Source of the DNA: an uncultured Microbacterium sp. | GTDB taxonomy: Bacteria; Actinomycetota; Actinomycetes; Actinomycetales; Microbacteriaceae | NCBI RefSeq assembly: GCF_947489255.1 | Contig: NZ_CANLCY010000002.1 | Span: forward strand, 655,848 to 719,847 | Direction: 5' to 3' | Length of the DNA stretch: 64,000 nucleotides | Shown: positions 1 through 64,000 of the stretch, piece after piece | Layout of the letters: each line of letters begins with the position of its first letter | Position numbering within the stretch: position 1 is the first letter of the stretch | Program-made: the position numbers and the translations under genes | Notes under the pieces: generated by a model | What the model was told of the DNA's origin: nothing | Databases searched by the model: none | The model's input: only the letters and a program-made list of their open reading frames with translations

Positions 1-1
1 C

Positions 2-499
2 TCCGACGCCGCACCCGCCTTCGGCGCGGCGCCGTCCGGCCCTCCCGCGTACCCCGCTCCCGCCTCCGGCGAGCCCGCCACCCCGCCCTATGACACCACC
101 GGCGCCTCGAGCTCCACCTACGGCGCCCCCGCCTACGGAGCTCCGACCCCCGGCGCCCCCGCGTACGGCGCCCCGGCCTACGGCGGATCGGCGTACGGCG
201 CCGCCTCGTACGGCTACGGCACCGCCCCGGCCCGCACGAACCCCCTCGCGATCGTCTCGCTCGTGGCATCCCTCGTGGGGATCTTCGTCATCCCCGTGAT
301 CGGGCAGATCGTGGGCATCGTCACCGGACACATCTCGCTCAAGCAGATCAAGACGTCGGGCGAGCGCGGGCGCGGAATGGGACTCGCCGGCCTGCTGATC
401 GGCTACATCAGCCTCGGACTCGCGGCACTGCTCATCGTCGGCTTCATCATCCTGGTCGCGGTCAGCGCCGGGGCGTCGGGCTCGCGATACGGCGTCTGA
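2..499 (+). CDS. DUF4190-type membrane protein, 5' end cut by the window edge
   Basis: The reading frame is open from the window edge, so the true start lies upstream. The visible N-terminal part, about 75 residues, is low-complexity and dominated by Gly, Ala, Pro and Tyr, with repeated GAPAYG-like units. It is followed by two hydrophobic segments separated by a short polar loop (around HISLKQIKTSGERGRG). A disordered Pro/Tyr/Gly-rich tail followed by two transmembrane helices with a conserved K-T-x-G-x-x-G-x-G loop is the usual DUF4190 layout in Actinobacteria. These are small membrane proteins of unknown biochemical role. It ends in TGA at 497-499. Function is not inferred beyond membrane location. 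Confidence 0.8.
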   Translation, partial: SDAAPAFGAAPSGPPAYPAPASGEPATPPYDTTGASSSTYGAPAYGAPTPGAPAYGAPAYGGSAYGAASYGYGTAPARTNPLAIVSLVASLVGIFVIPVIGQIVGIVTGHISLKQIKTSGERGRGMGLAGLLIGYISLGLAALLIVGFIILVAVSAGASGSRYGV

Positions 500-742
500 G
501 CCCTCCGCGGGCGGATCGCCACGCCAGGGTCGCCGCGACGCCTCTGCGTCGGCGGCAGCGAACGCGCCGCGCGCAGGCGACGGACCCGGGGGTCGTCGAC
601 GCCCCGAACACGCCGACCGCGAGCGACGGGGCGGGGCTGTCGGAACCGTCAGCCCGTCCCAATCGCGCGAAGCGCACGGCCCCGACGATTCCCCGGTCCC
701 GTCCCTCTTGTCATGACATCGAGAAGACCGTTCCCCGAACGC

Positions 743-771
743 GCCGACCCCGGTCCGCACGGGCGTACCCT
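743..771 (+). promoter_or_regulatory. Candidate promoter for a leaderless DUF3099 transcript
   Basis: A -10-like TACCCT lies at 766-771. Only 9 nt separate it from the GTG start at 781, and no Shine-Dalgarno sequence is visible, which is what a leaderless mRNA would show. The -35 position (GCCGAC, 743-748) is weak. The 9-mer CGTACCCTG recurs at 1521-1529 before the SURF1 leader ORF. The rest of the 281-bp gap (500-780) shows only a 10-bp palindrome, TGTCATGACA, at 709-718. Confidence 0.35.
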
Positions 772-780
772 GAGACCACT

Positions 781-1155
781 GTGAAGACCAACCGCGCCGC
801 CCAATCCGCGACGTCGCTCCCCAAGGCTCCCCGGGAGGACGCCGACAGCCGTTTCGCCAAGTACATGGTGATGATGGGGATCCGCATCGCGTGCTTCATC
901 GCGATGGCGGTCGTCACGCCCTACGGCTGGTATACGTTCGTCTTCGCGGCGGGGGCCATCTTCCTCCCCTATCTCGCGGTCATCGTCGCCAACGTCGGTC
1001 AAGACGCGGCCGACACCACCGCGATCAGTCCCGAGCGTGCGATCGAAGCGCCGCGTCCCGCACCCGCGGCCGCCGCGGCCGCGTCCGACGGCCCCGTCGT
1101 CATCCGCATCGCCGAGACCCCGCGCCTCGACGCGCCCCGCGACGACCGCCCGTGA
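781..1155 (+). CDS. DUF3099 family membrane protein
   Basis: A 124-residue protein with a GTG start. After a polar N-terminus of about 25 residues come two hydrophobic segments (around MGIRIACFIAMAVV and TFVFAAGAIFLPYLAVIV). The R-x-R/x-Y-M-x-M-M-G-I-R entry into the first helix is characteristic of DUF3099. The C-terminal 40 residues are Ala/Pro-rich and probably cytoplasmic. The role is unknown; the family is a small actinobacterial membrane protein. The stop overlaps the next GTG by 4 bp (GTGA), so the two genes are probably translated together. The gene lies upstream of the SURF1 gene. Confidence 0.75.
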   Translation: MKTNRAAQSATSLPKAPREDADSRFAKYMVMMGIRIACFIAMAVVTPYGWYTFVFAAGAIFLPYLAVIVANVGQDAADTTAISPERAIEAPRPAPAAAAAASDGPVVIRIAETPRLDAPRDDRP

Positions 1156-1508
1156 GCGACACCACCCCCCGTCACGCGCCCCGGGGCGACGTGCCCGTGA
1201 GTCGTACGCACCCGAGCGAAACCTTCGCGAGCGACGCCACCCCGAGCGACGCCACCCCGAGCGGCGCACCCCGGGGCGACGCGCCCACGGGCGGCGCACC
1301 ACGGGACGACGCACCAGCCGAGTGTTCCCGGGCCGGATGCCGCGACACCGCCGTCTGGGCGATCCGCTGGCGCAATCCGCGGATCCACACCGCCGATCGC
1401 CGCAAGACCTGGGTCGCGTGCGACGAGCACGTCGCCTATCTGCGCGAATTCCTGACGGCGCGCGACTTCCCCGTCGAGGTCGGTGCTCTCACGGGCGAAT
1501 CGGTCTGA
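1152..1508 (+). CDS. Small Cys/His protein with a repetitive N-terminus
   Basis: The 118-residue product starts at a GTG overlapping the DUF3099 stop (GTGA). The first 55 residues are low-complexity: DATPS, GAPRGDAP and similar units are repeated. At DNA level GCGACGCCACCCCGAGC occurs twice in tandem near 1231-1264. The C-terminal 60 residues look like a folded zinc-binding module: C-x4-C (CSRAGC) followed about 25 residues later by C-x2-H (CDEH). I recognise this C-terminal module as conserved in Actinobacteria, but it has no function I can name. Because the repeat segment is so unlike the rest, the true start could be internal, near the first Cys. Confidence 0.6.
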   Translation: MSDTTPRHAPRGDVPVSRTHPSETFASDATPSDATPSGAPRGDAPTGGAPRDDAPAECSRAGCRDTAVWAIRWRNPRIHTADRRKTWVACDEHVAYLREFLTARDFPVEVGALTGESV

Positions 1509-1535
1509 GCGTCCGTGCGACGTACCCTGGTTGAC

Positions 1536-1589
1536 GTGGATGCACGACCCGGAGTGAGCGCGGCCCCCGAGCGCGGAGCGTCCGCATGA
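1536..1589 (+). CDS. Candidate 17-residue leader ORF coupled to SURF1
   Basis: GTG at 1536 opens a 17-codon frame whose TGA (1587-1589) overlaps the SURF1 ATG (1586) as ATGA. A -10-like TACCCT at 1523-1528 lies 7 nt upstream of the GTG and no ribosome-binding site is visible, which would fit a leaderless transcript. Its translation could deliver ribosomes to the SURF1 start, which itself has no good Shine-Dalgarno. The deduced peptide (V-D-A-R-P-G-V-S-A-A-P-E...) has no recognisable motif. That it is translated is an inference. Confidence 0.35.
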   Translation: MDARPGVSAAPERGASA

Positions 1590-2476
1590 GCGCCCGCGAG
1601 ATGCCCGCCCTGGGCCGCTGGGCGATGTACGTCGGCGTCGCGATCCTCTTCGCCGTCGCGTGCGCGTTCCTGTCGAACTGGCAGTTCTCCCGCAACGCCG
1701 AGCGCAGCGAGCAGCTGCAGCTCGTCGCCGACAACTACGACGCCCCGGCCGTCGCCCTGGGCGACCTCCTCGCCCCCGGCGCCGATCTCACCCCGTCCGA
1801 CGAGTGGCGGCCCGTACGGCTGGAAGGGCAGTACCTCGCCGACGAGCAGCTCCTCGTGCGCAACCGCGCGCACGGTGGCTCGGCCGCCTACGAGCAGCTC
1901 GTCCCCTTCCGACTGACCGACGGACGCGTCTTCCTCGTCGACCGCGGCTGGCTCCCGCCCGGCAACCGTCAGGCCGACCCCGACGAGATCCCCGCCCCGC
2001 CCTCGGGAGACGTGGTCGTCGAGGTGCGATTGCGTCCCGGCGAGGCGGCGCCCACCTCGGGCCGCACGGCCGAGGCCGGGCAGGTGCCGACGATCAACCT
2101 CGGCCTCGTCGCCGCACAGACGGGACCGCTCGAACAGGGTGCGTACGGACTGCTGATGTCGGAGACCCCCGCCCCGGCATCCGCTCCCTTCCCCATCGAT
2201 CCGCCCAGCAACGACCCGGGGCCCTACCTGTCGTACGCGATCCAGTGGATCCTCTTCGCCATCATGGGCTTCGCCTTCATCACCTACGTGATCGTCAACG
2301 AGCGCAAGCTCCGCCGAGAAGAGGCCGACGACGACGAGTCCCCCCTCACCGCGGCCGCATCCACGCCGTCCTCGGGCGAGCGCCGCCGGATCGACCCGGT
2401 GGCCCTCCACCGCTCGCGCAAGCGCCCGAAAGACCGCGACGCCGACGACGAGGACGCCCTGCTCGACGCACGCTGA
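1586..2476 (+). CDS. SURF1 family cytochrome oxidase assembly protein
   Basis: SURF1 proteins help insert cofactors into cytochrome c oxidase, probably by handling heme A. The 296-residue product has the family layout: an N-terminal transmembrane helix (about residues 12-30), then the F-x-x-x-x-W-Q-x-x-R-N-x-x-R region, a large extracytoplasmic domain containing the D-R-G-W motif, a second helix near residues 215-240, and a charged cytoplasmic tail of about 50 residues. This layout fits an actinobacterial SURF1. Heme A synthase and heme O synthase genes occur at 17-20 kb in the same window, consistent with an aa3-type oxidase in this organism. The ATG overlaps a possible 17-codon leader ORF. 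Confidence 0.88.
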   Translation: MSAREMPALGRWAMYVGVAILFAVACAFLSNWQFSRNAERSEQLQLVADNYDAPAVALGDLLAPGADLTPSDEWRPVRLEGQYLADEQLLVRNRAHGGSAAYEQLVPFRLTDGRVFLVDRGWLPPGNRQADPDEIPAPPSGDVVVEVRLRPGEAAPTSGRTAEAGQVPTINLGLVAAQTGPLEQGAYGLLMSETPAPASAPFPIDPPSNDPGPYLSYAIQWILFAIMGFAFITYVIVNERKLRREEADDDESPLTAAASTPSSGERRRIDPVALHRSRKRPKDRDADDEDALLDAR

Positions 2477-2524
2477 ACCGGAGCGGATGCCGAGCCCGGA
2501 CGCGCTGAGGCGCCGTGAGGCGGA

Positions 2525-2549
2525 CGGATGCCGCCGGTCACGGCATCCG
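2525..2549. terminator. Bidirectional terminator hairpin
   Basis: CGGATGCCG (2525-2533) and CGGCATCCG (2541-2549) form a perfect 9-bp stem with a 7-nt loop. It lies between the convergent SURF1 and ABC-F genes. Both arms contain the over-represented heptamer GGATGCC. Confidence 0.6.
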
Positions 2550-2560
2550 GTCCGGGGCGA

Positions 2561-4159
2561 TTACGCGAGCGTGATGAGGTCCGCGTAGTCGCGACCCCAG
2601 ATGTCCTCGACGCCGTCGGGGAGGATCAGCACGCGCTCGGGGTTGAGCGCCTCGACGGCGCCTTCGTCGTGCGAGACGAGGACGACCGCGCCCTCGTAGT
2701 GCGCGAGCGCCCCCAGGATCTCCTCGCGCGAGGCGGGGTCGAGGTTGTTCGTCGGCTCGTCGAGCAGCAGCATGTTCGCCGACGACACCACGAGCGTCGC
2801 GAGCGACAGACGCGTCTTCTCGCCGCCCGACAGCACGCCCGCGGGCTTGAGCACGTCATCCCCGACGAAGAGGAACGACCCGAGCACCTTGCGCGCCTCG
2901 GTCGCCGTGATGTGCGGGGCCGACGACATCATGTTCTCGAGCACCGAGCGGTTCACGTCGAGGTTCTCGTGCTCCTGCGCGTAGTAGCCGATCTTCAGGC
3001 CGTGCCCGGGCTCGAGCTGACCGGTGTCGGGCTGGTCGACGCCGGCGAGGATGCGCAGCAGCGTCGTCTTGCCCGCACCGTTCAGGCCCAGGATGACCAC
3101 GCGCGAACCGCGGTCGATCGCGAGATCGACGTCGGTGAAGATCTCCAGCGATCCGTACGACTTCGACAGACCGGATGCCATGAGCGGGGTCTTGCCGCAC
3201 GGTGCCGGCTTGGGGAAGCGGAGCTTGGCGACCCGCTCGTCCTGACGCACGTCGTCGAGGCCCGAGAGCATCTTCTCGGCGCGGGCGACCATCTGGTGCG
3301 CCGCCGCGGCCTTCGACGCCTTGGCGCCGAAGCGCGCCGCCTGCAGCTGCAGAGCGGTCGCCTTCTTCTCGACGTTGGCGCGCTCCTTCTTGCGGCGCTC
3401 CTCGTCCGCGACCCGCTGACGCAGGTAGTTCTTCCAGTTCATGTTGTAGACGTCGATGACCTGGCGGTTGGCGTCGAGGTAGAACACGCGGTTCACCGTC
3501 TCGCCCACCAGTTCCACGTCGTGCGAGATCACGATGAGCCCGCCCTTGTAGCCCTTGAGGAACTCGCGCAGCCACACCACGCTGTCGGCGTCGAGGTGGT
3601 TGGTCGGCTCGTCGAGGATCATCGTCTGCGCGTCCGAGAACAGGATGCGCGCGAGCTCGATACGGCGTCGCTGACCACCCGACAGGGTCTTCAGCGGCTG
3701 ATCGAGGATCCGGTCGGGCAACGACAGGTTGTGGGCGATGGATGCCGCCTCGGCCTCCGCCGCGTATCCGCCCGCGGCTTCGAACTGCTCGGTGAGACGG
3801 GCGTACTTCTTCATCGCCTTGGCCGCGACCGCGGCATCGTCGTCGCCCATCGCCATCGACGCCTCGTGCATGCCGAGGGCGAGCGAGCCCAGGCCGCGCG
3901 CGTCGAGGATGCGGGTGCGCGCGAGCATCTCGGGGTCGCCCGAGCGCGGGTCCTGCGGCAGGTAGCCCAGCTCGCCCGAGCGGTCGACGCCGCCGTTCGA
4001 GGGCAGCAGGTCGCCGGCGAGCACCTTCGTCAGGGTGGTCTTCCCGGCGCCGTTGCGCCCGACGAGGCCGATCTTGTCGCCGTCGGAGACGCGGAACGCC
4101 ACGTCGGACATGAGCACGCGGGCACCCACGCGGATCTCGAGGTCGTGCACGGCGAGCAC
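2561..4159 (-). CDS. ABC-F family ATPase (duplicated ATP-binding cassette)
   Basis: A soluble protein of 532 residues with two ABC nucleotide-binding domains and no membrane segments. It belongs to the ABC-F class, which acts on ribosomes (translation factors or antibiotic-target protection). NBD1 has Walker A GRNGAGKTT at about 34-42, signature LSGGQ and Walker B LDEPTNHLD. NBD2 has GLNGAGKTT, LSGGE and LDEPTNNLD. A charged linker of about 80 residues rich in Lys, Arg and Ala separates them. The GTG at 4159 is chosen because the conserved domain begins directly after it; an in-frame extension to 4396 is low-complexity. The drug specificity, if any, cannot be read from sequence. Confidence 0.9.
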   Translation of the reverse strand: MLAVHDLEIRVGARVLMSDVAFRVSDGDKIGLVGRNGAGKTTLTKVLAGDLLPSNGGVDRSGELGYLPQDPRSGDPEMLARTRILDARGLGSLALGMHEASMAMGDDDAAVAAKAMKKYARLTEQFEAAGGYAAEAEAASIAHNLSLPDRILDQPLKTLSGGQRRRIELARILFSDAQTMILDEPTNHLDADSVVWLREFLKGYKGGLIVISHDVELVGETVNRVFYLDANRQVIDVYNMNWKNYLRQRVADEERRKKERANVEKKATALQLQAARFGAKASKAAAAHQMVARAEKMLSGLDDVRQDERVAKLRFPKPAPCGKTPLMASGLSKSYGSLEIFTDVDLAIDRGSRVVILGLNGAGKTTLLRILAGVDQPDTGQLEPGHGLKIGYYAQEHENLDVNRSVLENMMSSAPHITATEARKVLGSFLFVGDDVLKPAGVLSGGEKTRLSLATLVVSSANMLLLDEPTNNLDPASREEILGALAHYEGAVVLVSHDEGAVEALNPERVLILPDGVEDIWGRDYADLITLA

Positions 4160-4414
4160 AGCGAACGTCCGTTCAGTCGGGGATGGGGAACAGGCCGAGA
4201 AAGGCCAGCCACCCAGTATACGGCGCGCCCCTGCGAACCCGTCGACAGCCTCGTCCGCAGCGCGCATCCACCACTGCGGTGACGCACCGGACGACCCGGG
4301 ATGCCGACTCCTGGGCACGACGAACACCCCGGCTCCCGGGTGTCTCGGCGTCGAGACGATCCCCCGCCCGGGTGGCATCCGGGTTTGCGTTCTCACCCGG
4401 CGACTGACCTAAAC

Positions 4415-4433
4415 TAAGCCTATCCTTACCTAA
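4415..4433. promoter_or_regulatory. DtxR/IdeR-type iron box upstream of the siderophore ABC operon
   Basis: Read on the minus strand the 19-mer is TTAGGTAAGGATAGGCTTA. It matches the DtxR/IdeR/DmdR consensus TTAGGTTAGGCTAACCTAA at 14 of 19 positions. It ends 5 nt before the AGGAGG ribosome-binding site of the binding-protein gene. TAAACT at 4410-4415 could be the -10 of the promoter that the box would occlude. Iron-dependent repression is inferred from the site and from the operon's role. Confidence 0.75.
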
Positions 4434-4450
4434 CACGCAGGAGGCTCTTC

Positions 4451-5482
4451 GTGTCCCGATTCCGCGCTCTGGCGGCCCTCGCCGTCGGTTCCGCCCTCGT
4501 CCTGACCGGCTGCGCCGGCACCTCCGCCGCCCCCGGCGAGCAGGGAGCCGCGTCCGACGACGCCGGCTTCCCCGTCACGATCGAGAACGTCTTCGGCGAG
4601 ACCACCATCGACGCCAAACCCGAGCGCGTCGTCACCGTCGACTGGGGCAACCAGGACGTCGCCCTGGCTCTCGGCGTCGTGCCGGTCGCCATGCCGAAGG
4701 TCACCTACGGAGACGAGGACGGCGACGGACTCCTTCCCTGGACCAAGGACAAGCTGGCCGAGCTCGGCGCCGAGACGCCCGTGCTGATGGACGAGTCGAA
4801 CGGCTACGACTACGAGGCCATCGCGGACGCCCAGCCCGACGTCATCCTGGCCGCCTACTCGGGCATGACGCAGGAGCAGTACGACACGCTGAGCAAGATC
4901 GCGCCGGTGGTCACCTACCAGGACGTCGCCTGGGGCACCACCTGGCAGCAGATGACGGTCCTCGACGGCACCGCCCTCGGCCTCAAGGACGAAGCGGACG
5001 CGCTCGTCGCCGAAAAGGAGGAGCACATCGCCGCCGAAGCGGCGAAGTACCCCGCCCTCGCGGACAAGAAGTCGCTGCTGACCTACTTCGACCCGACGAA
5101 CCTGTCGACCCTCGGCTTCTACAGCACGCTCGACCCGCGCATGGGATACCTGCAGGAGCTCGGACTGGCCCCCTCCTCCTACGTGTCCGAGGAGTCGGCC
5201 GCGTCGGAGACCTTCTGGTTCACCCCCAGCACCGAGCAGATCGAGAAGTTCGCCGACGTCGACGTGATGGTCGCCTACGGCAGCGACGACATGATCGCCG
5301 CGATGCAGGCCGACCCCCTGCTGTCGAAGGTGCCCGCCGTGAAGAACGGCGCCATCGCCGTGGTCGAGGACAACTCGACCCTCTCGTCTGCGATCACGCC
5401 GACCCCCCTCAACATCGGCACCAGCTACGGCGACGACTACATCGCGCTGGTGGGCGCGGCCGCCGAGAAGGCGGCGTCCTGA
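4451..5482 (+). CDS. Iron-siderophore ABC transporter substrate-binding lipoprotein
   Basis: The product binds ferric siderophore outside the cell and delivers it to the permease. It has a signal peptide with a lipobox (V-L-T-G-C, Cys21), so it is membrane-anchored. The mature part shows the FepB/FhuD (periplasmic binding type III) layout: an R-V-V-T-V-D-W strand near residue 57, then D-V-I-L-A-A-Y near 135, then a long central helix. The GTG start has a strong AGGAGG 6 nt upstream. It is the first gene of a four-gene importer operon under an iron box. The precise siderophore is unknown. Confidence 0.9.
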   Translation: MSRFRALAALAVGSALVLTGCAGTSAAPGEQGAASDDAGFPVTIENVFGETTIDAKPERVVTVDWGNQDVALALGVVPVAMPKVTYGDEDGDGLLPWTKDKLAELGAETPVLMDESNGYDYEAIADAQPDVILAAYSGMTQEQYDTLSKIAPVVTYQDVAWGTTWQQMTVLDGTALGLKDEADALVAEKEEHIAAEAAKYPALADKKSLLTYFDPTNLSTLGFYSTLDPRMGYLQELGLAPSSYVSEESAASETFWFTPSTEQIEKFADVDVMVAYGSDDMIAAMQADPLLSKVPAVKNGAIAVVEDNSTLSSAITPTPLNIGTSYGDDYIALVGAAAEKAAS

Positions 5483-5507
5483 TGCACGCCTCCCGTCCGT
5501 CGGCGCG

Positions 5508-6554
5508 ATGACCGCTCTCGCTCCGACCGTCACCGCCCCCGGCGACGCACGCCCGCGTCGCTGGGGGCGGCGACGCGTCGTCGGCGTCGTCGCTCTCGTC
5601 ATCCTGCTGCTCATCGCCGTGATCCTGTCGGTCACCTTCGGCGCGCGCGACGTCACGGCCGCCGACGTCTGGGCCGGCCTGAACGGCTCCACCGACTCGG
5701 CCTCCAGCGCCGCGGTCGCGAAGCGCATCCCCCGGACCGTCCTCGCGATCCTCGTCGGAGCCGCGCTCGCCGTCGCGGGCACCGTGCTGCAAGGGGCCAC
5801 GCGCAACCCGCTGGCCGACCCGCAGATCCTCGGGATCAACGGGGGTGCGGGACTCGCGATCGTCACGGGCATCGCCTTCTTCGGCCTCAGCTCGCCCTCG
5901 ATGTACATCTGGACTGGGATGCTGGGGGCCGCCGGTGCTGCCGTGCTCGTCTACGCCATCGGTTCCCTCGGGCGGGGAGGGGCGACCCCCCTGCGCCTCG
6001 CCCTCGCCGGCGCCGTCACGGCGGTGGCCTTCAGCTCGCTGACGAGCGCGATCCTGCTCCCCCGCACCGAGGTGCTGAACGTCTTCCGGTTCTGGCAGAT
6101 CGGGGGCGTCGGCGGGGCCACGTTCCCGACGATCCTGCAGGTGCTCCCCTTCCTCGGCGTGGGTCTGCTCGTCAGCCTCGCCAGCGCGTCGGCGTTGAAC
6201 ACCCTCGCCCTCGGCGACGAACTCGCCGCCGGCCTCGGCGCGCGCGTGCGCACCGCGCGCCTGATCGCGACCGGCGGCGCCGTCGTGCTCTGCGGTGCGG
6301 CCACCGCCGTCGCCGGTCCCATCGGTTTCGTGGGGCTCGTCGTGCCGCACATGCTCCGCCTCCTCGTCGGCGTCGACCACCGGTGGCTCCTTCCCGTGTC
6401 GGCACTGGGCGGGGCGACGCTGCTCACCCTCGCCGACGTCGTCGGACGCGTCGTCGCCCGTCCCGAAGAGATCGAGGTCGGCATCGTCACCGCCATCGTC
6501 GGTGCTCCGTTCTTCATCGCGCTCGTGCGCCGACAGAGGATGAGGGCCCTGTGA
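5508..6554 (+). CDS. FecCD-family iron-siderophore permease, subunit 1
   Basis: An integral membrane subunit of the ferric-siderophore importer, 348 residues, with about nine or ten predicted transmembrane helices. The FecCD hallmarks are present: RIPRTVLAILVGAALAVAG followed by GTVLQGATRNPLADPQILGINGGAG after the second helix, and GPIGFVGLVVPHMLRLLVG in the cytoplasmic coupling loop that contacts the ATPase. It begins 25 bp after the binding-protein gene. Its end overlaps the second permease by 4 bp (GTGA), consistent with coupled synthesis of a heterodimer. Confidence 0.92.
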   Translation: MTALAPTVTAPGDARPRRWGRRRVVGVVALVILLLIAVILSVTFGARDVTAADVWAGLNGSTDSASSAAVAKRIPRTVLAILVGAALAVAGTVLQGATRNPLADPQILGINGGAGLAIVTGIAFFGLSSPSMYIWTGMLGAAGAAVLVYAIGSLGRGGATPLRLALAGAVTAVAFSSLTSAILLPRTEVLNVFRFWQIGGVGGATFPTILQVLPFLGVGLLVSLASASALNTLALGDELAAGLGARVRTARLIATGGAVVLCGAATAVAGPIGFVGLVVPHMLRLLVGVDHRWLLPVSALGGATLLTLADVVGRVVARPEEIEVGIVTAIVGAPFFIALVRRQRMRAL

Positions 6555-7627
6555 GCACGTCCATCGCGCCTCTCGGCGCCCTTCCGAGCGCTGCGCCCGA
6601 CACCCTGGCATCCGTCGTCGCGGGTCGACGCCGTCGGCGGCGACGCTGGCTCGTCGTCACGGGCGTGCTCGCCGCCCTCGTGCTGGTGTCGTTCGCCCTC
6701 AGCCTCATGCTCGGTCAGACCTTCTACTCCCCGGCGGATGTCTGGGGTGTCGTGACCGGTCGACGCGTGGCGGGAGCGTCGTTCACCGTCGGAGAGCTGC
6801 GCCTGCCGCGGGCGATGACGGGACTTCTCACGGGCCTCTGCTTCGGCATGGGCGGGGTGGTCTTCCAGACCATGCTCCGCAACGCCCTCGCCAGTCCCGA
6901 CGTCATCGGCATCAACACCGGGGCCAGCGCCGCCGCCGTCATCGGCATCGTCGTCCTCGGCCTGAGCGAGACGGGCGTGTCGTTCCTCGCGATGGCCGCA
7001 GCCCTCACCGTCGCACTCGTCATCTACCTCTTGGCCTACCGCGACGGCAGCTCCGGGGCGCGGCTCATCCTCGTCGGCATCGGCGTGGCCGCCATGTGCC
7101 AGGCCGTCGTGTCGTACGTGATCGCGCGCGCCGCACAGTACGACCTCCCCGCCGCCATGCGCTGGATCACCGGCAACCTGAACGACGCCACGTGGGATCG
7201 CGCCCTCCCCGTGCTCTTCGCGGTCGTCGTGCTCGGCCCGGTGCTGCTGGTCCTCTCGGGGCGCCTCGAGGTCCTCCGCATGGGCGACGACACCGCCTCG
7301 GCCATCGGCCTGCCCGTCGAGCGCAGCCGTCTGCTGCTGATCGTGGCGGCGGTCGGACTCCTCGCCTTCGGCACCGCCGCGGCGGGACCCATCGCGTTCG
7401 TGTCGTTCCTGGCCGGCCCCATCGCCGTGCGTCTGCTGGGGCCGGTCGGCTCGCCCGTGCTGCCGGCCGGTCTCGTGGGCGCGCTGCTCGTGCTCGTCGC
7501 GGACTTCGCCGCCCAGTACGCCTTCGGCACACGCCTGCCCGTCGGTGTGATCACCGGCGTGCTGGGGGCGCCCTACCTCGTCTTCCTGCTCATCCGCAGC
7601 AGCCGATCCGAAGGAACGTCGCTATGA
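6551..7627 (+). CDS. FecCD-family iron-siderophore permease, subunit 2
   Basis: The second membrane subunit, 358 residues, starts at the GTG that overlaps the previous stop. It shows the same family motifs: LRLPRAMTGLLTGLCFGMGG, the N-A-L-A-S-P-D-V-I-G-I-N segment, and GPIAFVSFLAGPIAVRLLGP as the coupling loop. About nine hydrophobic helices are visible. Two different permease subunits plus one ATPase is the usual FepDGC/FecCDE arrangement. The stop overlaps a 19-codon ORF by ATGA, which in turn overlaps the ATPase start. Confidence 0.92.
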   Translation: MSTSIAPLGALPSAAPDTLASVVAGRRRRRRRWLVVTGVLAALVLVSFALSLMLGQTFYSPADVWGVVTGRRVAGASFTVGELRLPRAMTGLLTGLCFGMGGVVFQTMLRNALASPDVIGINTGASAAAVIGIVVLGLSETGVSFLAMAAALTVALVIYLLAYRDGSSGARLILVGIGVAAMCQAVVSYVIARAAQYDLPAAMRWITGNLNDATWDRALPVLFAVVVLGPVLLVLSGRLEVLRMGDDTASAIGLPVERSRLLLIVAAVGLLAFGTAAAGPIAFVSFLAGPIAVRLLGPVGSPVLPAGLVGALLVLVADFAAQYAFGTRLPVGVITGVLGAPYLVFLLIRSSRSEGTSL

Positions 7628-7683
7628 CTCTCCCTGGACAGCCGACTCCTCCCCGCTCCCGTTTCGGAGGGATGACACGATGA
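7624..7683 (+). CDS. Candidate 19-residue coupling ORF between permease and ATPase
   Basis: ATG at 7624 overlaps the permease stop as ATGA, and its own TGA (7681-7683) overlaps the ATPase ATG at 7680, again as ATGA. The 19-codon peptide (M-T-L-P-G-Q-P-T-P-P-R-S-R-F...) is Pro/Arg-rich. It ends over the ATPase ribosome-binding site, GGAGGG at 7666-7671. Both overlaps are exact, so a ribosome could translate straight through from permease to ATPase. This could also be a chance by-product of a 50-bp spacer. Confidence 0.4.
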   Translation: MTLPGQPTPPRSRFGGMTR

Positions 7684-8504
7684 CCGTCGAACGCAGCCTG
7701 ACCGCCGAAGGCGTCACCCTCGGCTACGGAGACCGCACGATCGTCGACTCGCTCGACCTCTCCCTCCCGCCCGGGAAGGTCACCGCCATCGTCGGCGCGA
7801 ACGCGTGCGGGAAGTCGACGCTCCTCAAGGCCATGGCGCGCCTGCTCTCCCCCACCACCGGACAGGTGCTGCTGGATGGGAAGGCGATCCACCGGATGCC
7901 GACGAAGCAGGTCGCGCGCGTGCTGGGGCTGCTCCCCCAGTCGCCGGTCGCTCCCGACGGCATCGCGGTGTCCGACCTCGTCAGCCGCGGTCGCCACCCG
8001 CACCAGGGCGCGCTCTCGCGGTGGACGCGCGCCGACGACGACGCCGTGGCCCGCGCCCTCGACGCCACCGACACCGCCCACCTCGCTGACCGGCACGTCG
8101 ATCAGCTCAGCGGCGGCCAGCGTCAGCGCGTCTGGATCGCGATGGCCCTCGCCCAGGAGACCGACGTGCTGCTGCTCGACGAACCGACGACGTTCCTCGA
8201 CATCAGCCACCAGATCGACGTGCTCGACCTGCTCACCGACCTCAATCGCGAGCGCGGCACCACCGTCGCGATGGTGCTGCACGACCTCAACCTCGCCGCG
8301 CGGTACGCCGACCATCTCGTCGCGATGGCGCAGGGGCGCATCGTCGCGGCGGGCGACCCGGCCGAGGTCCTCACCGAAGACACCGTGCAGGAGGTCTTCG
8401 GGCTGCGCAGCCGCGTCGTGCCCGACCCCCTCACGGGCCGACCGATGATCGTGCCGATCGGGCGCCATCACACCCTGACCGAGACCGCGGCACCGTCGCA
8501 CTGA
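7680..8504 (+). CDS. Iron-siderophore ABC transporter ATP-binding protein
   Basis: The cytoplasmic ATPase that powers ferric-siderophore import, 274 residues. Walker A is GANACGKST at residues 39-47, the signature is LSGGQRQRVWIAMALAQ, Walker B is VLLLDEPTTFLD, and the switch His is in VLHDLNLAARYADH. This is the FepC/FecE subclass, recognisable by CGKST and the T-F-L-D-I-S-H motif. The ATG has GGAGGG 8 nt upstream. It is the last gene before a strong bidirectional terminator. Confidence 0.93.
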   Translation: MTVERSLTAEGVTLGYGDRTIVDSLDLSLPPGKVTAIVGANACGKSTLLKAMARLLSPTTGQVLLDGKAIHRMPTKQVARVLGLLPQSPVAPDGIAVSDLVSRGRHPHQGALSRWTRADDDAVARALDATDTAHLADRHVDQLSGGQRQRVWIAMALAQETDVLLLDEPTTFLDISHQIDVLDLLTDLNRERGTTVAMVLHDLNLAARYADHLVAMAQGRIVAAGDPAEVLTEDTVQEVFGLRSRVVPDPLTGRPMIVPIGRHHTLTETAAPSH

Positions 8505-8582
8505 GGCCGGAGCACGACTCCCCCGCTCGCAGGAGAGTCTCTGACGCCCTCGCTCCGGCGCCACCGGTCACGACAGCGCAGA

Positions 8583-8613
8583 AGGGCCCGGACGGCATCG
8601 CCGTCCGGGCCCT
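8583..8613. terminator. Bidirectional terminator hairpin
   Basis: AGGGCCCGGACGG (8583-8595) and its exact complement (8601-8613) form a 13-bp stem with a 5-nt loop. It lies between the convergent ABC ATPase and siderophore-interacting protein genes and can serve both. Confidence 0.8.
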
Positions 8614-8644
8614 CTTCCGCTGGCAGCCCCTCGTCGGAGACCTC

Positions 8645-9574
8645 TCAGACTGTGCGCTCGACCTGCCCGTCGCGCCAGTACCCCATGAACGCCACGCGCT
8701 TGCGGTCGACACCGTGGCCCTGCACGAGCAGTCGCCGCAGCGTCTTGACCGTCTGCGACTCGCCCGCGATCCACGCGTAGAACTCCCCCTCGCCGTCGGC
8801 GGGACTGTCCCACAGCAGATCGACGTCGAGGTCGATGTCTTCGAGCTCCTGCGGGCGCGGAGCCGCGGCCCGCTCCAGCACCGCCCCGGATCTCGCGGCC
8901 CACGCCTCGACCGCCTCGATCAAGGCTTCTCCGTGCGGGCGCTCGTCGCGGGCGAGCCACGTGACCGGCAGGGCGCCGGGGCCGAGGGGCAGCGCATCGT
9001 CGATGGTCGGCACCTCCACGAAGGCGTCGACGACGAAGCCGGGGCCGAGGCCCTCGAGAATTGCGCAGATCGCCGGGGCGGCCGTCTCGTCGCCCGCGAG
9101 CAGAAGCCGCTGGGCCGTACCGGGGTGGAAGTCGATCCCCTGGGCCGAATCCTCGCTGCGCGCGTCGGGACCCACCACCAGGATGCTGTCGCCCGCGGTC
9201 GCCGACTCCGCCCACGAACCGGCCGGGCCGGCGTCGTGGTGCAGAACGAAGTCGATGTCGAGCTCGAGCGCCTCGGGATCGATGCGCCGCACGGTGTAGG
9301 TGCGGAACGGCATCCGCTCCTCGTCGGGGAGGTCGCGCCACCGCGTGTACCACTCGCCGTTGTCGATCGCCTCGGGGTCGTACTGTCCGATGTCGCACAG
9401 GCGGCCGTCCGCCCCGGGGAGGACGATCTTCACCCGCTGGTCGCGCCGGTCGGTGCCGAACACCTCGAAGTCCGGGCAGGTGAAGGTGATGCGGGCGAAG
9501 TGGGGCGACAGGCGGCGAGCGGCCGTCACCACGGCGACGTACGGGCGGTAGGCAGGGCGCGTGGCTGTCTTCAC
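8645..9574 (-). CDS. Siderophore-interacting protein (flavin-dependent ferric reductase family)
   Basis: Proteins of this ViuB/YqjH-like family release iron from imported siderophores by NAD(P)H-dependent reduction in the cytoplasm. The 309-residue product has the N-terminal FAD-binding barrel with the R-x-Y-T motif (FRTYTVRRID, about residue 90). A C-terminal NAD(P)H domain follows, with LLLAGDETAAPAI and the family-typical GEFYAWIAGES and R-V-A-F-M-G-Y-W-R. It converges on the siderophore importer and carries its own iron box directly before the GTG start, so the two units are probably co-regulated by iron. AAGGA, about 12 nt upstream and inside the box, is the only candidate ribosome-binding site. 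Confidence 0.92.
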   Translation of the reverse strand: MKTATRPAYRPYVAVVTAARRLSPHFARITFTCPDFEVFGTDRRDQRVKIVLPGADGRLCDIGQYDPEAIDNGEWYTRWRDLPDEERMPFRTYTVRRIDPEALELDIDFVLHHDAGPAGSWAESATAGDSILVVGPDARSEDSAQGIDFHPGTAQRLLLAGDETAAPAICAILEGLGPGFVVDAFVEVPTIDDALPLGPGALPVTWLARDERPHGEALIEAVEAWAARSGAVLERAAAPRPQELEDIDLDVDLLWDSPADGEGEFYAWIAGESQTVKTLRRLLVQGHGVDRKRVAFMGYWRDGQVERTV

Positions 9575-9578
9575 TCGA

Positions 9579-9597
9579 TAAGGATATCCTTACCTAT
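9579..9597. promoter_or_regulatory. DtxR/IdeR-type iron box at the siderophore-interacting protein start
   Basis: On the minus strand the 19-mer ATAGGTAAGGATATCCTTA matches the DtxR/IdeR consensus at 14 of 19 positions. Its core TAAGGATATCCTTA (9579-9592) is a perfect 14-bp palindrome. It shares TAGGTAAGGATA with the box at 4415-4433. The site begins only 4 bp upstream of the GTG start and contains the sole AAGGA, so a bound repressor would cover the whole start region. Confidence 0.75.
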
Positions 9598-9649
9598 CTT
9601 CGGATGCCAGGCGAGCGGCCACGGAAACCTCGCCGGTGGACGACCGGCG

Positions 9650-10813
9650 TCAGCTCCGCGGCGCCAACGCGCCGAGGCGTTCGATCGCCTCGCGCAGCAC
9701 CTCCGGTGCGCACCCCACGTTGATGCGCACGTGCCCGATGCCCTCCGTACCGAACAGCGGACCGTGGTGGAGCGCGACCTTCGCCTCTCGCCGGATGAAG
9801 GGCGCGGGATTGTCGCCCCAGCCGTACGCCGACACATCGACCCAGGCGAGGAAACCGGCATCCGGGATCCGATACCGCGCGAGCGGCAGGTGCTCGGCGA
9901 GCAGGTCGGCCAGCAGTCGCCGGTTCTCGTCGAGAGCCGCCAGCAGCCCGTCGAGCCACGCATCGCTCTCCGCCGCGAACGCGGCCCGGTTGGCGATGAC
10001 GCCGAACAGGCCCGCGCGCCATTCGACCTCCCACGGCAGCGCGCGCACGACCTGGGCGGTCTCCTCCGACCCGGTGACGATGACCGCGCACTTGAGCCCG
10101 GCGAGGTTGTACGTCTTGCTCGCACTCGTCACCGCGTAGCCGACCGCCGCCGCCTCCGGCGCGGCATCCAGGAACGGGGTGAACACGGCCGGCGCGTGCG
10201 TGAGCGGCGCGTGGATCTCGTCGCTCACGACGCTCGCGCCGTAGCGAGCCGCCAGGCGCGCGAGCGCCGCCAGACTGTCCCGCGCGTGCACGGTGCCGGT
10301 GGGATTGTGCGGGTTGCACAGCAGCACCGCACGCGCACCGGATGCCAGGGCCCTCTCGATCCCGTCGAGGTCGAGGCTCCAGCGCTCACCGTCGTCGAGG
10401 AGAGGCACGCGTTCGACGACGGCCCCCGCCTCCTCGACGGTGTCGTAGAACGGCGGGTACACCGGGGGCGTCACCACGACGCGATCACCGGGTGAGGTCA
10501 CCGCGCGGAGCACCTCGACGACCCCCATCATCACGTCGCCCGTCCACCGCACGCGCGCCGGATCGATCTCCCACCCCCACCGGCGATCGGCGTAGGCGGC
10601 GAAATCGAGGTCGATCCCCGGCCGGGGCGGGGTGTACCCCGTGTCGCCGATCTCGACCGCGCGATGAAGGGCCGTGGTGATCGCGGGGGCGAGGGGGAAG
10701 TCGGTCTCCGCGACGAACATGGGGATGACGTCGTCGCCGTACGAGCGCCATTTCGTGCTGGAGCGCTGGCGAAGGAGGTCCAGGGGCAGGGCCTGCAGGG
10801 GGGTGACGCTCAT
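9650..10813 (-). CDS. MalY/PatB-type PLP-dependent aminotransferase (cystathionine beta-lyase family)
   Basis: A 387-residue fold-type I PLP enzyme. MalY/PatB proteins cleave cystathionine or related C-S bonds and some act as regulators. Visible motifs are WTGDVMMGVVEVLRAVTSPGDRVVV and VLLCNPHNPTG near the cofactor site, DEIHAPL (the Asp that binds the pyridine nitrogen), and SASKTYNLAGLKC with the Schiff-base Lys at about residue 235. The C-terminal NVGCAPEVLREAIERLG is also typical. The ATG start follows the serine hydrolase gene on the same strand, separated by 66 bp. The physiological substrate cannot be set from sequence. Confidence 0.88.
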   Translation of the reverse strand: MSVTPLQALPLDLLRQRSSTKWRSYGDDVIPMFVAETDFPLAPAITTALHRAVEIGDTGYTPPRPGIDLDFAAYADRRWGWEIDPARVRWTGDVMMGVVEVLRAVTSPGDRVVVTPPVYPPFYDTVEEAGAVVERVPLLDDGERWSLDLDGIERALASGARAVLLCNPHNPTGTVHARDSLAALARLAARYGASVVSDEIHAPLTHAPAVFTPFLDAAPEAAAVGYAVTSASKTYNLAGLKCAVIVTGSEETAQVVRALPWEVEWRAGLFGVIANRAAFAAESDAWLDGLLAALDENRRLLADLLAEHLPLARYRIPDAGFLAWVDVSAYGWGDNPAPFIRREAKVALHHGPLFGTEGIGHVRINVGCAPEVLREAIERLGALAPRS

Positions 10814-10879
10814 GCCCTCGAGGCTACCGGGGCCGTTGCGGCGGCCCGTCGGCCGGTGACACGGCGCGTCATGCGCATC

Positions 10880-12478
10880 TCATCGACGGAAGGTTCCCAT
10901 CCCGTGCTGATCGAAGTACTCCAGCACGAGCGTGCCGTCCGTCTCGAACGTCGCCTTCGAGACCGTGTCCTCCGTGGCGTTCTCCCCCGTCGGGGCGAAG
11001 GTGAAGACGTCACCGTCCCAGGGGCTGAGGGTCCACCGACCGGTCGGACCGAGGGCGAGCTGCAGCGCGCCGTCGACGACGCTCACGGTCGCGTCGCCGA
11101 GGTAGGCGTTGCGGTACACCCCGGTGTAGCCGTCCAGCGCGGCCGGAGGTGCGGCATCCGCGGGACGGACCTGTCCGGCGAGCTCGCCCATCGGTTCGGC
11201 CATCTGCGCGAAGACGCCCATGTAGAGCGCCAGCCAGTCCTGGCGCTGCGCGCCGTACTGCGCGATGTCCGCGAAGCGCCCGGCGATGCCCTCCGCGACG
11301 CCGTTCGCCTCGCCATCCGCGAGCACGACGATGCCGAGATCGGCCGCGGGCAGCATCTTCACCGTCGTCCCGGTGCCGAGACGGAAGGCGCCCGAGTGAT
11401 TGACCTCGACGAGGCCGCCCGCCGTCGTCGTGACGTTGAACCCGTAGCCGTAGAAACCCGCGCGCTGGTTCATCGTCGACTCGGCCGGGTCGCGCCCGGT
11501 CATGATCTGCGGCGTCACGGCCGGCAGGAGCGCGGGGCGACTGACGAAGGCCTCGTCCCCCGCCCCCGCGGCGAGCACCATCGTCATCCACCGCGCCATG
11601 TCGGTGACGCTCGAACTCACCCCGCCCGCCGGCGACTGCGCATCGGGCTGTCGCTGCTCGGGGCTGACCACCCACGTGCCGTCGACCTTCTGATGCCCCA
11701 TCGCCCGGTTCTCGCGCGCCGCGAGGTCGGCGAACCGCGAGGAGGTGCTCGACATGCCCAGGGGGGCGTAGAGCAATCGCTCCGACAGGTCGGCCCAGTC
11801 CTCCCCCGCGGCGGCGGCGACGGATTCCGCCGCCGCCGTGATGTCGAAGTTCCCGTACGCGTAGGAGCTGCGGAAACCCTCGAGCGGCACGAGCCGGAGG
11901 CGATCGAGCACGGTTGCGCGGTCGTAGCCGATCTCCTCGAGCTCGTCGCCTGCGTGCTCGTACAGCCCGGAGCGGTGCGCGTAGAGGTCGGCGATCGTGA
12001 GGTTCTGCGACACCCACGGGTCGGACAGGGCGAAGGAGGGCAGGTTCTCCTGCACCGGGGTGTCCCAGGTCACGAGCCCCTCGTCGATCGCCCGCGCGAC
12101 CACCGTCGCACCGATCGACTTCGACACCGACGCCATCGCGAAGACGGTGTTCTCGTCCACCGGCTCGGCCGTGTCGAGGTTGCGCACCCCGTAGCCGCGC
12201 GCGAACACGGTCTCTCCCCCGTGGACGACGGCGACGGCCACGCCCGGCGTACCGGTCGCGTCCATCGCGGCCTTCACCGAGGCGTCGATGTCGGCGACGG
12301 CGGCCTGCACCGTGGCATCCGTCACCGTCGCGAGGGCGTCGACGCGAGGGTCGGAGGAGGCTGGGGCCGCGCTCGACCCGACCGCCGGAACGGCGTCGGC
12401 GGTGCATCCGGATGCCAGCGGCACGAGCAGCAGAAGAGGAACCAGCCCCGCGGTGATCCGGGCATCACGCGTTCTCAT
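10880..12478 (-). CDS. Beta-lactamase-fold serine hydrolase, lipoprotein
   Basis: A class C beta-lactamase/D-alanyl-D-alanine carboxypeptidase-like hydrolase of 532 residues, exported and lipid-anchored. The signal peptide ends in the lipobox P-L-A-S-G-C (Cys25). The nucleophile motif S-x-x-K is Ser117-Val-Ser-Lys120, and Y-x-N is present as Tyr-Gly-Asn in SSYAYGNFD. The H-S-G segment (NHSGAFRLG) takes the place of K-T-G. A C-terminal beta-rich domain of about 110 residues follows, as in many esterase/peptidase members. The ATG at 12478 is used because an in-frame extension lacks a signal peptide. Substrate unknown; resistance is not implied. Confidence 0.88.
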   Translation of the reverse strand: MRTRDARITAGLVPLLLLVPLASGCTADAVPAVGSSAAPASSDPRVDALATVTDATVQAAVADIDASVKAAMDATGTPGVAVAVVHGGETVFARGYGVRNLDTAEPVDENTVFAMASVSKSIGATVVARAIDEGLVTWDTPVQENLPSFALSDPWVSQNLTIADLYAHRSGLYEHAGDELEEIGYDRATVLDRLRLVPLEGFRSSYAYGNFDITAAAESVAAAAGEDWADLSERLLYAPLGMSSTSSRFADLAARENRAMGHQKVDGTWVVSPEQRQPDAQSPAGGVSSSVTDMARWMTMVLAAGAGDEAFVSRPALLPAVTPQIMTGRDPAESTMNQRAGFYGYGFNVTTTAGGLVEVNHSGAFRLGTGTTVKMLPAADLGIVVLADGEANGVAEGIAGRFADIAQYGAQRQDWLALYMGVFAQMAEPMGELAGQVRPADAAPPAALDGYTGVYRNAYLGDATVSVVDGALQLALGPTGRWTLSPWDGDVFTFAPTGENATEDTVSKATFETDGTLVLEYFDQHGMGTFRR

Positions 12479-12604
12479 GCGCGAAGTGTGCCAGCGCGCG
12501 CTCGCTCGCGGCAACGGCGGCCGCGGGAGTGTTGTCGTTTCGCAACGCACGATCGTGCGACGTTCCCGCGCTCTCGGGCACGGACGCGCCCTCCGCGGAC
12601 GCAC

Positions 12605-12636
12605 GAACGCCCACCCCCGGGAGGGGATGGGCGTTC
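12605..12636 (-). terminator. Terminator of the suf operon
   Basis: GAACGCCCACCCC (12605-12617) pairs with the segment at 12623-12636, GGGGATGGGCGTTC, with one bulged A. The short loop is GC-rich. It lies 16 bp beyond the sufT stop on the minus strand. Confidence 0.6.
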
Positions 12637-12651
12637 GAGGGAAAGCCGTTC

Positions 12652-12981
12652 TCAGATCGCGAACCCGAGGGCGCGCATCATGTCGCGGCCGTCGTCGGTG
12701 ATCCGCTCGGGACCCCACGGCGGCATCCACACCCAGTTGATGCGGAAGCGGTCCACGACGTTGTCGAGAGCCTGTGCGGTCTGCTCTTCGAGAACGTCGG
12801 TCAGCGGGCAGCCGGCCGAGGTGAGGGTCATGTGGATGACGAGCGCGTCGTTCTCGTCGTCCCACGCGAGGTCGTAGATGAGGCCGAGGTCGACGACGTT
12901 GATCCCCAGTTCGGGGTCCATGACGTCTTTCAGGGCCTCGGTGACCTCGTCGTACTTCTCGGGAGCGAGCGTTGCGGTCAT
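12652..12981 (-). CDS. sufT: SufT-like metal-sulfur cluster assembly factor (DUF59/MIP18 family)
   Basis: A 109-residue protein with a single DUF59 domain, thought to help maturation of Fe-S proteins downstream of the SUF scaffold. The family signature is clear: V-x-D-P-E-L-G-I-N-V-V-D-L-G-L-I-Y near residues 21-37 and M-T-L-T-S-A-G-C-P-L-T-D with the conserved Cys near residue 58. It is the last gene of the suf operon, 9 bp after sufC. In many Actinobacteria sufS and sufU lie between sufC and this gene; here they are absent. Confidence 0.9.
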   Translation of the reverse strand: MTATLAPEKYDEVTEALKDVMDPELGINVVDLGLIYDLAWDDENDALVIHMTLTSAGCPLTDVLEEQTAQALDNVVDRFRINWVWMPPWGPERITDDGRDMMRALGFAI

Positions 12982-12990
12982 GTAACGATC

Positions 12991-13761
12991 CTACGCGTCG
13001 ATCGGGGTACCGGCTTCGAGGAAGCGGTCGTAGCCCTCTTCCTCGAGTCGGTCGGCGAGCTCGGGCCCGCCCTCTTCGACGATGCGTCCCTTGACGACGA
13101 CGTGCACGTAGTCGGGGCGGATGTAGCGCAGGATGCGGGTGTAGTGCGTGATGAGCAGCACACCGAGATCGGTCTGCTCCTTCGCGCGGTTCACACCCTC
13201 CGAGACGATCTTCAACGCGTCGACGTCGAGGCCGGAGTCGGTCTCGTCGAGCACGGCGATCTTCGGCTTGAGCAGCTCGAGCTGGAGGATCTCGTGGCGC
13301 TTCTTCTCGCCGCCCGAGAAGCCCTCGTTGACGTTGCGCGCGGCGAACTTCGCGTCCATGCGCAGGTTCTCCATGGCGCCCTTGACGTCCTTGGTCCAGC
13401 TGCGGATCGCCGGCGCCTCGCCGTCGATGGCCGTCTTGGCCGTGCGCAGGAAGTTCGTGACCGTGACGCCCGGGATCTCGACCGGGTACTGCATCGCGAG
13501 GAAGAGTCCCGCGCGGGCGCGCTCGTCGACGCTCATCTCGAGCACGTCCTCACCGTCGAGGGTGATGGAGCCGCTCGTCACGGTGTACTTGGGGTGGCCG
13601 GCGATCGTGTACGCCAGGGTCGACTTGCCGGAGCCGTTGGGGCCCATGATGGCGTGGGTCTCACCGGTGCGCATCGTCAGCGTCACGCCGTTGAGGATCG
13701 GGGTCGTACCGTTCTCCGTCTCGACCGTCACGTGGAGGTCGCGGATCTCGAGGACAGACAT
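12991..13761 (-). CDS. sufC: SufC, ATPase of the SUF Fe-S cluster assembly complex
   Basis: SufC is the ABC-type ATPase that joins SufB and SufD to form the cluster-building scaffold. Length is 256 residues, typical of the family. Walker A is GPNGSGKST at 40-48, the signature is FSGGEKKRHEILQLELL, and Walker B is AVLDETDSGLDVDALK, the last being SufC-specific. The C-terminal H-Y-T-R-I-L-R-Y-I-x-P-D is also diagnostic. AAGGA lies upstream of the ATG. It sits between the Rieske gene and sufT in the same operon. Confidence 0.96.
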   Translation of the reverse strand: MSVLEIRDLHVTVETENGTTPILNGVTLTMRTGETHAIMGPNGSGKSTLAYTIAGHPKYTVTSGSITLDGEDVLEMSVDERARAGLFLAMQYPVEIPGVTVTNFLRTAKTAIDGEAPAIRSWTKDVKGAMENLRMDAKFAARNVNEGFSGGEKKRHEILQLELLKPKIAVLDETDSGLDVDALKIVSEGVNRAKEQTDLGVLLITHYTRILRYIRPDYVHVVVKGRIVEEGGPELADRLEEEGYDRFLEAGTPIDA

Positions 13762-13801
13762 GGGGTTCCTTACTCGTAAAGTCTCGGGTCTCGGGCGCGG
13801 C

Positions 13802-14131
13802 TCAGGCCGTCGCCTTGGTGACGGACGGATCGATGAGCACGTCGTCTCCGTCGATCACGACCTCGTACACGGGGACCGGCTCGTAGGCCGGCAGGTTCAG
13901 CGGGCGGCCGGTCTTCAGCGAGAACGCCGAGCCGTGCGCCCAGCACTCCAGCGTCTCGCCCTCGACGAAGCCGTCGGACAGCGAGATGTCGCCGTGCGTG
14001 CAGACGTCGCCGATGGCGTGCACGTCGCCGTTGCCGTCGAGCACGACCGCGATGGCCACCCCGTCGATCTCGACGCGACGGGCCTCGTCCTGAACGAGCT
14101 CGCTCAGCGCACAGGCACGGGAGGCGCTCAC
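13802..14131 (-). CDS. Rieske [2Fe-2S] ferredoxin-like protein in the suf operon
   Basis: A small soluble Rieske protein of 109 residues that probably carries electrons. The cluster ligands are Cys44-x-His46 (CTHG) and Cys63-x2-His66 (CWAHG), the NirD/bacterial-type ferredoxin spacing. It starts at a GTG overlapping the sufD stop (GTGA), so it is co-translated with sufD. This suggests that it supplies electrons for cluster assembly or is an early client of SUF. Which of these applies is inference. Confidence 0.9.
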   Translation of the reverse strand: MSASRACALSELVQDEARRVEIDGVAIAVVLDGNGDVHAIGDVCTHGDISLSDGFVEGETLECWAHGSAFSLKTGRPLNLPAYEPVPVYEVVIDGDDVLIDPSVTKATA

Positions 14132-15318
14132 GCGGGAGCCCCCTCGGCCAGCTCGTGCTCGATGGCCTCGATGAGCTCGGTCTCGAGCTCCGGGATGCCG
14201 ATGCGCTGCACGATCTCGCTGAGGAAGCCGAGCACCACGAGGCGACGCGCCTCGTCTTCGGCGATACCGCGGGCCTGCAGGTAGAACAGCTGCTCGTCGT
14301 CGAAACGTCCGGTCGCGCTGGCGTGACCGGCGCCCTGGATGTCGCCCGTCTCGATCTCGAGGTTCGGGATCGAGTCGGCGCGAGCGCCGTCGGTGAGCAC
14401 GAGGTTGCGGTTGGCCTCGTAGGAGTCGGTGCCCGTGGCATCCGGTCCGATGAGGACGTCGCCGATCCAGACGCTGCGCGCGCTCTCGCCCTGCAGCGCA
14501 CCCTTGTAGAGCACGTCGCCGACCGTGTGCGGACCCTTGTGGTGCAGGTAGACCTGCGACTCGAGGTGCTGACCGGCGTCGGAGAACGACAGACCATACA
14601 GACGGCCCTCGGCACCCGGGCCCGAAAGCTCCACGGAGGGGTTCACGCGCACGACGCCGCCGCCGAAGCTCACCACGACGTGCGTGAGCTTGGCGTCGCG
14701 GTCGACGCGGGCCTGGTGGGATGCCGCGTGCACGGCGTCGTCGTTCCACCGCTGCACCGAGACGACCGTGAGGTCGGCGCCGTCGCGCACGATGATCTCG
14801 ACGTTCTGCGCGTGGTTCGCGGTGCCCTCGTGACGCAGCACCACGGTGCCGCGGGAATTCGGCTGCGCCTCGATCACGACGTGCGCGTGCGCGAGCCCGC
14901 CGGTGCCGGTCAGGCGAACCACGATGGGCGAGTCGAGCTCGACGTTCGCGGGGATGCGCAGCAGAGGCGCCTCGGCCTCGTGCGTCCATGCGAGGGCGGC
15001 GGTCAGGTCCTCGGGCCGGAAGTGCTCCCCGCGGGGGGCGTCGCCCGGAGCGAGCCGGAGCTGCTCGACCTCGGCGGGCGCCTCGACGTCGACGGTCACG
15101 ACGCCGGTCGGACCGGCCTCGTCGACGAAGAGGGGCGCCAGCCGGTCGATCGGGCTGAGCTTCCAGTTGACCTCGCGCCCGGTGGGCGTGCCGAAGTCGG
15201 CCGGGTCGAACGAGGTCTTCCGCTCCGAGCGCGTCTGCACCGGGACGACGGATGCCACGAGGGCTGCCGGGTCGATGTGACCCTCGGCGGCTGCGGGGGT
15301 TTCGGTCGCAGTCGTCAC
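14128..15318 (-). CDS. sufD: SufD, SUF scaffold subunit
   Basis: SufD pairs with SufB in the SufBC2D scaffold for Fe-S cluster assembly. The 396-residue protein has the right-handed beta-helix core shared with SufB and the family C-terminal signature T-G-R-F-D-D-E-Q-L-F-Y-L-Q-A-R-G-I-x-E-D-E-A-R-R-L-V-V. The N-terminal region includes S-E-R-K-T-S-F-D-P. It directly abuts sufB upstream, since the sufB stop is at 15319, and overlaps the Rieske gene downstream. Confidence 0.94.
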   Translation of the reverse strand: MTTATETPAAAEGHIDPAALVASVVPVQTRSERKTSFDPADFGTPTGREVNWKLSPIDRLAPLFVDEAGPTGVVTVDVEAPAEVEQLRLAPGDAPRGEHFRPEDLTAALAWTHEAEAPLLRIPANVELDSPIVVRLTGTGGLAHAHVVIEAQPNSRGTVVLRHEGTANHAQNVEIIVRDGADLTVVSVQRWNDDAVHAASHQARVDRDAKLTHVVVSFGGGVVRVNPSVELSGPGAEGRLYGLSFSDAGQHLESQVYLHHKGPHTVGDVLYKGALQGESARSVWIGDVLIGPDATGTDSYEANRNLVLTDGARADSIPNLEIETGDIQGAGHASATGRFDDEQLFYLQARGIAEDEARRLVVLGFLSEIVQRIGIPELETELIEAIEHELAEGAPA

Positions 15319-16737
15319 TTAACCAACACTGCCTTCCATGCCCATCTCGATGAGCTTGTTGAGTTCGAGCGCGTACTCCATCGGGAGCTCGCGGGCGATC
15401 GGCTCGATGAAGCCGCGCACGATCATGGCCATGGCCTCGTCTTCGGGCAGGCCGCGCGACTGCAGGTAGAACAACTGCTCCTCGCTGACCTTCGAGACGG
15501 TCGCCTCGTGACCGAGCTGCACGTCGTCGACGCGGATGTCGATCGCGGGGTAGGTGTCGCTGCGCGAGATCGTGTCGACGAGCAGCGCGTCGCAGCGCAC
15601 GGTGTTCGCGGAGTGGTGCGCATTGGCATCCACGCGGACCTCGCCGCGGTACCCGGCACGACCGCCGCCGCGGGCGATCGACTTCGAGACGATCGACGAC
15701 TGCGTGTACGGCGCCATGTGGATCATCTTCGCGCCGGCGTCCTGGTGCTGACCGGGACCGGCGAAGGCGACGGAGAGGGTCTCGCCCTTGGCGTGCTCGC
15801 CCATCAGGTAGATGGAGGGGTACTTCATCGTCACCTTGGAGCCGATGTTGCCGTCGACCCACTCCATGGTCGCGCCCTCGTGGGCGACGGCACGCTTGGT
15901 GACGAGGTTGTAGACGTTGTTCGACCAGTTCTGGATCGTCGTGTAGCGAACGCGGGCGTTCTTCTTCACGATGATCTCGACCACGGCCGAGTGCAGGGAG
16001 TCGCTCTTGTAGATGGGAGCGGTGCAGCCCTCGATGTAGTGCACGTAGCTGTCTTCGTCCGCGATGATCAGGGTCCGCTCGAACTGGCCCATGTTCTCGG
16101 TGTTGATGCGGAAGTAGGCCTGCAGCGGGATCTCGACGTGGACGCCCTTGGGGACGTACACGAACGAACCGCCCGACCAGACGGCCGTGTTCAGCGCGGC
16201 GAACTTGTTGTCGCCGGCCGGGATGACGGTGCCGAAGTACTCCTCGAAGAACTCGGGGTGCTCGCGCAGGGCGGTGTCGGTGTCCATGAAGATGACACCC
16301 TGCTGCTCGAGGTCCTCACGGATCTGGTGGTAGACGACCTCGGACTCGTATTGCGCGGCGACGCCGGCGACGAGGCGCTGACGCTCCGCCTCGGGGATGC
16401 CGAGCTTCTCGTAGGTGTTGCGGATCTCTTCCGGGAGGTCTTCCCAGGTCTGCGCCTGCTTCTCGGTCGAGCGCACGAAGTACTTGATGTTGTCGAAGTC
16501 GATCTCCGACAGGTCGGCACCCCAGGTGGGCATCGGCTTCTTGCCGAACAGCTGGTAGCCCTTGAGGCGGGTCTTCAGCATCCACTCGGGCTCCGACTTC
16601 AACGCGGAGATGCCGCGAACGACGTCCTCGTTGATGCCGCGCTGCGCGAGGGCGCCCGCCGCGTCGGTGTCGTGCCAGCCGAACTCGTATTGCCCCAGGC
16701 TTTCGAGCTCGGGTCGGTCGATGAGGACATCGGACAT
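15319..16737 (-). CDS. sufB: SufB, Fe-S cluster scaffold subunit
   Basis: SufB is the core scaffold on which the nascent cluster is built with SufC and SufD. Length from ATG 16737 is 472 residues, typical of the family. Signatures are Y-G-F-x-x-x-D-T-D-A-A-G-like N-terminus, I-E-G-C-T-A-P (around the conserved Cys), [16 protein letters not shown] and [14 protein letters not shown] 16737 has AAGGAG 10 nt upstream; the in-frame GTG at 16746 would sit directly on that site and is rejected. It heads the operon, divergent from ctaA. No SufR-like regulator gene is next to it. Confidence 0.95.
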
Positions 16738-16986
16738 GGTGATCACTCTCCTTCTCGGGCCACAACGGTGTCATCCGCCCCGACATTCCGGACTCCGATC
16801 GAAGTCACAGCTTGGTCGCTGGTGGGCCCGCTCGAAGGCGCTGGCTGCGCGCCTAGACTGTCTGTCGTGCGGATCGCGTGAGCGCTGCACACGGACCCTT
16901 CGATTCTACAGGCAACACCCGCTCCCGGCATGGCAGGCCCGCTCTCCCGAACGCCGGGACGGCCCCGACGCCAGGAAGCCGCACGC

Positions 16987-17973
16987 ATGCCCTCCGCCTC
17001 GTCCCCCTCCCCCTCGTCCCGCGTCCCGGGAGTGCTGCAGCGCGTGGGCGGGTGGCTGCCCACGGAGGTCGACCGGCGGGTGAAGGTGTTCGCCTGGCTG
17101 TCGTTCATCGCCGAGGTGCTGATCATCGGCACCGGCGGCGCCGTGCGACTGACGGGCTCGGGCCTGGGCTGCCCCACCTGGCCGCGCTGCACGGCGGACT
17201 CCCTCGTGAACACCCCCGAGATGGGCATCCACGGCATCATCGAGTTCGGCAACCGCACCCTCACGGGCCTGGTCGGCATCCTCGCCCTCGCGGTGGTCGT
17301 GCTGGTGTGGCGCATGCGGCACGAGCGTCGCGTGCTCTTCGTGCTCTCGCTGGTCGTCCTCGGCGGCATCGTGGCGCAGGCGGTCGTGGGCGGCATCACG
17401 GTGCTCACCGGCTTGAACCCGTTCATCGTCGGGTTCCACTACGTCGCCTCGGTCGTGCTGGTCTCCGTGTGCGCGGCCTTCCTGGTGCGCATGAACCAGC
17501 CGGCGGGACCGCGGGCCCTCGCCGTGCCGCGCTGGTTCGCCGGACTCGTTCACGCGACGACCGGGCTGCTCGCCCTGACCATCGTGTTCGGTGTCCTCAC
17601 CACGGGGGCGGGCCCGCACTCCGGCGACGCGTCCGCGGGGCGCAACGGCTTCGATGCCGAGGTTCTCGAGCACGTGCACTCCTGGCCCGGGTACGCGCTG
17701 TTCGCCCTGACGCTCGCCGTGGTCGTCGCGGCATGGCGCCTGCGCCTGCCGCTGCGCCGGTGGGCCCTCGCCCTCCTCGCCGTCGAGCTCGTGCAGATCG
17801 CCGTCGGCCTCTATCAGGCGCGCAACGGCCTGCCCGAGTTGGCCGTCGGCACGCACATGGTGCTCGCGGCTCTGGCCGCAGCGACGATGACCGTCGTGGT
17901 GCTGCGCCTGAAGGCCCCGATCGCCGCGTCCCGGATCGAGCGGGATCGCGCCACCGCCGACGCCCGCGCCTGA
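16987..17973 (+). CDS. ctaA: Heme A synthase (COX15/CtaA family)
   Basis: Oxidises the C8 methyl group of heme O to make heme A for aa3-type cytochrome oxidase. The 328-residue protein has about eight transmembrane helices. It has the family segments G-G-A-V-R-L-T-G-S-G-L-G-C-P-T-W-P-x-C (with the first-loop Cys pair), H-x-I-I-E-F-G-N-R (heme-ligand His and Glu) and the later G-F-H-Y and G-T-H-M His residues. ATG 16987 is preferred because AGGAAG lies 8 nt upstream; an in-frame ATG at 16930 lacks one. Heme O synthase is encoded 1 kb downstream on the opposite strand. Confidence 0.92.
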   Translation: MPSASSPSPSSRVPGVLQRVGGWLPTEVDRRVKVFAWLSFIAEVLIIGTGGAVRLTGSGLGCPTWPRCTADSLVNTPEMGIHGIIEFGNRTLTGLVGILALAVVVLVWRMRHERRVLFVLSLVVLGGIVAQAVVGGITVLTGLNPFIVGFHYVASVVLVSVCAAFLVRMNQPAGPRALAVPRWFAGLVHATTGLLALTIVFGVLTTGAGPHSGDASAGRNGFDAEVLEHVHSWPGYALFALTLAVVVAAWRLRLPLRRWALALLAVELVQIAVGLYQARNGLPELAVGTHMVLAALAAATMTVVVLRLKAPIAASRIERDRATADARA

Positions 17974-17998
17974 CGACCCGCGTTCTCCCCCTTATACG
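17970..17998 (+). promoter_or_regulatory. Candidate promoter for the 18150 gene
   Basis: CTGACG (17970-17975), a 17-bp spacer and TATACG (17993-17998) resemble a SigA-type -35/-10 pair. It overlaps the ctaA stop codon and would give a 5' leader of about 145 nt before the ATG at 18150. Confidence 0.4.
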
Positions 17999-18149
17999 CT
18001 CATAGGGCATTCATCGGCGACCCCTAGGCCCCGTCAGGACGACTGAGAGAACCTTGATGCTCCGGGTCCAGCCCGGGCACTCCCGATGCCACCGCGTCGG
18101 GAGACGCCAGTCCGGTGCCCCCGCACCGGAACGACAAGGAGTACTCCCC

Positions 18150-18641
18150 ATGAAGACCCGCCCCCGCCTGGTGACCAGCATCCCGTTCTGGGTGCTCGTC
18201 GTCGCCTCCCTGGCCGCCATCGCCGGTGGACTCGCGATCGTCCTGAACGGGATCGATGCGATGGAACAGGTGCTCAACGACCCCAACGCCACCGTCGTGC
18301 AGGTCTACGTCGGTCAGTCCTGGGTCGTCGTGGGCGCCGCCGTCCTCGGCGCCGGTGCGATCGGCATCGCCCTCGCCCTGGCCCTCGGCGCCGCCGCGGC
18401 CCTGACCCGTCGCCCCGAGGTCGCCATCGAGACGATCGACTGGAACAGCGACGACGAGACCGCTGCCGAGACCTCGGCTCCCGCCGCCCCCTTCGCGCCG
18501 AGCACGACCGCCGCACCCCTCGCGGTGGAGGACGCCGACGTCGAGACCCCCTCGACCGCGACCGCTCCCCCGCAGGCCGCCGCAGCCGCTCGCCACGACG
18601 AGCCCACGCTCGACACCGGAGACGGCACCACGCGTCGCTGA
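18150..18641 (+). CDS. Hypothetical two-helix membrane protein
   Basis: A 163-residue protein I cannot assign. A short basic N-terminus leads into helix 1 (about residues 10-32, SIPFWVLVVASLAAIAGG). A 40-residue extracytoplasmic loop carries N-D-P-N-A-T-V-V-Q-V-Y-V-G. Helix 2 is near residues 58-85 and very Ala-rich. A cytoplasmic tail of about 75 residues is rich in Ala, Thr, Glu and Pro and is probably disordered. AAGGAG lies 8 nt before the ATG at 18150. It is monocistronic: a promoter-like pair lies upstream and a terminator directly downstream. Confidence 0.7.
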   Translation: MKTRPRLVTSIPFWVLVVASLAAIAGGLAIVLNGIDAMEQVLNDPNATVVQVYVGQSWVVVGAAVLGAGAIGIALALALGAAAALTRRPEVAIETIDWNSDDETAAETSAPAAPFAPSTTAAPLAVEDADVETPSTATAPPQAAAAARHDEPTLDTGDGTTRR

Positions 18642-18655
18642 CGCCGGTCTCGCAC

Positions 18656-18688
18656 GAACGCCCGCTCCCGTCCAGGGGGCGGGCGTTC
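18656..18688 (+). terminator. Terminator hairpin
   Basis: GAACGCCCGC (18656-18665) pairs exactly with 18679-18688. Additional C/G pairs tighten the loop. It begins 14 bp after the stop of the hypothetical membrane protein. Confidence 0.75.
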
Positions 18689-18926
18689 TCGCGTGCGGTC
18701 GAGACCGGAGCGTTCGACGACGGTGGGGGCGCGCTCGTTCGTGCGCCGCGCTCAGACCGGCGACGTACTTCCGGCGGGTGTCTCACGCATGGACGTCTCC
18801 TCCGCGCATGGACCGCGAGAGCAGCGGTCTCATCCGCGCGCGGATCGCGTTCATGCGTGCGCACGGTGCGCTCGCGTCGCGCACTCGCACCGCGGCCGTT
18901 CGAGGACACGGCATCCGGAATCGCGA
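18689..18926. other. Non-coding interval, nothing recognised
   Basis: About 240 bp between two facing terminators, part of the 325-bp gap 18642-18966. It is GC-rich with no convincing ORF, ribosome-binding site, RNA gene or promoter. ORFs here have poor codon usage and no motifs. Confidence 0.5.
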
Positions 18927-18954
18927 ACGCCCGCCCCGAGAGCGGGACGGGCGT
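18927..18954 (-). terminator. Terminator hairpin of ctaB
   Basis: ACGCCCGCCCCG and CGGGACGGGCGT face each other around a short GA-rich loop with one mismatch. The hairpin lies just beyond the ctaB stop on the minus strand. Confidence 0.65.
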
Positions 18955-18966
18955 CGACGAGACGGA

Positions 18967-19893
18967 TCAGAAGGGCAGCAGCGGGTCGACCGCGATGGCG
19001 ACGAACAGCAGCGTCAGGTACGTGATCGACGCGTGGAAGACGCGCATCGGCCGGGGCTCTCCGCCGCGCACGGCGCGGGAGTAGAGGCGGTGGGACTCGT
19101 AGATGAACCAGCCGCCGAACACCAGGGCGGACACACTGTAGACCAGGCCCATCGAGGCGACGGGGATCAGCAGGAGCGAGCAGGCGACGGTGGCCCACGC
19201 GTAGAGGATGACCTGCAGACCCACCTGCGACCCGCTGCGGGTGGCGCCGAGCATGGGGACGTCGACCTCGTCGTACTGCGCCGCGTACTTCATCGACAGC
19301 GGCCAGTAGTGCGGCGGCGTCCACAGGAACACCAGCGCGAACAGGATGAAGGGCGCCCACGAGAGCGAACCCGTCACGGCCGACCACCCGATGAGCACCG
19401 GGAAGCAGCCCGCGATGCCGCCCCACACGATGTTCTGCTCGGTGCGGCGCTTGAGGATCATCGTGTAGATGACCACGTAGAAGAAGATCGCCGCCGCCGA
19501 CAACCCGGCCGCGAGCGGGTTGGTGAACGCCAGGAGCCACACGGTCGAGACGACCGCGAGCGTCCACGCGAAGATCAGCGCGCCCCGCGGCGAGACCTCG
19601 CCGGTCACCAGCGGACGGTTCACGGTGCGCTGCATGTGGGCGTCGATGTCGCGGTCGAGGTACATGTTGAACGCGGCCGCCGACCCGGCGCTCAGCGAGC
19701 CGCCGATCACGGTGGCGAGGATGAGCCAGAGGTTGGGCAGTCCACCCTGCGCCAGGATCATCACCGGCACGGTGGTCACCAGCAGAAGCTCGAGGACGCG
19801 GGGCTTCGTCAGAGCGACGTAGGCCCGGAGGGTGCGTCCGACGGAGCGGCGATCGGTCGTCGCAATGACGTGCGACGTCGTCGAGATGTCCAT
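18967..19893 (-). CDS. ctaB: Protoheme IX farnesyltransferase (heme O synthase)
   Basis: Adds a farnesyl group to heme B to give heme O, the substrate of CtaA. The 308-residue protein has about nine transmembrane helices. The first prenyl-diphosphate motif is [12 protein letters not shown]-x-R-T-x-N-R-P, and the second Asp-rich loop is [20 protein letters not shown] near residue 33 is also a family mark. It is divergent from tkt, the standard actinobacterial arrangement. TAGAAT at 19932-19927 on the minus strand could be its -10 element. Confidence 0.95.
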
Positions 19894-20115
19894 CGTCCCC
19901 CGGGGTAGCGCGTATGAATCCCTCCGATTCTATGCCATCCCCACCACACCCCCGGCCGCCTGTCGACCCCCGTCACGAACGGCAACGGCGTCGGTCGTTC
20001 TCGCTATGCTGGCGAAGAACGCGCGCCCCGCGCCGACACCCCACCCCCCTCCCACTCCTACGGTGACGAGCGCGGACGTCGGTTGTGAACCGGGCGCAGG
20101 ATCGAGAAAGGCACC

Positions 20116-22218
20116 GTGTTGTCGGACTTCGAATGGGACGAGATCGATCGGCGCGCGGTGGACACCGCACGCATCCTGGCGGCTGACGCCGTCGAGAAGG
20201 TGGGCAACGGCCACCCGGGCACGGCCATGTCGCTGGCCCCCGCCGCCTACCTGCTGTACCAGCGGGTGCTGCGCCACGACCCGGCCGACACGCACTGGCC
20301 CGGCCGCGACCGCTTCATCCTCTCCGCCGGACACTCCTCGCTCACGCAGTACGTGCAGCTGTACCTCGGTGGCTTCGGCCTCGAGCTGAAGGACCTCCAG
20401 GCGCTGCGCACGTGGGGCTCGCTCACCCCCGGCCACCCCGAGTTCGGCCACACCGACGGCGTCGAGATCACCACCGGACCGCTCGGCCAGGGCCTGGCAT
20501 CCTCGGTGGGCTTCGCCTATGCCGCCCGCTACGAGCGCGGCCTCTTCGACGCCGAGACCCCGGCGGGCGAGAGCCCCTTCGACCACTTCGTCTACGTCAT
20601 CGCCGGCGACGGCGACCTCCAGGAGGGCGTGACCAGCGAGGCCTCCTCGCTCGCCGGCCACCAGGAGCTCGGCAACCTCATCGCGATCTACGACTCCAAC
20701 CAGATCTCGATCGAAGACGACACCAACGTCGCCTTCACCGAGGACGTCCAGAAGCGCTACGAGTCGTACGGCTGGCACGTCCAGACCGTCGACTGGAAGA
20801 AGACGGGGCAGTACGTCGAAGACGTCGCCGAGCTGCACGCGGCGATCGAGGCCGCCAAGGGCGAGACCAGCAAGCCGTCGCTCATCATCCTCAAGACCAT
20901 CATCGGCTGGCCCTCGCCCGGCAAGCAGAACTCGGGCAAGATCCACGGTTCCGCCCTCGGCGCCGACGAGCTGAAGGCCACGAAGGAGGTGCTCGGCTTC
21001 GACCCCGAGCAGCACTTCGCCGTCGCCGACGACGTGCTCGAGCGCACGCGCGAGCTCGTCGAGCGCGGGGAGGCCGAGAAGGCCGCCTGGCAGGAGAAGT
21101 TCGACGCCTGGGCCGCGAAGCACCCCGAGCGCAAGCAGCTGTGGGACCGCCTGCAGGCCCGCGAGCTTCCCGCCGACATCGCCGACGCGCTGCCCGCGTT
21201 CGAGGCCGGCAAGGACGTCTCCACCCGCGCCGCCAGCGGAACGGTCATCAACGCCCTCGCCGCCGAGCTCCCCGAGCTCTGGGGCGGTTCGGCCGACCTC
21301 GCCGAGTCCAACCTGACGACGATCAAGGACGCCAAGTCCTTCATCCCCTCGTCGTGGTCCACGCACGAGTGGTCCGGCGACCCCTACGGCCGCGTGCTGC
21401 ACTTCGGCATCCGCGAGCACGCCATGGGCGCGATCCTCAACGGCATCGTGCTGCACGGACCGACGCGTCCGTTCGGCGGCACCTTCCTCATCTTCAGCGA
21501 CTACATGCGCCCGCCGGTGCGTCTGGCCGCGCTGATGAACATCCCGACGATCTTCGTCTGGACGCACGACTCCGTCGCCCTCGGCGAAGACGGCCCCACG
21601 CACCAGCCGATCGAGCAGCTCGCCACGCTCCGAGCCATCCCGAACTTCGCCCTCGTGCGTCCCGCGGATGCCAACGAGACCAGTGTCGTGTGGCTCGAGA
21701 TGCTGCGCCGCACCGCCGGTCCCGCCGGAATCGCCCTGACGCGTCAGAACATCCCCGTCTTCGCCCGCGGCGAGGGCGCGGCATCCGGTGATGAGTTCGC
21801 CTCGGCCGCCGGCGCCGTCAAGGGCGCGTACGTGCTCGCGGAGGCGAAGAACGGCGAGCCCGACGTGATCCTGATCGCGACCGGTTCCGAGGTGCAGCTC
21901 GCCGTCGAGGCGCGCGAGACCCTGGCCGCCGAGGGCGTCCACGCCCGCGTGGTGTCGGCTCCGTCGCTGGAGTGGTTCGCCGAGCAGGACGAGGCCTACC
22001 GCGAGTCGGTGCTGCCGTCGTCGGTGAAGGCGCGCGTGTCGGTCGAGGCGGGCTCCGCGCTCAGCTGGGCGGGCATCGTCGGCGACGCCGGCCGTTCCGT
22101 CGCGATCGATCACTTCGGCGCCTCGGCGGACTACAAGACCCTGTTCCAGAAGTTCGGCATCACCACCGAGCACGTCGTCGAGGCCGCGCGCGAGTCGCTG
22201 GCCGCCGCGAAGAAGTAA
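20116..22218 (+). CDS. tkt: Transketolase
   Basis: Thiamine-diphosphate enzyme of the non-oxidative pentose phosphate pathway, transferring two-carbon units between sugar phosphates. Length of 700 residues is standard. Visible are [10 protein letters not shown] near residue 34, the ThDP motif G-D-G-D-L-Q-E-G...N-Q-I-S, the [11 protein letters not shown] segment of the pyrimidine domain, and the C-terminal G-x-S-A-D-Y-like loop (FGASADYKT). The GTG start has GAAAGG upstream. A -10-like TATGCT lies at 20005-20010. It heads a six-gene pentose-phosphate operon. Confidence 0.96.
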
Positions 22219-22237
22219 TCAGAGGAGAACCAGAACA

Positions 22238-23359
22238 ATGAGCACTCCCACCGCAGACCTCTCGGCCGCCGGCGTCAGCATCTGGCTGGACGACCTGTCG
22301 CGTCAGCGCATCCAGTCCGGCAACCTCGCCGAGCTCATCGAGAAGCGCAACGTGTCGGGCGTCACCACCAACCCGACGATCTTCGCCGGCGCCCTGTCGA
22401 AGGGCGAGGCGTACGAGGGTCAGGTCAAGGAGCTCGCGGCCGCCGACGCCAGCGTCGACGAGGCGATCTTCTCGATCACAACCGACGACGTGCGCGACGC
22501 GTGCGACATCTTCCTGCCGGTCTTCGAGGCCACGAACGGCGTCGACGGCCGCGTGTCGATCGAGGTCTCCCCCGACCTCGCCCACGAAACCGAGGGCACC
22601 GTCGCTCAGGCGAAGGACCTCTCGGCGCGCGTGGACCGCAAGAACGTCCTCATCAAGATCCCCGCGACCAAGGCGGGCCTGCCCGCCATCACCGAGGTCA
22701 TCGGTGCGGGCATCTCGGTCAACGTCACGCTCATCTTCAGCCTCGAGCGCTACGAAGAGGTCATCGACGCGTACCTCGCCGGTGTCGAGAAGGCGCAGGC
22801 CGCCGGTCACGACATCACGACCCTGCAGTCGGTGGCGTCGTTCTTCGTCTCGCGCGTCGACACCGAGATCGACAAGCGTCTCGCCGCGATCGGCACCGAC
22901 GAGGCCGCAGACCTGAAGGGCAAGGCGGGCATCGCCAACGCCCGTCTCGCCTACGAGCTGTACGAGAAGAAGTTCTCCGAGGACCGCGCGAAGAAGCTCC
23001 TGGATGCCGGTGCCACGGTGCAGCGTCCCCTCTGGGCCTCGACGGGTGTCAAGGACCCCGCGCTGCCCGACACGCTCTACGTGACCGAGCTCGTCGCCCC
23101 CGGCACCGTCAACACGATGCCGGAGAAGACCCTCGAGGCCACCTTCGACCACGGCGTCATCACGGGTGACACCGTGACGGGCGCGTACGCCGAGGCGCAC
23201 GACGTCTTCGACCGCCTCGCGGCGGCCGGCGTCGACGTCGCCGACGCGACGCAGGTGCTCGAGGACGAGGGCGTCGAGAAGTTCATCGCCTCGTGGCACG
23301 AGCTGCAGGACACCGTGAAGACCGCTCTGCAGGCCGGAAGCGCCCAGGCCGCCAAGTGA
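22238..23359 (+). CDS. tal: Transaldolase
   Basis: Transfers a dihydroxyacetone unit in the non-oxidative pentose phosphate pathway. The 373-residue length fits the long actinobacterial/cyanobacterial subclass. Motifs are S-I-W-L-D-D-L-S-R near the N-terminus, [11 protein letters not shown], and [12 protein letters not shown] with the Schiff-base Lys. [12 protein letters not shown] and the V-N-T-M-P segment follow. AGAGGAGA precedes the ATG. The stop overlaps the next GTG (GTGA). Confidence 0.95.
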
Positions 23360-24981
23360 GCTTCGCCGTCAAGGTCACCGGCCACGTCAAGTCGGTCGTC
23401 GACGCCGAGCTGCCGGCTCTGACCGGCTCGCTCGTCGCATCCGGCATCACGGCCGGCGACGCCTCCCTGTGGGGCGCCGCCGCCGAAGACGAGGCCTCGC
23501 GTCGGCTGGGGTGGGTGGGGGCGGTCTCCGTCTCCCGCCCCCTCGTGCCCGAGATCACCGCCCTGCGCGACGACCTCGTCGCGCAGGGCGTGACCCGGGT
23601 GGTCCTGGCCGGAATGGGCGGCTCGTCGCTCGCGCCCGAGGTCATCGCCCAGTCGGCGGGGGTGCCCCTCGTCATCCTCGACTCCACGGCCCCCGGGCAG
23701 GTGCTCGCGGCCATCGACGGAGACGCCGAGTCGGGTGGGCTCGAACAGACCGTGCTCGTCGTGTCCAGCAAGTCGGGGTCGACGATCGAGACCGATTCCG
23801 CCAAGCGGGCCTTCGAGACCGCCTTCCGCGACGTCGGCATCGACCCCGCGACGCGCATCGTCGTCGTGACCGACCCGGGCTCCCCGCTCGAGCAGTCGGC
23901 CCGCGCCGACGGCTACCGCGTGTTCACCGCCGATCCGACCGTCGGGGGGCGCTACTCGGCGCTCACCGCCTTCGGCCTCGTGCCGGCGGGGCTCGCGGGC
24001 GTCGACATCGACGACCTGCTCGACGAGGCCGACGCCACGCTGCTCGAGGTGGCGATCGACTCCCCCGAGAACCCCGCCCTCGTGCTCGCCGCCGCCATCG
24101 CCGGCGGCGGAGCGCACCGTCGCGACAAGCTCGGGCTCGTCACCGACGGAAGCCACCTGATCGGCCTGCCCGACTGGATCGAGCAGCTCGTCGCCGAGTC
24201 CACGGGCAAGGACGGCACCGGCATCCTGCCCGTCGTGCTCCTGCCCGTCTCGCCCGAGCTCGACGCGAAGCCCGACGATCTGCAGGTCGTGCGCTTCGTC
24301 GACGACGCCGACGCGTTCCACCTGTTCGAGCGCCACACGGGCGAGGTCCTGGTGAGCGGCTCGCTCGGCGCGCAGTTCGTCGTGTGGGAGTACGCGACCG
24401 CGATCGCCGGACGGATGCTGGGCATCGACCCGTTCGACCAGCCCGACGTGGAGTCGGCGAAGGAGGCGACCCGGGGACTGCTCGAGGCGCAGCCCGTCCC
24501 GACGGCGCCGGCGTTCGTCGCCGACGGCGTCGAGGTGCGCGTCTCCGACCCGGCTCTCGCCGAAAGCGGCACCGTCGAGGGCGTCCTCGCGGCCCTGTGG
24601 GCCCGCGTGCCGGCCGACGGCTACGTGAGCGTGCAGGCGTACGTGAACCGGCTCGACCTGGCCCAGCTGTCGGGGCTGCGCGAACTCGTGGCGGCCGACA
24701 CCGGCCGTCCCACCACCTTCGGGTGGGGTCCGCGGTTCCTGCACTCCACCGGGCAGTACCACAAGGGCGGACCCGCCACCGGCGTGTTCCTCCAGATCAT
24801 CGAACGCACCGACGTCGACCTCGAGATCCCGGGGCGCCCGTTCACGTTCGGACAACTCATCCAGGCACAGGCCGCGGGAGACGCGAGCGTGTTGGCGGAG
24901 GCCCATGGTCGTCCCGTCGTCACGCTGACGCTGACCGACCCGCAGGTCGAGGTGCTCTCACTCTTCGAGGCGGCACAGTAA
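23356..24981 (+). CDS. pgi: Glucose-6-phosphate isomerase (actinobacterial operon type)
   Basis: Interconverts glucose-6-phosphate and fructose-6-phosphate. The 541-residue product has two SIS sugar-isomerase domains: [10 protein letters not shown] near residue 90 and [10 protein letters not shown] near 137 are the phosphate-binding loops. D-P-G-S-P-L-E-Q follows. The C-terminal half has [18 protein letters not shown]. It is the divergent form found between tal and zwf in many Actinobacteria rather than the classical Pgi. The GTG overlaps the tal stop. Confidence 0.88.
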
Positions 24982-24983
24982 GC

Positions 24984-26534
24984 ATGGTCGTAGAGATCAC
25001 ACCGGGTCACAATCCTCTGCGCGATCCCGAGGATCGCCGACTCAATCGCATCGCGGGTCCGAGCGCGCTCGTGATCTTCGGCGTGACGGGCGACCTGTCG
25101 CGCAAGAAGCTCATGCCGGCGGTCTACGACCTCGCCAATCGCGGCCTGCTTCCCCCTGGATTCGCGCTGGTCGGCTTCGCCCGCCGCGACTGGGAGGACC
25201 AGGACTTCGCGAAGGTGGTCTACGAGTCGGTCAAGAAGTACGCGCGCACGGAATTCCGCGAGGAGACGTGGAAGGAGCTCCTCGAGGGCATCCGCTTCGT
25301 GCAGGGCGAGTTCGACGACCCCGAGGCGTTCGCGCGCCTGCGCGACACCGTCGACAAGCTCGACACCGAGCGCGGCACGATGGGCAACCACGCCTACTAC
25401 CTGTCGATCCCGCCGAAGGCGTTCCCGCTGGTCACCACCCAGCTGAAGGCCTCGGGACTGGTCGGCGAGAAGGGCGAGGACACCACCGGGTGGCGCCGCG
25501 TCGTCATCGAGAAGCCCTTCGGGCACGACCTCGCGTCGGCCCGCGAGCTGAACGAGGTCGTCGAGAGCGCGTTCCCGGCCGACTCGATCTTCCGCATCGA
25601 CCACTACCTCGGCAAAGAGACCGTGCAGAACATCCTCGCGCTGCGCTTCGCGAACGAGCTGTACGAGCCCATCTGGAACCGCAACTACGTCGACCACGTG
25701 CAGATCACGATGGCCGAGGACATCGGCGTGGGCGGTCGCGCGGGCTACTACGACGGGATCGGCGCCGCGCGCGACGTCATCCAGAATCACCTCCTGCAGT
25801 TGCTCGCCCTCACGGCGATGGAGGAGCCCATCAGCTTCAACGCCGCCGACCTGCGCGCCGAGAAGGAGAAGGTGCTGGCCGCCGTCCGCCTGCCGGAGAA
25901 CCTGTCCGAGGCGACCGCGCGCGGTCAGTACGCCGGGGGCTGGCAGGGCGGGGAGAAGGTGCTCGGCTTCCTCGAGGAAGACGGCATGAACCCCGAGTCG
26001 GTCACCGAGACGTACGCGGCGATCAAGCTCGAGATCAACACCCGCCGCTGGTCGGGGGTGCCGTTCTACGTGCGCAGCGGCAAGCGTCTCGGACGCCGCG
26101 TGACCGAGGTCGCCGTGGTGTTCAAGCGCGCCCCGCAGCAGCTGTTCTCGCGCAGCCAGACGCAGGAGCTCGGGCAGAACGCGCTCGTCATCCGCGTGCA
26201 GCCCGACGAGGGCGTCACCATCCGCTTCGGGTCGAAGGTTCCGGGCGACGGCACGCAGGTGCGCGACGTCACGATGGACTTCGGGTACGGCCACGCCTTC
26301 ACCGAGGCCAGCCCCGAGGCCTACGAGCGCCTGATCCTCGACGTGCTGCTGGGCGACCCGCCGCTGTTCCCGCGGCACGAAGAGGTCGAGCTCAGCTGGA
26401 AGATCCTCGACCCGATCGAGGAGTTCTGGGCCGCCGAGGGCGGTCCTCTCGAACAGTATTCGCCCGGGTCGTGGGGACCGGCATCCGCCGATGAACTCCT
26501 CGCCCGCGACGGCCGCACCTGGAGGCGCCCGTGA
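24984..26534 (+). CDS. zwf: Glucose-6-phosphate 1-dehydrogenase
   Basis: First enzyme of the oxidative pentose phosphate pathway, producing NADPH. It has 516 residues. The nucleotide-binding motif is F-G-V-T-G-D-L-S-R-K-K-L-M-P-A near residues 31-45. The substrate site R-I-D-H-Y-L-G-K-E lies near residue 207, with the Lys and His that act in catalysis. E-K-P-F-G-H-D precedes it. It starts 2 bp after the pgi stop and overlaps opcA by 4 bp. Confidence 0.96.
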   Translation: MVVEITPGHNPLRDPEDRRLNRIAGPSALVIFGVTGDLSRKKLMPAVYDLANRGLLPPGFALVGFARRDWEDQDFAKVVYESVKKYARTEFREETWKELLEGIRFVQGEFDDPEAFARLRDTVDKLDTERGTMGNHAYYLSIPPKAFPLVTTQLKASGLVGEKGEDTTGWRRVVIEKPFGHDLASARELNEVVESAFPADSIFRIDHYLGKETVQNILALRFANELYEPIWNRNYVDHVQITMAEDIGVGGRAGYYDGIGAARDVIQNHLLQLLALTAMEEPISFNAADLRAEKEKVLAAVRLPENLSEATARGQYAGGWQGGEKVLGFLEEDGMNPESVTETYAAIKLEINTRRWSGVPFYVRSGKRLGRRVTEVAVVFKRAPQQLFSRSQTQELGQNALVIRVQPDEGVTIRFGSKVPGDGTQVRDVTMDFGYGHAFTEASPEAYERLILDVLLGDPPLFPRHEEVELSWKILDPIEEFWAAEGGPLEQYSPGSWGPASADELLARDGRTWRRP

Positions 26535-27478
26535 TCATCGATCTGCCCGACACGACCGTCAGCGCGATCTCCAAGAGCCTCGTGAGCGTGCGCGAAGAGG
26601 GCGGCGCCGTCGCCCTCGGGCGCGTGCTGACGCTCATCATCGTGACGCACCACGGTGCCGAGGAAGAGGTCATCGAGGCCGCGAACGACGCCTCCCGGGA
26701 GCACCCGATGCGCGTCATCGCCGTGCTGCTCGGCGACGAGGACGAGGATCCGCGTCTCGACGCGCAGATCCGCGTCGGCGGCGACGCGGGAGCGAGCGAG
26801 GTCGTCGTGCTGCGCGCCCACGGGGCCGCCGCCTCCAACGCCGAGAGCCTCGTCACGGGTCTGCTCCTGCCCGACGCCCCTGTCGTGGCCTGGTGGCCCG
26901 CCGAGGCGCCCGAGAACCCGTCGCGCTCGGCCATCGGCCGCATCGCCCAGCGCCGGATCACCGATGCCTCGTCGCAGGCGGATCCCGCGGGGTGGGTCGC
27001 CCAGCTGGGCGAGCACTACTCCCCCGGCGACACCGACTTCGCGTGGACGCGGGTCACCCGGTGGCGCGAGCAGCTCGCGGCGGTGCTGGATCAGCCGCCG
27101 TTCGAGCCGGTCACCGCGATCGAGGTGCGCGGCGCCGCCGACTCCCCGTCGACCGCCCTGCTGGCGGCCTGGCTCGGAATGAAGCTCGAAGCCCCGGTCG
27201 ATTACGCCTACCTGCCGTCCGAGGAGTGGGCGAGCGGCATCAAGTCGGTGCGCCTCACGCGACCGAGCGGCGACACGCTGCTCGAGCGCCCCGAGGCGGG
27301 CATCGCCGTGCTCACCCAGCCCGGTCAGCCCACGCACGATCTCGCCTTCCCGCGCCGCACCCTCCGCGAGTGCCTGGCGGAGGAGCTGCGCCGCCTCGAC
27401 CCCGACCTGCTCTACGGGCGCGTCATCACCGAGGGCCACGATCTGCTGCGGGCGGCGAGCGAACAGGACGCATCATGA
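26531..27478 (+). CDS. opcA: OpcA, glucose-6-phosphate dehydrogenase assembly protein
   Basis: OpcA is needed for assembly or activity of glucose-6-phosphate dehydrogenase in Actinobacteria and cyanobacteria. The 315-residue protein has the conserved V-A-L-G-R-V-L-T-L-I-I N-terminal segment, the E-A-S-R-E-H-P-M-R-V-I-like strand, and D-A-P-V-V-A-W-W-P near residue 120. Its position directly after zwf, with a GTGA overlap, is the canonical one. It overlaps pgl by ATGA, so Zwf, OpcA and Pgl should be made together. Confidence 0.93.
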   Translation: MIIDLPDTTVSAISKSLVSVREEGGAVALGRVLTLIIVTHHGAEEEVIEAANDASREHPMRVIAVLLGDEDEDPRLDAQIRVGGDAGASEVVVLRAHGAAASNAESLVTGLLLPDAPVVAWWPAEAPENPSRSAIGRIAQRRITDASSQADPAGWVAQLGEHYSPGDTDFAWTRVTRWREQLAAVLDQPPFEPVTAIEVRGAADSPSTALLAAWLGMKLEAPVDYAYLPSEEWASGIKSVRLTRPSGDTLLERPEAGIAVLTQPGQPTHDLAFPRRTLRECLAEELRRLDPDLLYGRVITEGHDLLRAASEQDAS

Positions 27479-28266
27479 CCGACGGCGGCGCGGCCAAGCG
27501 CGTCATCATCAAGCGCGATGCGCAGACTCTCGCCGAGTACGTCGCGACCCGGTTCATGAACCGCATCGTCAAGCGCGTGGCCGAGGGCAAGCGCATGCAC
27601 GTCTGCCTCACCGGCGGCACGATGGGCGGAGCGGTCCTGCGCACGGCCGCCCGCGATCCGCGGGTGACCGAGGTCGATTGGTCGCTCGTGCACTTCTGGT
27701 TCGGTGACGAACGCTTCGTGCCCCGCGACTCCGACGACCGCAATGAGAAGCAGGCGCGCGAGGCGTTCCTCGACCACCTCGACATCCCCGCCGAGAACAT
27801 CCACGTCGTCGCCTCCAGCGACGACGGTCTCGACCTGGATGCCGCGGCCATCGCCTACGCCGATGAGCTGGCGCAGTTCGCCCCGTCCGATCGCAGCGAG
27901 ACCGGGCCGTGGCCGTCGTTCGACATCTGCTTCCTCGGCGTCGGCCCCGACGCGCACATCGCCTCGCTGTTCCCCGACCGGCCCGAGATCTCGGTCACCG
28001 ACCGGGCCACCGTGCCGGTGCGCGACTCTCCGAAGCCGCCCAGCGACCGCGTCTCGCTGACGCGGCCGGTGATCAATTCCTCGAAGCGCGTGTGGATGGT
28101 CATCGCGGGCGCCGACAAAGCCGCCGCCCTCGGCCTGGCCCTGGCCGGGGCGAGCTACCAGAGCGTGCCCGCCGCGGGGGCGAAAGGACGCCGACGGACG
28201 GCGTTCTTCGTCGACGAGGTGGCCGCCGACCAGGTTCCGCCGCAGCTCATCGACCGCGAGTACTGA
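27475..28266 (+). CDS. pgl: 6-phosphogluconolactonase
   Basis: Hydrolyses 6-phosphogluconolactone, the Zwf product. The 263-residue protein is of the DevB/SOL type: L-T-G-G-T-M-G near residue 45 binds phosphate. F-W-F-G-D-E-R-F-V-P with D-S-D-D-R-N-E-K-Q-A is the family signature, and L-G-V-G-P-D-A-H-I-A-S-L-F-P holds the catalytic His. It is the last gene of the pentose-phosphate operon and is followed by a hairpin. Confidence 0.94.
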   Translation: MTDGGAAKRVIIKRDAQTLAEYVATRFMNRIVKRVAEGKRMHVCLTGGTMGGAVLRTAARDPRVTEVDWSLVHFWFGDERFVPRDSDDRNEKQAREAFLDHLDIPAENIHVVASSDDGLDLDAAAIAYADELAQFAPSDRSETGPWPSFDICFLGVGPDAHIASLFPDRPEISVTDRATVPVRDSPKPPSDRVSLTRPVINSSKRVWMVIAGADKAAALGLALAGASYQSVPAAGAKGRRRTAFFVDEVAADQVPPQLIDREY

Positions 28267-28353
28267 GCGCCGCGGCGCCCGGTTCGCGCGCAGCGACGGC
28301 GCAGAGCCTCCTGCCGCGGCCGCAGGTACCGGCGACGGAACACCGACGGCGCC

Positions 28354-28384
28354 AGGGGCTCGGATGCGTGGCATCCGGGCCCTT
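28354..28384 (+). terminator. Terminator hairpin of the pentose-phosphate operon
   Basis: AGGGGCTCGGATGC (28354-28367) pairs with the segment 28371-28384, with one G-T wobble and one mismatch. A T-rich stretch (TTTGCGTATTGTG) follows. It contains the GGATGC/GCATCC core seen in other terminators here. Confidence 0.6.
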
Positions 28385-28414
28385 TGCGTATTGTGTCCGG
28401 AAATCCTCCGGCCC

Positions 28415-28443
28415 TTGCCTTCCCTGACACAGCGGCTTACCCT
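28415..28443 (+). promoter_or_regulatory. Candidate promoter of the LuxR-type regulator
   Basis: TTGCCT (28415-28420), a 17-bp spacer and TACCCT (28438-28443) form a credible SigA-type promoter. The predicted start point near 28450 gives a leader of about 70 nt to the ATG at 28521. Confidence 0.5.
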
Positions 28444-28520
28444 TCCTGCAGGGGGGGCATCCTGAACCGGCGCGGCGACTTCGATCGTCGCTCACCGGCT
28501 CACGCTAGAGGGAGCGTCGG

Positions 28521-31055
28521 ATGCCATTCTTCGGTCGCGCGCGAGAGCTCGACATCGCACGGAGGACCGTCGGATTGCGCACGGGAGCCGCGTGCGTGTT
28601 CGTCGGCGATGCGGGCCTGGGCAAATCGGCCCTGGCCCGTGAACTCGCGCGCGAGCATGCGGCGAGTCTGGTCGCGGTGAGTCCGAGCGAGCGGATGTGG
28701 CCGTACTCGGGGCTCTCCGCCGTCGCCGCCGGACTCGGCGGTGCACGCGGCGCCGCGATCGACGGCATCCTGGATCGCGGACGCGACTGGCCGGAGCACC
28801 TGCTGGCCGAGGAACTCAGCCGCACGCTGCATCTGATCCGAGACGACGGCGCCGTGCTCGTGATCGACGACCTCGACGAGATGGACGGGGCGAGCCTCAC
28901 GGTGCTGTCGTTCGTGTTCGGGCGCCTCCGCGGCACGGGCGTCACGATCCTCGCCACGGTGGGGGCGCTCGGACAGCGTCACGAGGTCATCGCGGTGCCG
29001 CACGTGCACCTCGAGCCCCTCGCGTTCGAGGCGGCCTCGGAGCTCGCACGGGCGATCGTCGGTCCCGCGAGCGCGGCGGCCGTGCGACACGTCGTCGTGA
29101 TGTTCACCGGCGGCGACCCCGGCGTGCTCACTCGCGTGCGGCTGACCGCCGCCGAGGCGGCCGGCGAAGACGCCCTGCACCTCCCCCTGCGCCTGTCGGA
29201 GGACCGCAGCGGTCGGCCGCGACGCGACGGCTTCTCGCCGCGCGGACCCCGGACGGATGCGGTGCTCGACCTGCTCTCGATCGGCCCCGTGTACGACTAC
29301 GACCGGTTGCGACTCGCCGCCCTCGCCGAGGGCGTCGACGTCGACCAGCTGATCGACGACGGCACGGTTCGCGTGCACGACGATCTGGCCCGCATGAGCG
29401 ATCCGGCGCTGCGGCTGCGGCGTCACGCGGCGATGGCCCCGGAGGATCGTCGCCGGCTGCACGCGCAAGCCGCCGACGACCACCGCGGTCGCGACCGTGC
29501 CACCCAGCTGTGGCACGAGAGCTTCCTCGAGCCCGGCGGCGACCGCGGCCCGCTCCTCGCGGCGGCGGTCGGTTTCGCGCGCGCCGGGGAGACGGCATCC
29601 GCCGTCGAATTCGCCGAACGCGCACTGTCGGGCTCCCTCGACGACGAGGGCCGCACCCGCGGACTCGTCGACCTCGGGAGTGCGCTCGTGCTCCAGGGGC
29701 TCGACCTGCTGGGGCAGCACTACCTGCGTCGCGCCGGCCGCAGCGACGACGCCGCGGTCCGGGTGCGCGCGGCGATCGCTCGTCTTCGTGCGGGGGCGAG
29801 CGTGGACCAGGTGATCGACGATGCCCTCGCCCGCGACGAGACCGACGCGGAATGGGCCGAGGGGGTCGAGCGCCTGCTGTGCGAGAACGCCCGGCTGCAC
29901 CTCGCACGCGGGGAGGTCGCCGAGGCGCTCGGGTGCCTCGACGCCGCCGCAGCGGCGAGCGTCGCATCGACCGAGACAGGGCTGCTGCGCCTGCTGATCG
30001 CCGAGCTCGGATCCACGGGCCCCACGGCGACACGCCCCGTGCCGCCACCGCTGGACCCCTCCGCCGTCGCCGCGGACGCACCGATCGAGATCGCCTCCCT
30101 CGCCGCGAGCCTGCGCATGCTGCGCGAGGAGTACGCCGCCGCTCGACGGCAGGCGACCGAGCTGCTGGAACGCATGCCCCGCGTGGCGCCACTGTGGCGC
30201 GAGCGACTGCTGCGCCTCCTCGTGACCTGCGAAGTGCGCGGCGGCGACCCGACGGCGGTGCGCGAGGCCATGACGGCCTGGCGCCACGAGTGGCCCCCGG
30301 GTCGCCCGGAGGACGCCGCGACGACCCTGCTGTGCGCCGCGGCGGCCGCGGTCGACCCCCTCGACGCGAGCGCTCCCGACCTCATCGCCCGGGGCCGCCA
30401 CCTGTGCCGGCGCGAGGGGCGGACGGCCCTCCTGCCGTTCTTCGCCGCGTTGGAGGGGAGCCTCGCCCTGGCCGAGGGACGGTACGAGGACGCCGTGAGC
30501 CTGCTCCGTGCGGCCGGTGACGCCCCGGGGTCGGACGACCCCTCGCTGCTGCGCATCGACGCCGACCTGATCGAGGCCCTATGGCTGACCGGCCGCTCGT
30601 CCGATGCGCGTCGCGAGCTCGCCCGGCTCGAGGCGGCCGCCGCCCGGCATCCGCGCCGGTGGACGACGCTCGCCGTGGCACGTTCCCGTGCCGTGTGCCG
30701 CTCGGGGGAGGATGGGGCGCGCGCATTCCGCGACGCCGACGCCGTGCTGCTCAGCACAGACTCCCCGTCGGAGCACCTGGCCCTGCGCGCGACGCTCCAG
30801 CGGTGCCTGCCGATGGCGGAGCGCTCCCCCGCGCCGCGCGTGAGCGCGGCCCCGGCCCGCGGCCGCGTGCTGTCGCCGCAGGAGCAGGAGGTCGTGGCCC
30901 TGGTGCAGCAGGGGCTGCGCAACCGAGAGATCGCCTCGGCGCTGTTCATCTCGCTGCGCACCGTCGAACTGCGCTTGACCCGCATCTACCGCAAGCTCGG
31001 GGTCAGCTCGCGCGTGCACCTCGTCTCGCTGCTCCGGGGAGCGGCGACGCCGTGA
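28521..31055 (+). CDS. LuxR-family regulator of the large ATP-binding (LAL) type
   Basis: A predicted cytoplasmic signal-dependent transcription regulator of 844 residues. The N-terminal AAA/STAND-type ATPase has Walker A G-D-A-G-L-G-K-S at residues 29-36 and Walker B V-L-V-I-D-D-L-D near 117. A long helical, TPR-like middle follows. The C-terminal LuxR HTH starts at L-S-P-Q-E-Q-E-V-V-A-L-V and contains N-R-E-I-A-S-A-L-F-I-S-L-R-T-V-E. The standard G in L-T-x-R-E of the HTH is changed to L-S-P-Q-E, a common variant. Its 3' end overlaps the convergent glycosyltransferase by 53 bp. Location beside the polysaccharide locus suggests it as a local regulator, which is inference. Confidence 0.88.
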   Translation: MPFFGRARELDIARRTVGLRTGAACVFVGDAGLGKSALARELAREHAASLVAVSPSERMWPYSGLSAVAAGLGGARGAAIDGILDRGRDWPEHLLAEELSRTLHLIRDDGAVLVIDDLDEMDGASLTVLSFVFGRLRGTGVTILATVGALGQRHEVIAVPHVHLEPLAFEAASELARAIVGPASAAAVRHVVVMFTGGDPGVLTRVRLTAAEAAGEDALHLPLRLSEDRSGRPRRDGFSPRGPRTDAVLDLLSIGPVYDYDRLRLAALAEGVDVDQLIDDGTVRVHDDLARMSDPALRLRRHAAMAPEDRRRLHAQAADDHRGRDRATQLWHESFLEPGGDRGPLLAAAVGFARAGETASAVEFAERALSGSLDDEGRTRGLVDLGSALVLQGLDLLGQHYLRRAGRSDDAAVRVRAAIARLRAGASVDQVIDDALARDETDAEWAEGVERLLCENARLHLARGEVAEALGCLDAAAAASVASTETGLLRLLIAELGSTGPTATRPVPPPLDPSAVAADAPIEIASLAASLRMLREEYAAARRQATELLERMPRVAPLWRERLLRLLVTCEVRGGDPTAVREAMTAWRHEWPPGRPEDAATTLLCAAAAAVDPLDASAPDLIARGRHLCRREGRTALLPFFAALEGSLALAEGRYEDAVSLLRAAGDAPGSDDPSLLRIDADLIEALWLTGRSSDARRELARLEAAAARHPRRWTTLAVARSRAVCRSGEDGARAFRDADAVLLSTDSPSEHLALRATLQRCLPMAERSPAPRVSAAPARGRVLSPQEQEVVALVQQGLRNREIASALFISLRTVELRLTRIYRKLGVSSRVHLVSLLRGAATP

Positions 31056-32418
31056 ACGGGACGGGCACCGGTGTCGCGGAGAGGCGACGCCGGCGCCCGT
31101 CGGCGGAGACAGGCAGGGATGCCGAGGGCAGGGCGGCCGCCCGCGTCGGTGCCGCCGAGAGAGCGGCGGGGCGACGGTCGGGGCTGCGCCACCGCCCGTC
31201 GGACGGGCGCCCCCACGACGACACCAGCGCACGCAGGCACAGCATCGCATCCCACACCCGCAGCAGTGGGAACAGCAGCATCCACACGCGCGGCCGGGTG
31301 CCCGAGAGCGCGCAAGCGAAAACCGTCATCAGCGCGTCCACGAGGAGGAAGGCCAGCGCGAGCGGTGCGACCGGCAGCGCCGCCGACACCGCCGCCGCCG
31401 TCTGCGCCGCCGGTCCCGTGAGCACGGCCGCGCCCCCCGCCGCGAGCCCGGCGACCAGCAGCACCGGGAGCGCCGCGGCGAGCACGAGGCTGGAGACGAC
31501 GGTCTCGATCGCGAACACCCCCACCGAAGCCCAGAACAGTCCGCGCCGCAGGCCGTGCCGCCGGACGGTCTGCCAGAAGCCGAGGCTCCACCGTCGCACC
31601 TGGGCCGTGTAGTCGCGCAGGGTCGCGGGATCCTGCGTCTCGGCCACCGCGCAGCCGGGATGGAACGCGATGCGGCCCAGGCCCTTCGCGTGCACCTCGA
31701 ACGTCATGTTGAAGTCCTCGATCGACAGCCCCGGGGCCTCGATGTCGATGCGATCCAGCACATCGGTGCGGTAGAGGCTCGCGAACCCCGGCACGATCGC
31801 CACGGCGTCGGCCCCGCGCGCGGCCTGACCGAACTTGTGCAGGTACTGCGTGCAGACGTAGGTGCGTTCCCGATACGCCGTGAGGACGCGACCGACGGCG
31901 GTGCGCGGGGTGTCGACGGCTGTCGTGGCACGACCGGCGACCGCGACCACCCCGTCGTCGGTGAACAGCGGGAGCGCGGTGCGCAGGTAATCGGGACGAG
32001 GGCGCGAGTCGGCGTCGAGCAGGAGCAGGAGAGGGAACCGGGCGGCGATGCCGAAGTGATCGAGCCCCGCGCGGATGGCGCCGGCCTTGCCGCGGTTGGG
32101 GACGAGGTCGAACGCCGTCGCACCGGCCCGACGTGCTCGTGCGACGGTGTCGTCGCTCGAGCCGTCCGACACCACGAAGACGTTCCCGGCCGGGACGAGG
32201 CGCCGCGCGGCGGCCACCGCATCGGCGATGACGAGCTCCTCGTCGTGGGCGGCGATCAGCACGGCGACCTCGTCGGCGCGGTAGAACATCGACGGCGCTC
32301 CCCACGGCGGCGCCGCGCGGTGCTCGGCGAGCAGACGCAGGATGCCGACCGTGCCCCACACCAGCGTCGACACGCCGACCGTCGCGACGGCGACCACGAT
32401 CGCGAGCGCCACGGTCAC
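31003..32418 (-). CDS. Processive family-2 glycosyltransferase, membrane-bound
   Basis: A polymer-forming GT2 of the cellulose/hyaluronan/PNAG synthase class, 471 residues from GTG 32418. A transmembrane helix opens the protein. The cytoplasmic GT-A domain has V-S-D-G-S-S-D-D-T, the metal-binding D-A-D (LLDADSRPRPDYL), the acceptor-site E-D in I-E-D-F-N-M-T, and Q-V-R-R-W (the QxxRW processivity motif). Three or four hydrophobic helices follow. The GTG overlaps the stop of a short upstream ORF (GTGA). An alternative in-frame GTG at 32664 would add a Pro/Arg-rich 82-residue extension without a ribosome-binding site. It is divergent from the sugar-nucleotide genes. Confidence 0.87.
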   Translation of the reverse strand: MTVALAIVVAVATVGVSTLVWGTVGILRLLAEHRAAPPWGAPSMFYRADEVAVLIAAHDEELVIADAVAAARRLVPAGNVFVVSDGSSDDTVARARRAGATAFDLVPNRGKAGAIRAGLDHFGIAARFPLLLLLDADSRPRPDYLRTALPLFTDDGVVAVAGRATTAVDTPRTAVGRVLTAYRERTYVCTQYLHKFGQAARGADAVAIVPGFASLYRTDVLDRIDIEAPGLSIEDFNMTFEVHAKGLGRIAFHPGCAVAETQDPATLRDYTAQVRRWSLGFWQTVRRHGLRRGLFWASVGVFAIETVVSSLVLAAALPVLLVAGLAAGGAAVLTGPAAQTAAAVSAALPVAPLALAFLLVDALMTVFACALSGTRPRVWMLLFPLLRVWDAMLCLRALVSSWGRPSDGRWRSPDRRPAALSAAPTRAAALPSASLPVSADGRRRRLSATPVPVPFTASPLPGAARRGARAS

Positions 32419-32564
32419 GGCATCCGCCGCTCGTCGCGCACGGATCGGGATGCCGGGGCCCGCCGTTCGGACCGGAGCACCGGGACCACGGGGGTGCAGG
32501 GGCGCCGAGATGCCGGGGCCGGAGGCCGACGCTCGACCTCGAGAGGGGGCAGGACAGGGCTCAC
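32415..32564 (-). CDS. Candidate 49-residue Pro/Arg-rich leader ORF before the glycosyltransferase
   Basis: GTG at 32564 has a very strong ribosome-binding site (GAGGAGG, 5 nt spacing) and runs for 49 codons. It stops in TGA at 32417-32415, overlapping the GTG of the glycosyltransferase by GTGA. The peptide is rich in Pro, Arg and Val, has several P-P and R-R pairs and resembles no family I know. The good ribosome-binding site and exact overlap argue for translation. Pro-Pro stretches can stall ribosomes, so it could regulate the downstream gene; that is inference. Confidence 0.4.
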   Translation of the reverse strand: MSPVLPPLEVERRPPAPASRRPCTPVVPVLRSERRAPASRSVRDERRMP

Positions 32565-32797
32565 GGGTTCCTCCTCTTCGGGTCGAGGCTGCGCCCGACG
32601 GTACGCGCCGCGGGGCCGCACGTCGCCGCAGCCGGCCCGCACTCGCCGTTGCGGTGTCCCGCACATCGCGATGCGGTCGGCGGCATCCCGCATGATCCGA
32701 TCGGCGTCCTTGACCGGCGCGGGGGCCCGGATCAGTGTGGGCCCCGGATCAGCGCCGACCCACCCGATCGGTCGCCCCACCCGCACCACCCGAATCG

Positions 32798-32832
32798 TCC
32801 GAGGGGGCCTGGCCCCCCATCGCCCCCTCGGA
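32798..32832. promoter_or_regulatory. Stable inverted repeat in the leader of the UDP-sugar dehydrogenase
   Basis: TCCGAGGGGGC (32798-32808) is exactly complementary to 32822-32832, giving an 11-bp stem with a 13-nt loop. The inner GGGGG...CCCCC can form a competing hairpin. It ends 10 nt before the GGAGG ribosome-binding site (32843-32847). It may be an attenuator, an RNA stability element or a protein site. The intergenic region (32565-32853) also carries GGGGCCCGGATC/GATCCGGGGCCC-like repeats near 32722-32750. Confidence 0.45.
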
Positions 32833-32853
32833 CCCCGCTGTTGGAGGATGACG

Positions 32854-34185
32854 ATGTCCACACTCGACGTGCGCGCCGAAGCGACCCCCGTGCCGCAGAC
32901 CCCGATCGCCCCCGTGCCACCCCGGTTCGACTTCGACGTCGCGATCGTGGGCCTGGGGTACGTGGGGCTGCCGACGGCGCTGGCCTACCATGCCAGCGGC
33001 TCGCGCGTGCTCGCCCTGGACGTCTCCTCGCGGCGGCTGCGCACGATCGCCGCCCGCGGCGCCGACCTCATCGACACCGACCGGGAGCGCCTGGATGCCG
33101 CTCTCCGTCGCCCGGGCGAGTTCCGCCTGACCGGTGACGTGAGCGAGCTGTCGCGGGCGAGCGCCGTCGTCGTGTGCGTCCCCACACCGGTGGATCACCA
33201 GCAGGTCCCCGACCTCGCTCCCCTGCGGGCCGCGTGCGCCACCGTCGTCGCCGCGGCCCGCCCGGGGCAGCTGATCATGCTGACCTCCACCACCTACGTC
33301 GGCTGCACGCACGACCTCGTCGAGCAGCCGCTGCGCGATCGCGGGTTCGAGATCGGCCGCGACGTCTTCGTCACCTTCAGCGCAGAGCGCATCGACCCGG
33401 GCAACGTCGGCTTCGCGCAGGAGGTCGTCCCGCGCGTCGTGGGCGGCGCCACCCCCCGGTGCGAAGAAGGAGGGGCCCAGCTGCTCTCGCGCTACGCCGC
33501 TCGGGTGCACCGGGTCTCGTCCCTCGCGACGGCCGAGATGACCAAGCTGCTCGAGAACACCTTCCGCGCGGTCAACATCGCCCTCGCCAACGAGTTCGCC
33601 GACATCTGCAGCGCTCTCGACGTGCCCGTGACGGAGGTGATCGAGGCGGCGAGCACCAAACCGTACGGCTTCATGGCGTTCTATCCCGGCCCCGGGGTGG
33701 GCGGACACTGCATCCCGTGCGATCCGCACTACCTGCTCTGGCAGCTGAAGGCCCTGCACGTCGACGCCGGGGTCATCACGGAGGCCATGACGCGCATCGC
33801 CGCCCGCCCGCGCCGCGTCGTCGAACGCATCCGCGACGTGCTCGGTCGCGCCGGCAAGGGCACGCTGGGGGCTCGCATCCTGATCGTCGGGGTGACCTAC
33901 AAGCCCGACGTGGCCGACCTGCGCGAGTCGCCCGCGCTCGAGATCATCGACCACCTCATCGACGTGGGCGCCGAGGTGCAGTACGTCGACACCCACGCCC
34001 CGCACATCCACCTCGATTCGGGTCGCGAGCGCGATTCCCTGGCCGATCCGGGAGGGTTCCATCCCGACGTCGTGCTCGTGCACACGCGCCACCACGACTG
34101 CGACCTGGCCTGGCTCGACGGCGAGGCGCTCGTGGTCGACGGCACCTACCGCAGCGACGACATCGCGGGGCGGGTGCTGCTGTGA
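32854..34185 (+). CDS. Nucleotide-sugar dehydrogenase (UDP-HexNAc 6-dehydrogenase type)
   Basis: Oxidises the C6 hydroxyl of a UDP-sugar to a carboxylate with NAD. The 443-residue protein has the NAD motif G-L-G-Y-V-G at 33-38. The catalytic Cys286 lies in G-V-G-G-H-C-I-P-C-D-P-H-Y-L. The G-G-H-C-I-P-x-D form is typical of UDP-GlcNAc/UDP-ManNAc dehydrogenases (WbpA, WecC), whereas UDP-glucose dehydrogenases usually have G-G-S-C-F-P-K-D. The second of two in-frame ATGs is used because GGAGG is 6 nt upstream of it and abuts the first. The stop overlaps the epimerase GTG. Exact substrate remains inferred. Confidence 0.87.
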   Translation: MSTLDVRAEATPVPQTPIAPVPPRFDFDVAIVGLGYVGLPTALAYHASGSRVLALDVSSRRLRTIAARGADLIDTDRERLDAALRRPGEFRLTGDVSELSRASAVVVCVPTPVDHQQVPDLAPLRAACATVVAAARPGQLIMLTSTTYVGCTHDLVEQPLRDRGFEIGRDVFVTFSAERIDPGNVGFAQEVVPRVVGGATPRCEEGGAQLLSRYAARVHRVSSLATAEMTKLLENTFRAVNIALANEFADICSALDVPVTEVIEAASTKPYGFMAFYPGPGVGGHCIPCDPHYLLWQLKALHVDAGVITEAMTRIAARPRRVVERIRDVLGRAGKGTLGARILIVGVTYKPDVADLRESPALEIIDHLIDVGAEVQYVDTHAPHIHLDSGRERDSLADPGGFHPDVVLVHTRHHDCDLAWLDGEALVVDGTYRSDDIAGRVLL

Positions 34186-35246
34186 GCGGCGTCCCGGTCT
34201 TCCCGTCGACGGCGGGCGGGCGTACGCGCACGCTGGTCACCGGCGGCGCCGGCTTCGTCGGCAGCCACCTCGTCGAGCACCTCCTCGCGGCCGGCGATGA
34301 CGTCGTCGTCCTCGACGACCTCTCCACCGGCTCGGCGCGCAACCTCGCCGGCGTCGCCGACAACCCGCGGCTGGAGATGATCCACGGCTCCATCCTCAAC
34401 AGCAAGACGGTCGCCCAGGCGATGCACTCCTGCGACCGCGTGTTCCACCTCGCGGCGGCGGTCGGGGTCAAGCTCATCGTCGAACAGCCGCTGCGGGGGC
34501 TCCGCATCAACATCCACGGCACCGAGAACGTGCTGACGGCGGCGATCGAGCACAAGGCGTCCGTGCTGCTGGTCTCCACGAGCGAGGTGTACGGCAAGAA
34601 CACCGCCGACCGCCTGCGCGAGGACTCCGACCGCGTGCTCGGCGACCCCCTGCTCTCACGGTGGACCTACGCGGGGGCCAAGGGCATCGACGAGGCCTTC
34701 GCCAAGGCGTACTGCGACCAGGAGGGGCTGGACGTCGCGATCGTGCGGCTGTTCAACACCGTCGGTCCCCGCCAGACGGGCCGCTACGGCATGGTTCTGC
34801 CCAACCTCGTCGGCCAGGCGTTGCGCGGGCACCCCCTCACGGTGTTCGGCGACGGCCTCCAGACGCGCTGCTTCTCGGCCGTCGAAGACATCGTCCCGGC
34901 CATGGTGCGGATCGAACGCGACCCCCGCGCCCGCGGACAGGCCTACAACCTCGGCGGTGCGCGCGAGATCTCGATCCTCGATCTGGCGCGTGAGATCATC
35001 GCCACCCTCGACAGCCGCAGCGAGATCGAACTCGTTCCTTACGAGCAGGCCTACGCCGCCGGTTTCGAAGACATGCGCCGCCGCGTCCCCGACAACACCA
35101 AGGCGCACGACCTCGTCGGCTACGAACCCACGACCCCGCTCACCACGACGATCATGCGCGTGGCCGCCGACCTGCTCTCACGGGAGCGTCTCGGATCGGA
35201 TGCCATGCCCCTCGCCGGAGCCGGATCGTTCCGGGGCGTCGTCTGA
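34182..35246 (+). CDS. NAD-dependent sugar epimerase/dehydratase (extended SDR)
   Basis: An extended short-chain dehydrogenase acting on nucleotide sugars, 354 residues. The NAD loop G-G-A-G-F-V-G is at 21-27, L-D-D-L-S-T-G follows, and the catalytic Y-x-x-x-K is Y-A-G-A-K within R-W-T-Y-A-G-A-K. The C-terminal Y-N-L-G-G segment and D-N-T-K-A are also typical. It is closest in style to UDP-glucuronate/UDP-glucose epimerases or decarboxylases. The GTG overlaps the dehydrogenase stop, so it most likely acts on that enzyme's product. Its reaction (epimerisation or decarboxylation) cannot be chosen from motifs. Confidence 0.85.
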   Translation: MSGVPVFPSTAGGRTRTLVTGGAGFVGSHLVEHLLAAGDDVVVLDDLSTGSARNLAGVADNPRLEMIHGSILNSKTVAQAMHSCDRVFHLAAAVGVKLIVEQPLRGLRINIHGTENVLTAAIEHKASVLLVSTSEVYGKNTADRLREDSDRVLGDPLLSRWTYAGAKGIDEAFAKAYCDQEGLDVAIVRLFNTVGPRQTGRYGMVLPNLVGQALRGHPLTVFGDGLQTRCFSAVEDIVPAMVRIERDPRARGQAYNLGGAREISILDLAREIIATLDSRSEIELVPYEQAYAAGFEDMRRRVPDNTKAHDLVGYEPTTPLTTTIMRVAADLLSRERLGSDAMPLAGAGSFRGVV

Positions 35247-37054
35247 TGTGCGGGATCACCGCCTACCGCGGCCCCGCCGCCGCGGCATCCCGCGCCCGTT
35301 CCGCCCTCGAGCGCCTCGAGTACCGCGGCTACGACTCCGCCGGGATCGCCGCCCGGCGACCCGACGGGAGCCCCCTGCACGCCCGCACCCTCAGCGGCGT
35401 GGCGGCTCTCGCGGTGGTGACCGGAGAACAGACGACGGATGCCACGACCGCGGCGATCGGGCACACCCGATGGGCGACGCACGGCGAGGTGAGCGAGGCG
35501 AACGCCCACCCCCTGGAGGACTGCAGCGGTCGGCTCTACGTGGTGCACAACGGCATCGTCGACAACGCCGACGCGCTGCGGGCGCAGCTCGTCGCCGCCG
35601 GGCACCGCTTCGCCACCGGGGTCGACAGCGAGGTCATCGTGCACCTCATCGAACAGGCGCAGCGCCCCGGCGTCGGACTCGGCGACGCGCTCGCCGAAGC
35701 GACGGGCCAGCTCTCGGGCTCGTGGGCCGTCGTCGCCCTCGACGCGCGCATCGGTGCCCTCGCGGCGACAGCGCACGGCTCACCGCTCATCTACGCCGAA
35801 ACCGCCGACGGCGCCTACCTCGCCAGCGACGTCGGGGCGGTCGCGCCCGAGGTCGCCCAGTTCCGGGTGCTCGAAGACGACGACGTCGTCGAGGTCGACG
35901 CCGCCGGAACCCGCTGGCACCGCGCGGGGGGCAGCTGCCGACCGCGCGGGCTCTGGCCAGTCCCCCGCACCGCGCTGCTGGCCAGTACCGGTCGCCACCG
36001 CGACCACATGGGCAACGAGATCGACGAGCAGCCCGTCGTCGCCCGCCGCGTGCTCGAGGCCCTCGCCCCGGGTATCGTCGACGGTTCGCTGTGGCGGGGC
36101 CTCGGTCTGCCGTCGCTGGACACCATCGACCGCGTCACGGTCCTCGGCTGCGGCACGTCGCTGCACGCCGGCCGCGCCCTCGCGGGGGTGTTCGCGCGCC
36201 TCGGCGGCCTGCCCACGCGTACGCTCGTGGCCAGCGAGGCCGCGCACGAGGTGTGGGAACCGCGCACCCTCGTCATCGCGATGAGCCAGTCGGGCGAGAC
36301 CGCCGACGTCCTTCGCGCCCTCGACGCCCTCCCGCCCCGCCACGGCACCGTCCTCGCCCTCACGAACAACCCCTCCTCGACCCTCGCCCGTCGTTCCGAC
36401 GCGGTCATCGACTGCCTGGCCGGCCCGGAGGTGGGAGTGGCCGCGACCAAGACCTTCGTCGCGCAGGTGCTGACCGGGGTGTGCGTGGCCCTCTCCGGAC
36501 TGTCCGTCTTCGACCGGACCGACTCTGCGCGCCTGGGCGCCGACCTCCGTGCCCTCGCCGCGACCCCCGATGCGCTCGCCGCCGCGCTCGACGCGTGGCG
36601 GGGACCGTGCGCTCAGCTGGCCACCGAGTATGCCCGGGCGTCGGGGTTCCTCTTCCTCGGCCGCGGTGCGGGGCTCGTCTACGCGGCCGAGGGCGCACTC
36701 AAGCTGAAGGAGCTGTCGTACCGCTGGGCGGAGGCCTACCCCGCCGGCGAGCTGAAGCACGGCCCCCTGGCCCTGGTGGATGCCGGCACCCCGGTGTTCG
36801 TGGTCGACAACGGCGATCCCCGGCTCGACGTCGACATCGCCGAGGTCACCGCGCGCGGGGGTCGCGTCATCCGGTTCGGCGAACGCGTGCTCACCGTGGG
36901 CGGGGTGCCCCTGCATCTGCCCCGGACCGGACCCTCCTGGGGTCCGCTCGAGACCGTGGTGCCGCTGCAGCTCTTCGCGCGCGAGCTCGCCCTGCGGTTG
37001 CACCGCGATGTCGACAAGCCCCGCAACCTCGCCAAGTCGGTGACGGTGTCGTGA
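35246..37054 (+). CDS. glmS: Glutamine-fructose-6-phosphate aminotransferase
   Basis: Makes glucosamine-6-phosphate, the entry to UDP-GlcNAc. The 602-residue protein has the class-II glutaminase domain with nucleophile Cys2 (M-C-G-I-T), Y-R-G-Y-D-S-A-G, and G-H-T-R-W-A-T-H-G. Two SIS isomerase domains follow, with S-Q-S-G-E-T-A-D near residue 350, ending in D-x-D-K-P-R-N-L-A-K-S-V-T-V. The ATG overlaps the epimerase TGA (TGATG). Placement inside the polysaccharide operon suggests a pathway-dedicated copy; a housekeeping glmS elsewhere is likely but not visible. Confidence 0.94.
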   Translation: MCGITAYRGPAAAASRARSALERLEYRGYDSAGIAARRPDGSPLHARTLSGVAALAVVTGEQTTDATTAAIGHTRWATHGEVSEANAHPLEDCSGRLYVVHNGIVDNADALRAQLVAAGHRFATGVDSEVIVHLIEQAQRPGVGLGDALAEATGQLSGSWAVVALDARIGALAATAHGSPLIYAETADGAYLASDVGAVAPEVAQFRVLEDDDVVEVDAAGTRWHRAGGSCRPRGLWPVPRTALLASTGRHRDHMGNEIDEQPVVARRVLEALAPGIVDGSLWRGLGLPSLDTIDRVTVLGCGTSLHAGRALAGVFARLGGLPTRTLVASEAAHEVWEPRTLVIAMSQSGETADVLRALDALPPRHGTVLALTNNPSSTLARRSDAVIDCLAGPEVGVAATKTFVAQVLTGVCVALSGLSVFDRTDSARLGADLRALAATPDALAAALDAWRGPCAQLATEYARASGFLFLGRGAGLVYAAEGALKLKELSYRWAEAYPAGELKHGPLALVDAGTPVFVVDNGDPRLDVDIAEVTARGGRVIRFGERVLTVGGVPLHLPRTGPSWGPLETVVPLQLFARELALRLHRDVDKPRNLAKSVTVS

Positions 37055-37098
37055 GCGGTGCCGTCCTTCCCCCTCGCTCCGCACGAAAGGCCACTCCC

Positions 37099-38565
37099 AT
37101 GCTCCGACGAGACCTCCGCACCGATCGACGGCGTCCACCCACGACCGTCCCCCCGCGCTGGCGGCGCGCGCTCGCCCTCGTTTCGGCGCTCGCGGTGGTG
37201 GTGGGAGCGTCGGTCGCGCTCGCACCCCCGCCGGCCGAGGCGGCGACCCGCACCGTGGTCAGCCTCACCTTCGACGACGCCAACGCCGATCAGCTGAACG
37301 CGCTCGCCGCGCTGAAGGCGAACGCGATGAAGGCGACCTTCTACGTGCCGTCCGGCTTCATCGGCGCCCCGGGACACATGACGCGCGCCGATCTCACGAC
37401 CCTCAAGAACGCCGGGCACGAGATCGGCGGGCACACCGTCAACCACCCCGACCTCGCCACGGTGAGCGTCGACGAGGCGACCCGGCAGATCTGCCTCGAC
37501 CGCAAGAACCTCACCTCGTGGGGCTTCACGGTGAAGAGCTTCGCCTACCCCTTCGCCTCGAGCACGCCCGACGTCGAGAAGGCGGTCGCCGCATGCGGGT
37601 ACAACAGCGGCCGGCTCCTCGGCGACATCAAGAGCCGCTTCGGGTGTCCCGACTGCGCCTACGCCGAGAAGACGCGTCCCGCCGCCCCCTACGCCCTCGC
37701 CGCCCTCGATCAGGTCGACGCCACCTGGACCCTCGACGATCTGAAGCAGGGCGTCACGAACGCCGAGAACAACGGCGGCGGGTGGGTGCAGTACACGTTC
37801 CACCACGTGTGCGACGACGCCTGCAGCGACCTCGCCGTCACGACGTCGACGTTCACCCAGTTCCTGTCGTGGCTGAAGACCCGGCAGGCGGCCGGCACGG
37901 TCGTCAAGACCATCGGGAGCGTGATCGGCGGAACCACCAAGCCCGTCGTCGACGGTCCCGCCGTCCCCGCGCCCACCGGCTCGACCAACGGCATCGTCAA
38001 TCCCAGCATGGAGACGGGTGCCCCCGACTGCTGGATGCGAGGGGGCTACGGTACGAACACGCCGTCCTTCAGCACCGGCTCCCCCGCGCACACCGGCAAC
38101 ATCGCCAGCGGCATCTCGATGACCGGGTACACCGACGGCGACGCGAAGCTCCTGCCGCAGTTCGACCTCGGTCAGTGCTCGCCGACGGTCACCCCGGGCA
38201 AGACCTACGTGCTGCGCGAGTGGTACCAGTCGAGCGGGCCGACCCAGTTCGCGGTCTACCTGCGGTCCACCAGCGGCATGTGGTCGTACTGGACCTCGAG
38301 CCCCTGGTTCGCCGCGGCGGGAGCCTGGACCGAGGCCGACTGGACGACCGCGGCCATCCCCGCGGGCTACAACGGCATCAGCTTCGCATTGACCATCTTC
38401 GGCAACGGCACCCTGCGCACCGACGACCTCGCCCTCTATGACAGCTCCAGCGCCCCGCCGCTGACCGTCATGAGCACGACGGCCCCGCTCGACACGTCGG
38501 CGCCGGCCACTCCGCAGGGCCCGCTCGAAGTGTTCCGTCCGACCGAGAGCGACGTCACCGGATGA
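37099..38565 (+). CDS. Secreted polysaccharide deacetylase with a C-terminal carbohydrate-binding-like domain
   Basis: A NodB/CE4-type deacetylase exported by a signal peptide (cleavage expected after A-E-A, about residue 48). The catalytic motifs are T-F-D-D (57-60), H-T-V-N-H (metal-binding His pair, near 115) and F-A-Y-P-F. About residues 300-470 form a separate beta-rich domain starting at N-P-S-M-E-T-G with W-Y-Q-S-S-G, resembling carbohydrate-binding modules. The total is 488 residues. ATG 37099 (GAAAGG upstream) is chosen over a GTG at 37051 that overlaps glmS. It would trim acetyl groups from an N-acetylated surface glycan. Confidence 0.88.
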   Translation: MLRRDLRTDRRRPPTTVPPRWRRALALVSALAVVVGASVALAPPPAEAATRTVVSLTFDDANADQLNALAALKANAMKATFYVPSGFIGAPGHMTRADLTTLKNAGHEIGGHTVNHPDLATVSVDEATRQICLDRKNLTSWGFTVKSFAYPFASSTPDVEKAVAACGYNSGRLLGDIKSRFGCPDCAYAEKTRPAAPYALAALDQVDATWTLDDLKQGVTNAENNGGGWVQYTFHHVCDDACSDLAVTTSTFTQFLSWLKTRQAAGTVVKTIGSVIGGTTKPVVDGPAVPAPTGSTNGIVNPSMETGAPDCWMRGGYGTNTPSFSTGSPAHTGNIASGISMTGYTDGDAKLLPQFDLGQCSPTVTPGKTYVLREWYQSSGPTQFAVYLRSTSGMWSYWTSSPWFAAAGAWTEADWTTAAIPAGYNGISFALTIFGNGTLRTDDLALYDSSSAPPLTVMSTTAPLDTSAPATPQGPLEVFRPTESDVTG

Positions 38566-39311
38566 CACCGCGCTCGCGCTCGGCGACGGCGATCGCCCTC
38601 GGGGTGGTCGCCGTCGCCGGCGCGACCGGATGCGCACCCGCCCTCGCGCCGCTCCCCGACACCGGCTACCCCTGGCACACCGGGATCGTCTCGACGACCT
38701 TCTGGGTCGGGGAGGTGTTCGACCCCCAGGCGTCCGACGGCAGCCAGCGGATCTCGACCTACGACTCGGACTGGCTGGGTTCGTACGGCGGATGCGACGG
38801 CGTCGTCAACGGCGAGAGGTGCGACACCGAGGCCCGCACCGCCGACAACGGCTACTTCCCGACCCGCATGACGCCGCAGCAGAACCCGTTCTACCTCGAC
38901 CTGCCCTTCGATGACGTCAACGACGACGAGGGGTTCGCCACCCGCGGCGAGGTCGTCCCCTGGGCCGATCAGGCGCCCTATGCCGCACTCGTCGACGACC
39001 GCTCCGCGAGCCTGATGAAGAACCGCTGGGTCGTGCTGCGCAAGGGCGACCGCCTCTGCTACGGACAGATCCAGGATGCCGGACCCGGCGAGTACCGCGA
39101 CAGCGCGTACGTCTTCGGCTCCGACGACCGCCGGCCGGCCAACGGGCGCTACAACGGCGCGGGCCTGGACGTCTCCCCCGCCCTCAACGGCTGCCTCGGT
39201 TTCGCCGAGCTCGACGGCGACGGCGACCGCGTCGACTGGGCATTCGTCGACGACGTCGACGTGCCGCCCGGCCCGTGGACCACGATCGTCACGGATTCCC
39301 CCGTCCGCTGA
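38562..39311 (+). CDS. Secreted lipoprotein of unknown function in the polysaccharide operon
   Basis: The 249-residue product has a lipobox (A-G-A-T-G-C, Cys24). The mature part is rich in Asp, Gly and aromatic residues, with a Cys-containing segment early (Y-G-G-C-D-G...G-E-R-C) and a later C-Y-G-Q-I-Q-D-A-G-P-G...D-S-A-Y-V-F-G...G-A-G-L-D-V-S-P-A-L segment. I recall the latter pattern from bacterial secreted proteins with a predicted barrel fold, but without an established activity. It overlaps the deacetylase stop by ATGA and ends at a double hairpin, so it is the last gene of the locus. A glycan-binding or cell-wall role is possible but unproven. Confidence 0.75.
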   Translation: MTPRSRSATAIALGVVAVAGATGCAPALAPLPDTGYPWHTGIVSTTFWVGEVFDPQASDGSQRISTYDSDWLGSYGGCDGVVNGERCDTEARTADNGYFPTRMTPQQNPFYLDLPFDDVNDDEGFATRGEVVPWADQAPYAALVDDRSASLMKNRWVVLRKGDRLCYGQIQDAGPGEYRDSAYVFGSDDRRPANGRYNGAGLDVSPALNGCLGFAELDGDGDRVDWAFVDDVDVPPGPWTTIVTDSPVR

Positions 39312-39331
39312 GCGGCCGCCGTGAACGAAGA

Positions 39332-39394
39332 GGCGTCCGTCCTCGGACGCCGTGAACGGCAGAAGGGCCGGATGCCATGGCATCCGGCCCTTCT
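39332..39394. terminator. Tandem terminator hairpins, including a 34-bp perfect palindrome
   Basis: Hairpin 1: GGCGTCCG (39332-39339) with 39344-39351. Hairpin 2: 39361-39394 is a perfect 34-bp palindrome running from AGAAGGGCC to GGCCCTTCT, centred on CCATGG and containing GGATGCC in both arms. They lie between the convergent polysaccharide operon and rbpA. Confidence 0.85.
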
Positions 39395-39413
39395 GTCATG
39401 AACGCGCGAGTCG

Positions 39414-39767
39414 TTACTGTCCGCGACGCTCGCGCAGCTGCTGAAGGGCGTCGTCGAGGAGCGAAGCGGCCTCTTCGTCGCTGCGGCGCTCCTTCACGTA
39501 GGCGAGGTGCGTCTTGTAGGGCTCTGCCTTGGCCAGCGCCGGCGGGTTCGCCTTGTCGCGGCCCGCGGGCAGGCCCGAGTGCGGCGAGTCGATGGTCTCG
39601 GGGATCTCGTCGTCGGGGATGCCCGCCGCGAAGTAGCGGACGGTCTCGTTGCCGAGGGCGTCCCAGTACGACACGGCCACGCGGTCCGCGTGGAAGCCGT
39701 GATCCTGCTCGCCCATGGGGCCCGCGCCGACGCGCGAGCCACGGATGGCATTGCCGCCAGTGGCCAT
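39414..39767 (-). CDS. rbpA: RNA polymerase-binding protein RbpA
   Basis: RbpA is an actinobacterial factor that binds RNA polymerase and principal sigma factors and helps open promoters. The 117-residue protein shows the family N-terminus G-G-N-A-I-R-G-S-R-V-G-A-G-P, the central beta-barrel with R-x-x-V-x-Y-x-C-positions, and the W-D-A-L-G-N segment. H-L-A-Y-V-K-E-R-R-S near residue 88 belongs to the sigma-interacting C-terminus. Like many homologues, it lacks the zinc-binding Cys set. It follows secG by 1 bp and ends at the palindromic terminator. Confidence 0.95.
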   Translation of the reverse strand: MATGGNAIRGSRVGAGPMGEQDHGFHADRVAVSYWDALGNETVRYFAAGIPDDEIPETIDSPHSGLPAGRDKANPPALAKAEPYKTHLAYVKERRSDEEAASLLDDALQQLRERRGQ

Positions 39768-39768
39768 G

Positions 39769-40017
39769 TCAGATCTCCGCGAATTTGGTCAGCAGACCGA
39801 GGCCGACGATGGTGACGAACCACACCAGCGCGAGCACGATCGTGAATCGGTTGAGGTTGCGTTCGGCCAGGCCCGACGAACCGAGGGCGGAACTCATGCC
39901 GCCGCCGAACATGTCGGACAGACCGCCGCCGCGACCCTTGTGGAGCAGGATGAGCAGGGTCAGCAGGAGGCTGGTGATGCCCAGGAGCACCTGCAGGACG
40001 AACTCGAGAATCTGCAC
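39769..40017 (-). CDS. secG: Preprotein translocase subunit SecG
   Basis: A small accessory subunit of the SecYEG export channel, 82 residues from GTG 40017. Two hydrophobic helices (about residues 5-25 and 55-77) are joined by the conserved L-L-H-K-G-R-G-G-G-L-S-D-M-F-G-G segment. AAAGG lies 9 nt before the GTG. An upstream in-frame extension lacks a ribosome-binding site. secG next to tpi is the standard actinobacterial order. Confidence 0.93.
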   Translation of the reverse strand: MQILEFVLQVLLGITSLLLTLLILLHKGRGGGLSDMFGGGMSSALGSSGLAERNLNRFTIVLALVWFVTIVGLGLLTKFAEI

Positions 40018-40090
40018 TGTCGAAAGCCTTTCGCGCGCGGCCGGACGACCGCACAAGCGTCAAGTATACGGGGACGCGTCTCAGACGCAC

Positions 40091-40121
40091 GGATGCCCGC
40101 GGCGAGGTGCCGCGGGCATCC
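40091..40121 (-). terminator. Terminator hairpin after tpiA
   Basis: GGATGCCCGCGG (40091-40102) and its exact complement (40110-40121) form a 12-bp stem with a 7-nt loop, 10 bp past the tpiA stop. Both arms begin or end with GGATGCC. Confidence 0.75.
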
Positions 40122-40131
40122 GGAAAGGGCG

Positions 40132-40923
40132 TCAGACGCCGACGTGCTTCTGGAAGCGGATGATCGCCGCGAACTCGTCGACGACGAGGCTCGCACCGCC
40201 CACCAGGGCTCCGTCGACATCGGGCTCGCGCATGAAGCCGGCGATGTTGCCCGACTTCACCGAACCGCCGTAGAGCACGCGGGTGCGCGCGGCCGCATCG
40301 GCGCCGAGCTTGTCCGCGACGACGGCGCGGAGCTTGGCGCAGACCTCCTGTGCCTGGTCGGGCGTCGCCGCCTGGCCCGAGCCGATGGCCCAGACCGGCT
40401 CGTACGCCACGACGATGTCGGCATCGGATGCCACACCCTCGAGAGCGACCTCCAGCTGACCCACGGGAACGGCGCTGGCGCCGAACTTCTCCAGGTCTTC
40501 CGACGTCTCGCCGACGCAGATGACCGGGACGAGACCGTGGCGCAGAGCCGCCTGGGTCTTCGCCGCGATGATCTCGTCGGTCTCGTGGTGGAACTGCCGG
40601 CGCTCCGAGTGACCGATGATCACGTAGGTCGCGTCGAGCTTCGCCAGGAACTGGCCCGAGATCTCACCGGTGTAGGCACCGGAGTCGTGAGCCGAGAGGT
40701 CCTGACCACCGAGCGCGAACTCGATCTTGTCGGCGTCGAGAAGCGTCTGCACGGTGCGCAGGTCGGTGAACGGCGGGAAGACCGCCACCTCGACACTGCC
40801 GTTCTCGTGCTTGGCCTCCTTCAGCGTCCAGTGCAGCTTCTGCACGAACGCGACCGCCTGCAGGTGGTCGAGGTTCATCTTCCAGTTGCCCGCGATGAGG
40901 GGGGTTCTGTTCACTGTTGCCAT
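40132..40923 (-). CDS. tpiA: Triosephosphate isomerase
   Basis: Interconverts dihydroxyacetone phosphate and glyceraldehyde-3-phosphate. The 263-residue TIM barrel has G-N-W-K-M-N (catalytic Lys), G-H-S-E-R-R (catalytic His) and Y-E-P-V-W-A-I-G-S-G (catalytic Glu). L-Y-G-G-S-V-K precedes the phosphate site. ATG 40923 is chosen since GGAGG lies 7 nt upstream, inside the pgk coding sequence; the two genes overlap by 13 bp. A GTG at 40914 would give a GTGA overlap but lacks a close ribosome-binding site. Confidence 0.95.
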   Translation of the reverse strand: MATVNRTPLIAGNWKMNLDHLQAVAFVQKLHWTLKEAKHENGSVEVAVFPPFTDLRTVQTLLDADKIEFALGGQDLSAHDSGAYTGEISGQFLAKLDATYVIIGHSERRQFHHETDEIIAAKTQAALRHGLVPVICVGETSEDLEKFGASAVPVGQLEVALEGVASDADIVVAYEPVWAIGSGQAATPDQAQEVCAKLRAVVADKLGADAAARTRVLYGGSVKSGNIAGFMREPDVDGALVGGASLVVDEFAAIIRFQKHVGV

Positions 40924-42128
40924 CCGAGGACCTCCAGTCCGGGGAGCTTCTTGCCTTCGAGGAACTCCAGGCTGGCGCCACCGCCGGTGGAGATGTGACC
41001 GAACCGGTCGTCCGCGAAGCCGAGCTGACGCACGGCCGCCGCGGAGTCGCCGCCGCCGACGACGCTGAGGCCGTCGACCTCGGTGAGCGCCTGGGCGACG
41101 GTCTTGGTACCGGCTTCGAACGCCTTCATCTCGAACACGCCCATCGGGCCGTTCCAGAAGACGGTGCGCGAAGCGCGGATCGCGTCGGCGAAGAGCTCCG
41201 CGGTGCGGGGTCCGATGTCGAGGCCGAGACCCGCGGCACCGAAGGCGGTGTCCTCGAGGGCGTCGGCGTCGGCGACCACGTGCTCGGCGTCCGCCGAGAA
41301 CGACGCCGCGACCACGGCATCCACGGGGAGCACGATCTCGACGCCGCGCTCCTTCGCCGAGGCGAGGTAGCCCTTCACGGTGTCGATCTGATCCTTCTCG
41401 AGCAGGCTCGAGCCGACCTTGTGCCCCTCGGCGACCAGGAAGGTGAACATCATGCCGCCGCCGACGAGGAGCTTGTCCACGCGCGGGAGCAGGTGCTCGA
41501 TCACGCCGAGCTTGTCGCTGACCTTCGATCCGCCGAGCACGACCGTGTACGGACGCTCGGGGTTCTCGGTCAGGCGGTCGAGGACCTCGAGCTCCTTCTG
41601 GATGAGCAGACCCGCGGCCGAGGGCACGATCTGGGCGAGGTCGTAGACGCTCGCCTGCTTGCGGTGCACGACGCCGAAGCCGTCGGACACGAGGGCGTCG
41701 CCGAGAGCGGCGAGCTCCCGCGCGAAGGCCTGGCGCTCCGACTCGTCCTTCGAGGTCTCCCCCGCGTTGAAGCGGAGGTTCTCGATGACGGCGACGTCTC
41801 CGTCTTCGAGCGAGGCCACGGCATCCTGAGCCGACTCGCCCACCGTGTCGCGCGCGAACGCGACGGGCTGGCCGAGCAGCTCGGACAGGCGCTGCGCGAC
41901 CGGCTCGAGGGAGTACTTCGGGTCGGGCGCCCCGTCGGGGCGGCCGAGGTGCGAGCACACGATCACACGCGCGCCGGCGTTGATCAGGGCGTTGAGGGTC
42001 GGCAGCGACGCGCGCACGCGGCCATCGTCCGTGATGACGCCGTCCTTGAGGGGGACGTTCAGATCACAACGGACGATGACGCGCGTGCCGGCGAGCGACC
42101 CCAGCGAATCGAGGGTGCGCAGAGCCAT
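40911..42128 (-). CDS. pgk: Phosphoglycerate kinase
   Basis: Glycolytic enzyme making ATP from 1,3-bisphosphoglycerate. Its 405 residues include R-C-D-L-N-V-P-L, S-H-L-G-R-P (substrate-binding Arg/His), E-N-L-R-F, and the C-terminal nucleotide-site segment G-G-G-D-S-A-A-A and H-I-S-T-G-G-G-A-S-L-E. It is 6 bp downstream of gap and overlaps tpiA, so gap-pgk-tpiA is a coupled unit. Confidence 0.96.
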   Translation of the reverse strand: MALRTLDSLGSLAGTRVIVRCDLNVPLKDGVITDDGRVRASLPTLNALINAGARVIVCSHLGRPDGAPDPKYSLEPVAQRLSELLGQPVAFARDTVGESAQDAVASLEDGDVAVIENLRFNAGETSKDESERQAFARELAALGDALVSDGFGVVHRKQASVYDLAQIVPSAAGLLIQKELEVLDRLTENPERPYTVVLGGSKVSDKLGVIEHLLPRVDKLLVGGGMMFTFLVAEGHKVGSSLLEKDQIDTVKGYLASAKERGVEIVLPVDAVVAASFSADAEHVVADADALEDTAFGAAGLGLDIGPRTAELFADAIRASRTVFWNGPMGVFEMKAFEAGTKTVAQALTEVDGLSVVGGGDSAAAVRQLGFADDRFGHISTGGGASLEFLEGKKLPGLEVLGWQQ

Positions 42129-42134
42129 GAAGGG

Positions 42135-43160
<1,026 letters not shown>

Positions 43161-43207
43161 TCAGTTGTGCGCGATGAGCGCGTGATTGCGGTTTCGCTGG
43201 CGGACAA

Positions 43208-43240
43208 CGGCGTCCCGGTGGGGGTCCCACCGGGACGCCG
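43208..43240 (-). terminator. Terminator hairpin after sodA
   Basis: CGGCGTCCCGGTGGG (43208-43222) and its exact complement (43226-43240) make a 15-bp stem with a 3-nt loop. It lies 7 bp past the sodA stop and upstream of gap. Confidence 0.85.
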
Positions 43241-43246
43241 CACCGT

Positions 43247-43873
43247 TTACGACAGTACCAGCAGACCCGTAGTCTTCTCGCGGGCGGCGGCGAAGCGGTC
43301 CTGGGCGTCGGCCCAGTTGGCGATGTTCCAGAACGCCTTCACGTAGTCGGCGCGCACGTTCTTGTAGTCGAGGTAGTAGGCGTGCTCCCAGACGTCGAGG
43401 AGCAGCAGCGGAACGGTACCGGCGACGATCTGACCCTGCTGGTCGAAGAACTGCTGGATGACGAGGTTCTCACCGATCGAGTCCCAGAACAGACCCGCCC
43501 AGCCCGAGCCCTGCACGCCGAGGGCGGCGGCGGTGAACTGCGCACGGAACGCGTCGAACGAACCGAACTGGTCGTCGATGGCCGACTCGAGGTCGCCGGT
43601 GGGCTTGTCGCCACCGTTGGGCGAGAGGTTCGTCCAGAAGATCGAGTGGTTGGTGTGACCGCCGAGGTTGAACGCGAGGTCCTTCTGCAGGCGGTTGATG
43701 TTGGCGAAATCGCCCTTCTCGCGCGCTTCGGCGAGGAGATCGAGAGTGGTGTTGGCGCCGTTGACGTAGGTCTGGTGGTGCTTGCTGTGGTGCAGCTCCA
43801 TGATCGTCGCACTGATGTGCGGCTCCAGCGCCGAGTAGTCGTAGGGCAGTTCGGGCAGCGTGTACTTCGCCAT
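43247..43873 (-). CDS. sodA: Superoxide dismutase, Fe/Mn family
   Basis: Converts superoxide to hydrogen peroxide and oxygen. The 208-residue protein has metal ligands in H-H-S-K-H-H (N-terminal helices), G-G-H-T-N-H (second His), and the family signature D-V-W-E-H-A-Y-Y. Fe versus Mn cannot be decided by eye, although G-G-H-T-N-H with D-V-W-E-H fits the Mn/cambialistic actinobacterial type. GGAAG lies upstream of the ATG. It has its own terminator and probable promoter (TAGGAT at 43963-43958), so it is monocistronic, inserted between whiA and gap. Confidence 0.95.
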
Positions 43874-44282
43874 GTTCTCTACTTCCGAATCGGGCGCCGC
43901 CGTGACCTCTGCGCCGGGATGGCGTGCCGAGGATCGAGCAGCGAGGGTGACGTCTTCATCCTATTGAGGGCTAACGCTCGACCCACAGGGTTGCTTCCCC
44001 GCGGGACGCGGAGTATCCGCCCGGGCGCGTCGAGCGTTCCCCGCCGGCCGGATGCCGCGAGCCGGCGCCGGCGGAGGGAGTGCGGATGGCGCGGCCTCGC
44101 GGGCGCGGACGGGAAGGTGCCGCAGCATCGCGTGGGTGCGGCGGTCTCGCCGGCGGGCGGAAGATCACCGCAGCCTCGCGAGCGGGAACAAGCCGCGGCC
44201 CCGCGGCTCCGCGCCATGCCTCCGTCCCGCACGCCGAAGAGTGCCGATGCCGCGGGCTCGCGGCATCCGGAGAGAACGGGCG
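43874..44282. other. 409-bp intergenic region between whiA and sodA
   Basis: This non-coding stretch holds a possible sodA promoter (-10-like TAGGAT on the minus strand at 43963-43958). At its other end is the whiA terminator, with a 9-bp stem GATGCCGCG (44246-44254) and 44259-44267 around a 4-nt loop. The middle (about 44040-44230) is rich in short inverted repeats such as GCCGGCGCCGGC but shows no ORF with coding character. Confidence 0.5.
44246..44267 (-). terminator. Terminator hairpin after whiA
   Basis: A perfect 9-bp stem, GATGCCGCG/CGCGGCATC, with loop GGCT. It lies 16 bp past the whiA stop on the minus strand. Confidence 0.65.
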
Positions 44283-45260
44283 TCAGTCCTCGGCGCCGAC
44301 CGGGACCGCGGCCTCAGTGCCCGGGATGCCGTCGGCCTCGGCCTTCTTGTCGGCCATGGCCAGCAGACGACGGATGCGACCGGCGACGGCGTCCTTCGTC
44401 AGGGGCGGGTCGGCGTGGTGGCCGAGCTCGTCGAGGCTCGCATCGCGGTGGGCGAGACGCAGCTCGCCGGCCTGCTGCAGGTGGTCGGGCACCTCGTCGC
44501 CCAGGATCTCGAGGGCCCGCTCGACGCGCGCGCACGCGGCCACCGCGGCCTGGGCCGAGCGGCGCAGGTTGGCGTCGTCGAAGTTGACGAGGCGGTTCAC
44601 GCCGGCGCGCACCTCTCGGCGCTGACGCATCTGGTCCCACTCCCCCGCGGTGCGCCGGGCGCCCATCTCGTACAGGGCGCCGCGGATCGCCTCGCCGTCG
44701 CGCACGACGACGCGCGGCACTCCGCGCACCTCGCGGGCCTTGGCGGGGATGCCGATGCGGTGGCCCGCTCCGACGAGGGCCATCGCGGCCTCCGACGAGG
44801 GGCACGAGATCTCGAGCGCCGCCGAGCGTCCCGGGTCGCTGAGCGTGCCGCTGGCGAGGAACGCGCCGCGCCAGATGGCGCTGAGGTCGGGGCGCGATCC
44901 GGTCGTGAGCTTGTTGGGGAGTCCCCGGACGGGGCGACGACGCTGGTCGAGCAGTCCGGTCTGACGCGCGAGCGTCTCTCCCGCCTCGATCACGCGCACC
45001 GCGAAGTGACCGCCGGTACGTCCCCCGGAGCCCTGGACGTGGTGCAGCTCGGGACGCACGCCGTACAGCTCCATCAGGTCGCGGGCGACACGGCGGGCGA
45101 GGACGTCGGAGTCCAGCTCGGCCTCGACGGCGACGCGGTTGGCGATGGAGTGCAGACCACCGGAGAAGCGCAGGAGGGCCGTGAGCTCGGCGACGCGCGC
45201 GGTCGGGCGCGGGTCGCGGACGGTGATGAGCTCGGCCTTCACGTCGGCGGTCAGGGGCAC
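44283..45260 (-). CDS. whiA: DNA-binding protein WhiA
   Basis: WhiA combines a degenerate LAGLIDADG homing-endonuclease fold with a C-terminal helix-turn-helix. It controls cell division and sporulation genes in Streptomyces and is general in Gram-positives. The 325-residue protein has [13 protein letters not shown] near residue 25 and R-P-E-L-H-H-V. The C-terminal S-L-D-E-L-G...[14 protein letters not shown] is the HTH. GAGGAG precedes the GTG start. It follows rapZ directly; the usual yvcK gene between them is missing. Confidence 0.95.
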
Positions 45261-45301
45261 GGTTCTCCTCGGGTGGGGGGCGGCGGGGACGACGTTACAG
45301 C

Positions 45302-46180
45302 CTACTCGCGACCGAGGTCGCGGTGAGCCACGCGGACGGCCACCCCCGGAACATCGGCAAGACGTGCAGCGAGCTCGCGCGCCATCACCACCGACCTGTG
45401 CTTACCCCCGGTGCACCCCACGGCCACCACGGAATGCCGCTTGTTCTCGCGCTGATAGCCCTCCAGGACGGGCCGAAGCGCGGCCGAATAGGCGTCGAGG
45501 AAGGTCGACGCGCCCTCCTGGCCCAGCACGTATTCCCGAACCTGGGGGTCTTCGCCGGTCAGCGGACGCAGCTCGTCGTTCCAGAACGGGTTGGGCAGGA
45601 AGCGCATGTCGGCGACGAGGTCGACATCGGGCGGCAGACCGTACTTGAAGCCGAAGCTCATGAGCGTGATCGTGTGCCGGGCCGCCCCCTCCTCGCCGAA
45701 GAGCGCGACCGTGCGCAGCGACAGTTGATGCACGTTCAGGCTCGAGGTGTCGATGACGACGTCTGCGGCCTCGCGCACCGGGGCCAGACGCTCGCGCTCA
45801 CGGCGGATGCCGTCGAGGATCGTGCCCTCGCCCTGGAGCGGGTGCGGCCGTCGCACCGCCTCGAAGCGACGCACCAGAACGGCGTCGGAGGCGTCGAGGA
45901 AGACCACGCGCACCTGGCGCCCCGCCTGCAGAGTGCGCATCGCCTCGGGGAGATCGCCGAACAGCGAACGCCCGCGCACGTCGACCACGACCGCCACGCG
46001 CGGCACGGCTCCGCCCGCGAGCTCGGTCAGTTCGAGCAGGGGCCGCAACATGCGCGGCGGCAGATTGTCGACGACATACCAGTCGAGGTCCTCGAGCGCA
46101 TTGGCCACCGTGGAGCGCCCCGCGCCCGACATGCCCGTGACGATCAGCACCTCACCTGGCTCATCGCGTGCCGGTTCCAT
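45302..46180 (-). CDS. rapZ: RapZ/YvcJ-type nucleotide-binding protein
   Basis: A P-loop protein of 292 residues of the RapZ family. In E. coli RapZ adapts RNase E to the GlmZ/GlmY RNAs controlling glmS, but Actinobacteria lack that RNA pair, so the role here is open. The P-loop is G-M-S-G-A-G-R-S-T with Arg replacing the usual Lys, a substitution I recall in other actinobacterial members. D-N-L-P-P follows. The C-terminal part has F-G-F-K-Y-G-L-P, the [10 protein letters not shown] segment, and [16 protein letters not shown] is upstream of the ATG. Confidence 0.93.
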
Positions 46181-46209
46181 GGCGATCGCCTCCCGTCGTC
46201 TCGTCCAGC

Positions 46210-48171
46210 CTACCGAGACAGGTGCGTGTGGATGGCCTCGGCCAGCGTCGGGCCGATGCCCGGGAGCACCGTCATCTCGTCGGGGGTCGCGTTCTTCAGC
46301 GCCGAGACGGAGCCGAAGTGCCGCAGCAGGGCCTTGATGCGGGCGTCGCCGAGACCGGGAACCTCCGACAGGACGCTGGAGATGTCGCGCTTGCGGCGCT
46401 TGCGCTGGTGGACGATCGCGAAGCGGTGGGCCTCATCACGCAGTCGTTGCAGCAGGTACAGCGCCTCCGAGGTGCGCGGCAGGATCACGGGGTACTCCTC
46501 ATTCGGCAGCCACACCTCCTCGAGACGCTTGGCGATGCCGCACAGCGCGATCTCCTCGTGACCGGCGTCGGCCAGGGCGCGCGCCGCCGCCGCCACCTGC
46601 GGCTGGCCGCCGTCGACGACGAGCAGCTGCGGACGATACGCGAAGCGCGGACGTTTGCGGGCGGTGACGACGTCGCCGTCGCTCGTGGCCTCCTCCGACT
46701 CGGGATCGGCCACGATCGCACCGTTCACCGTCTCGGGCTCGATCTCGTCGGGCCGGTCGAGGTAGGCCAGTCGGCGCGAGAGCACCTGGTACATCGAGTC
46801 GGTGTCGTCCGTGGTCTCGGCGACCCCGAACGAGCGGTACTGGTCTTTGCGCGGCAGGCCGTCTTCGAACACGACCATGGATGCCACGACATTGGTGCCC
46901 GCGAGATGCGAGATGTCGAAACACTCGATGCGCAGGGGCGCCTCGGTCATGCCGAGCGCCTCCTGCAGGTCGGTGAGCGCCTGCGAGCGGGCGACGTAAT
47001 CGCTCGTGCGACGGGTCTTGTGCAGCATCAGCGCCTGCTGCGCGTTGAGAGTGGCGGTCTTCAGCAGGTCGGCCTTGCGTCCGCGCTGCGCGACCTGCAG
47101 GGTCACCGGGCGCCCACGGCGCTCGCGCAGCCAGTCCTCCAGCTGCTCCGCATCGTCGGGCAGCTCGGGCACGAGCACCTGACGGGGGATGTCGGTCGCC
47201 TCGGCATCGCCGTACGTGCGCTGCAGCACCTGGTCGACGAGCTCGGCCCCGGAGATGTCGATCTCCTTCTCGATCGTGGTGGCGCGCACACCGCGGACGC
47301 GACCTCCGCGCACGACGAAGTGCTGCACCGTCGCGGCCAGCTCGTCCTCCGCGATGCCGAAGAGATCGGCATCCGTGTCGGAGGCGAGCACGAGCGCGCT
47401 CTTTCCGAGCACCGCGTCGATGGCCTGCAGGCGGTCGCGGTAGTGGGCGGCCGACTCGTAGTCCATCGCCGCCGAGGCCTCCTTCATGCGGGCGGTGAGC
47501 TCGCGCGTGAAGCGCTGGTCGCCGCCCGACATGAACGCGATGAAGTCGTCGACGACCGCGCGGTGCTCCTCGATCGTCACCTTCATCGAGCACGGCCCGC
47601 CGCAGCGGCCGATCTGCCCGGGGAAGCACGGACGACCGGATGCCATGGCCTTCTTGTAGGAGGAGTCGCTGCACGTGCGGATCGGGAAGACCTTGATCAT
47701 GAGGTCGATCGTGTCGTGCACCGCCCACACCTTCGGATACGGCCCGAAGTACTTGGCCCCGCGGATCTTGTGGTTACGCGTGACGATGACGCGCGGCGCC
47801 TCGTCGGCCAGCGTGATCGCCATGAACGGGTACGACTTGTCGTCGCGGTAGCGCACGTTGAACGGCGGATCGAACTCCTTGATCCACATGTACTCGAGCT
47901 GCAGCGAGTCGACGTCGCTGGGCACGACCGTCCACTCGACGCTGGCCGCGGTCGTGACCATGCGGCGCGTGCGTTCGTGGAGGGAGTGCAGCGGCGCGAA
48001 GTAGTTCGACAGTCGCGCGCGGAGGTTCTTCGCCTTGCCGACGTAGAGCACCCGACCGTCGGCATCCCGGAACCGGTAGACACCGGGGTTCGTGGGGATC
48101 TCCCCCGCTTTCGGTCGGTAGGGCAGCTGCGACATCCGTTTGCGCGATGCGGACGCAGGGGCGGAGGCCAT
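46210..48171 (-). CDS. uvrC: UvrC, excinuclease ABC subunit C
   Basis: Makes the two incisions of nucleotide excision repair. The 653-residue protein has an N-terminal GIY-YIG nuclease (G-V-Y-R-F...[12 protein letters not shown]) and a Cys cluster (C-S-D-S...C-F-P...C-G-G-P-C). A UVR motif lies near residue 225, then the RNase-H-like nuclease (E-C-F-D-I-S-H-L) and tandem HhH motifs at the end (V-P-G-L-G-D-A-R and L-P-G-I-G-P-T). Start 48171 lies 3 bp past the uvrA stop; ATG 48135 (M-S-Q-L-P-Y-R-P) is an alternative. It should be co-transcribed with uvrA. Confidence 0.95.
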
Positions 48172-48174
48172 GGC

Positions 48175-51141
<2,967 letters not shown>

Positions 51142-51147
51142 CTGTTA

Positions 51148-51170
51148 AGTCTAGGTCGACCCTCCGACAT
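51148..51170 (-). promoter_or_regulatory. PafBC/RecA-NDp-like DNA-damage promoter of uvrA
   Basis: On the minus strand: ATGTCGGAG (51170-51162), an 8-nt spacer, then TAGACT (51153-51148), and 6 nt later the GTG start. This fits the known actinobacterial damage promoter TTGTCRGTG-N8-TAnnnT in spacing and at 7 of 9 upstream positions. The same layout occurs before uvrB and the GIY-YIG gene. Confidence 0.8.
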
Positions 51171-51390
51171 CGGCCCCGGGTTCGCCCCGAGCGCACGGAT
51201 GTGCGAGGCTCCCGCCCCGCTCGGGCCGCGGGACGGGCTCGGCGGAACGACTCCCGACCCGCCGCGTCCGGTCGGACGCTCCGGCGGAGGACGGCCGTGT
51301 CCCGTCACCGGCGGTCCGAGGCCCCCGTCTCGTCCGATGTCCCGCATCGCGGAGAGGCGCCATCGGACCGCGAGACGACGACGACGTCGC

Positions 51391-51819
51391 TCAGTCGCGC
51401 ACGGGCGCCGCGAACGGAGCGAGACCGTCGCGCAGGGCGATGAGCGAATGCTCGTCGGCGCCGACGCGCTGCATGATCTTCCCCGGCACCTCGAGCGCCG
51501 CAGCGCGCAGCGCCCGCCCCTCGTCGGTGAGGTCGATGTCGAGGACCCGCTCGTCGTCGGCACGACGCCGGCGCACCACCCGCCCCTGCGCCTCGAGACG
51601 CTTCACCAGGGGCGAGAGGGTCGCCGGCTCCATCGCGAGTTCCGCGGCCAGCGCTCCCAGCGACCTCGGGGCGCTCTCCCACAGGGCGAGCATCACGAGA
51701 TACTGCGGGTGCGTCAGCCCGAGAGGCTCGAGCACGGGCCGATAGATCGCCACCACGTTCCGCGCCGCGGTGACGAGGGCGAAGCACACCTGATTCTCCA
51801 GCTTGAGGGGATCGTCCAT
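51391..51819 (-). CDS. MarR-family regulator of the OhrR type
   Basis: A winged-helix repressor of 142 residues. The N-terminal L-E-N-Q-V-C-F-A-L, with Cys at residue 12, matches the redox-sensing Cys region of OhrR proteins. Y-R-P-V-L-E-P-L-G-L-T-H-P-Q-Y-L-V-M-L-A-L-W-E is the OhrR/MarR dimer and HTH entry, and the wing is R-R-R-A-D-D-E-R. OhrR normally represses an organic-hydroperoxide reductase (ohr). Here the divergent neighbour is a small Cys protein instead. AAGGAGG precedes the ATG. A palindrome at 51839-51850 is the likely operator. Confidence 0.88.
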   Translation of the reverse strand: MDDPLKLENQVCFALVTAARNVVAIYRPVLEPLGLTHPQYLVMLALWESAPRSLGALAAELAMEPATLSPLVKRLEAQGRVVRRRRADDERVLDIDLTDEGRALRAAALEVPGKIMQRVGADEHSLIALRDGLAPFAAPVRD

Positions 51820-51838
51820 CGCCTCCTCCTTCGAATAG

Positions 51839-51850
51839 TTAGTACACTAA
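51839..51850. promoter_or_regulatory. Candidate MarR/OhrR operator
   Basis: TTAGT-AC-ACTAA is a perfect 5-bp inverted repeat around a 2-bp centre in an AT-rich island. It lies between the divergent MarR gene and the small Cys-protein gene and reaches the first possible ATG of the latter (51850). The regulator could repress both genes from here. Confidence 0.55.
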
Positions 51851-51855
51851 TGATC

Positions 51856-52092
51856 ATGACACGAAAGGATGCCGATCGCCCATCGCTCCGCGCACGCGTG
51901 CGCGAGGCCGGCGGCTGGTACCAGTACCTCAACACCCGACTGATCCGCGTCGCGGGACCGGCATCCGTCGGCCCGTACGAGACCACACCCGAGCCCGTGC
52001 GCACGGGACGCCCGTGCCCCCTGTGCGGCCACGCGATGGCCGAGCACACGGTCGACCGGACGGGCCCCAAGCCGCTCCTGCACTGCCCCTGA
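51856..52092 (+). CDS. Small Cys-rich (zinc-ribbon-like) protein divergent from the OhrR-type regulator
   Basis: A 78-residue protein with a basic N-terminus and Y-Q-Y-L-N-T-R-L, then G-P-A-S-V-G-P-Y-E. The C-terminal half carries C-P-L-C-G-H and ends in H-C-P, which could bind a metal. I do not know its function. An ATG 6 nt upstream (51850) is equally possible. No Shine-Dalgarno is visible, so a leaderless start is plausible. Regulation by the adjacent repressor is inferred from the shared intergenic palindrome. Confidence 0.65.
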   Translation: MTRKDADRPSLRARVREAGGWYQYLNTRLIRVAGPASVGPYETTPEPVRTGRPCPLCGHAMAEHTVDRTGPKPLLHCP

Positions 52093-52118
52093 CGGCGGCG
52101 ACTCCTCGCCCGCCCGCG

Positions 52119-52541
52119 TCATCCCAACCGCGGACGCCCGTGCGCATCCAACGGCCACCCGGGATTGACCGCGACCTCCCACGGGTGGCCGTCGGGATCG
52201 ACGAAGACGCCGGAATAGCCGCCCCAAGCCGTGGGAGCGCCACCTCGCGCGAGTCTCGCCCCGGCTGATCGGGCCGCCTCCAGGATCGCGTCGACCTCGG
52301 CCTCGGTACCGACGTTGTGCGCCAGGGTGACGCCTCCCCACCCGCCCCCGTCCACGACCTGCGAATCCTCGGCCAGGGAGTCCCGCACCCAGAGCGCGAC
52401 GACGAGCCCGCCGGTGTCGTAGAAGGCCACCTCACCGTCGACGGAGGCCGGGTGAGGATGCCAGCCGAGTGCGCCGTAGAAGGTGACCGCCCGGGTGAGA
52501 TCACGCACGCCGAGGGTGATCAGTGTGACGCGCTGCTCCAC
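52119..52541 (-). CDS. VOC/glyoxalase superfamily protein
   Basis: A 140-residue protein with one vicinal-oxygen-chelate domain. The opening V-T-L-I-T-L-G-V-R-D-L-T-R-A-V-T-F-Y is classic, as are F-Y-D-T-G-G near the middle and G-V-F-V-D-P-D-G-H-P-W-E near the end with the conserved His/Glu. Such proteins range from glyoxalases to drug-binding proteins; the substrate is unknown. It converges on the small Cys-protein gene and its GTG start is 8 bp from the UvrB-end tandem repeat. Confidence 0.85.
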   Translation of the reverse strand: MEQRVTLITLGVRDLTRAVTFYGALGWHPHPASVDGEVAFYDTGGLVVALWVRDSLAEDSQVVDGGGWGGVTLAHNVGTEAEVDAILEAARSAGARLARGGAPTAWGGYSGVFVDPDGHPWEVAVNPGWPLDAHGRPRLG

Positions 52542-52550
52542 CGGTCGTCC

Positions 52551-52610
52551 TTCCCCGGGTCAGGCGTGCCCGGCCCGCTCTTCCCCGGGTCAAGCGTGCC
52601 CGGCCCGCTC
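52551..52610. repeat. 30-bp tandem duplication covering the uvrB stop
   Basis: 52551-52580 and 52581-52610 are the same 30-bp unit with one mismatch (A/G at position 13). The second copy encodes the last residues of UvrB (E-R-A-G-H-A-stop). The first copy repeats the same residues and a second in-frame TGA downstream. The unit length is exactly 10 codons. Confidence 0.9.
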
Positions 52611-54659
52611 CATCGCGCGCAGCTCCTTCTTCATGTCCTGCACCTCATCGCGCAGACGCCCCGCCAACTCGAACTTGAGCTCGGCGGCGGCGGCCAGCAT
52701 CTGCTGGGTGAGGTCGGCGATCGTGGACTCGAGCTGATCCGCACCTTCGGCCGCGATCCCCGTGCGCCGCAGCGACGGCGTCGGCGACTTGCCCTTGCCC
52801 GCCTTGTCGTTGCGGGCGAGCAGCTTCTTGGTGTCCGTCGCCTCGCGGTTGAGCACCTCGGTGATGTCGGCGATCTTCTTCCGCAGCGGCTGCGGATCGA
52901 TGCCGTGCTCGGTGTTGTACGCGATCTGCTTCTCGCGCCGACGTTCCGTCTCGTCGATGGCGTTGCGCATCGAATCGGTGATCTTGTCGGCGTACATGTG
53001 CACCTCGCCCGAGACGTTTCGCGCCGCACGGCCGATCGTCTGGATGAGGGAGGTCCCGCTGCGCAGGAATCCCTCCTTGTCGGCGTCGAGGATCGCCACG
53101 AGCGAGACTTCGGGGAGGTCGAGACCCTCGCGCAGCAGGTTGATGCCGACGAGCACGTCGTAGACCCCGGCTCGCAGCTCCGTCAGCAGCTCGACGCGTC
53201 GCAGGGTGTCGACATCCGAGTGCAGGTACCTCACGCGCACGCCGTGCTCGCCGAGGAAGTCGGTGAGCTCCTCCGCCATCTTCTTGGTGAGGGTGGTGAC
53301 GAGCACGCGCTCGTCGCGCTCGACGCGCACCCGGATCTCCTCGAGAAGGTCGTCGATCTGCCCCTTCGAGGGCTTGACGATGATCTCTGGGTCGACCAGC
53401 CCCGTGGGGCGGATGATCTGCTCCACGACGCCGTCGGCGATCCCCATCTCGTAGCGCCCCGGGGTGGCCGAGAGGTAGACCGTCTGCCCCACGCGCTCCT
53501 TGAACTCGTCCCAGCGCAGCGGACGGTTGTCCATGGCGCTGGGCAGACGGAAGCCGTGCTCGACGAGCGTTCGCTTGCGCGACGCGTCGCCCTCGTACAT
53601 CGCACCGATCTGCGGAACGGTCACGTGCGACTCGTCGATCACGAGCAGGAAGTCGTCGGGGAAGAAGTCGAGCAGCGTGTGCGGCGGGTCGCCCGCCATG
53701 CGGCCGTCCATGTGGCGCGAGTAGTTCTCGATGCCCGAGCAGAAGCCCAGCTGCTGCAGCATCTCGAGGTCGAAGGTCGTGCGCATGCGCAGCCGCTGCG
53801 CCTCGAGCAGCTTGTTCTGCGACTCGAGCTCCTTCAGGCGCTCGGCGAGTTCGTGCTCGATGGTGCCGATCGCCCGCTGCACCGTCTCCGTGCCCGCGAC
53901 GTAGTGCGACGCGGGGAAGATCGGCACCGAGTCCATCTTCTCGATGACGTCGCCCGTCAGCGGATGCAGGGTGTACAGCGCCTCGATCTCGTCACCGAAC
54001 ATCTCGATGCGGATCGCGTACTCCTCGTAGACCGGGATGATCTCGATCGTGTCGCCCCGCACGCGGAAGTTGCCGCGGGAGAAGTCGACGTCGTTGCGGT
54101 TGTACTGCATCGAGATGAACTTGCGGATGAGCGCGTCGCGGTCGTACCGCTCTCCCACCTGCAGGGCGACCATGGCGCGCAGGTATTCCTCGGGGGCACC
54201 GAGGCCGTAGATGCACGAGACCGTCGAGACGACGACGACGTCGCGACGCGAGAGCAGCGAGTTGGTCGTCGAGTGACGCAGCCGCTCGACCTCGGCGTTG
54301 ATCGAGCTGTCTTTCTCGATGAACGTATCGGTCTGCGGCACGTAGGCCTCGGGCTGGTAGTAGTCGTAGTACGACACGAAGTACTCGACCGCGTTGTTCG
54401 GCATGAGTTCGCGGAACTCGTTCGCCAGCTGCGCGGCGAGGGTCTTGTTGTGCGCCAGGACGAGGGTCGGGCGCTGCACCTGCTCGACGAGCCAGGCCGT
54501 GGTCGCGGACTTGCCCGTTCCGGTGGCGCCGAGCAGCACGACGTCGGTCTCGCCCGCGTTGATGCGCCCGGCGAGCGCTGCGATGGCCTGCGGCTGATCA
54601 CCGGACGGGGAGTATTCGCTGATGACCTCGAAAGGACGGACGGAGCGAGTGGGCTGCAT
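52590..54659 (-). CDS. uvrB: UvrB, excinuclease ABC subunit B
   Basis: The DNA-loading helicase-like subunit of nucleotide excision repair, 689 residues. Walker A is G-A-T-G-T-G-K-S near residue 45. The beta-hairpin [12 protein letters not shown] lies near residue 100, and the DEAD-like box is V-I-D-E-S-H. The helicase motif G-R-A-A-R-N and a C-terminal UVR domain complete it. ATG 54659 has no ribosome-binding site. It is exactly 6 nt from the -10 of a PafBC-type promoter, so it is probably leaderless. Its 3' end is duplicated in tandem. Confidence 0.96.
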
Positions 54660-54665
54660 GATTCC

Positions 54666-54688
54666 AGCGTAGGCGGGGCCTCCGACAT
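54666..54688 (-). promoter_or_regulatory. PafBC/RecA-NDp-like DNA-damage promoter of uvrB
   Basis: On the minus strand: ATGTCGGAG (54688-54680), an 8-nt spacer, TACGCT (54671-54666), then 6 nt to the ATG. The upstream 9-mer is identical to those before uvrA and the GIY-YIG gene. Confidence 0.8.
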
Positions 54689-54772
54689 CGGGGTCGGCTT
54701 GCGTTCGCCGTCCGCGAGCACGAGGGCCTTGCTCAGCTCACCGGCGCGTCGACGAGCCGGCCGCGACCCCGG

Positions 54773-55375
54773 TCACGCGGTCGGGGAGATCCGCGCCCAG
54801 AGGTCGTCGACCTGCCGCCGCGTGGCATCCATCGTCGTGGCGGTGTCGATCACCACGTCCGCCAGCGCCAGCCGCTCCTCGTCGGAGGCCTGCGAGCCGA
54901 TGCGGGCACGGGCGTCGGCCTCGGTGAGACCGCGATCGTCGATGAGACGCCGAACGCGCGTCTCGACCGGAGCGTGCGCGACGATCACCAGGTCCCAGGC
55001 GTCGCCGGCGCGCGCCTCCGCGAGCAGCGGGACGTCGTAGACCACCACGGCCCGCGGGTCCCGGGCGAACGCCTCGTCGAAACGCCTCTGCGACTCGGCC
55101 TTCACCGCGGGGTGCACCAACGCGTTCAGAGTGGCCAGCCGGTCGGGATGACCGAACACGCGCGCTCCGAGACCGGGCCGGTCCAGCGCACCGTCGGCGG
55201 TGAGCACCTCGTCTCCGAACTCCCGGGCGATCGCGGCGAGCACGGCCGAGCCGGGCGCCTGCACCTCCCGCACGATCGCGTCGGCGTCGACGACGACCGC
55301 GCCGCGCTCGGCCAAGAGGGCGGAGATGGTGGACTTGCCGGAGGCGATCCCACCCGTCAGCGCGAGAAGAGGCAC
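54773..55375 (-). CDS. coaE: Dephospho-CoA kinase
   Basis: Performs the last step of coenzyme A synthesis. The 200-residue protein has the P-loop G-G-I-A-S-G-K-S-T near residue 8, D-A-D-A-I-V-R-E (substrate Asp), and Y-D-V-P-L-L in the lid region. The family R-V-R-R-L-I-D-D-R and R-I-G-S-Q motifs follow. GTG 55375 is the start because the conserved domain begins at residue 4. It sits upstream of uvrB on the same strand, as in other Actinobacteria. It is separated from uvrB by 113 bp that contain the uvrB promoter. Confidence 0.93.
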   Translation of the reverse strand: MPLLALTGGIASGKSTISALLAERGAVVVDADAIVREVQAPGSAVLAAIAREFGDEVLTADGALDRPGLGARVFGHPDRLATLNALVHPAVKAESQRRFDEAFARDPRAVVVYDVPLLAEARAGDAWDLVIVAHAPVETRVRRLIDDRGLTEADARARIGSQASDEERLALADVVIDTATTMDATRRQVDDLWARISPTA

Positions 55376-55489
55376 CCGAAGAGGATGCCATACCGCGCCG
55401 CCGCCGGCACCCCCGCGCGCCGCCGCGCGGCGTCGTCTACGATTCCTCACAGGTGGGAACGCTCTCTCCCTCCCGACGAAAGCTCCGCC

Positions 55490-55864
55490 ATGCCCGATAC
55501 CCGCACCACGGTGGTGATCGAGGACGACCTCGACATCCGCACGCTCGTGTCCGCCGTGCTCGAGAGCGCGGGGTTCACGGTGCACGCCGCGAGCACCGGG
55601 CTCGACGGCATCGAACTGGTCCGCCGGCACGAACCGGTGGTCACGACCCTCGACGTGAGCATGCCGGGCATCGACGGTTTCGAGACCGCGCGGCGCATCA
55701 GGGCATTCAGCGACACGCGCATCCTGATGGTGAGCGCTCGCGCCGATGAGGCGGAGCAGCGCATGGGACGCGAGGCCGGCGCGGACGACTACCTGACCAA
55801 GCCGTTCCGCCCGCGCGAGCTGCGCCGGCGCGTCGAAGACCTCGCCGCGGACGCGGGCTCCTGA
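55490..55864 (+). CDS. Stand-alone response-regulator receiver protein
   Basis: A 124-residue receiver domain with no output domain. The acidic pocket is E11-D12-D13, the phospho-acceptor is Asp55 (T-T-L-D-V-S-M-P-G), and the conserved Lys is in Y-L-T-K-P-F near residue 106. Single-domain receivers act by protein contact, as CheY or Spo0F do. It converges on the GGDEF-like/histidine-kinase pair, only 8 bp apart at the ends, and the kinase is a plausible partner. Confidence 0.9.
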   Translation: MPDTRTTVVIEDDLDIRTLVSAVLESAGFTVHAASTGLDGIELVRRHEPVVTTLDVSMPGIDGFETARRIRAFSDTRILMVSARADEAEQRMGREAGADDYLTKPFRPRELRRRVEDLAADAGS

Positions 55865-55872
55865 CCGGGCCC

Positions 55873-57030
55873 TCACCCGATCCGGAAGGACTGCTCCCCC
55901 GTCGCGGCGGCCCGCGCGGCCGCTTCGTCGGCCCGCAGCGTGAGCGCCTGCGAGTCGTACCCGTGATCCGCCGTGACCGCGACACCGACGCCGACCACGG
56001 GCACCACCGAGATGCTCAAGTGCGAAAGATCGCTCACGACGCTGTCGTGCAGCGCGCGCGCGACGCGCCCGATGTCGGTCGTCGGTCCGGTCGTGAACGC
56101 GACCGCGAGGCCGGTTGTGTCGGCCTCCCCCACCAGCGCCATCGTGGGCGAGTACCGGCGGACCGCGCGGCGCAGCTCCCGAGCGATCTGTTCCGCGTCG
56201 TCCGGGCCGAACGCCACGGCGACCCGCCGCAGATCGTCGATGCGGATGCCGATCACGCAGACGCCCTCGCCGGCGAGCTCGGCCCGCCCGCAGACGATGG
56301 CGAGCGTGGCCTCGAACGACTCGCGGAACAGCACGCCGTTGGCATCCACCGACAGTCGGCGGACGTCGGGCGAACCGCGCAGGGTCGACTCGTTCGCCCG
56401 GAGCACCGAGGTCACCGTCACCGCCGCGATCACGAGGGTGATCGTCAGCAACGCCGACACCCGGGTGTCGAAAACCGTGCGGAACAGCTCGCTGTCCGGC
56501 CCGCTCGCGAGGAACACCCCCGTGCGGCTGACGAACCAGACCGCTTCGATGGCCAGGATGATCGTCAGGCCCACCGTGCTCCAGCGCCGGCCGATGGCGC
56601 CGCGTCGCGTCTCGACCGCCCCGAGGACGGCGAACAGCGCGTTGCCCAGGAAGAACGGGATGGCACCGGCCCAGTCGCCTCCCGCCGGACCGGCCGCGAG
56701 GGCCGACACGATCACGAGCAGCACGACGGCGCCGAGGAGGATCGCGGACCCTCGCAAGGCGCGGCCGTTGAAGGCGACGCACCCCAGCCAGATGAACCCC
56801 GTCGCCGCGACGAACGCGCCGTTGCCCACGGCCACCGCCACGAAGACATCGGGCAGCAGCAGCCAGGCGATGTAGCAGAGCGCGGAGAAGGTGCCCGCGA
56901 GGTAGGCGCCGGACCAGAGGCGCCCGGGCAGGCCGTCCTTGAGCATGATCGTGTCGAGCAGGTACATGACCGCGGAGACCACGATGACGAGGGCTGCCGA
57001 GGCCTGCAGCGTCAGGACGTCGAAGATCAT
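55873..57030 (-). CDS. Membrane protein with a degenerate GGDEF-like domain
   Basis: A protein of 385 residues with about seven or eight transmembrane helices in the first 210 residues. A cytoplasmic domain of GGDEF fold follows (D-A-N-G-V-L-F-R-E-S-F-E onwards, with V-I-G-I-R-I-D-D-L-R). The position of the catalytic G-G-D/E-E-F loop reads V-G-E-A-D-T-T-G, so diguanylate cyclase activity is unlikely. It may instead be a receptor or scaffold. It overlaps the histidine-kinase stop by ATGA, implying joint translation. Confidence 0.8.
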   Translation of the reverse strand: MIFDVLTLQASAALVIVVSAVMYLLDTIMLKDGLPGRLWSGAYLAGTFSALCYIAWLLLPDVFVAVAVGNGAFVAATGFIWLGCVAFNGRALRGSAILLGAVVLLVIVSALAAGPAGGDWAGAIPFFLGNALFAVLGAVETRRGAIGRRWSTVGLTIILAIEAVWFVSRTGVFLASGPDSELFRTVFDTRVSALLTITLVIAAVTVTSVLRANESTLRGSPDVRRLSVDANGVLFRESFEATLAIVCGRAELAGEGVCVIGIRIDDLRRVAVAFGPDDAEQIARELRRAVRRYSPTMALVGEADTTGLAVAFTTGPTTDIGRVARALHDSVVSDLSHLSISVVPVVGVGVAVTADHGYDSQALTLRADEAAARAAATGEQSFRIG

Positions 57031-58730
57031 TCGCCCTCCCGGGGGTTTCGCGGAAGGCGCACCGTGAACACGGCGCCCTCGCCCCGAGCGGTCCGCACGG
57101 TGATCTCGCCGCCGTGGGCGCGCGCGAGGTCACGGCTGATCGCCAGGCCGAGGCCGCTGCCGTGCGCCGAGGAGTTGCGGACGGCATCCCCGCGGAAGAA
57201 GCGCTCGAAGAGGCGGCCCTGCTCGGCGACGGAGATCCCGGGCCCGTTGTCGGCCACGAGGATCGAGACCGAATGCAGGTCCTGTTGCACCGACACGCTC
57301 ACCGCCGCGCCGCGGGGGATGTACTTGATGGCATTCGACAGGAGGTTGTCGACGATCTGCCGCACGCGGCGCGCGTCGATCACCGCTCGCGCCTCGACGA
57401 CGCCGGAGGCATCGATGTGCACACCGTGATCCACGGCGCGCGGGGCGATCGACTCGATCGCCGCCCGGACCACCGCCGCCACATCCGTCGCGCGCAGTTC
57501 GAGCTCGACCCCCACCCCCTCGCGGGAGGTGGCCGACAGGGCGAGGATGTCGGCGACCAGCTCCAGCAGACGCGACGCGTTGCGCTCGGCCACCGCCAGC
57601 CTGTCGCGGGTCGCGGGAGCGATGGAGGGGTCGTCGAGGGCGAGCTCGAGGTAGCCGATGATCGAGGTGAGCGGGGTGCGCAGTTCATGCGACACGCTCG
57701 CGACGAGGTCCTCCCGTGCACGACGCGCCTGCTCCTCGACCGTGACGTCCCGCGAGACGATGACCCCGCTGATCTCGCCGTTCTCGGCCGCCGGCAGGCG
57801 GCGCGCCGTGACGCTCAACGCGCGCCGGTCTTCTCCGGGTCCGCCGTACCAGACCATCTCGCCCTCGAAGACCTCACCGGCCCGCGCGCGGGCGAGGGGC
57901 GTCGAATCCGCCGCGATAAGGGTCGATCCGTCGGCGGCGAACACCTCGATCTCACGTCCCAACACGTCGGTGGTGGCCAGCAGACGAGCGTGGGCGGCGT
58001 TCGTGACCGCGAACTCGCCGGCCGCCGTGACGCGGGTGACGCCGAAGTCGACGGCATCCAGCACCTCGGTGACCAGATCCTCCTGCCGACGCGCGCGCTC
58101 CACGGCGCGGCGGAGCTCCGCCGACTGCTTCTCCAGGAGCTCCCGCTGCGCCTGCGCGCGACGCGCGGTGAAGTGGGCGATCGTCGACAGCGCCGCGACG
58201 ACGAAGGGCAGCAGCAGCGTCGACGCGGTGAAGCGCTGCAGGTCGACCGCCATGGATTGGTGGAACATCACGATCGTCACCGAGACCGAGACCGCGACGA
58301 TGCCCCGTACCCCGAAGACCGTCCCGATCCACAGGGCCGGGAAGGTCCACAGCAGCCCGAGCCCCGCCAGCGGCGCGCTCTCGCGCATGAGGGCGATGGC
58401 CACGACGTCGACGATGGGGAGCAGAGCCGCCCACACCTGCGGCACACGGTCCCACGGGAGGAGGACCGCCGAGATGGCACCCGCGAAGAGCAGGGCGGCA
58501 CCGGCGAGGAACCGACTGGGATCGATCACGTGCTCGACCGAGATCGACACCAGGATGCCGATGAACGCCGCCGCGGCCAGGAGCATCTGGTTCGCCACGA
58601 TGCTGCGCCGCAGGCCGAGGCGCACTCGGGAGATGCGGGGCGCCATGGCCTCGACGATATCGTTCCGCGGGTCCACGACCGTGTGATCCGACCGCGGCAC
58701 GCCGACGTCGGGCGCCGGCGCGGCGCTCAC
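57027..58730 (-). CDS. Membrane histidine kinase with PAS domain
   Basis: A 567-residue sensor kinase. Six or seven hydrophobic helices occupy about residues 45-185. A short coiled coil leads to a PAS domain (E-V-L-D-A-V-D-F-G-V-T-R-V). The catalytic core has H-box V-S-H-E-L-R-T-P-L-T-S, N-box D-N-L-L-S-N-A-I-K-Y, G1 D-N-G-P-G-I and G2 G-S-G-L-G-L-A-I. No response regulator is in the same operon; the convergent stand-alone receiver is a candidate partner. The GTG start lies 3 bp after the preceding stop. Confidence 0.92.
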   Translation of the reverse strand: MSAAPAPDVGVPRSDHTVVDPRNDIVEAMAPRISRVRLGLRRSIVANQMLLAAAAFIGILVSISVEHVIDPSRFLAGAALLFAGAISAVLLPWDRVPQVWAALLPIVDVVAIALMRESAPLAGLGLLWTFPALWIGTVFGVRGIVAVSVSVTIVMFHQSMAVDLQRFTASTLLLPFVVAALSTIAHFTARRAQAQRELLEKQSAELRRAVERARRQEDLVTEVLDAVDFGVTRVTAAGEFAVTNAAHARLLATTDVLGREIEVFAADGSTLIAADSTPLARARAGEVFEGEMVWYGGPGEDRRALSVTARRLPAAENGEISGVIVSRDVTVEEQARRAREDLVASVSHELRTPLTSIIGYLELALDDPSIAPATRDRLAVAERNASRLLELVADILALSATSREGVGVELELRATDVAAVVRAAIESIAPRAVDHGVHIDASGVVEARAVIDARRVRQIVDNLLSNAIKYIPRGAAVSVSVQQDLHSVSILVADNGPGISVAEQGRLFERFFRGDAVRNSSAHGSGLGLAISRDLARAHGGEITVRTARGEGAVFTVRLPRNPREGE

Positions 58731-58733
58731 GGA

Positions 58734-59417
58734 TCAGAAACCGAAGTCGCCTCCCCCGAAGTCCCCTCCCCCGAAGCCTCCGCCGTCGAAGCCCCCGACG
58801 TCCCCTCCGCCCGTGTCGGCCGCAGCATCCGCTCCGGATCCATCCGCTCCGGCATCCGCGGCGACGCCGTCCGCGTAGCCCGCGTCGTATCCGGGATCGA
58901 ACATCGCACCCACGAGCGCCGAGCCCACGACGTAGCCGCCGATGGTGCCGAGCATCGACGCGCCGAGCATCGATCCGAAGCCCGGTCCGGCGCCGCCGCC
59001 GAAGGAGCGACCGCCGAAGGTCCGCTCCATGAAGCCGGGCTGCGAGTACTCCGCGCGCGTCGCCGCGCGGGCGAGTGCGCGGGGGTCGTCGCTCGCCGGC
59101 CGCTCCGACGGCGTCAATCCCGACGACATCTCGTCGAGCACCTGGCGGCGCTGCGCCGGCGTGAGTCGACCGAAGGCCTCGGCGTGCACCTGCTCGACCG
59201 TCTCGGGAGGCGCGGTGCGCAGCAGATAGCGGTAGCGCTCGATCGCCCGCTGATCGTCTTCGGTTCCGGATGCCGCCGAGGGCGCTGCCGCGGGAGGCGG
59301 CGGCGCGTAGCGTCCCTCTGCGTCGCGCATCCCGCTCGCCTGACCGCGGGAGGCGGGTGCCGCGGCGCGGGCGGTGCGGTCGTCCCCCGACCCGAACAGT
59401 CGATCGAATAGTCCCAT
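58734..59417 (-). CDS. Gly-rich hypothetical protein
   Basis: A 227-residue protein without a recognised catalytic motif. It begins M-G-L-F-D-R-L-F-G. A helical segment (E-R-Y-R-Y-L-L-R-T-A-P-P...L-T-P-A-Q-R-R-Q-V-L) follows near residues 60-95. Then come a Gly-rich stretch, one hydrophobic segment around G-T-I-G-G-Y-V-V-G-S-A-L-V-G-A, and a C-terminus of G-G-G-D-F repeats. GAGAGG precedes the ATG. It is encoded just upstream of the histidine kinase (3-bp gap), suggesting co-expression. Confidence 0.7.
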   Translation of the reverse strand: MGLFDRLFGSGDDRTARAAAPASRGQASGMRDAEGRYAPPPPAAAPSAASGTEDDQRAIERYRYLLRTAPPETVEQVHAEAFGRLTPAQRRQVLDEMSSGLTPSERPASDDPRALARAATRAEYSQPGFMERTFGGRSFGGGAGPGFGSMLGASMLGTIGGYVVGSALVGAMFDPGYDAGYADGVAADAGADGSGADAAADTGGGDVGGFDGGGFGGGDFGGGDFGF

Positions 59418-59516
59418 GCCTTGGCCTCTCTCGTCGTCGACCCCACGCTACGGCGGGGATCGCGTGGGAGGGAGGGGTTGCCCGTGCGCTCACCGCGTCG
59501 TACGCCCGTGAAGACG

Positions 59517-60068
59517 TCATCCGCGACGGGCGATGGCCTCGCTCGTCCACCGTGCGTACAGCGCCCACGGGTCGTCGACGCCCGCCGCCAACGCGGCGAC
59601 GTGCGCGTCGAGAGCGGCGCTGCGCCGGAACCACTCCGCGCGGCCGAACCTCTCGTCGGCGAACTGCCGGTGACGGCGCTGCTCGACGAGACGGTCCCCC
59701 GGCTCGAAGGCGAGCAGCTCGTCGTGCCACACGGCGGCGAGGCGCTGCCGGGGTCGTGCGCTCGTCCCGATCTTGATGCGGTCGTCGAACCTCAGGTAGT
59801 AGACGACGTCGACCCGGGGCGGCGGGAGCTCGTCGTCGACGGGCTCGCCGTGGCGCCATTCGCACACGGCGCACAACCATCCGCTCGGCCACCGCACGCC
59901 CAGACGCGACCCGCACAGGCGGCACGGCGCCGGCAGCAGGTCGGTGACGCCGTCGGTCTCCGCCGCCCACTCCGCCCCGACCGCGAGATGCCACGTGCAC
60001 ACCGAGACAGGTGCGTCCGGGGCGACGCCCCGGCCGCAGCCGGGCACGAGACAGACGACGGTGGGCAC
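59517..60068 (-). CDS. GIY-YIG superfamily protein with Cys clusters, under a DNA-damage-type promoter
   Basis: A 183-residue protein of the MUG113/T5orf172-like branch of GIY-YIG nucleases. The N-terminal 80 residues carry C-x4-C (C-L-V-P-G-C), C-R-L-C-G and C-A-V-C-E, likely zinc sites. The nuclease core is V-V-Y-Y-L-R-F...I-K-I-G-T-S-A-R-P-R-Q-R-L, ending with a conserved R-A-E-W-F. GTG 60068 is preferred over GTG 60074 because it lies 6 nt after the -10, exactly as in uvrA and uvrB. Substrate unknown; nuclease activity is inferred from the fold. Confidence 0.8.
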   Translation of the reverse strand: MPTVVCLVPGCGRGVAPDAPVSVCTWHLAVGAEWAAETDGVTDLLPAPCRLCGSRLGVRWPSGWLCAVCEWRHGEPVDDELPPPRVDVVYYLRFDDRIKIGTSARPRQRLAAVWHDELLAFEPGDRLVEQRRHRQFADERFGRAEWFRRSAALDAHVAALAAGVDDPWALYARWTSEAIARRG

Positions 60069-60074
60069 GGGCAC

Positions 60075-60097
60075 ACGCTACGCCCGGCCTCCGACAT
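60075..60097 (-). promoter_or_regulatory. PafBC/RecA-NDp-like DNA-damage promoter of the GIY-YIG gene
   Basis: On the minus strand: ATGTCGGAG (60097-60089), an 8-nt spacer, TAGCGT (60080-60075), then 6 nt to GTG 60068. Layout and upstream 9-mer are identical to those of uvrA and uvrB. Confidence 0.78.
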
Positions 60098-60146
60098 CGC
60101 CCGCGCGACACCGCCCGCCCGCGCAACACCACTCGCCCGACAGACG

Positions 60147-60189
60147 CACGGCGGGGAGCACGGCCGCAGGACCGCCGCTCCCCGCCGTG
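60147..60189 (-). terminator. Terminator hairpin after the GH13 gene
   Basis: CACGGCGGGGAGC (60147-60159) pairs exactly with 60177-60189, a 13-bp stem with a 17-nt loop. It lies 2 bp past the GH13 stop. Confidence 0.75.
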
Positions 60190-60191
60190 AC

Positions 60192-62489
60192 TCAGTCCTC
60201 GGTTTCGGGGGCGTCGAGCACCAGGAAGAGTCCCGCGTAGGGCCCGAGCTCGAGCGAGAAGCTCTGCAGCTCGTCGACGCGACCGACGACGTCGCCCGTC
60301 GCCGCGTCCACCGCCGTGCTCTGCGGCACCAGGAACTCCGAGCGCACGGTGCCCTCGATGGTCTCGCCCGAGAAGTTGAGCACCGTGATCTGCAGCGGAG
60401 CGTCCTCGGCGCGGCGGTCTCCCCCGTCGAGCCGGTGAACCATCACGAGCATGCTGGGGTGTCCCACCTGGGGGATGTCGACCTGCGTCGCGATGGCGAT
60501 CCGGTGGTCGCCGCGGATGCGGAGCACGTCACGGAGCCCCGACAGGAACGACTCCGGGTTGGCCTGCTGATCGCCCAGCGATCCGTACAGCGAGCGGGCC
60601 CGCGGCATCCCCGACACCGAGGAGACGGCCTCAGGAGCCACGTCGAGCAGGTCGTGGCCGCCCCGCTCGATCCACCGGGTGTCTCCCGACGCGATGAGGT
60701 GCCGCACGTCGTCCGCGCGAAGGGTGAGCGAACCCGTGAGGTCCCACCCCGAGAGCGCGAACACGCCCGGCTGCCAGGAGTTGTACTTCGCCAGCAGCAG
60801 GTGCGCATCGCGGATCGCGGGGATGTCCGCCTCGGTGATCTCATCGAGGGTCGCCTTCCCCTGCGTCGCGGCGATGAGGGATGCCGTGGTGCAGGCGATG
60901 CCGTTCTGCGTGAAAACGAGGTTGTAGTCCGCGTCGACCGTGAGCTTCTGAGTCAGATCAGCTCGCACCATCTCGGCGATCTCGCCCCCGGTGTGCTCGT
61001 CGTGGCGGAACGGGTAGACGGTGTCGCGGTGCGTCGTGGCCCAGTGCACGAGTTCGTAGGTGAGCTCGTCGTGATTCTGCATCCCGTGCACGAGCTGCAC
61101 CGGCTCGACGCCGGTCTCGAGGGCGGTGTTCAGGGCGAGGCGCAGGAACTCGGTGTTCGCCGTCGCGAGCGCGTGGTGGTACCCGGGACGCGTGACGAAG
61201 TCGTACGACAGATCAGCGCCGACGGCGCCCGTGTCGCGGATGTCCTCCATCGTCAGGTTGAGCTCCTGGAACGTGAACCCGCCGACCTTGCGCACCATGC
61301 CGGCGATGATGTGGTTCGCCGCGTGCGAGAGGGGGTGTCCCTCCGACCAGGCCGGCAGTCCTTCCGCGCTCTTCTCGACGCCGAGGAAGCCGTTGGCGTC
61401 CAGCCGCAACGCGCTCGTGCCGAGGTCGCCGAGCGAGTGCAGGGCGTCGCCGATGACCAGGCGCATACCCGCGAACGTGGGGTCGAGCCAGTTGATGGAG
61501 GGCTGACCCTCCTTGAAGTAGTGCAGGTAGACCCAGCGGCGTTCCAAGCCATCGGTGCCGACCACCGGCGCCGTGGCGCTCCAGTTGGTCTCCTTCACGC
61601 CGGGCGTGTAGAAGATCACGCGCTGCAGCTCGCCGATGATGTACCCGCGTGCGCTCAGCTCCCGCTCGGTCTCCGCGTCGAGGTTCACGGAGTCGCGACC
61701 GGCAGGGACCTCCGGCAGCAGGGCCCAGTCTTCGCGCGGAATCTCGACCATGTGGTAGATCCCGGGGTAGTCCTTGTACGCCATCTCGGCGAGGCGGAAG
61801 TCCGCCCCCTTGCCGGTGTGCCCGGGCACGATGTCGTCGATGACGCTCCCCCCGTGCGACTCGGCCACGTCCGCGACCCGACGGAACGCGTTCTCGTCGC
61901 CGAACTCGGGATCGATCTGGGTGCTGATGCGGTCGAAGTGACCGTCGACGCTGGGCGTCTCCTGCCAGCCCGTGATGCCGCCGGCCCGCTTCACCGGACC
62001 GGTGTGGATGCCGTTGATGCCCACCCACTCGAACGCTTCCCACAGCGCCTCGTCGCCCAGCGCGTCGAGGAACGACTCCCCCGGGCGGGTGATGAGCGAG
62101 ATGGGATAGGCGGTGAACCAAACGTCGGTCGACTCGATCGCCCGACGGGCATCCGGACGCGCGTACGGATTCCGCCACATCGACGGCTGCCCCGACAGCT
62201 GGCGGCTGAGCACGTCGGCGTCCTTCAGCATCGACTGCCGCACCAGCCACTCCACGTACGACGGGTTGCCGCCGTTGGCGTTGCGCGGGTCGGTGAGGAA
62301 GCGCCGCAGGGTCCCGCCCCGGAACTGATCCCGGGGGCGCAGCCGGCGCGGACGCGCGGGATAGCGCTGTTCGTCGTAGCTGATCTCGGTGACGGTTTCG
62401 CCCACCTCATCGATGTCGCCCGCGGCAGCAGCCTGCTGCGCGTCGACCAGTTCGTCATCCGTCATGGTGCGCTCATCGGCGTCGTCCAC
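60192..62489 (-). CDS. GH13 alpha-amylase superfamily enzyme (trehalose-synthase-like)
   Basis: A cytoplasmic glycoside hydrolase/transglycosylase of 765 residues with no signal peptide. The GH13 core is visible: S-V-I-D-D-I-V-P-G-H-T-G, S-A-L-R-L-D-A-N-G-F (nucleophile Asp), F-Q-E-L-N-L (acid/base Glu) and M-Q-N-H-D-E-L (third acid). A C-terminal beta domain follows. The acidic N-terminal 50 residues are unusual. It resembles trehalose synthase/maltose-glucosyltransferase annotations in this family, but the N-terminal barrel differs from classical TreS. GGGAGG lies 6 nt before the GTG. Substrate is uncertain. Confidence 0.8.
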   Translation of the reverse strand: MDDADERTMTDDELVDAQQAAAAGDIDEVGETVTEISYDEQRYPARPRRLRPRDQFRGGTLRRFLTDPRNANGGNPSYVEWLVRQSMLKDADVLSRQLSGQPSMWRNPYARPDARRAIESTDVWFTAYPISLITRPGESFLDALGDEALWEAFEWVGINGIHTGPVKRAGGITGWQETPSVDGHFDRISTQIDPEFGDENAFRRVADVAESHGGSVIDDIVPGHTGKGADFRLAEMAYKDYPGIYHMVEIPREDWALLPEVPAGRDSVNLDAETERELSARGYIIGELQRVIFYTPGVKETNWSATAPVVGTDGLERRWVYLHYFKEGQPSINWLDPTFAGMRLVIGDALHSLGDLGTSALRLDANGFLGVEKSAEGLPAWSEGHPLSHAANHIIAGMVRKVGGFTFQELNLTMEDIRDTGAVGADLSYDFVTRPGYHHALATANTEFLRLALNTALETGVEPVQLVHGMQNHDELTYELVHWATTHRDTVYPFRHDEHTGGEIAEMVRADLTQKLTVDADYNLVFTQNGIACTTASLIAATQGKATLDEITEADIPAIRDAHLLLAKYNSWQPGVFALSGWDLTGSLTLRADDVRHLIASGDTRWIERGGHDLLDVAPEAVSSVSGMPRARSLYGSLGDQQANPESFLSGLRDVLRIRGDHRIAIATQVDIPQVGHPSMLVMVHRLDGGDRRAEDAPLQITVLNFSGETIEGTVRSEFLVPQSTAVDAATGDVVGRVDELQSFSLELGPYAGLFLVLDAPETED

Positions 62490-62592
62490 TCCCGACCTCC
62501 CTCACGTCACCCTCGACGCTAGTCGGTCCCCTCCCTGTCGGACGTGGGCATTGACCTGCGGACGCCGCGTGTCGATGATCCGGCGCGAACGC

Positions 62593-63813
62593 TCAGGCGC
62601 GCGCACCCCCGCGACCACCACGGTGCAGCACGACAAGAGCGAGAGCGAGAGCCGCCGCGCACATCGCCAGCACCGCGGCGAGGAACAACCCCCACCCCAC
62701 GGCGCCGAAGACGACGCCCAGCGCCCACCCGAACAGACTCGAGCCCGCGTAGTAACCGAGGTAGTACAACGAAGACGCCTGCGCTCGCGCTTCCGGTGCC
62801 GCCGCGACCGGGGTCCATCCGGATGCCACCGCGTGCGCGGCGAAGAACCCGGCGGTGAACGCGATCAGGCCCGCCAGCACAGCGACGACCGCGGGCACGA
62901 GCATCAGCGCCGCCCCGGCCGCCATCACCGCGATCCCGATGGCGAGCACGGGAAAGCGGCCGTACCGCACGGCCATCGTGCCCGCCTGGGGCGACGAGAT
63001 CGTCCCGGCCAGATACGCCAGGAACAACAGCGTGATCACCACAGGCGGCAGCGAGAAGGGCGCCGCGCTCAGGTGGAAGCCCAGGTAGTTGTAGACCGCG
63101 ACGAACGCGCCCATCAGCAGGAACCCCTGCGCGTACAGTGCGAGCTGCACCGGAGACCGCAGGTTCACCGCGAGGCGCCGGAGGATCGACGGACCGCGCA
63201 CCGCGCGCCGGCGGCCCGGGACGAACCCGCGCGCCGCCGGGACGAGGGAGAGGAAGAGCACCGCCGCGACCACGCAGAGCAGAACCACGGATGCCACGCC
63301 CCACCGCCACCCGGCCGCCTCCCCCACCCAGCCCGACAGCACGCGTCCGCTCAGACCGCCCACGGTCGTGCCCGCGATATAGGAGCCCGCGGCCGCCGCG
63401 ACGTGACGGGCGTCGACCTCCTCGCTCAGGTAGGCGAGAGCCACCGCCGGAACGGCCCCCAGAGCGGCCCCCTCGAGCAGGCGCAGGACGAGCAGGATGA
63501 CGATGTCGTGCGCCAGGGGGGTCGCGGCACCGAGCATGGTCGCGGCGATGAGCCCGATCGCCATCGCCGGAATGCGCCCGACGCGGTCCGCCACGATCGA
63601 CCACGGAATGACCGCCGCAGCGAGCCCCAACGTGGACGCCGACACCGTGAGCGCAGCCCCCGCCGGAGCCGTGCCGACGTCGTCGGCGATCGCCGGCAGT
63701 AACGCCTGCGTCGAGTACAACTGCGCGAAGGTTGCGACCCCGCCGAAGAACAGCCCGATGAGGAGCCGTCGATAGTCGCGGCTGCCCGGAAGGTGCCCCG
63801 CGAACTCACTCAC
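62593..63813 (-). CDS. MFS transporter (sugar-efflux/arabinose-polymer-efflux type)
   Basis: A twelve-helix major facilitator of 406 residues. The first intracellular loop has D-R-V-G-R-I-P-A, the MFS A-motif form. The N-terminal Q-L-Y-S-T-Q-A-L-L-P and the R-R-R-A-V-R-G-P-S linker between the halves fit the YnfM-like efflux group. GTG 63813 is chosen; TAATGT lies 7 nt upstream and would serve as a -10 for a leaderless transcript. It lies downstream of the rRNA terminators. The substrate is unknown. Confidence 0.82.
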   Translation of the reverse strand: MSEFAGHLPGSRDYRRLLIGLFFGGVATFAQLYSTQALLPAIADDVGTAPAGAALTVSASTLGLAAAVIPWSIVADRVGRIPAMAIGLIAATMLGAATPLAHDIVILLVLRLLEGAALGAVPAVALAYLSEEVDARHVAAAAGSYIAGTTVGGLSGRVLSGWVGEAAGWRWGVASVVLLCVVAAVLFLSLVPAARGFVPGRRRAVRGPSILRRLAVNLRSPVQLALYAQGFLLMGAFVAVYNYLGFHLSAAPFSLPPVVITLLFLAYLAGTISSPQAGTMAVRYGRFPVLAIGIAVMAAGAALMLVPAVVAVLAGLIAFTAGFFAAHAVASGWTPVAAAPEARAQASSLYYLGYYAGSSLFGWALGVVFGAVGWGLFLAAVLAMCAAALALALVVLHRGGRGGARA

Positions 63814-63844
63814 TCCGTCGACATTAGCCGTCCGGGTACGACGA

Positions 63845-63892
63845 AGCGCCGGTACGCGTCCCCCGTGTCCACGGAGGGTGCGTACCGGCGCT
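63845..63892. terminator. Long hairpin upstream of the MFS gene
   Basis: AGCGCCGGTACGC (63845-63857) pairs exactly with 63880-63892. The loop can fold further (CCGTG/CACGG). It is the most distal of three hairpins downstream of the 5S rRNA gene. Confidence 0.6.
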
Positions 63893-63904
63893 GTCATCAC
63901 ACAA

Positions 63905-63919
63905 GGGGGAATGTCCCCC
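63905..63919. terminator. Short GC hairpin
   Basis: GGGGGA (63905-63910) and TCCCCC (63914-63919) form a 6-bp stem with a 3-nt loop. It is the second of three hairpins after the rRNA gene. Confidence 0.45.
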
Positions 63920-63926
63920 GTGAATG

Positions 63927-63960
63927 CGAAATGGCCACCCAGCGTTGGGTGGCCATTTCG
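63927..63960 (-). terminator. rRNA operon terminator hairpin
   Basis: CGAAATGGCCACCCA (63927-63941) pairs exactly with 63946-63960, a 15-bp stem with a 4-nt loop. It starts about 10 bp past the 5S rRNA 3' end on the minus strand. Confidence 0.85.
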
Positions 63961-63969
63961 TTAAAGGAA

Positions 63970-64000
63970 GTCCGGCGGTGTCCTACTCTCCCACAGGGTC
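63970..64000 (-). rRNA. rrf: 5S ribosomal RNA, 3' end only
   Basis: The minus strand reads GGGAGAGTAGGACACCGCCG followed by GAC. This is the conserved 3' end of actinobacterial 5S rRNA. The gene continues beyond the window. An rRNA operon therefore lies to the right, transcribed toward the MFS gene. Confidence 0.9.

Follow-up and report, generated by a model that had tools for sequence, protein, structure and literature searches.

The closest described systems fall into two groups, one of promoters and the other of nucleases. In mycobacteria, PafBC regulates recA, uvrA and uvrC (PMC8223512), and the core of its promoter motif is given as TGTCGG-N10-TA-N3-T (PMC8151990); an older consensus for this type of promoter, known as RecA-NDp, reads tTGTCRgtg-8nt-TannnT (PMC5656591). 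Among the Microbacteriaceae, the family considered here, RNA-seq of UV-C-treated Curtobacterium found uvrA, uvrB and "a GIY-YIG nuclease" to be induced, the last known by its family name alone, and a PD-(D/E)XK protein is among the induced products as well (PMC12029717). The GIY-YIG nucleases that serve for comparison are those of the phage-type families T5orf172 and MUG113 and, by domain make-up alone, SLX1, in which the GIY-YIG domain is followed by a C-terminal RING finger (PMC1564403). The promoter type that we discuss is already known; what is new is that a GIY-YIG gene bearing it pairs with a second gene bearing the same element, which encodes a DUF4379/Vsr-like protein.

The window that we analysed is a stretch of 64 kb from an uncultured Microbacterium sp., in which three genes on the minus strand carry the element ATGTCGGAG-N8-TAnnnT at exactly the coordinates reported by a first-pass annotation: 51148..51170 before uvrA (48175..51141; domains UvrA_inter and UvrA_DNA-bind), 54666..54688 before uvrB (52590..54659; UvrB_inter and UvrB) and 60075..60097 before a predicted GIY-YIG nuclease gene (59517..60068). 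A pattern scan of the window returned no exact match besides these three elements. In each case 6 nt separate the -10 box from the start codon (GTG at 51141, ATG at 54659 and GTG at 60068); for the GIY-YIG gene, the list of open reading frames starts at 60074, an in-frame GTG abutting the -10 box, and the start at 6 nt gives a protein of 183 aa. All three elements contain the published PafBC core and agree with the older consensus at its upper-case positions, departing from it at lower-case positions, with A for the first t, outside the core, and GAG for gtg. When bases were counted over the 20 nt that precede the element (37 sites), no -35 hexamer appeared, the adjacent bases showing a C/G preference only (C 27 and G 30 of 37 sites). 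With up to 2 mismatches the window holds 4 matches against a shuffled mean of 1.72, a count that proves little since 13 of 100 shuffles reach it; that the signal is real emerges instead from counts over the whole genome.

Indeed, TGTCGGAG-N8-TAnnnT has 48 matches in the host genome and 0 for the reversed control, and the form TGTCNGYG has 19 matches versus 1 in the control. The first position of the searched form, A, also occurs as T and C in this genome. Of 68 sites considered, 48 have an open reading frame of at least 150 aa that begins 6 or 7 nt after the element, the corresponding value for random positions being 1.0%; with 6-7 nt as the usual distance from the -10 box to the start codon, the mRNAs produced from these promoters are probably leaderless. 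The genes that carry the element include recA, recF, recG, ligA, sbcD, dnaX, uvrA and uvrB. This evidence has to be qualified, because the genes downstream of about half of the 48 exact matches have no obvious role in DNA metabolism, among them those for MFS transporters, aldo/keto reductases and an alpha/beta hydrolase, so that the case named in the first-pass annotation as a refutation, equal frequency before unrelated genes, holds in part; yet genes for DNA repair or replication, as judged by Pfam, lie downstream of 18 of the 48. One could then argue for a strong leaderless promoter of general use in this genome, responding to no damage regulator, with the repair genes expressed as housekeeping functions. 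We regard this as highly improbable in view of those 18 sites, of the TGTCGG block lying 10 nt before the -10 box as in the published PafBC motif (PMC8151990), of the presence of PafBC in the genome and of the LexA boxes found at the GIY-YIG gene in other lineages (see below).

The host encodes both PafB and PafC, which match the solved PafBC chains of 6sj9 (E 5e-36 and 6e-29) and also 7p5x; PafC has the HTH_PafC domain, and downstream of its gene lie tatA, tatC and a helicase gene. The connection with the PafBC-dependent promoter drawn in the first-pass annotation thus holds in the genome itself, as it does in orthologues, and the likeness to the mycobacterial regulon extends to recA and uvrA, which carry the element here too. 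The differences are that at most sites the start codon lies 6-7 nt past the -10 box, that the sites include those of the GIY-YIG and DUF4379-Vsr genes and that a search of the host genome for a Pup ligase found none. Alternatively, the main regulator behind a correctly recognised motif could be ClgR or another activator, binding of the motif by mycobacterial ClgR being reported (cited in PMC5656591); later work, however, gives the regulon and its -26 motif to PafBC (PMC8223512, PMC11804915), and we attach very little probability to this alternative. The explanation that we favour with considerable confidence is that PafBC-dependent leaderless promoters co-induce uvrA-uvrC, uvrB and the GIY-YIG nuclease, which in many species is paired with the DUF4379/Vsr-like protein. 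The three elements would be sigma-A promoters of the -26/-10 kind, devoid of a -35 box, which the housekeeping RNA polymerase would use once DNA damage has produced the ssDNA that activates PafBC; transcripts would then begin at or beside the start codon, yielding leaderless mRNAs, and the excision repair genes would be induced jointly with a small zinc-cluster nuclease.

Conservation of the element is evident among orthologues of the GIY-YIG gene. Scanning with the pattern GTCNG-N10-TAnnnT and an in-frame start retrieved it at 114 of 166 distinct loci, that of the window included, always with a spacer of 10, the spacers 8, 9, 11 and 12 occurring in 0; a stricter pattern had given 22/72, as it missed sites whose first T or final G was absent and misplaced some starts. 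For uvrB, the identical promoter layout is found in 39 of the 40 family genomes examined. At the remaining 52 GIY-YIG loci, where the strict element is absent, a LexA box (operator consensus given as tCGAAC-N4-GNNCGa in PMC9380542) with at most 1 mismatch is present in 7, compared with 2 of 2924 control windows, and with at most 2 mismatches in 9, compared with 97 of 2924. The LexA core GAAC-N4-GTTC has no match near the GIY-YIG gene of the host (C2:715900). The gene would appear wired to DNA damage through two unrelated regulators in different lineages. Three observations support the prediction that it belongs to a DNA-damage regulon: the pattern in its own genome, the orthologues and the genes for PafB and PafC. 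These data suggest that a GIY-YIG nuclease recurs in the damage response of Microbacteriaceae, in about half of the family genomes examined.

A different proposal, also made in the first-pass annotation, was that the GIY-YIG protein acts alongside UvrC or in its place. The two proteins have a GIY-YIG-type domain in common, and the promoter type of the gene is that of uvrA and uvrB. Replacement has been rejected, for UvrC is intact in the window (46210..48171, minus strand) with its usual GIY-YIG, UVR, UvrC_RNaseH_dom and HHH domains, and its gene begins 3 nt after the uvrA stop, the two probably forming one operon. Assistance to UvrC in nucleotide excision repair encounters further difficulties: Pfam detects neither a UvrB-binding (UVR) domain, present in the UvrC of the window, nor a second nuclease domain in the GIY-YIG protein, and, in the genomes compared, proximity to uvrB is confined to the genus. 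Within it (the window and seven relatives) uvrB and the GIY-YIG gene are ~1.5-5 kb apart; among 50 genomes from other genera, 28 have the two on one contig, at a smallest distance of 73 kb, and we have consequently dropped physical linkage to uvrB as support. On balance, a role as substitute or assistant of UvrC seems distinctly unlikely.

The GIY-YIG protein itself combines two N-terminal Cys/His clusters (C6 C11 C24 H27 and C49 C52 C66 C69) with a T5orf172/MUG113-like domain that contains Y90 Y91, K99 I100 G101, R109, E122, E129 and H133, with KIG instead of YIG as in the phage-type subgroup. With 15.6 vs 22.3 bits and 15 vs 20 bits it scores under the Pfam cut-offs; at E <= 0.01, 68 of the 71 family members are recognised by each of the two models, T5orf172 and MUG113, the best at 1.5e-8. 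Its AlphaFold model has a pLDDT of 93.9 and matches phage members of BFVD with probability 1.00; no PDB fold match reaches E <= 0.001, and a PDB sequence search with the family profile gave a single match at E 0.12, taken as chance. NCBIfam returned just one chance-like excisionase match among the 71 members, and PADLOC matched neither this protein nor its partner. Active-site-type residues (Tyr, KIG, Arg, Glu and His), among which we presume the catalytic ones to lie, are conserved in 71 of 72 alignment rows, the remaining row being unreadable, and most zinc residues are kept as well; fold and conserved residues together point to a probable nuclease.

Could the gene be a domesticated or selfish phage-type nuclease that hitch-hikes on a damage promoter, after the manner of prophage induction, rather than a repair enzyme? 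Relatives of its catalytic domain are indeed phage proteins (phrog_8604, 64 phage records matching the C-terminal part only, and BFVD), five Streptomyces plasmid records match the same C-terminal part, and the distribution is patchy, with the gene in 71 of 150 family genomes (71-73 depending on the count; 77 without match). Yet no phage or plasmid record reaches 80% coverage of the protein, which differs from the phage-type nucleases in its Cys/His clusters, chromosomal location and damage-type promoter; each of the 73 genomes with a match has only one, mostly 52-69% identical, the matches being spread over 43 of 85 genera; active-site-type residues and most zinc residues are retained; and the gene co-occurs with a second nuclease gene that itself has no match in the phage collection. 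A hitch-hiking origin is accordingly unlikely. The gene is also found in some Arthrobacter.

That second gene, predicted to encode a DUF4379 zinc-finger/Vsr-like nuclease and located elsewhere in the host genome (C2:432366-433229), was found via its promoter. A previous search with stop-to-stop frames at 24 loci had indicated no conserved neighbour, wrongly, because antisense frames swamped it. The partner carries the same promoter type, with a spacer of 10 in 30 of 50 cases and other spacers from 4 to 17 in 1, often stands tail to tail with the GIY-YIG gene and is adjacent to it in a number of relatives. Among 150 family genomes 55 have both genes, 16 the GIY-YIG gene alone, 3 the partner alone and 76 neither; taking one genome per genus, the only correction for phylogeny applied, the figures become 31, 8, 1 and 45. 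The two nuclease genes are thus paired by co-occurrence, adjacency and common promoter type. This second nuclease, the leaderless layout and the LexA-box lineages go beyond the first-pass annotation. Resemblance to the Vsr mismatch endonuclease is seen in the top two PDB folds, 1vsr (probability 0.84, E 0.09) and 1cw0 (0.57, E 0.17), neither significant as no match reaches E <= 0.001, in weak TIGR00632 matches in all 4 proteins scanned (E 0.013 to 0.048), far under the vsr cut-off (15.7 vs 97.85 bits), and in the invariant residues D197, E208 and D210 (36 rows). A PDB sequence search with the partner profile found no match, and the DUF4379-type N-terminal domain and PafBC-type promoter set the protein apart from Vsr.

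A damage-induced module of two nucleases is a likely reading of these genomic patterns. Its fuller version has, in our estimate, about an even chance of being right: two zinc-bearing nucleases of the Microbacteriaceae, one GIY-YIG and the other DUF4379/Vsr-like (PD-(D/E)XK-type), would form a DNA-repair module not described so far and act jointly on one class of damage intermediate, their expression following DNA damage by way of leaderless PafBC promoters in the majority of lineages and of LexA operators over the GIY-YIG start codon in others. A known promoter would in this way provide a handle on function, by directing attention to a pair of co-occurring, uncharacterised nucleases. If confirmed, they would add a repair or processing step beyond the textbook set, in a PafBC genome without a detected Pup ligase, and the damage regulon would be readable from the genome, transcription and translation seeming to begin at the same base. 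Eukaryotic SLX1 and MUS81 are branch-resolving nucleases, and the combination of a GIY-YIG-plus-zinc enzyme with an enzyme of Vsr/MUS81 fold resembles them, by analogy only. SLX1 and the host protein both join a GIY-YIG nuclease to a zinc-binding domain, but the latter has its zinc clusters at the N terminus and, as its likely partner, a Vsr-like nuclease instead of SLX4.

The first-pass annotation had placed one promoter element of the PafBC (RecA-NDp) type before uvrA, uvrB and a small zinc-cluster GIY-YIG gene, and a pattern search of the window recovers ATGTCGGAG-N8-TAnnnT exactly there, on the minus strand (51170-51148, 54688-54666 and 60097-60075, respectively). Matches with up to two mismatches are too common in the window to prove anything (four, versus a shuffled mean of 1.72). 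Across the genome as a whole (12 contigs totalling 3.53 Mb, with the window at C2:655848-719847), TGTCGGAG-N8-TAnnnT has 48 matches, here called exact sites, versus none for the reversed control, and the TGTCNGYG form adds 19 versus 1. The form TGTCGGNG-N8-TAnnnT is present in 79 of 80 genomes of Microbacteriaceae, one per genus, with the highest count in our genome (72 versus 1 in the control) and counts near control level in the small genomes. Among 68 distinct TGTCNGNG-N8-TAnnnT sites in the loci examined, an ORF of at least 150 aa begins 6 or 7 nt past the -10 box at 48 (33 and 15, respectively), against a background of 597 in 59190 random positions (1.0%). For the exact sites, whose starts were chosen by a script favouring nearby ORFs, this distance is 6 nt in 27 cases and 7 nt in 10, a layout that would correspond to leaderless starts. 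Base counts over 37 sites reveal no -35 hexamer, just a C/G preference adjoining the element.

Further repair and replication genes carry the element, among them those for RecA, RecG and DNA polymerase III alpha. A Pfam scan of 49 site proteins (41 at exact sites, leaving out L026, L036 and one site each in L039 and L047), plus uvrA and uvrB, finds repair or replication genes behind 18 of the 48 exact sites: RecF/SMC_N, a RadA-like protein (named by eye), two UvrD-type helicases, an AlkZ-like glycosylase, RecG, NAD-dependent ligase, SRAP, MgsA/RarA, UvrA, UvrB, DnaX, SbcD, an Exo_endo_phos nuclease, FtsK, RecA (start 51 nt away), DNA polymerase III alpha and an RNase_H_2 protein. Where the seventh base is T or C instead, the genes behind the sites encode RecQ, a gyrase-B-type topoisomerase, DNA polymerase I (its site deviating at the fifth base as well) and an Mfd-like protein (named by eye from a UvrB_inter match). 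About half of the exact sites lie before genes without an obvious DNA role, such as IMPDH-like, transporter, aldo/keto reductase, catalase and radical SAM genes, or without any Pfam match. Because repair genes stand behind just 18 of the 48 sites, not most, our confidence is a shade lower than at first; a PafBC-type damage regulon with a predicted nuclease pair is probably the best overall explanation.

Beyond these 18, site genes include the GIY-YIG gene, a DUF4379 protein and three DUF222 proteins, the latter with the leaderless layout (L011, C2:202306, which also has HNH; L019, C2:644565; L044, C5:240988); DUF222 is an actinobacterial family, and a damage role for it would be a testable idea. 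Two more site genes, one for a radical SAM protein matching CofH_C (L045, site C5:254758) and one for a catalase (L043, site C4:599633), hint that the regulon may extend to oxidative stress. Uncharacterised candidates of the regulon, both leaderless in layout, are a 174-aa protein with no Pfam match (L001, site C1:34683) and a long one that is rich in Ser, Ala and Pro at its N-terminus and has no Pfam match in the part scanned (L010, site C2:172671).

Four WYL genes occur in the genome, and the two adjacent ones are PafB and PafC, by matches to solved PafBC chains and to HTH_PafC. They are followed by genes for TatA, TatC and a DSHCT helicase (L145, C2:606000-618000), an order that is also mycobacterial. 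The remaining two lie at C5:502364-502561 (L068) and C4:611010-611198 (L069). A search of the genome found no Pup ligase gene, and PafBC is thus present without detected pupylation. The core of our element is identical to that of the M. tuberculosis PafBC motif, given as TGTCGG-10N-TA-3N-T (PMC8151990), another published form being tTGTCRgtg-8nt-TannnT (PMC5656591). According to PMC11804915, PafB sits at the -26 motif and PafC on sigma-A domain 4, with ssDNA activating; the sites described here would depend on the same regulator. A report that S. venezuelae does not conserve the mycobacterial motif (PMC9380542) speaks against a general rule. L027, identified by eye as an ImuA'-like gene and without a Pfam match, combines a PafBC-type element (C3:131393-131414) with a neighbouring GAAC-N4-GTTC palindrome that resembles a LexA box (C3:131358-131369).

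The GIY-YIG gene does carry the damage-type promoter, and many relatives conserve this link. The pattern GTCNG-N10-TAnnnT, followed by an in-frame start, precedes 40 of 71 genes in the first orthologue set (other spacers from 4 to 17 giving 0 to 2 each) and 60 of 80 named loci (1 at other spacers). After removal of duplicates, these two sets, the loci of the order-wide search and the gene in the window itself make 166 distinct loci, 114 with the pattern at spacer 10 and none at spacers 8, 9, 11 or 12, the loci being related and the counts not independent. As a calibration, uvrB has the same pattern in 39 of 40 family genomes, taken from a set of 50 and likewise related, so that these counts are not independent either. 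Many of the 52 loci without the element show small departures, as judged by eye. Seven of the 52 have near the start a LexA box, TCGAAC-N4-GTTCGA, with at most one mismatch (two perfect), and nine with at most two, versus 2 and 97, respectively, of 2924 control windows; none of the 114 loci with the element has a box at up to two mismatches. The consensus given in PMC9380542 is tCGAAC-N4-GNNCGa. The box overlaps an in-frame start codon in Labedella-type and Arthrobacter-type loci and lies ~45-55 nt upstream in two others (L094 and L242), and the nine boxes require four changes in a FastTree phylogeny built from 161 proteins. Judged from these sequences, the gene appears to be addressed by two unrelated damage regulators in different lineages, which is our strongest argument that its damage wiring has been selected.

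Read from its GTG at 60068, the GIY-YIG gene (59517-60068, minus strand) encodes 183 aa. Of 150 family genomes, 73 contain a match (weak in two), and 43 of 85 genera are represented; the best 80 of 353 relatives include, by name, Microbacterium, Frigoribacterium, Naasia, Leifsonia, Labedella, Schumannella and Arthrobacter. The order-wide search, scoring just 8 first-look candidates per genome, found a match in 29 of 396. Across 72 orthologue rows (one, L138, unreadable), Y90, Y91, K99, I100, G101, R109, E122, E129 and H133 are each kept in 71, and the second cluster (C49, C52, C66, C69) in 70 at each position; the first is kept in 62 (C6), 63 (C11 and C24) and 65 (H27), and short variants lack it. 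Of 71 family members, 68 match Pfam T5orf172 and as many match MUG113, the window protein itself falling under the cut-off. Its AlphaFold model is confident (pLDDT 93.9, pTM 0.71), and the predicted fold matches phage GIY-YIG/MUG113/T5orf172 proteins in BFVD (probability 1.00), suggesting a catalytic nuclease. A PDB search with the model gave no match at E <= 0.001; the UPF0213 protein 1zg2, described as a GIY-YIG protein in PMC1564403, ranked eighth (probability 0.14). Phage relatives (64 records, all covering less than 80% of the query) and five Streptomyces plasmid records share the catalytic part alone.

The element at this gene leads to a pair of uncharacterised predicted nucleases. The orthologue loci contain further promoter-like sites, 31 at spacer 10 versus 1 or 2 at other spacers: seven belong to uvrB of close Microbacterium relatives, two to other genes and 22 to one gene, the putative partner, which lies tail to tail with the GIY-YIG gene except in L122. 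The 22 encode relatives of a protein of our genome (L017:1530-2393, C2:432366-433229, outside the window) whose own gene is among those behind the 48 exact sites. This protein matches the DUF4379 zinc-finger domain in its N-terminal part (E 2.1e-6) and, weakly, Vsr in its C-terminal part; D197, E208 and D210 are invariant in an alignment of 36 rows. With the structure model (pLDDT 85.0), the best PDB matches of the predicted fold are Vsr structures, not significant (E 0.09 and 0.17; probabilities 0.84 and 0.57), followed by MUS81 (0.16). Among the 150 family genomes, 55 have both genes, 16 the GIY-YIG gene alone, 3 the partner alone and 76 neither. These counts exclude the weak GIY-YIG matches in G064 and G129, seven partner matches confined to the C-terminal part (E 1e-28 to 1e-32) and six with E above 1e-8; counting in the seven gives 59, 12 and 6 for the first three classes. 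With one genome per genus the numbers are 31, 8, 1 and 45 (Fisher 1e-14), or 31, 8, 1 and 30 without 15 genomes < 2.4 Mb. Of the 55 genomes with both, the pair lies within 2 kb in 20 (convergent in 16, where the gaps measure 9 to 167 nt, divergent in 2 and co-directional in 2), on one contig but ~29 kb or more apart in 14, as in our genome (282 kb), and on different contigs in 21. A PafBC-type promoter precedes the partner at 30 of 50 distinct loci, with 1 at other spacers. PADLOC has no match for either protein, nor does a phage collection for the partner at E 1e-5. A functional partnership on a common substrate would be consistent with this distribution.

The promoter is of a known kind; its link to the GIY-YIG gene leads to the pair, which is not described in the literature searched on PafBC, leaderless promoters, GIY-YIG, T5orf172, LexA, DUF4379 and Vsr, mostly outside subscription papers. 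Direct observation covers the element's sequence, spacing and conservation and the co-occurrence of the two genes; PafBC dependence, a leaderless start, catalysis, a partnership and its substrate are inferences. A set of induced genes is reported from UV-C RNA-seq of Curtobacterium aetherium (PMC12029717), a genus of the same family. Many of the induced genes coincide with sites found here from sequence alone; the induced RecX, RmuC and Fpg/Nei are not seen at our sites. The set includes uvrA, uvrB and genes for GIY-YIG and PD-(D/E)XK proteins, which may, by family name only, be equated with the GIY-YIG protein and its partner.
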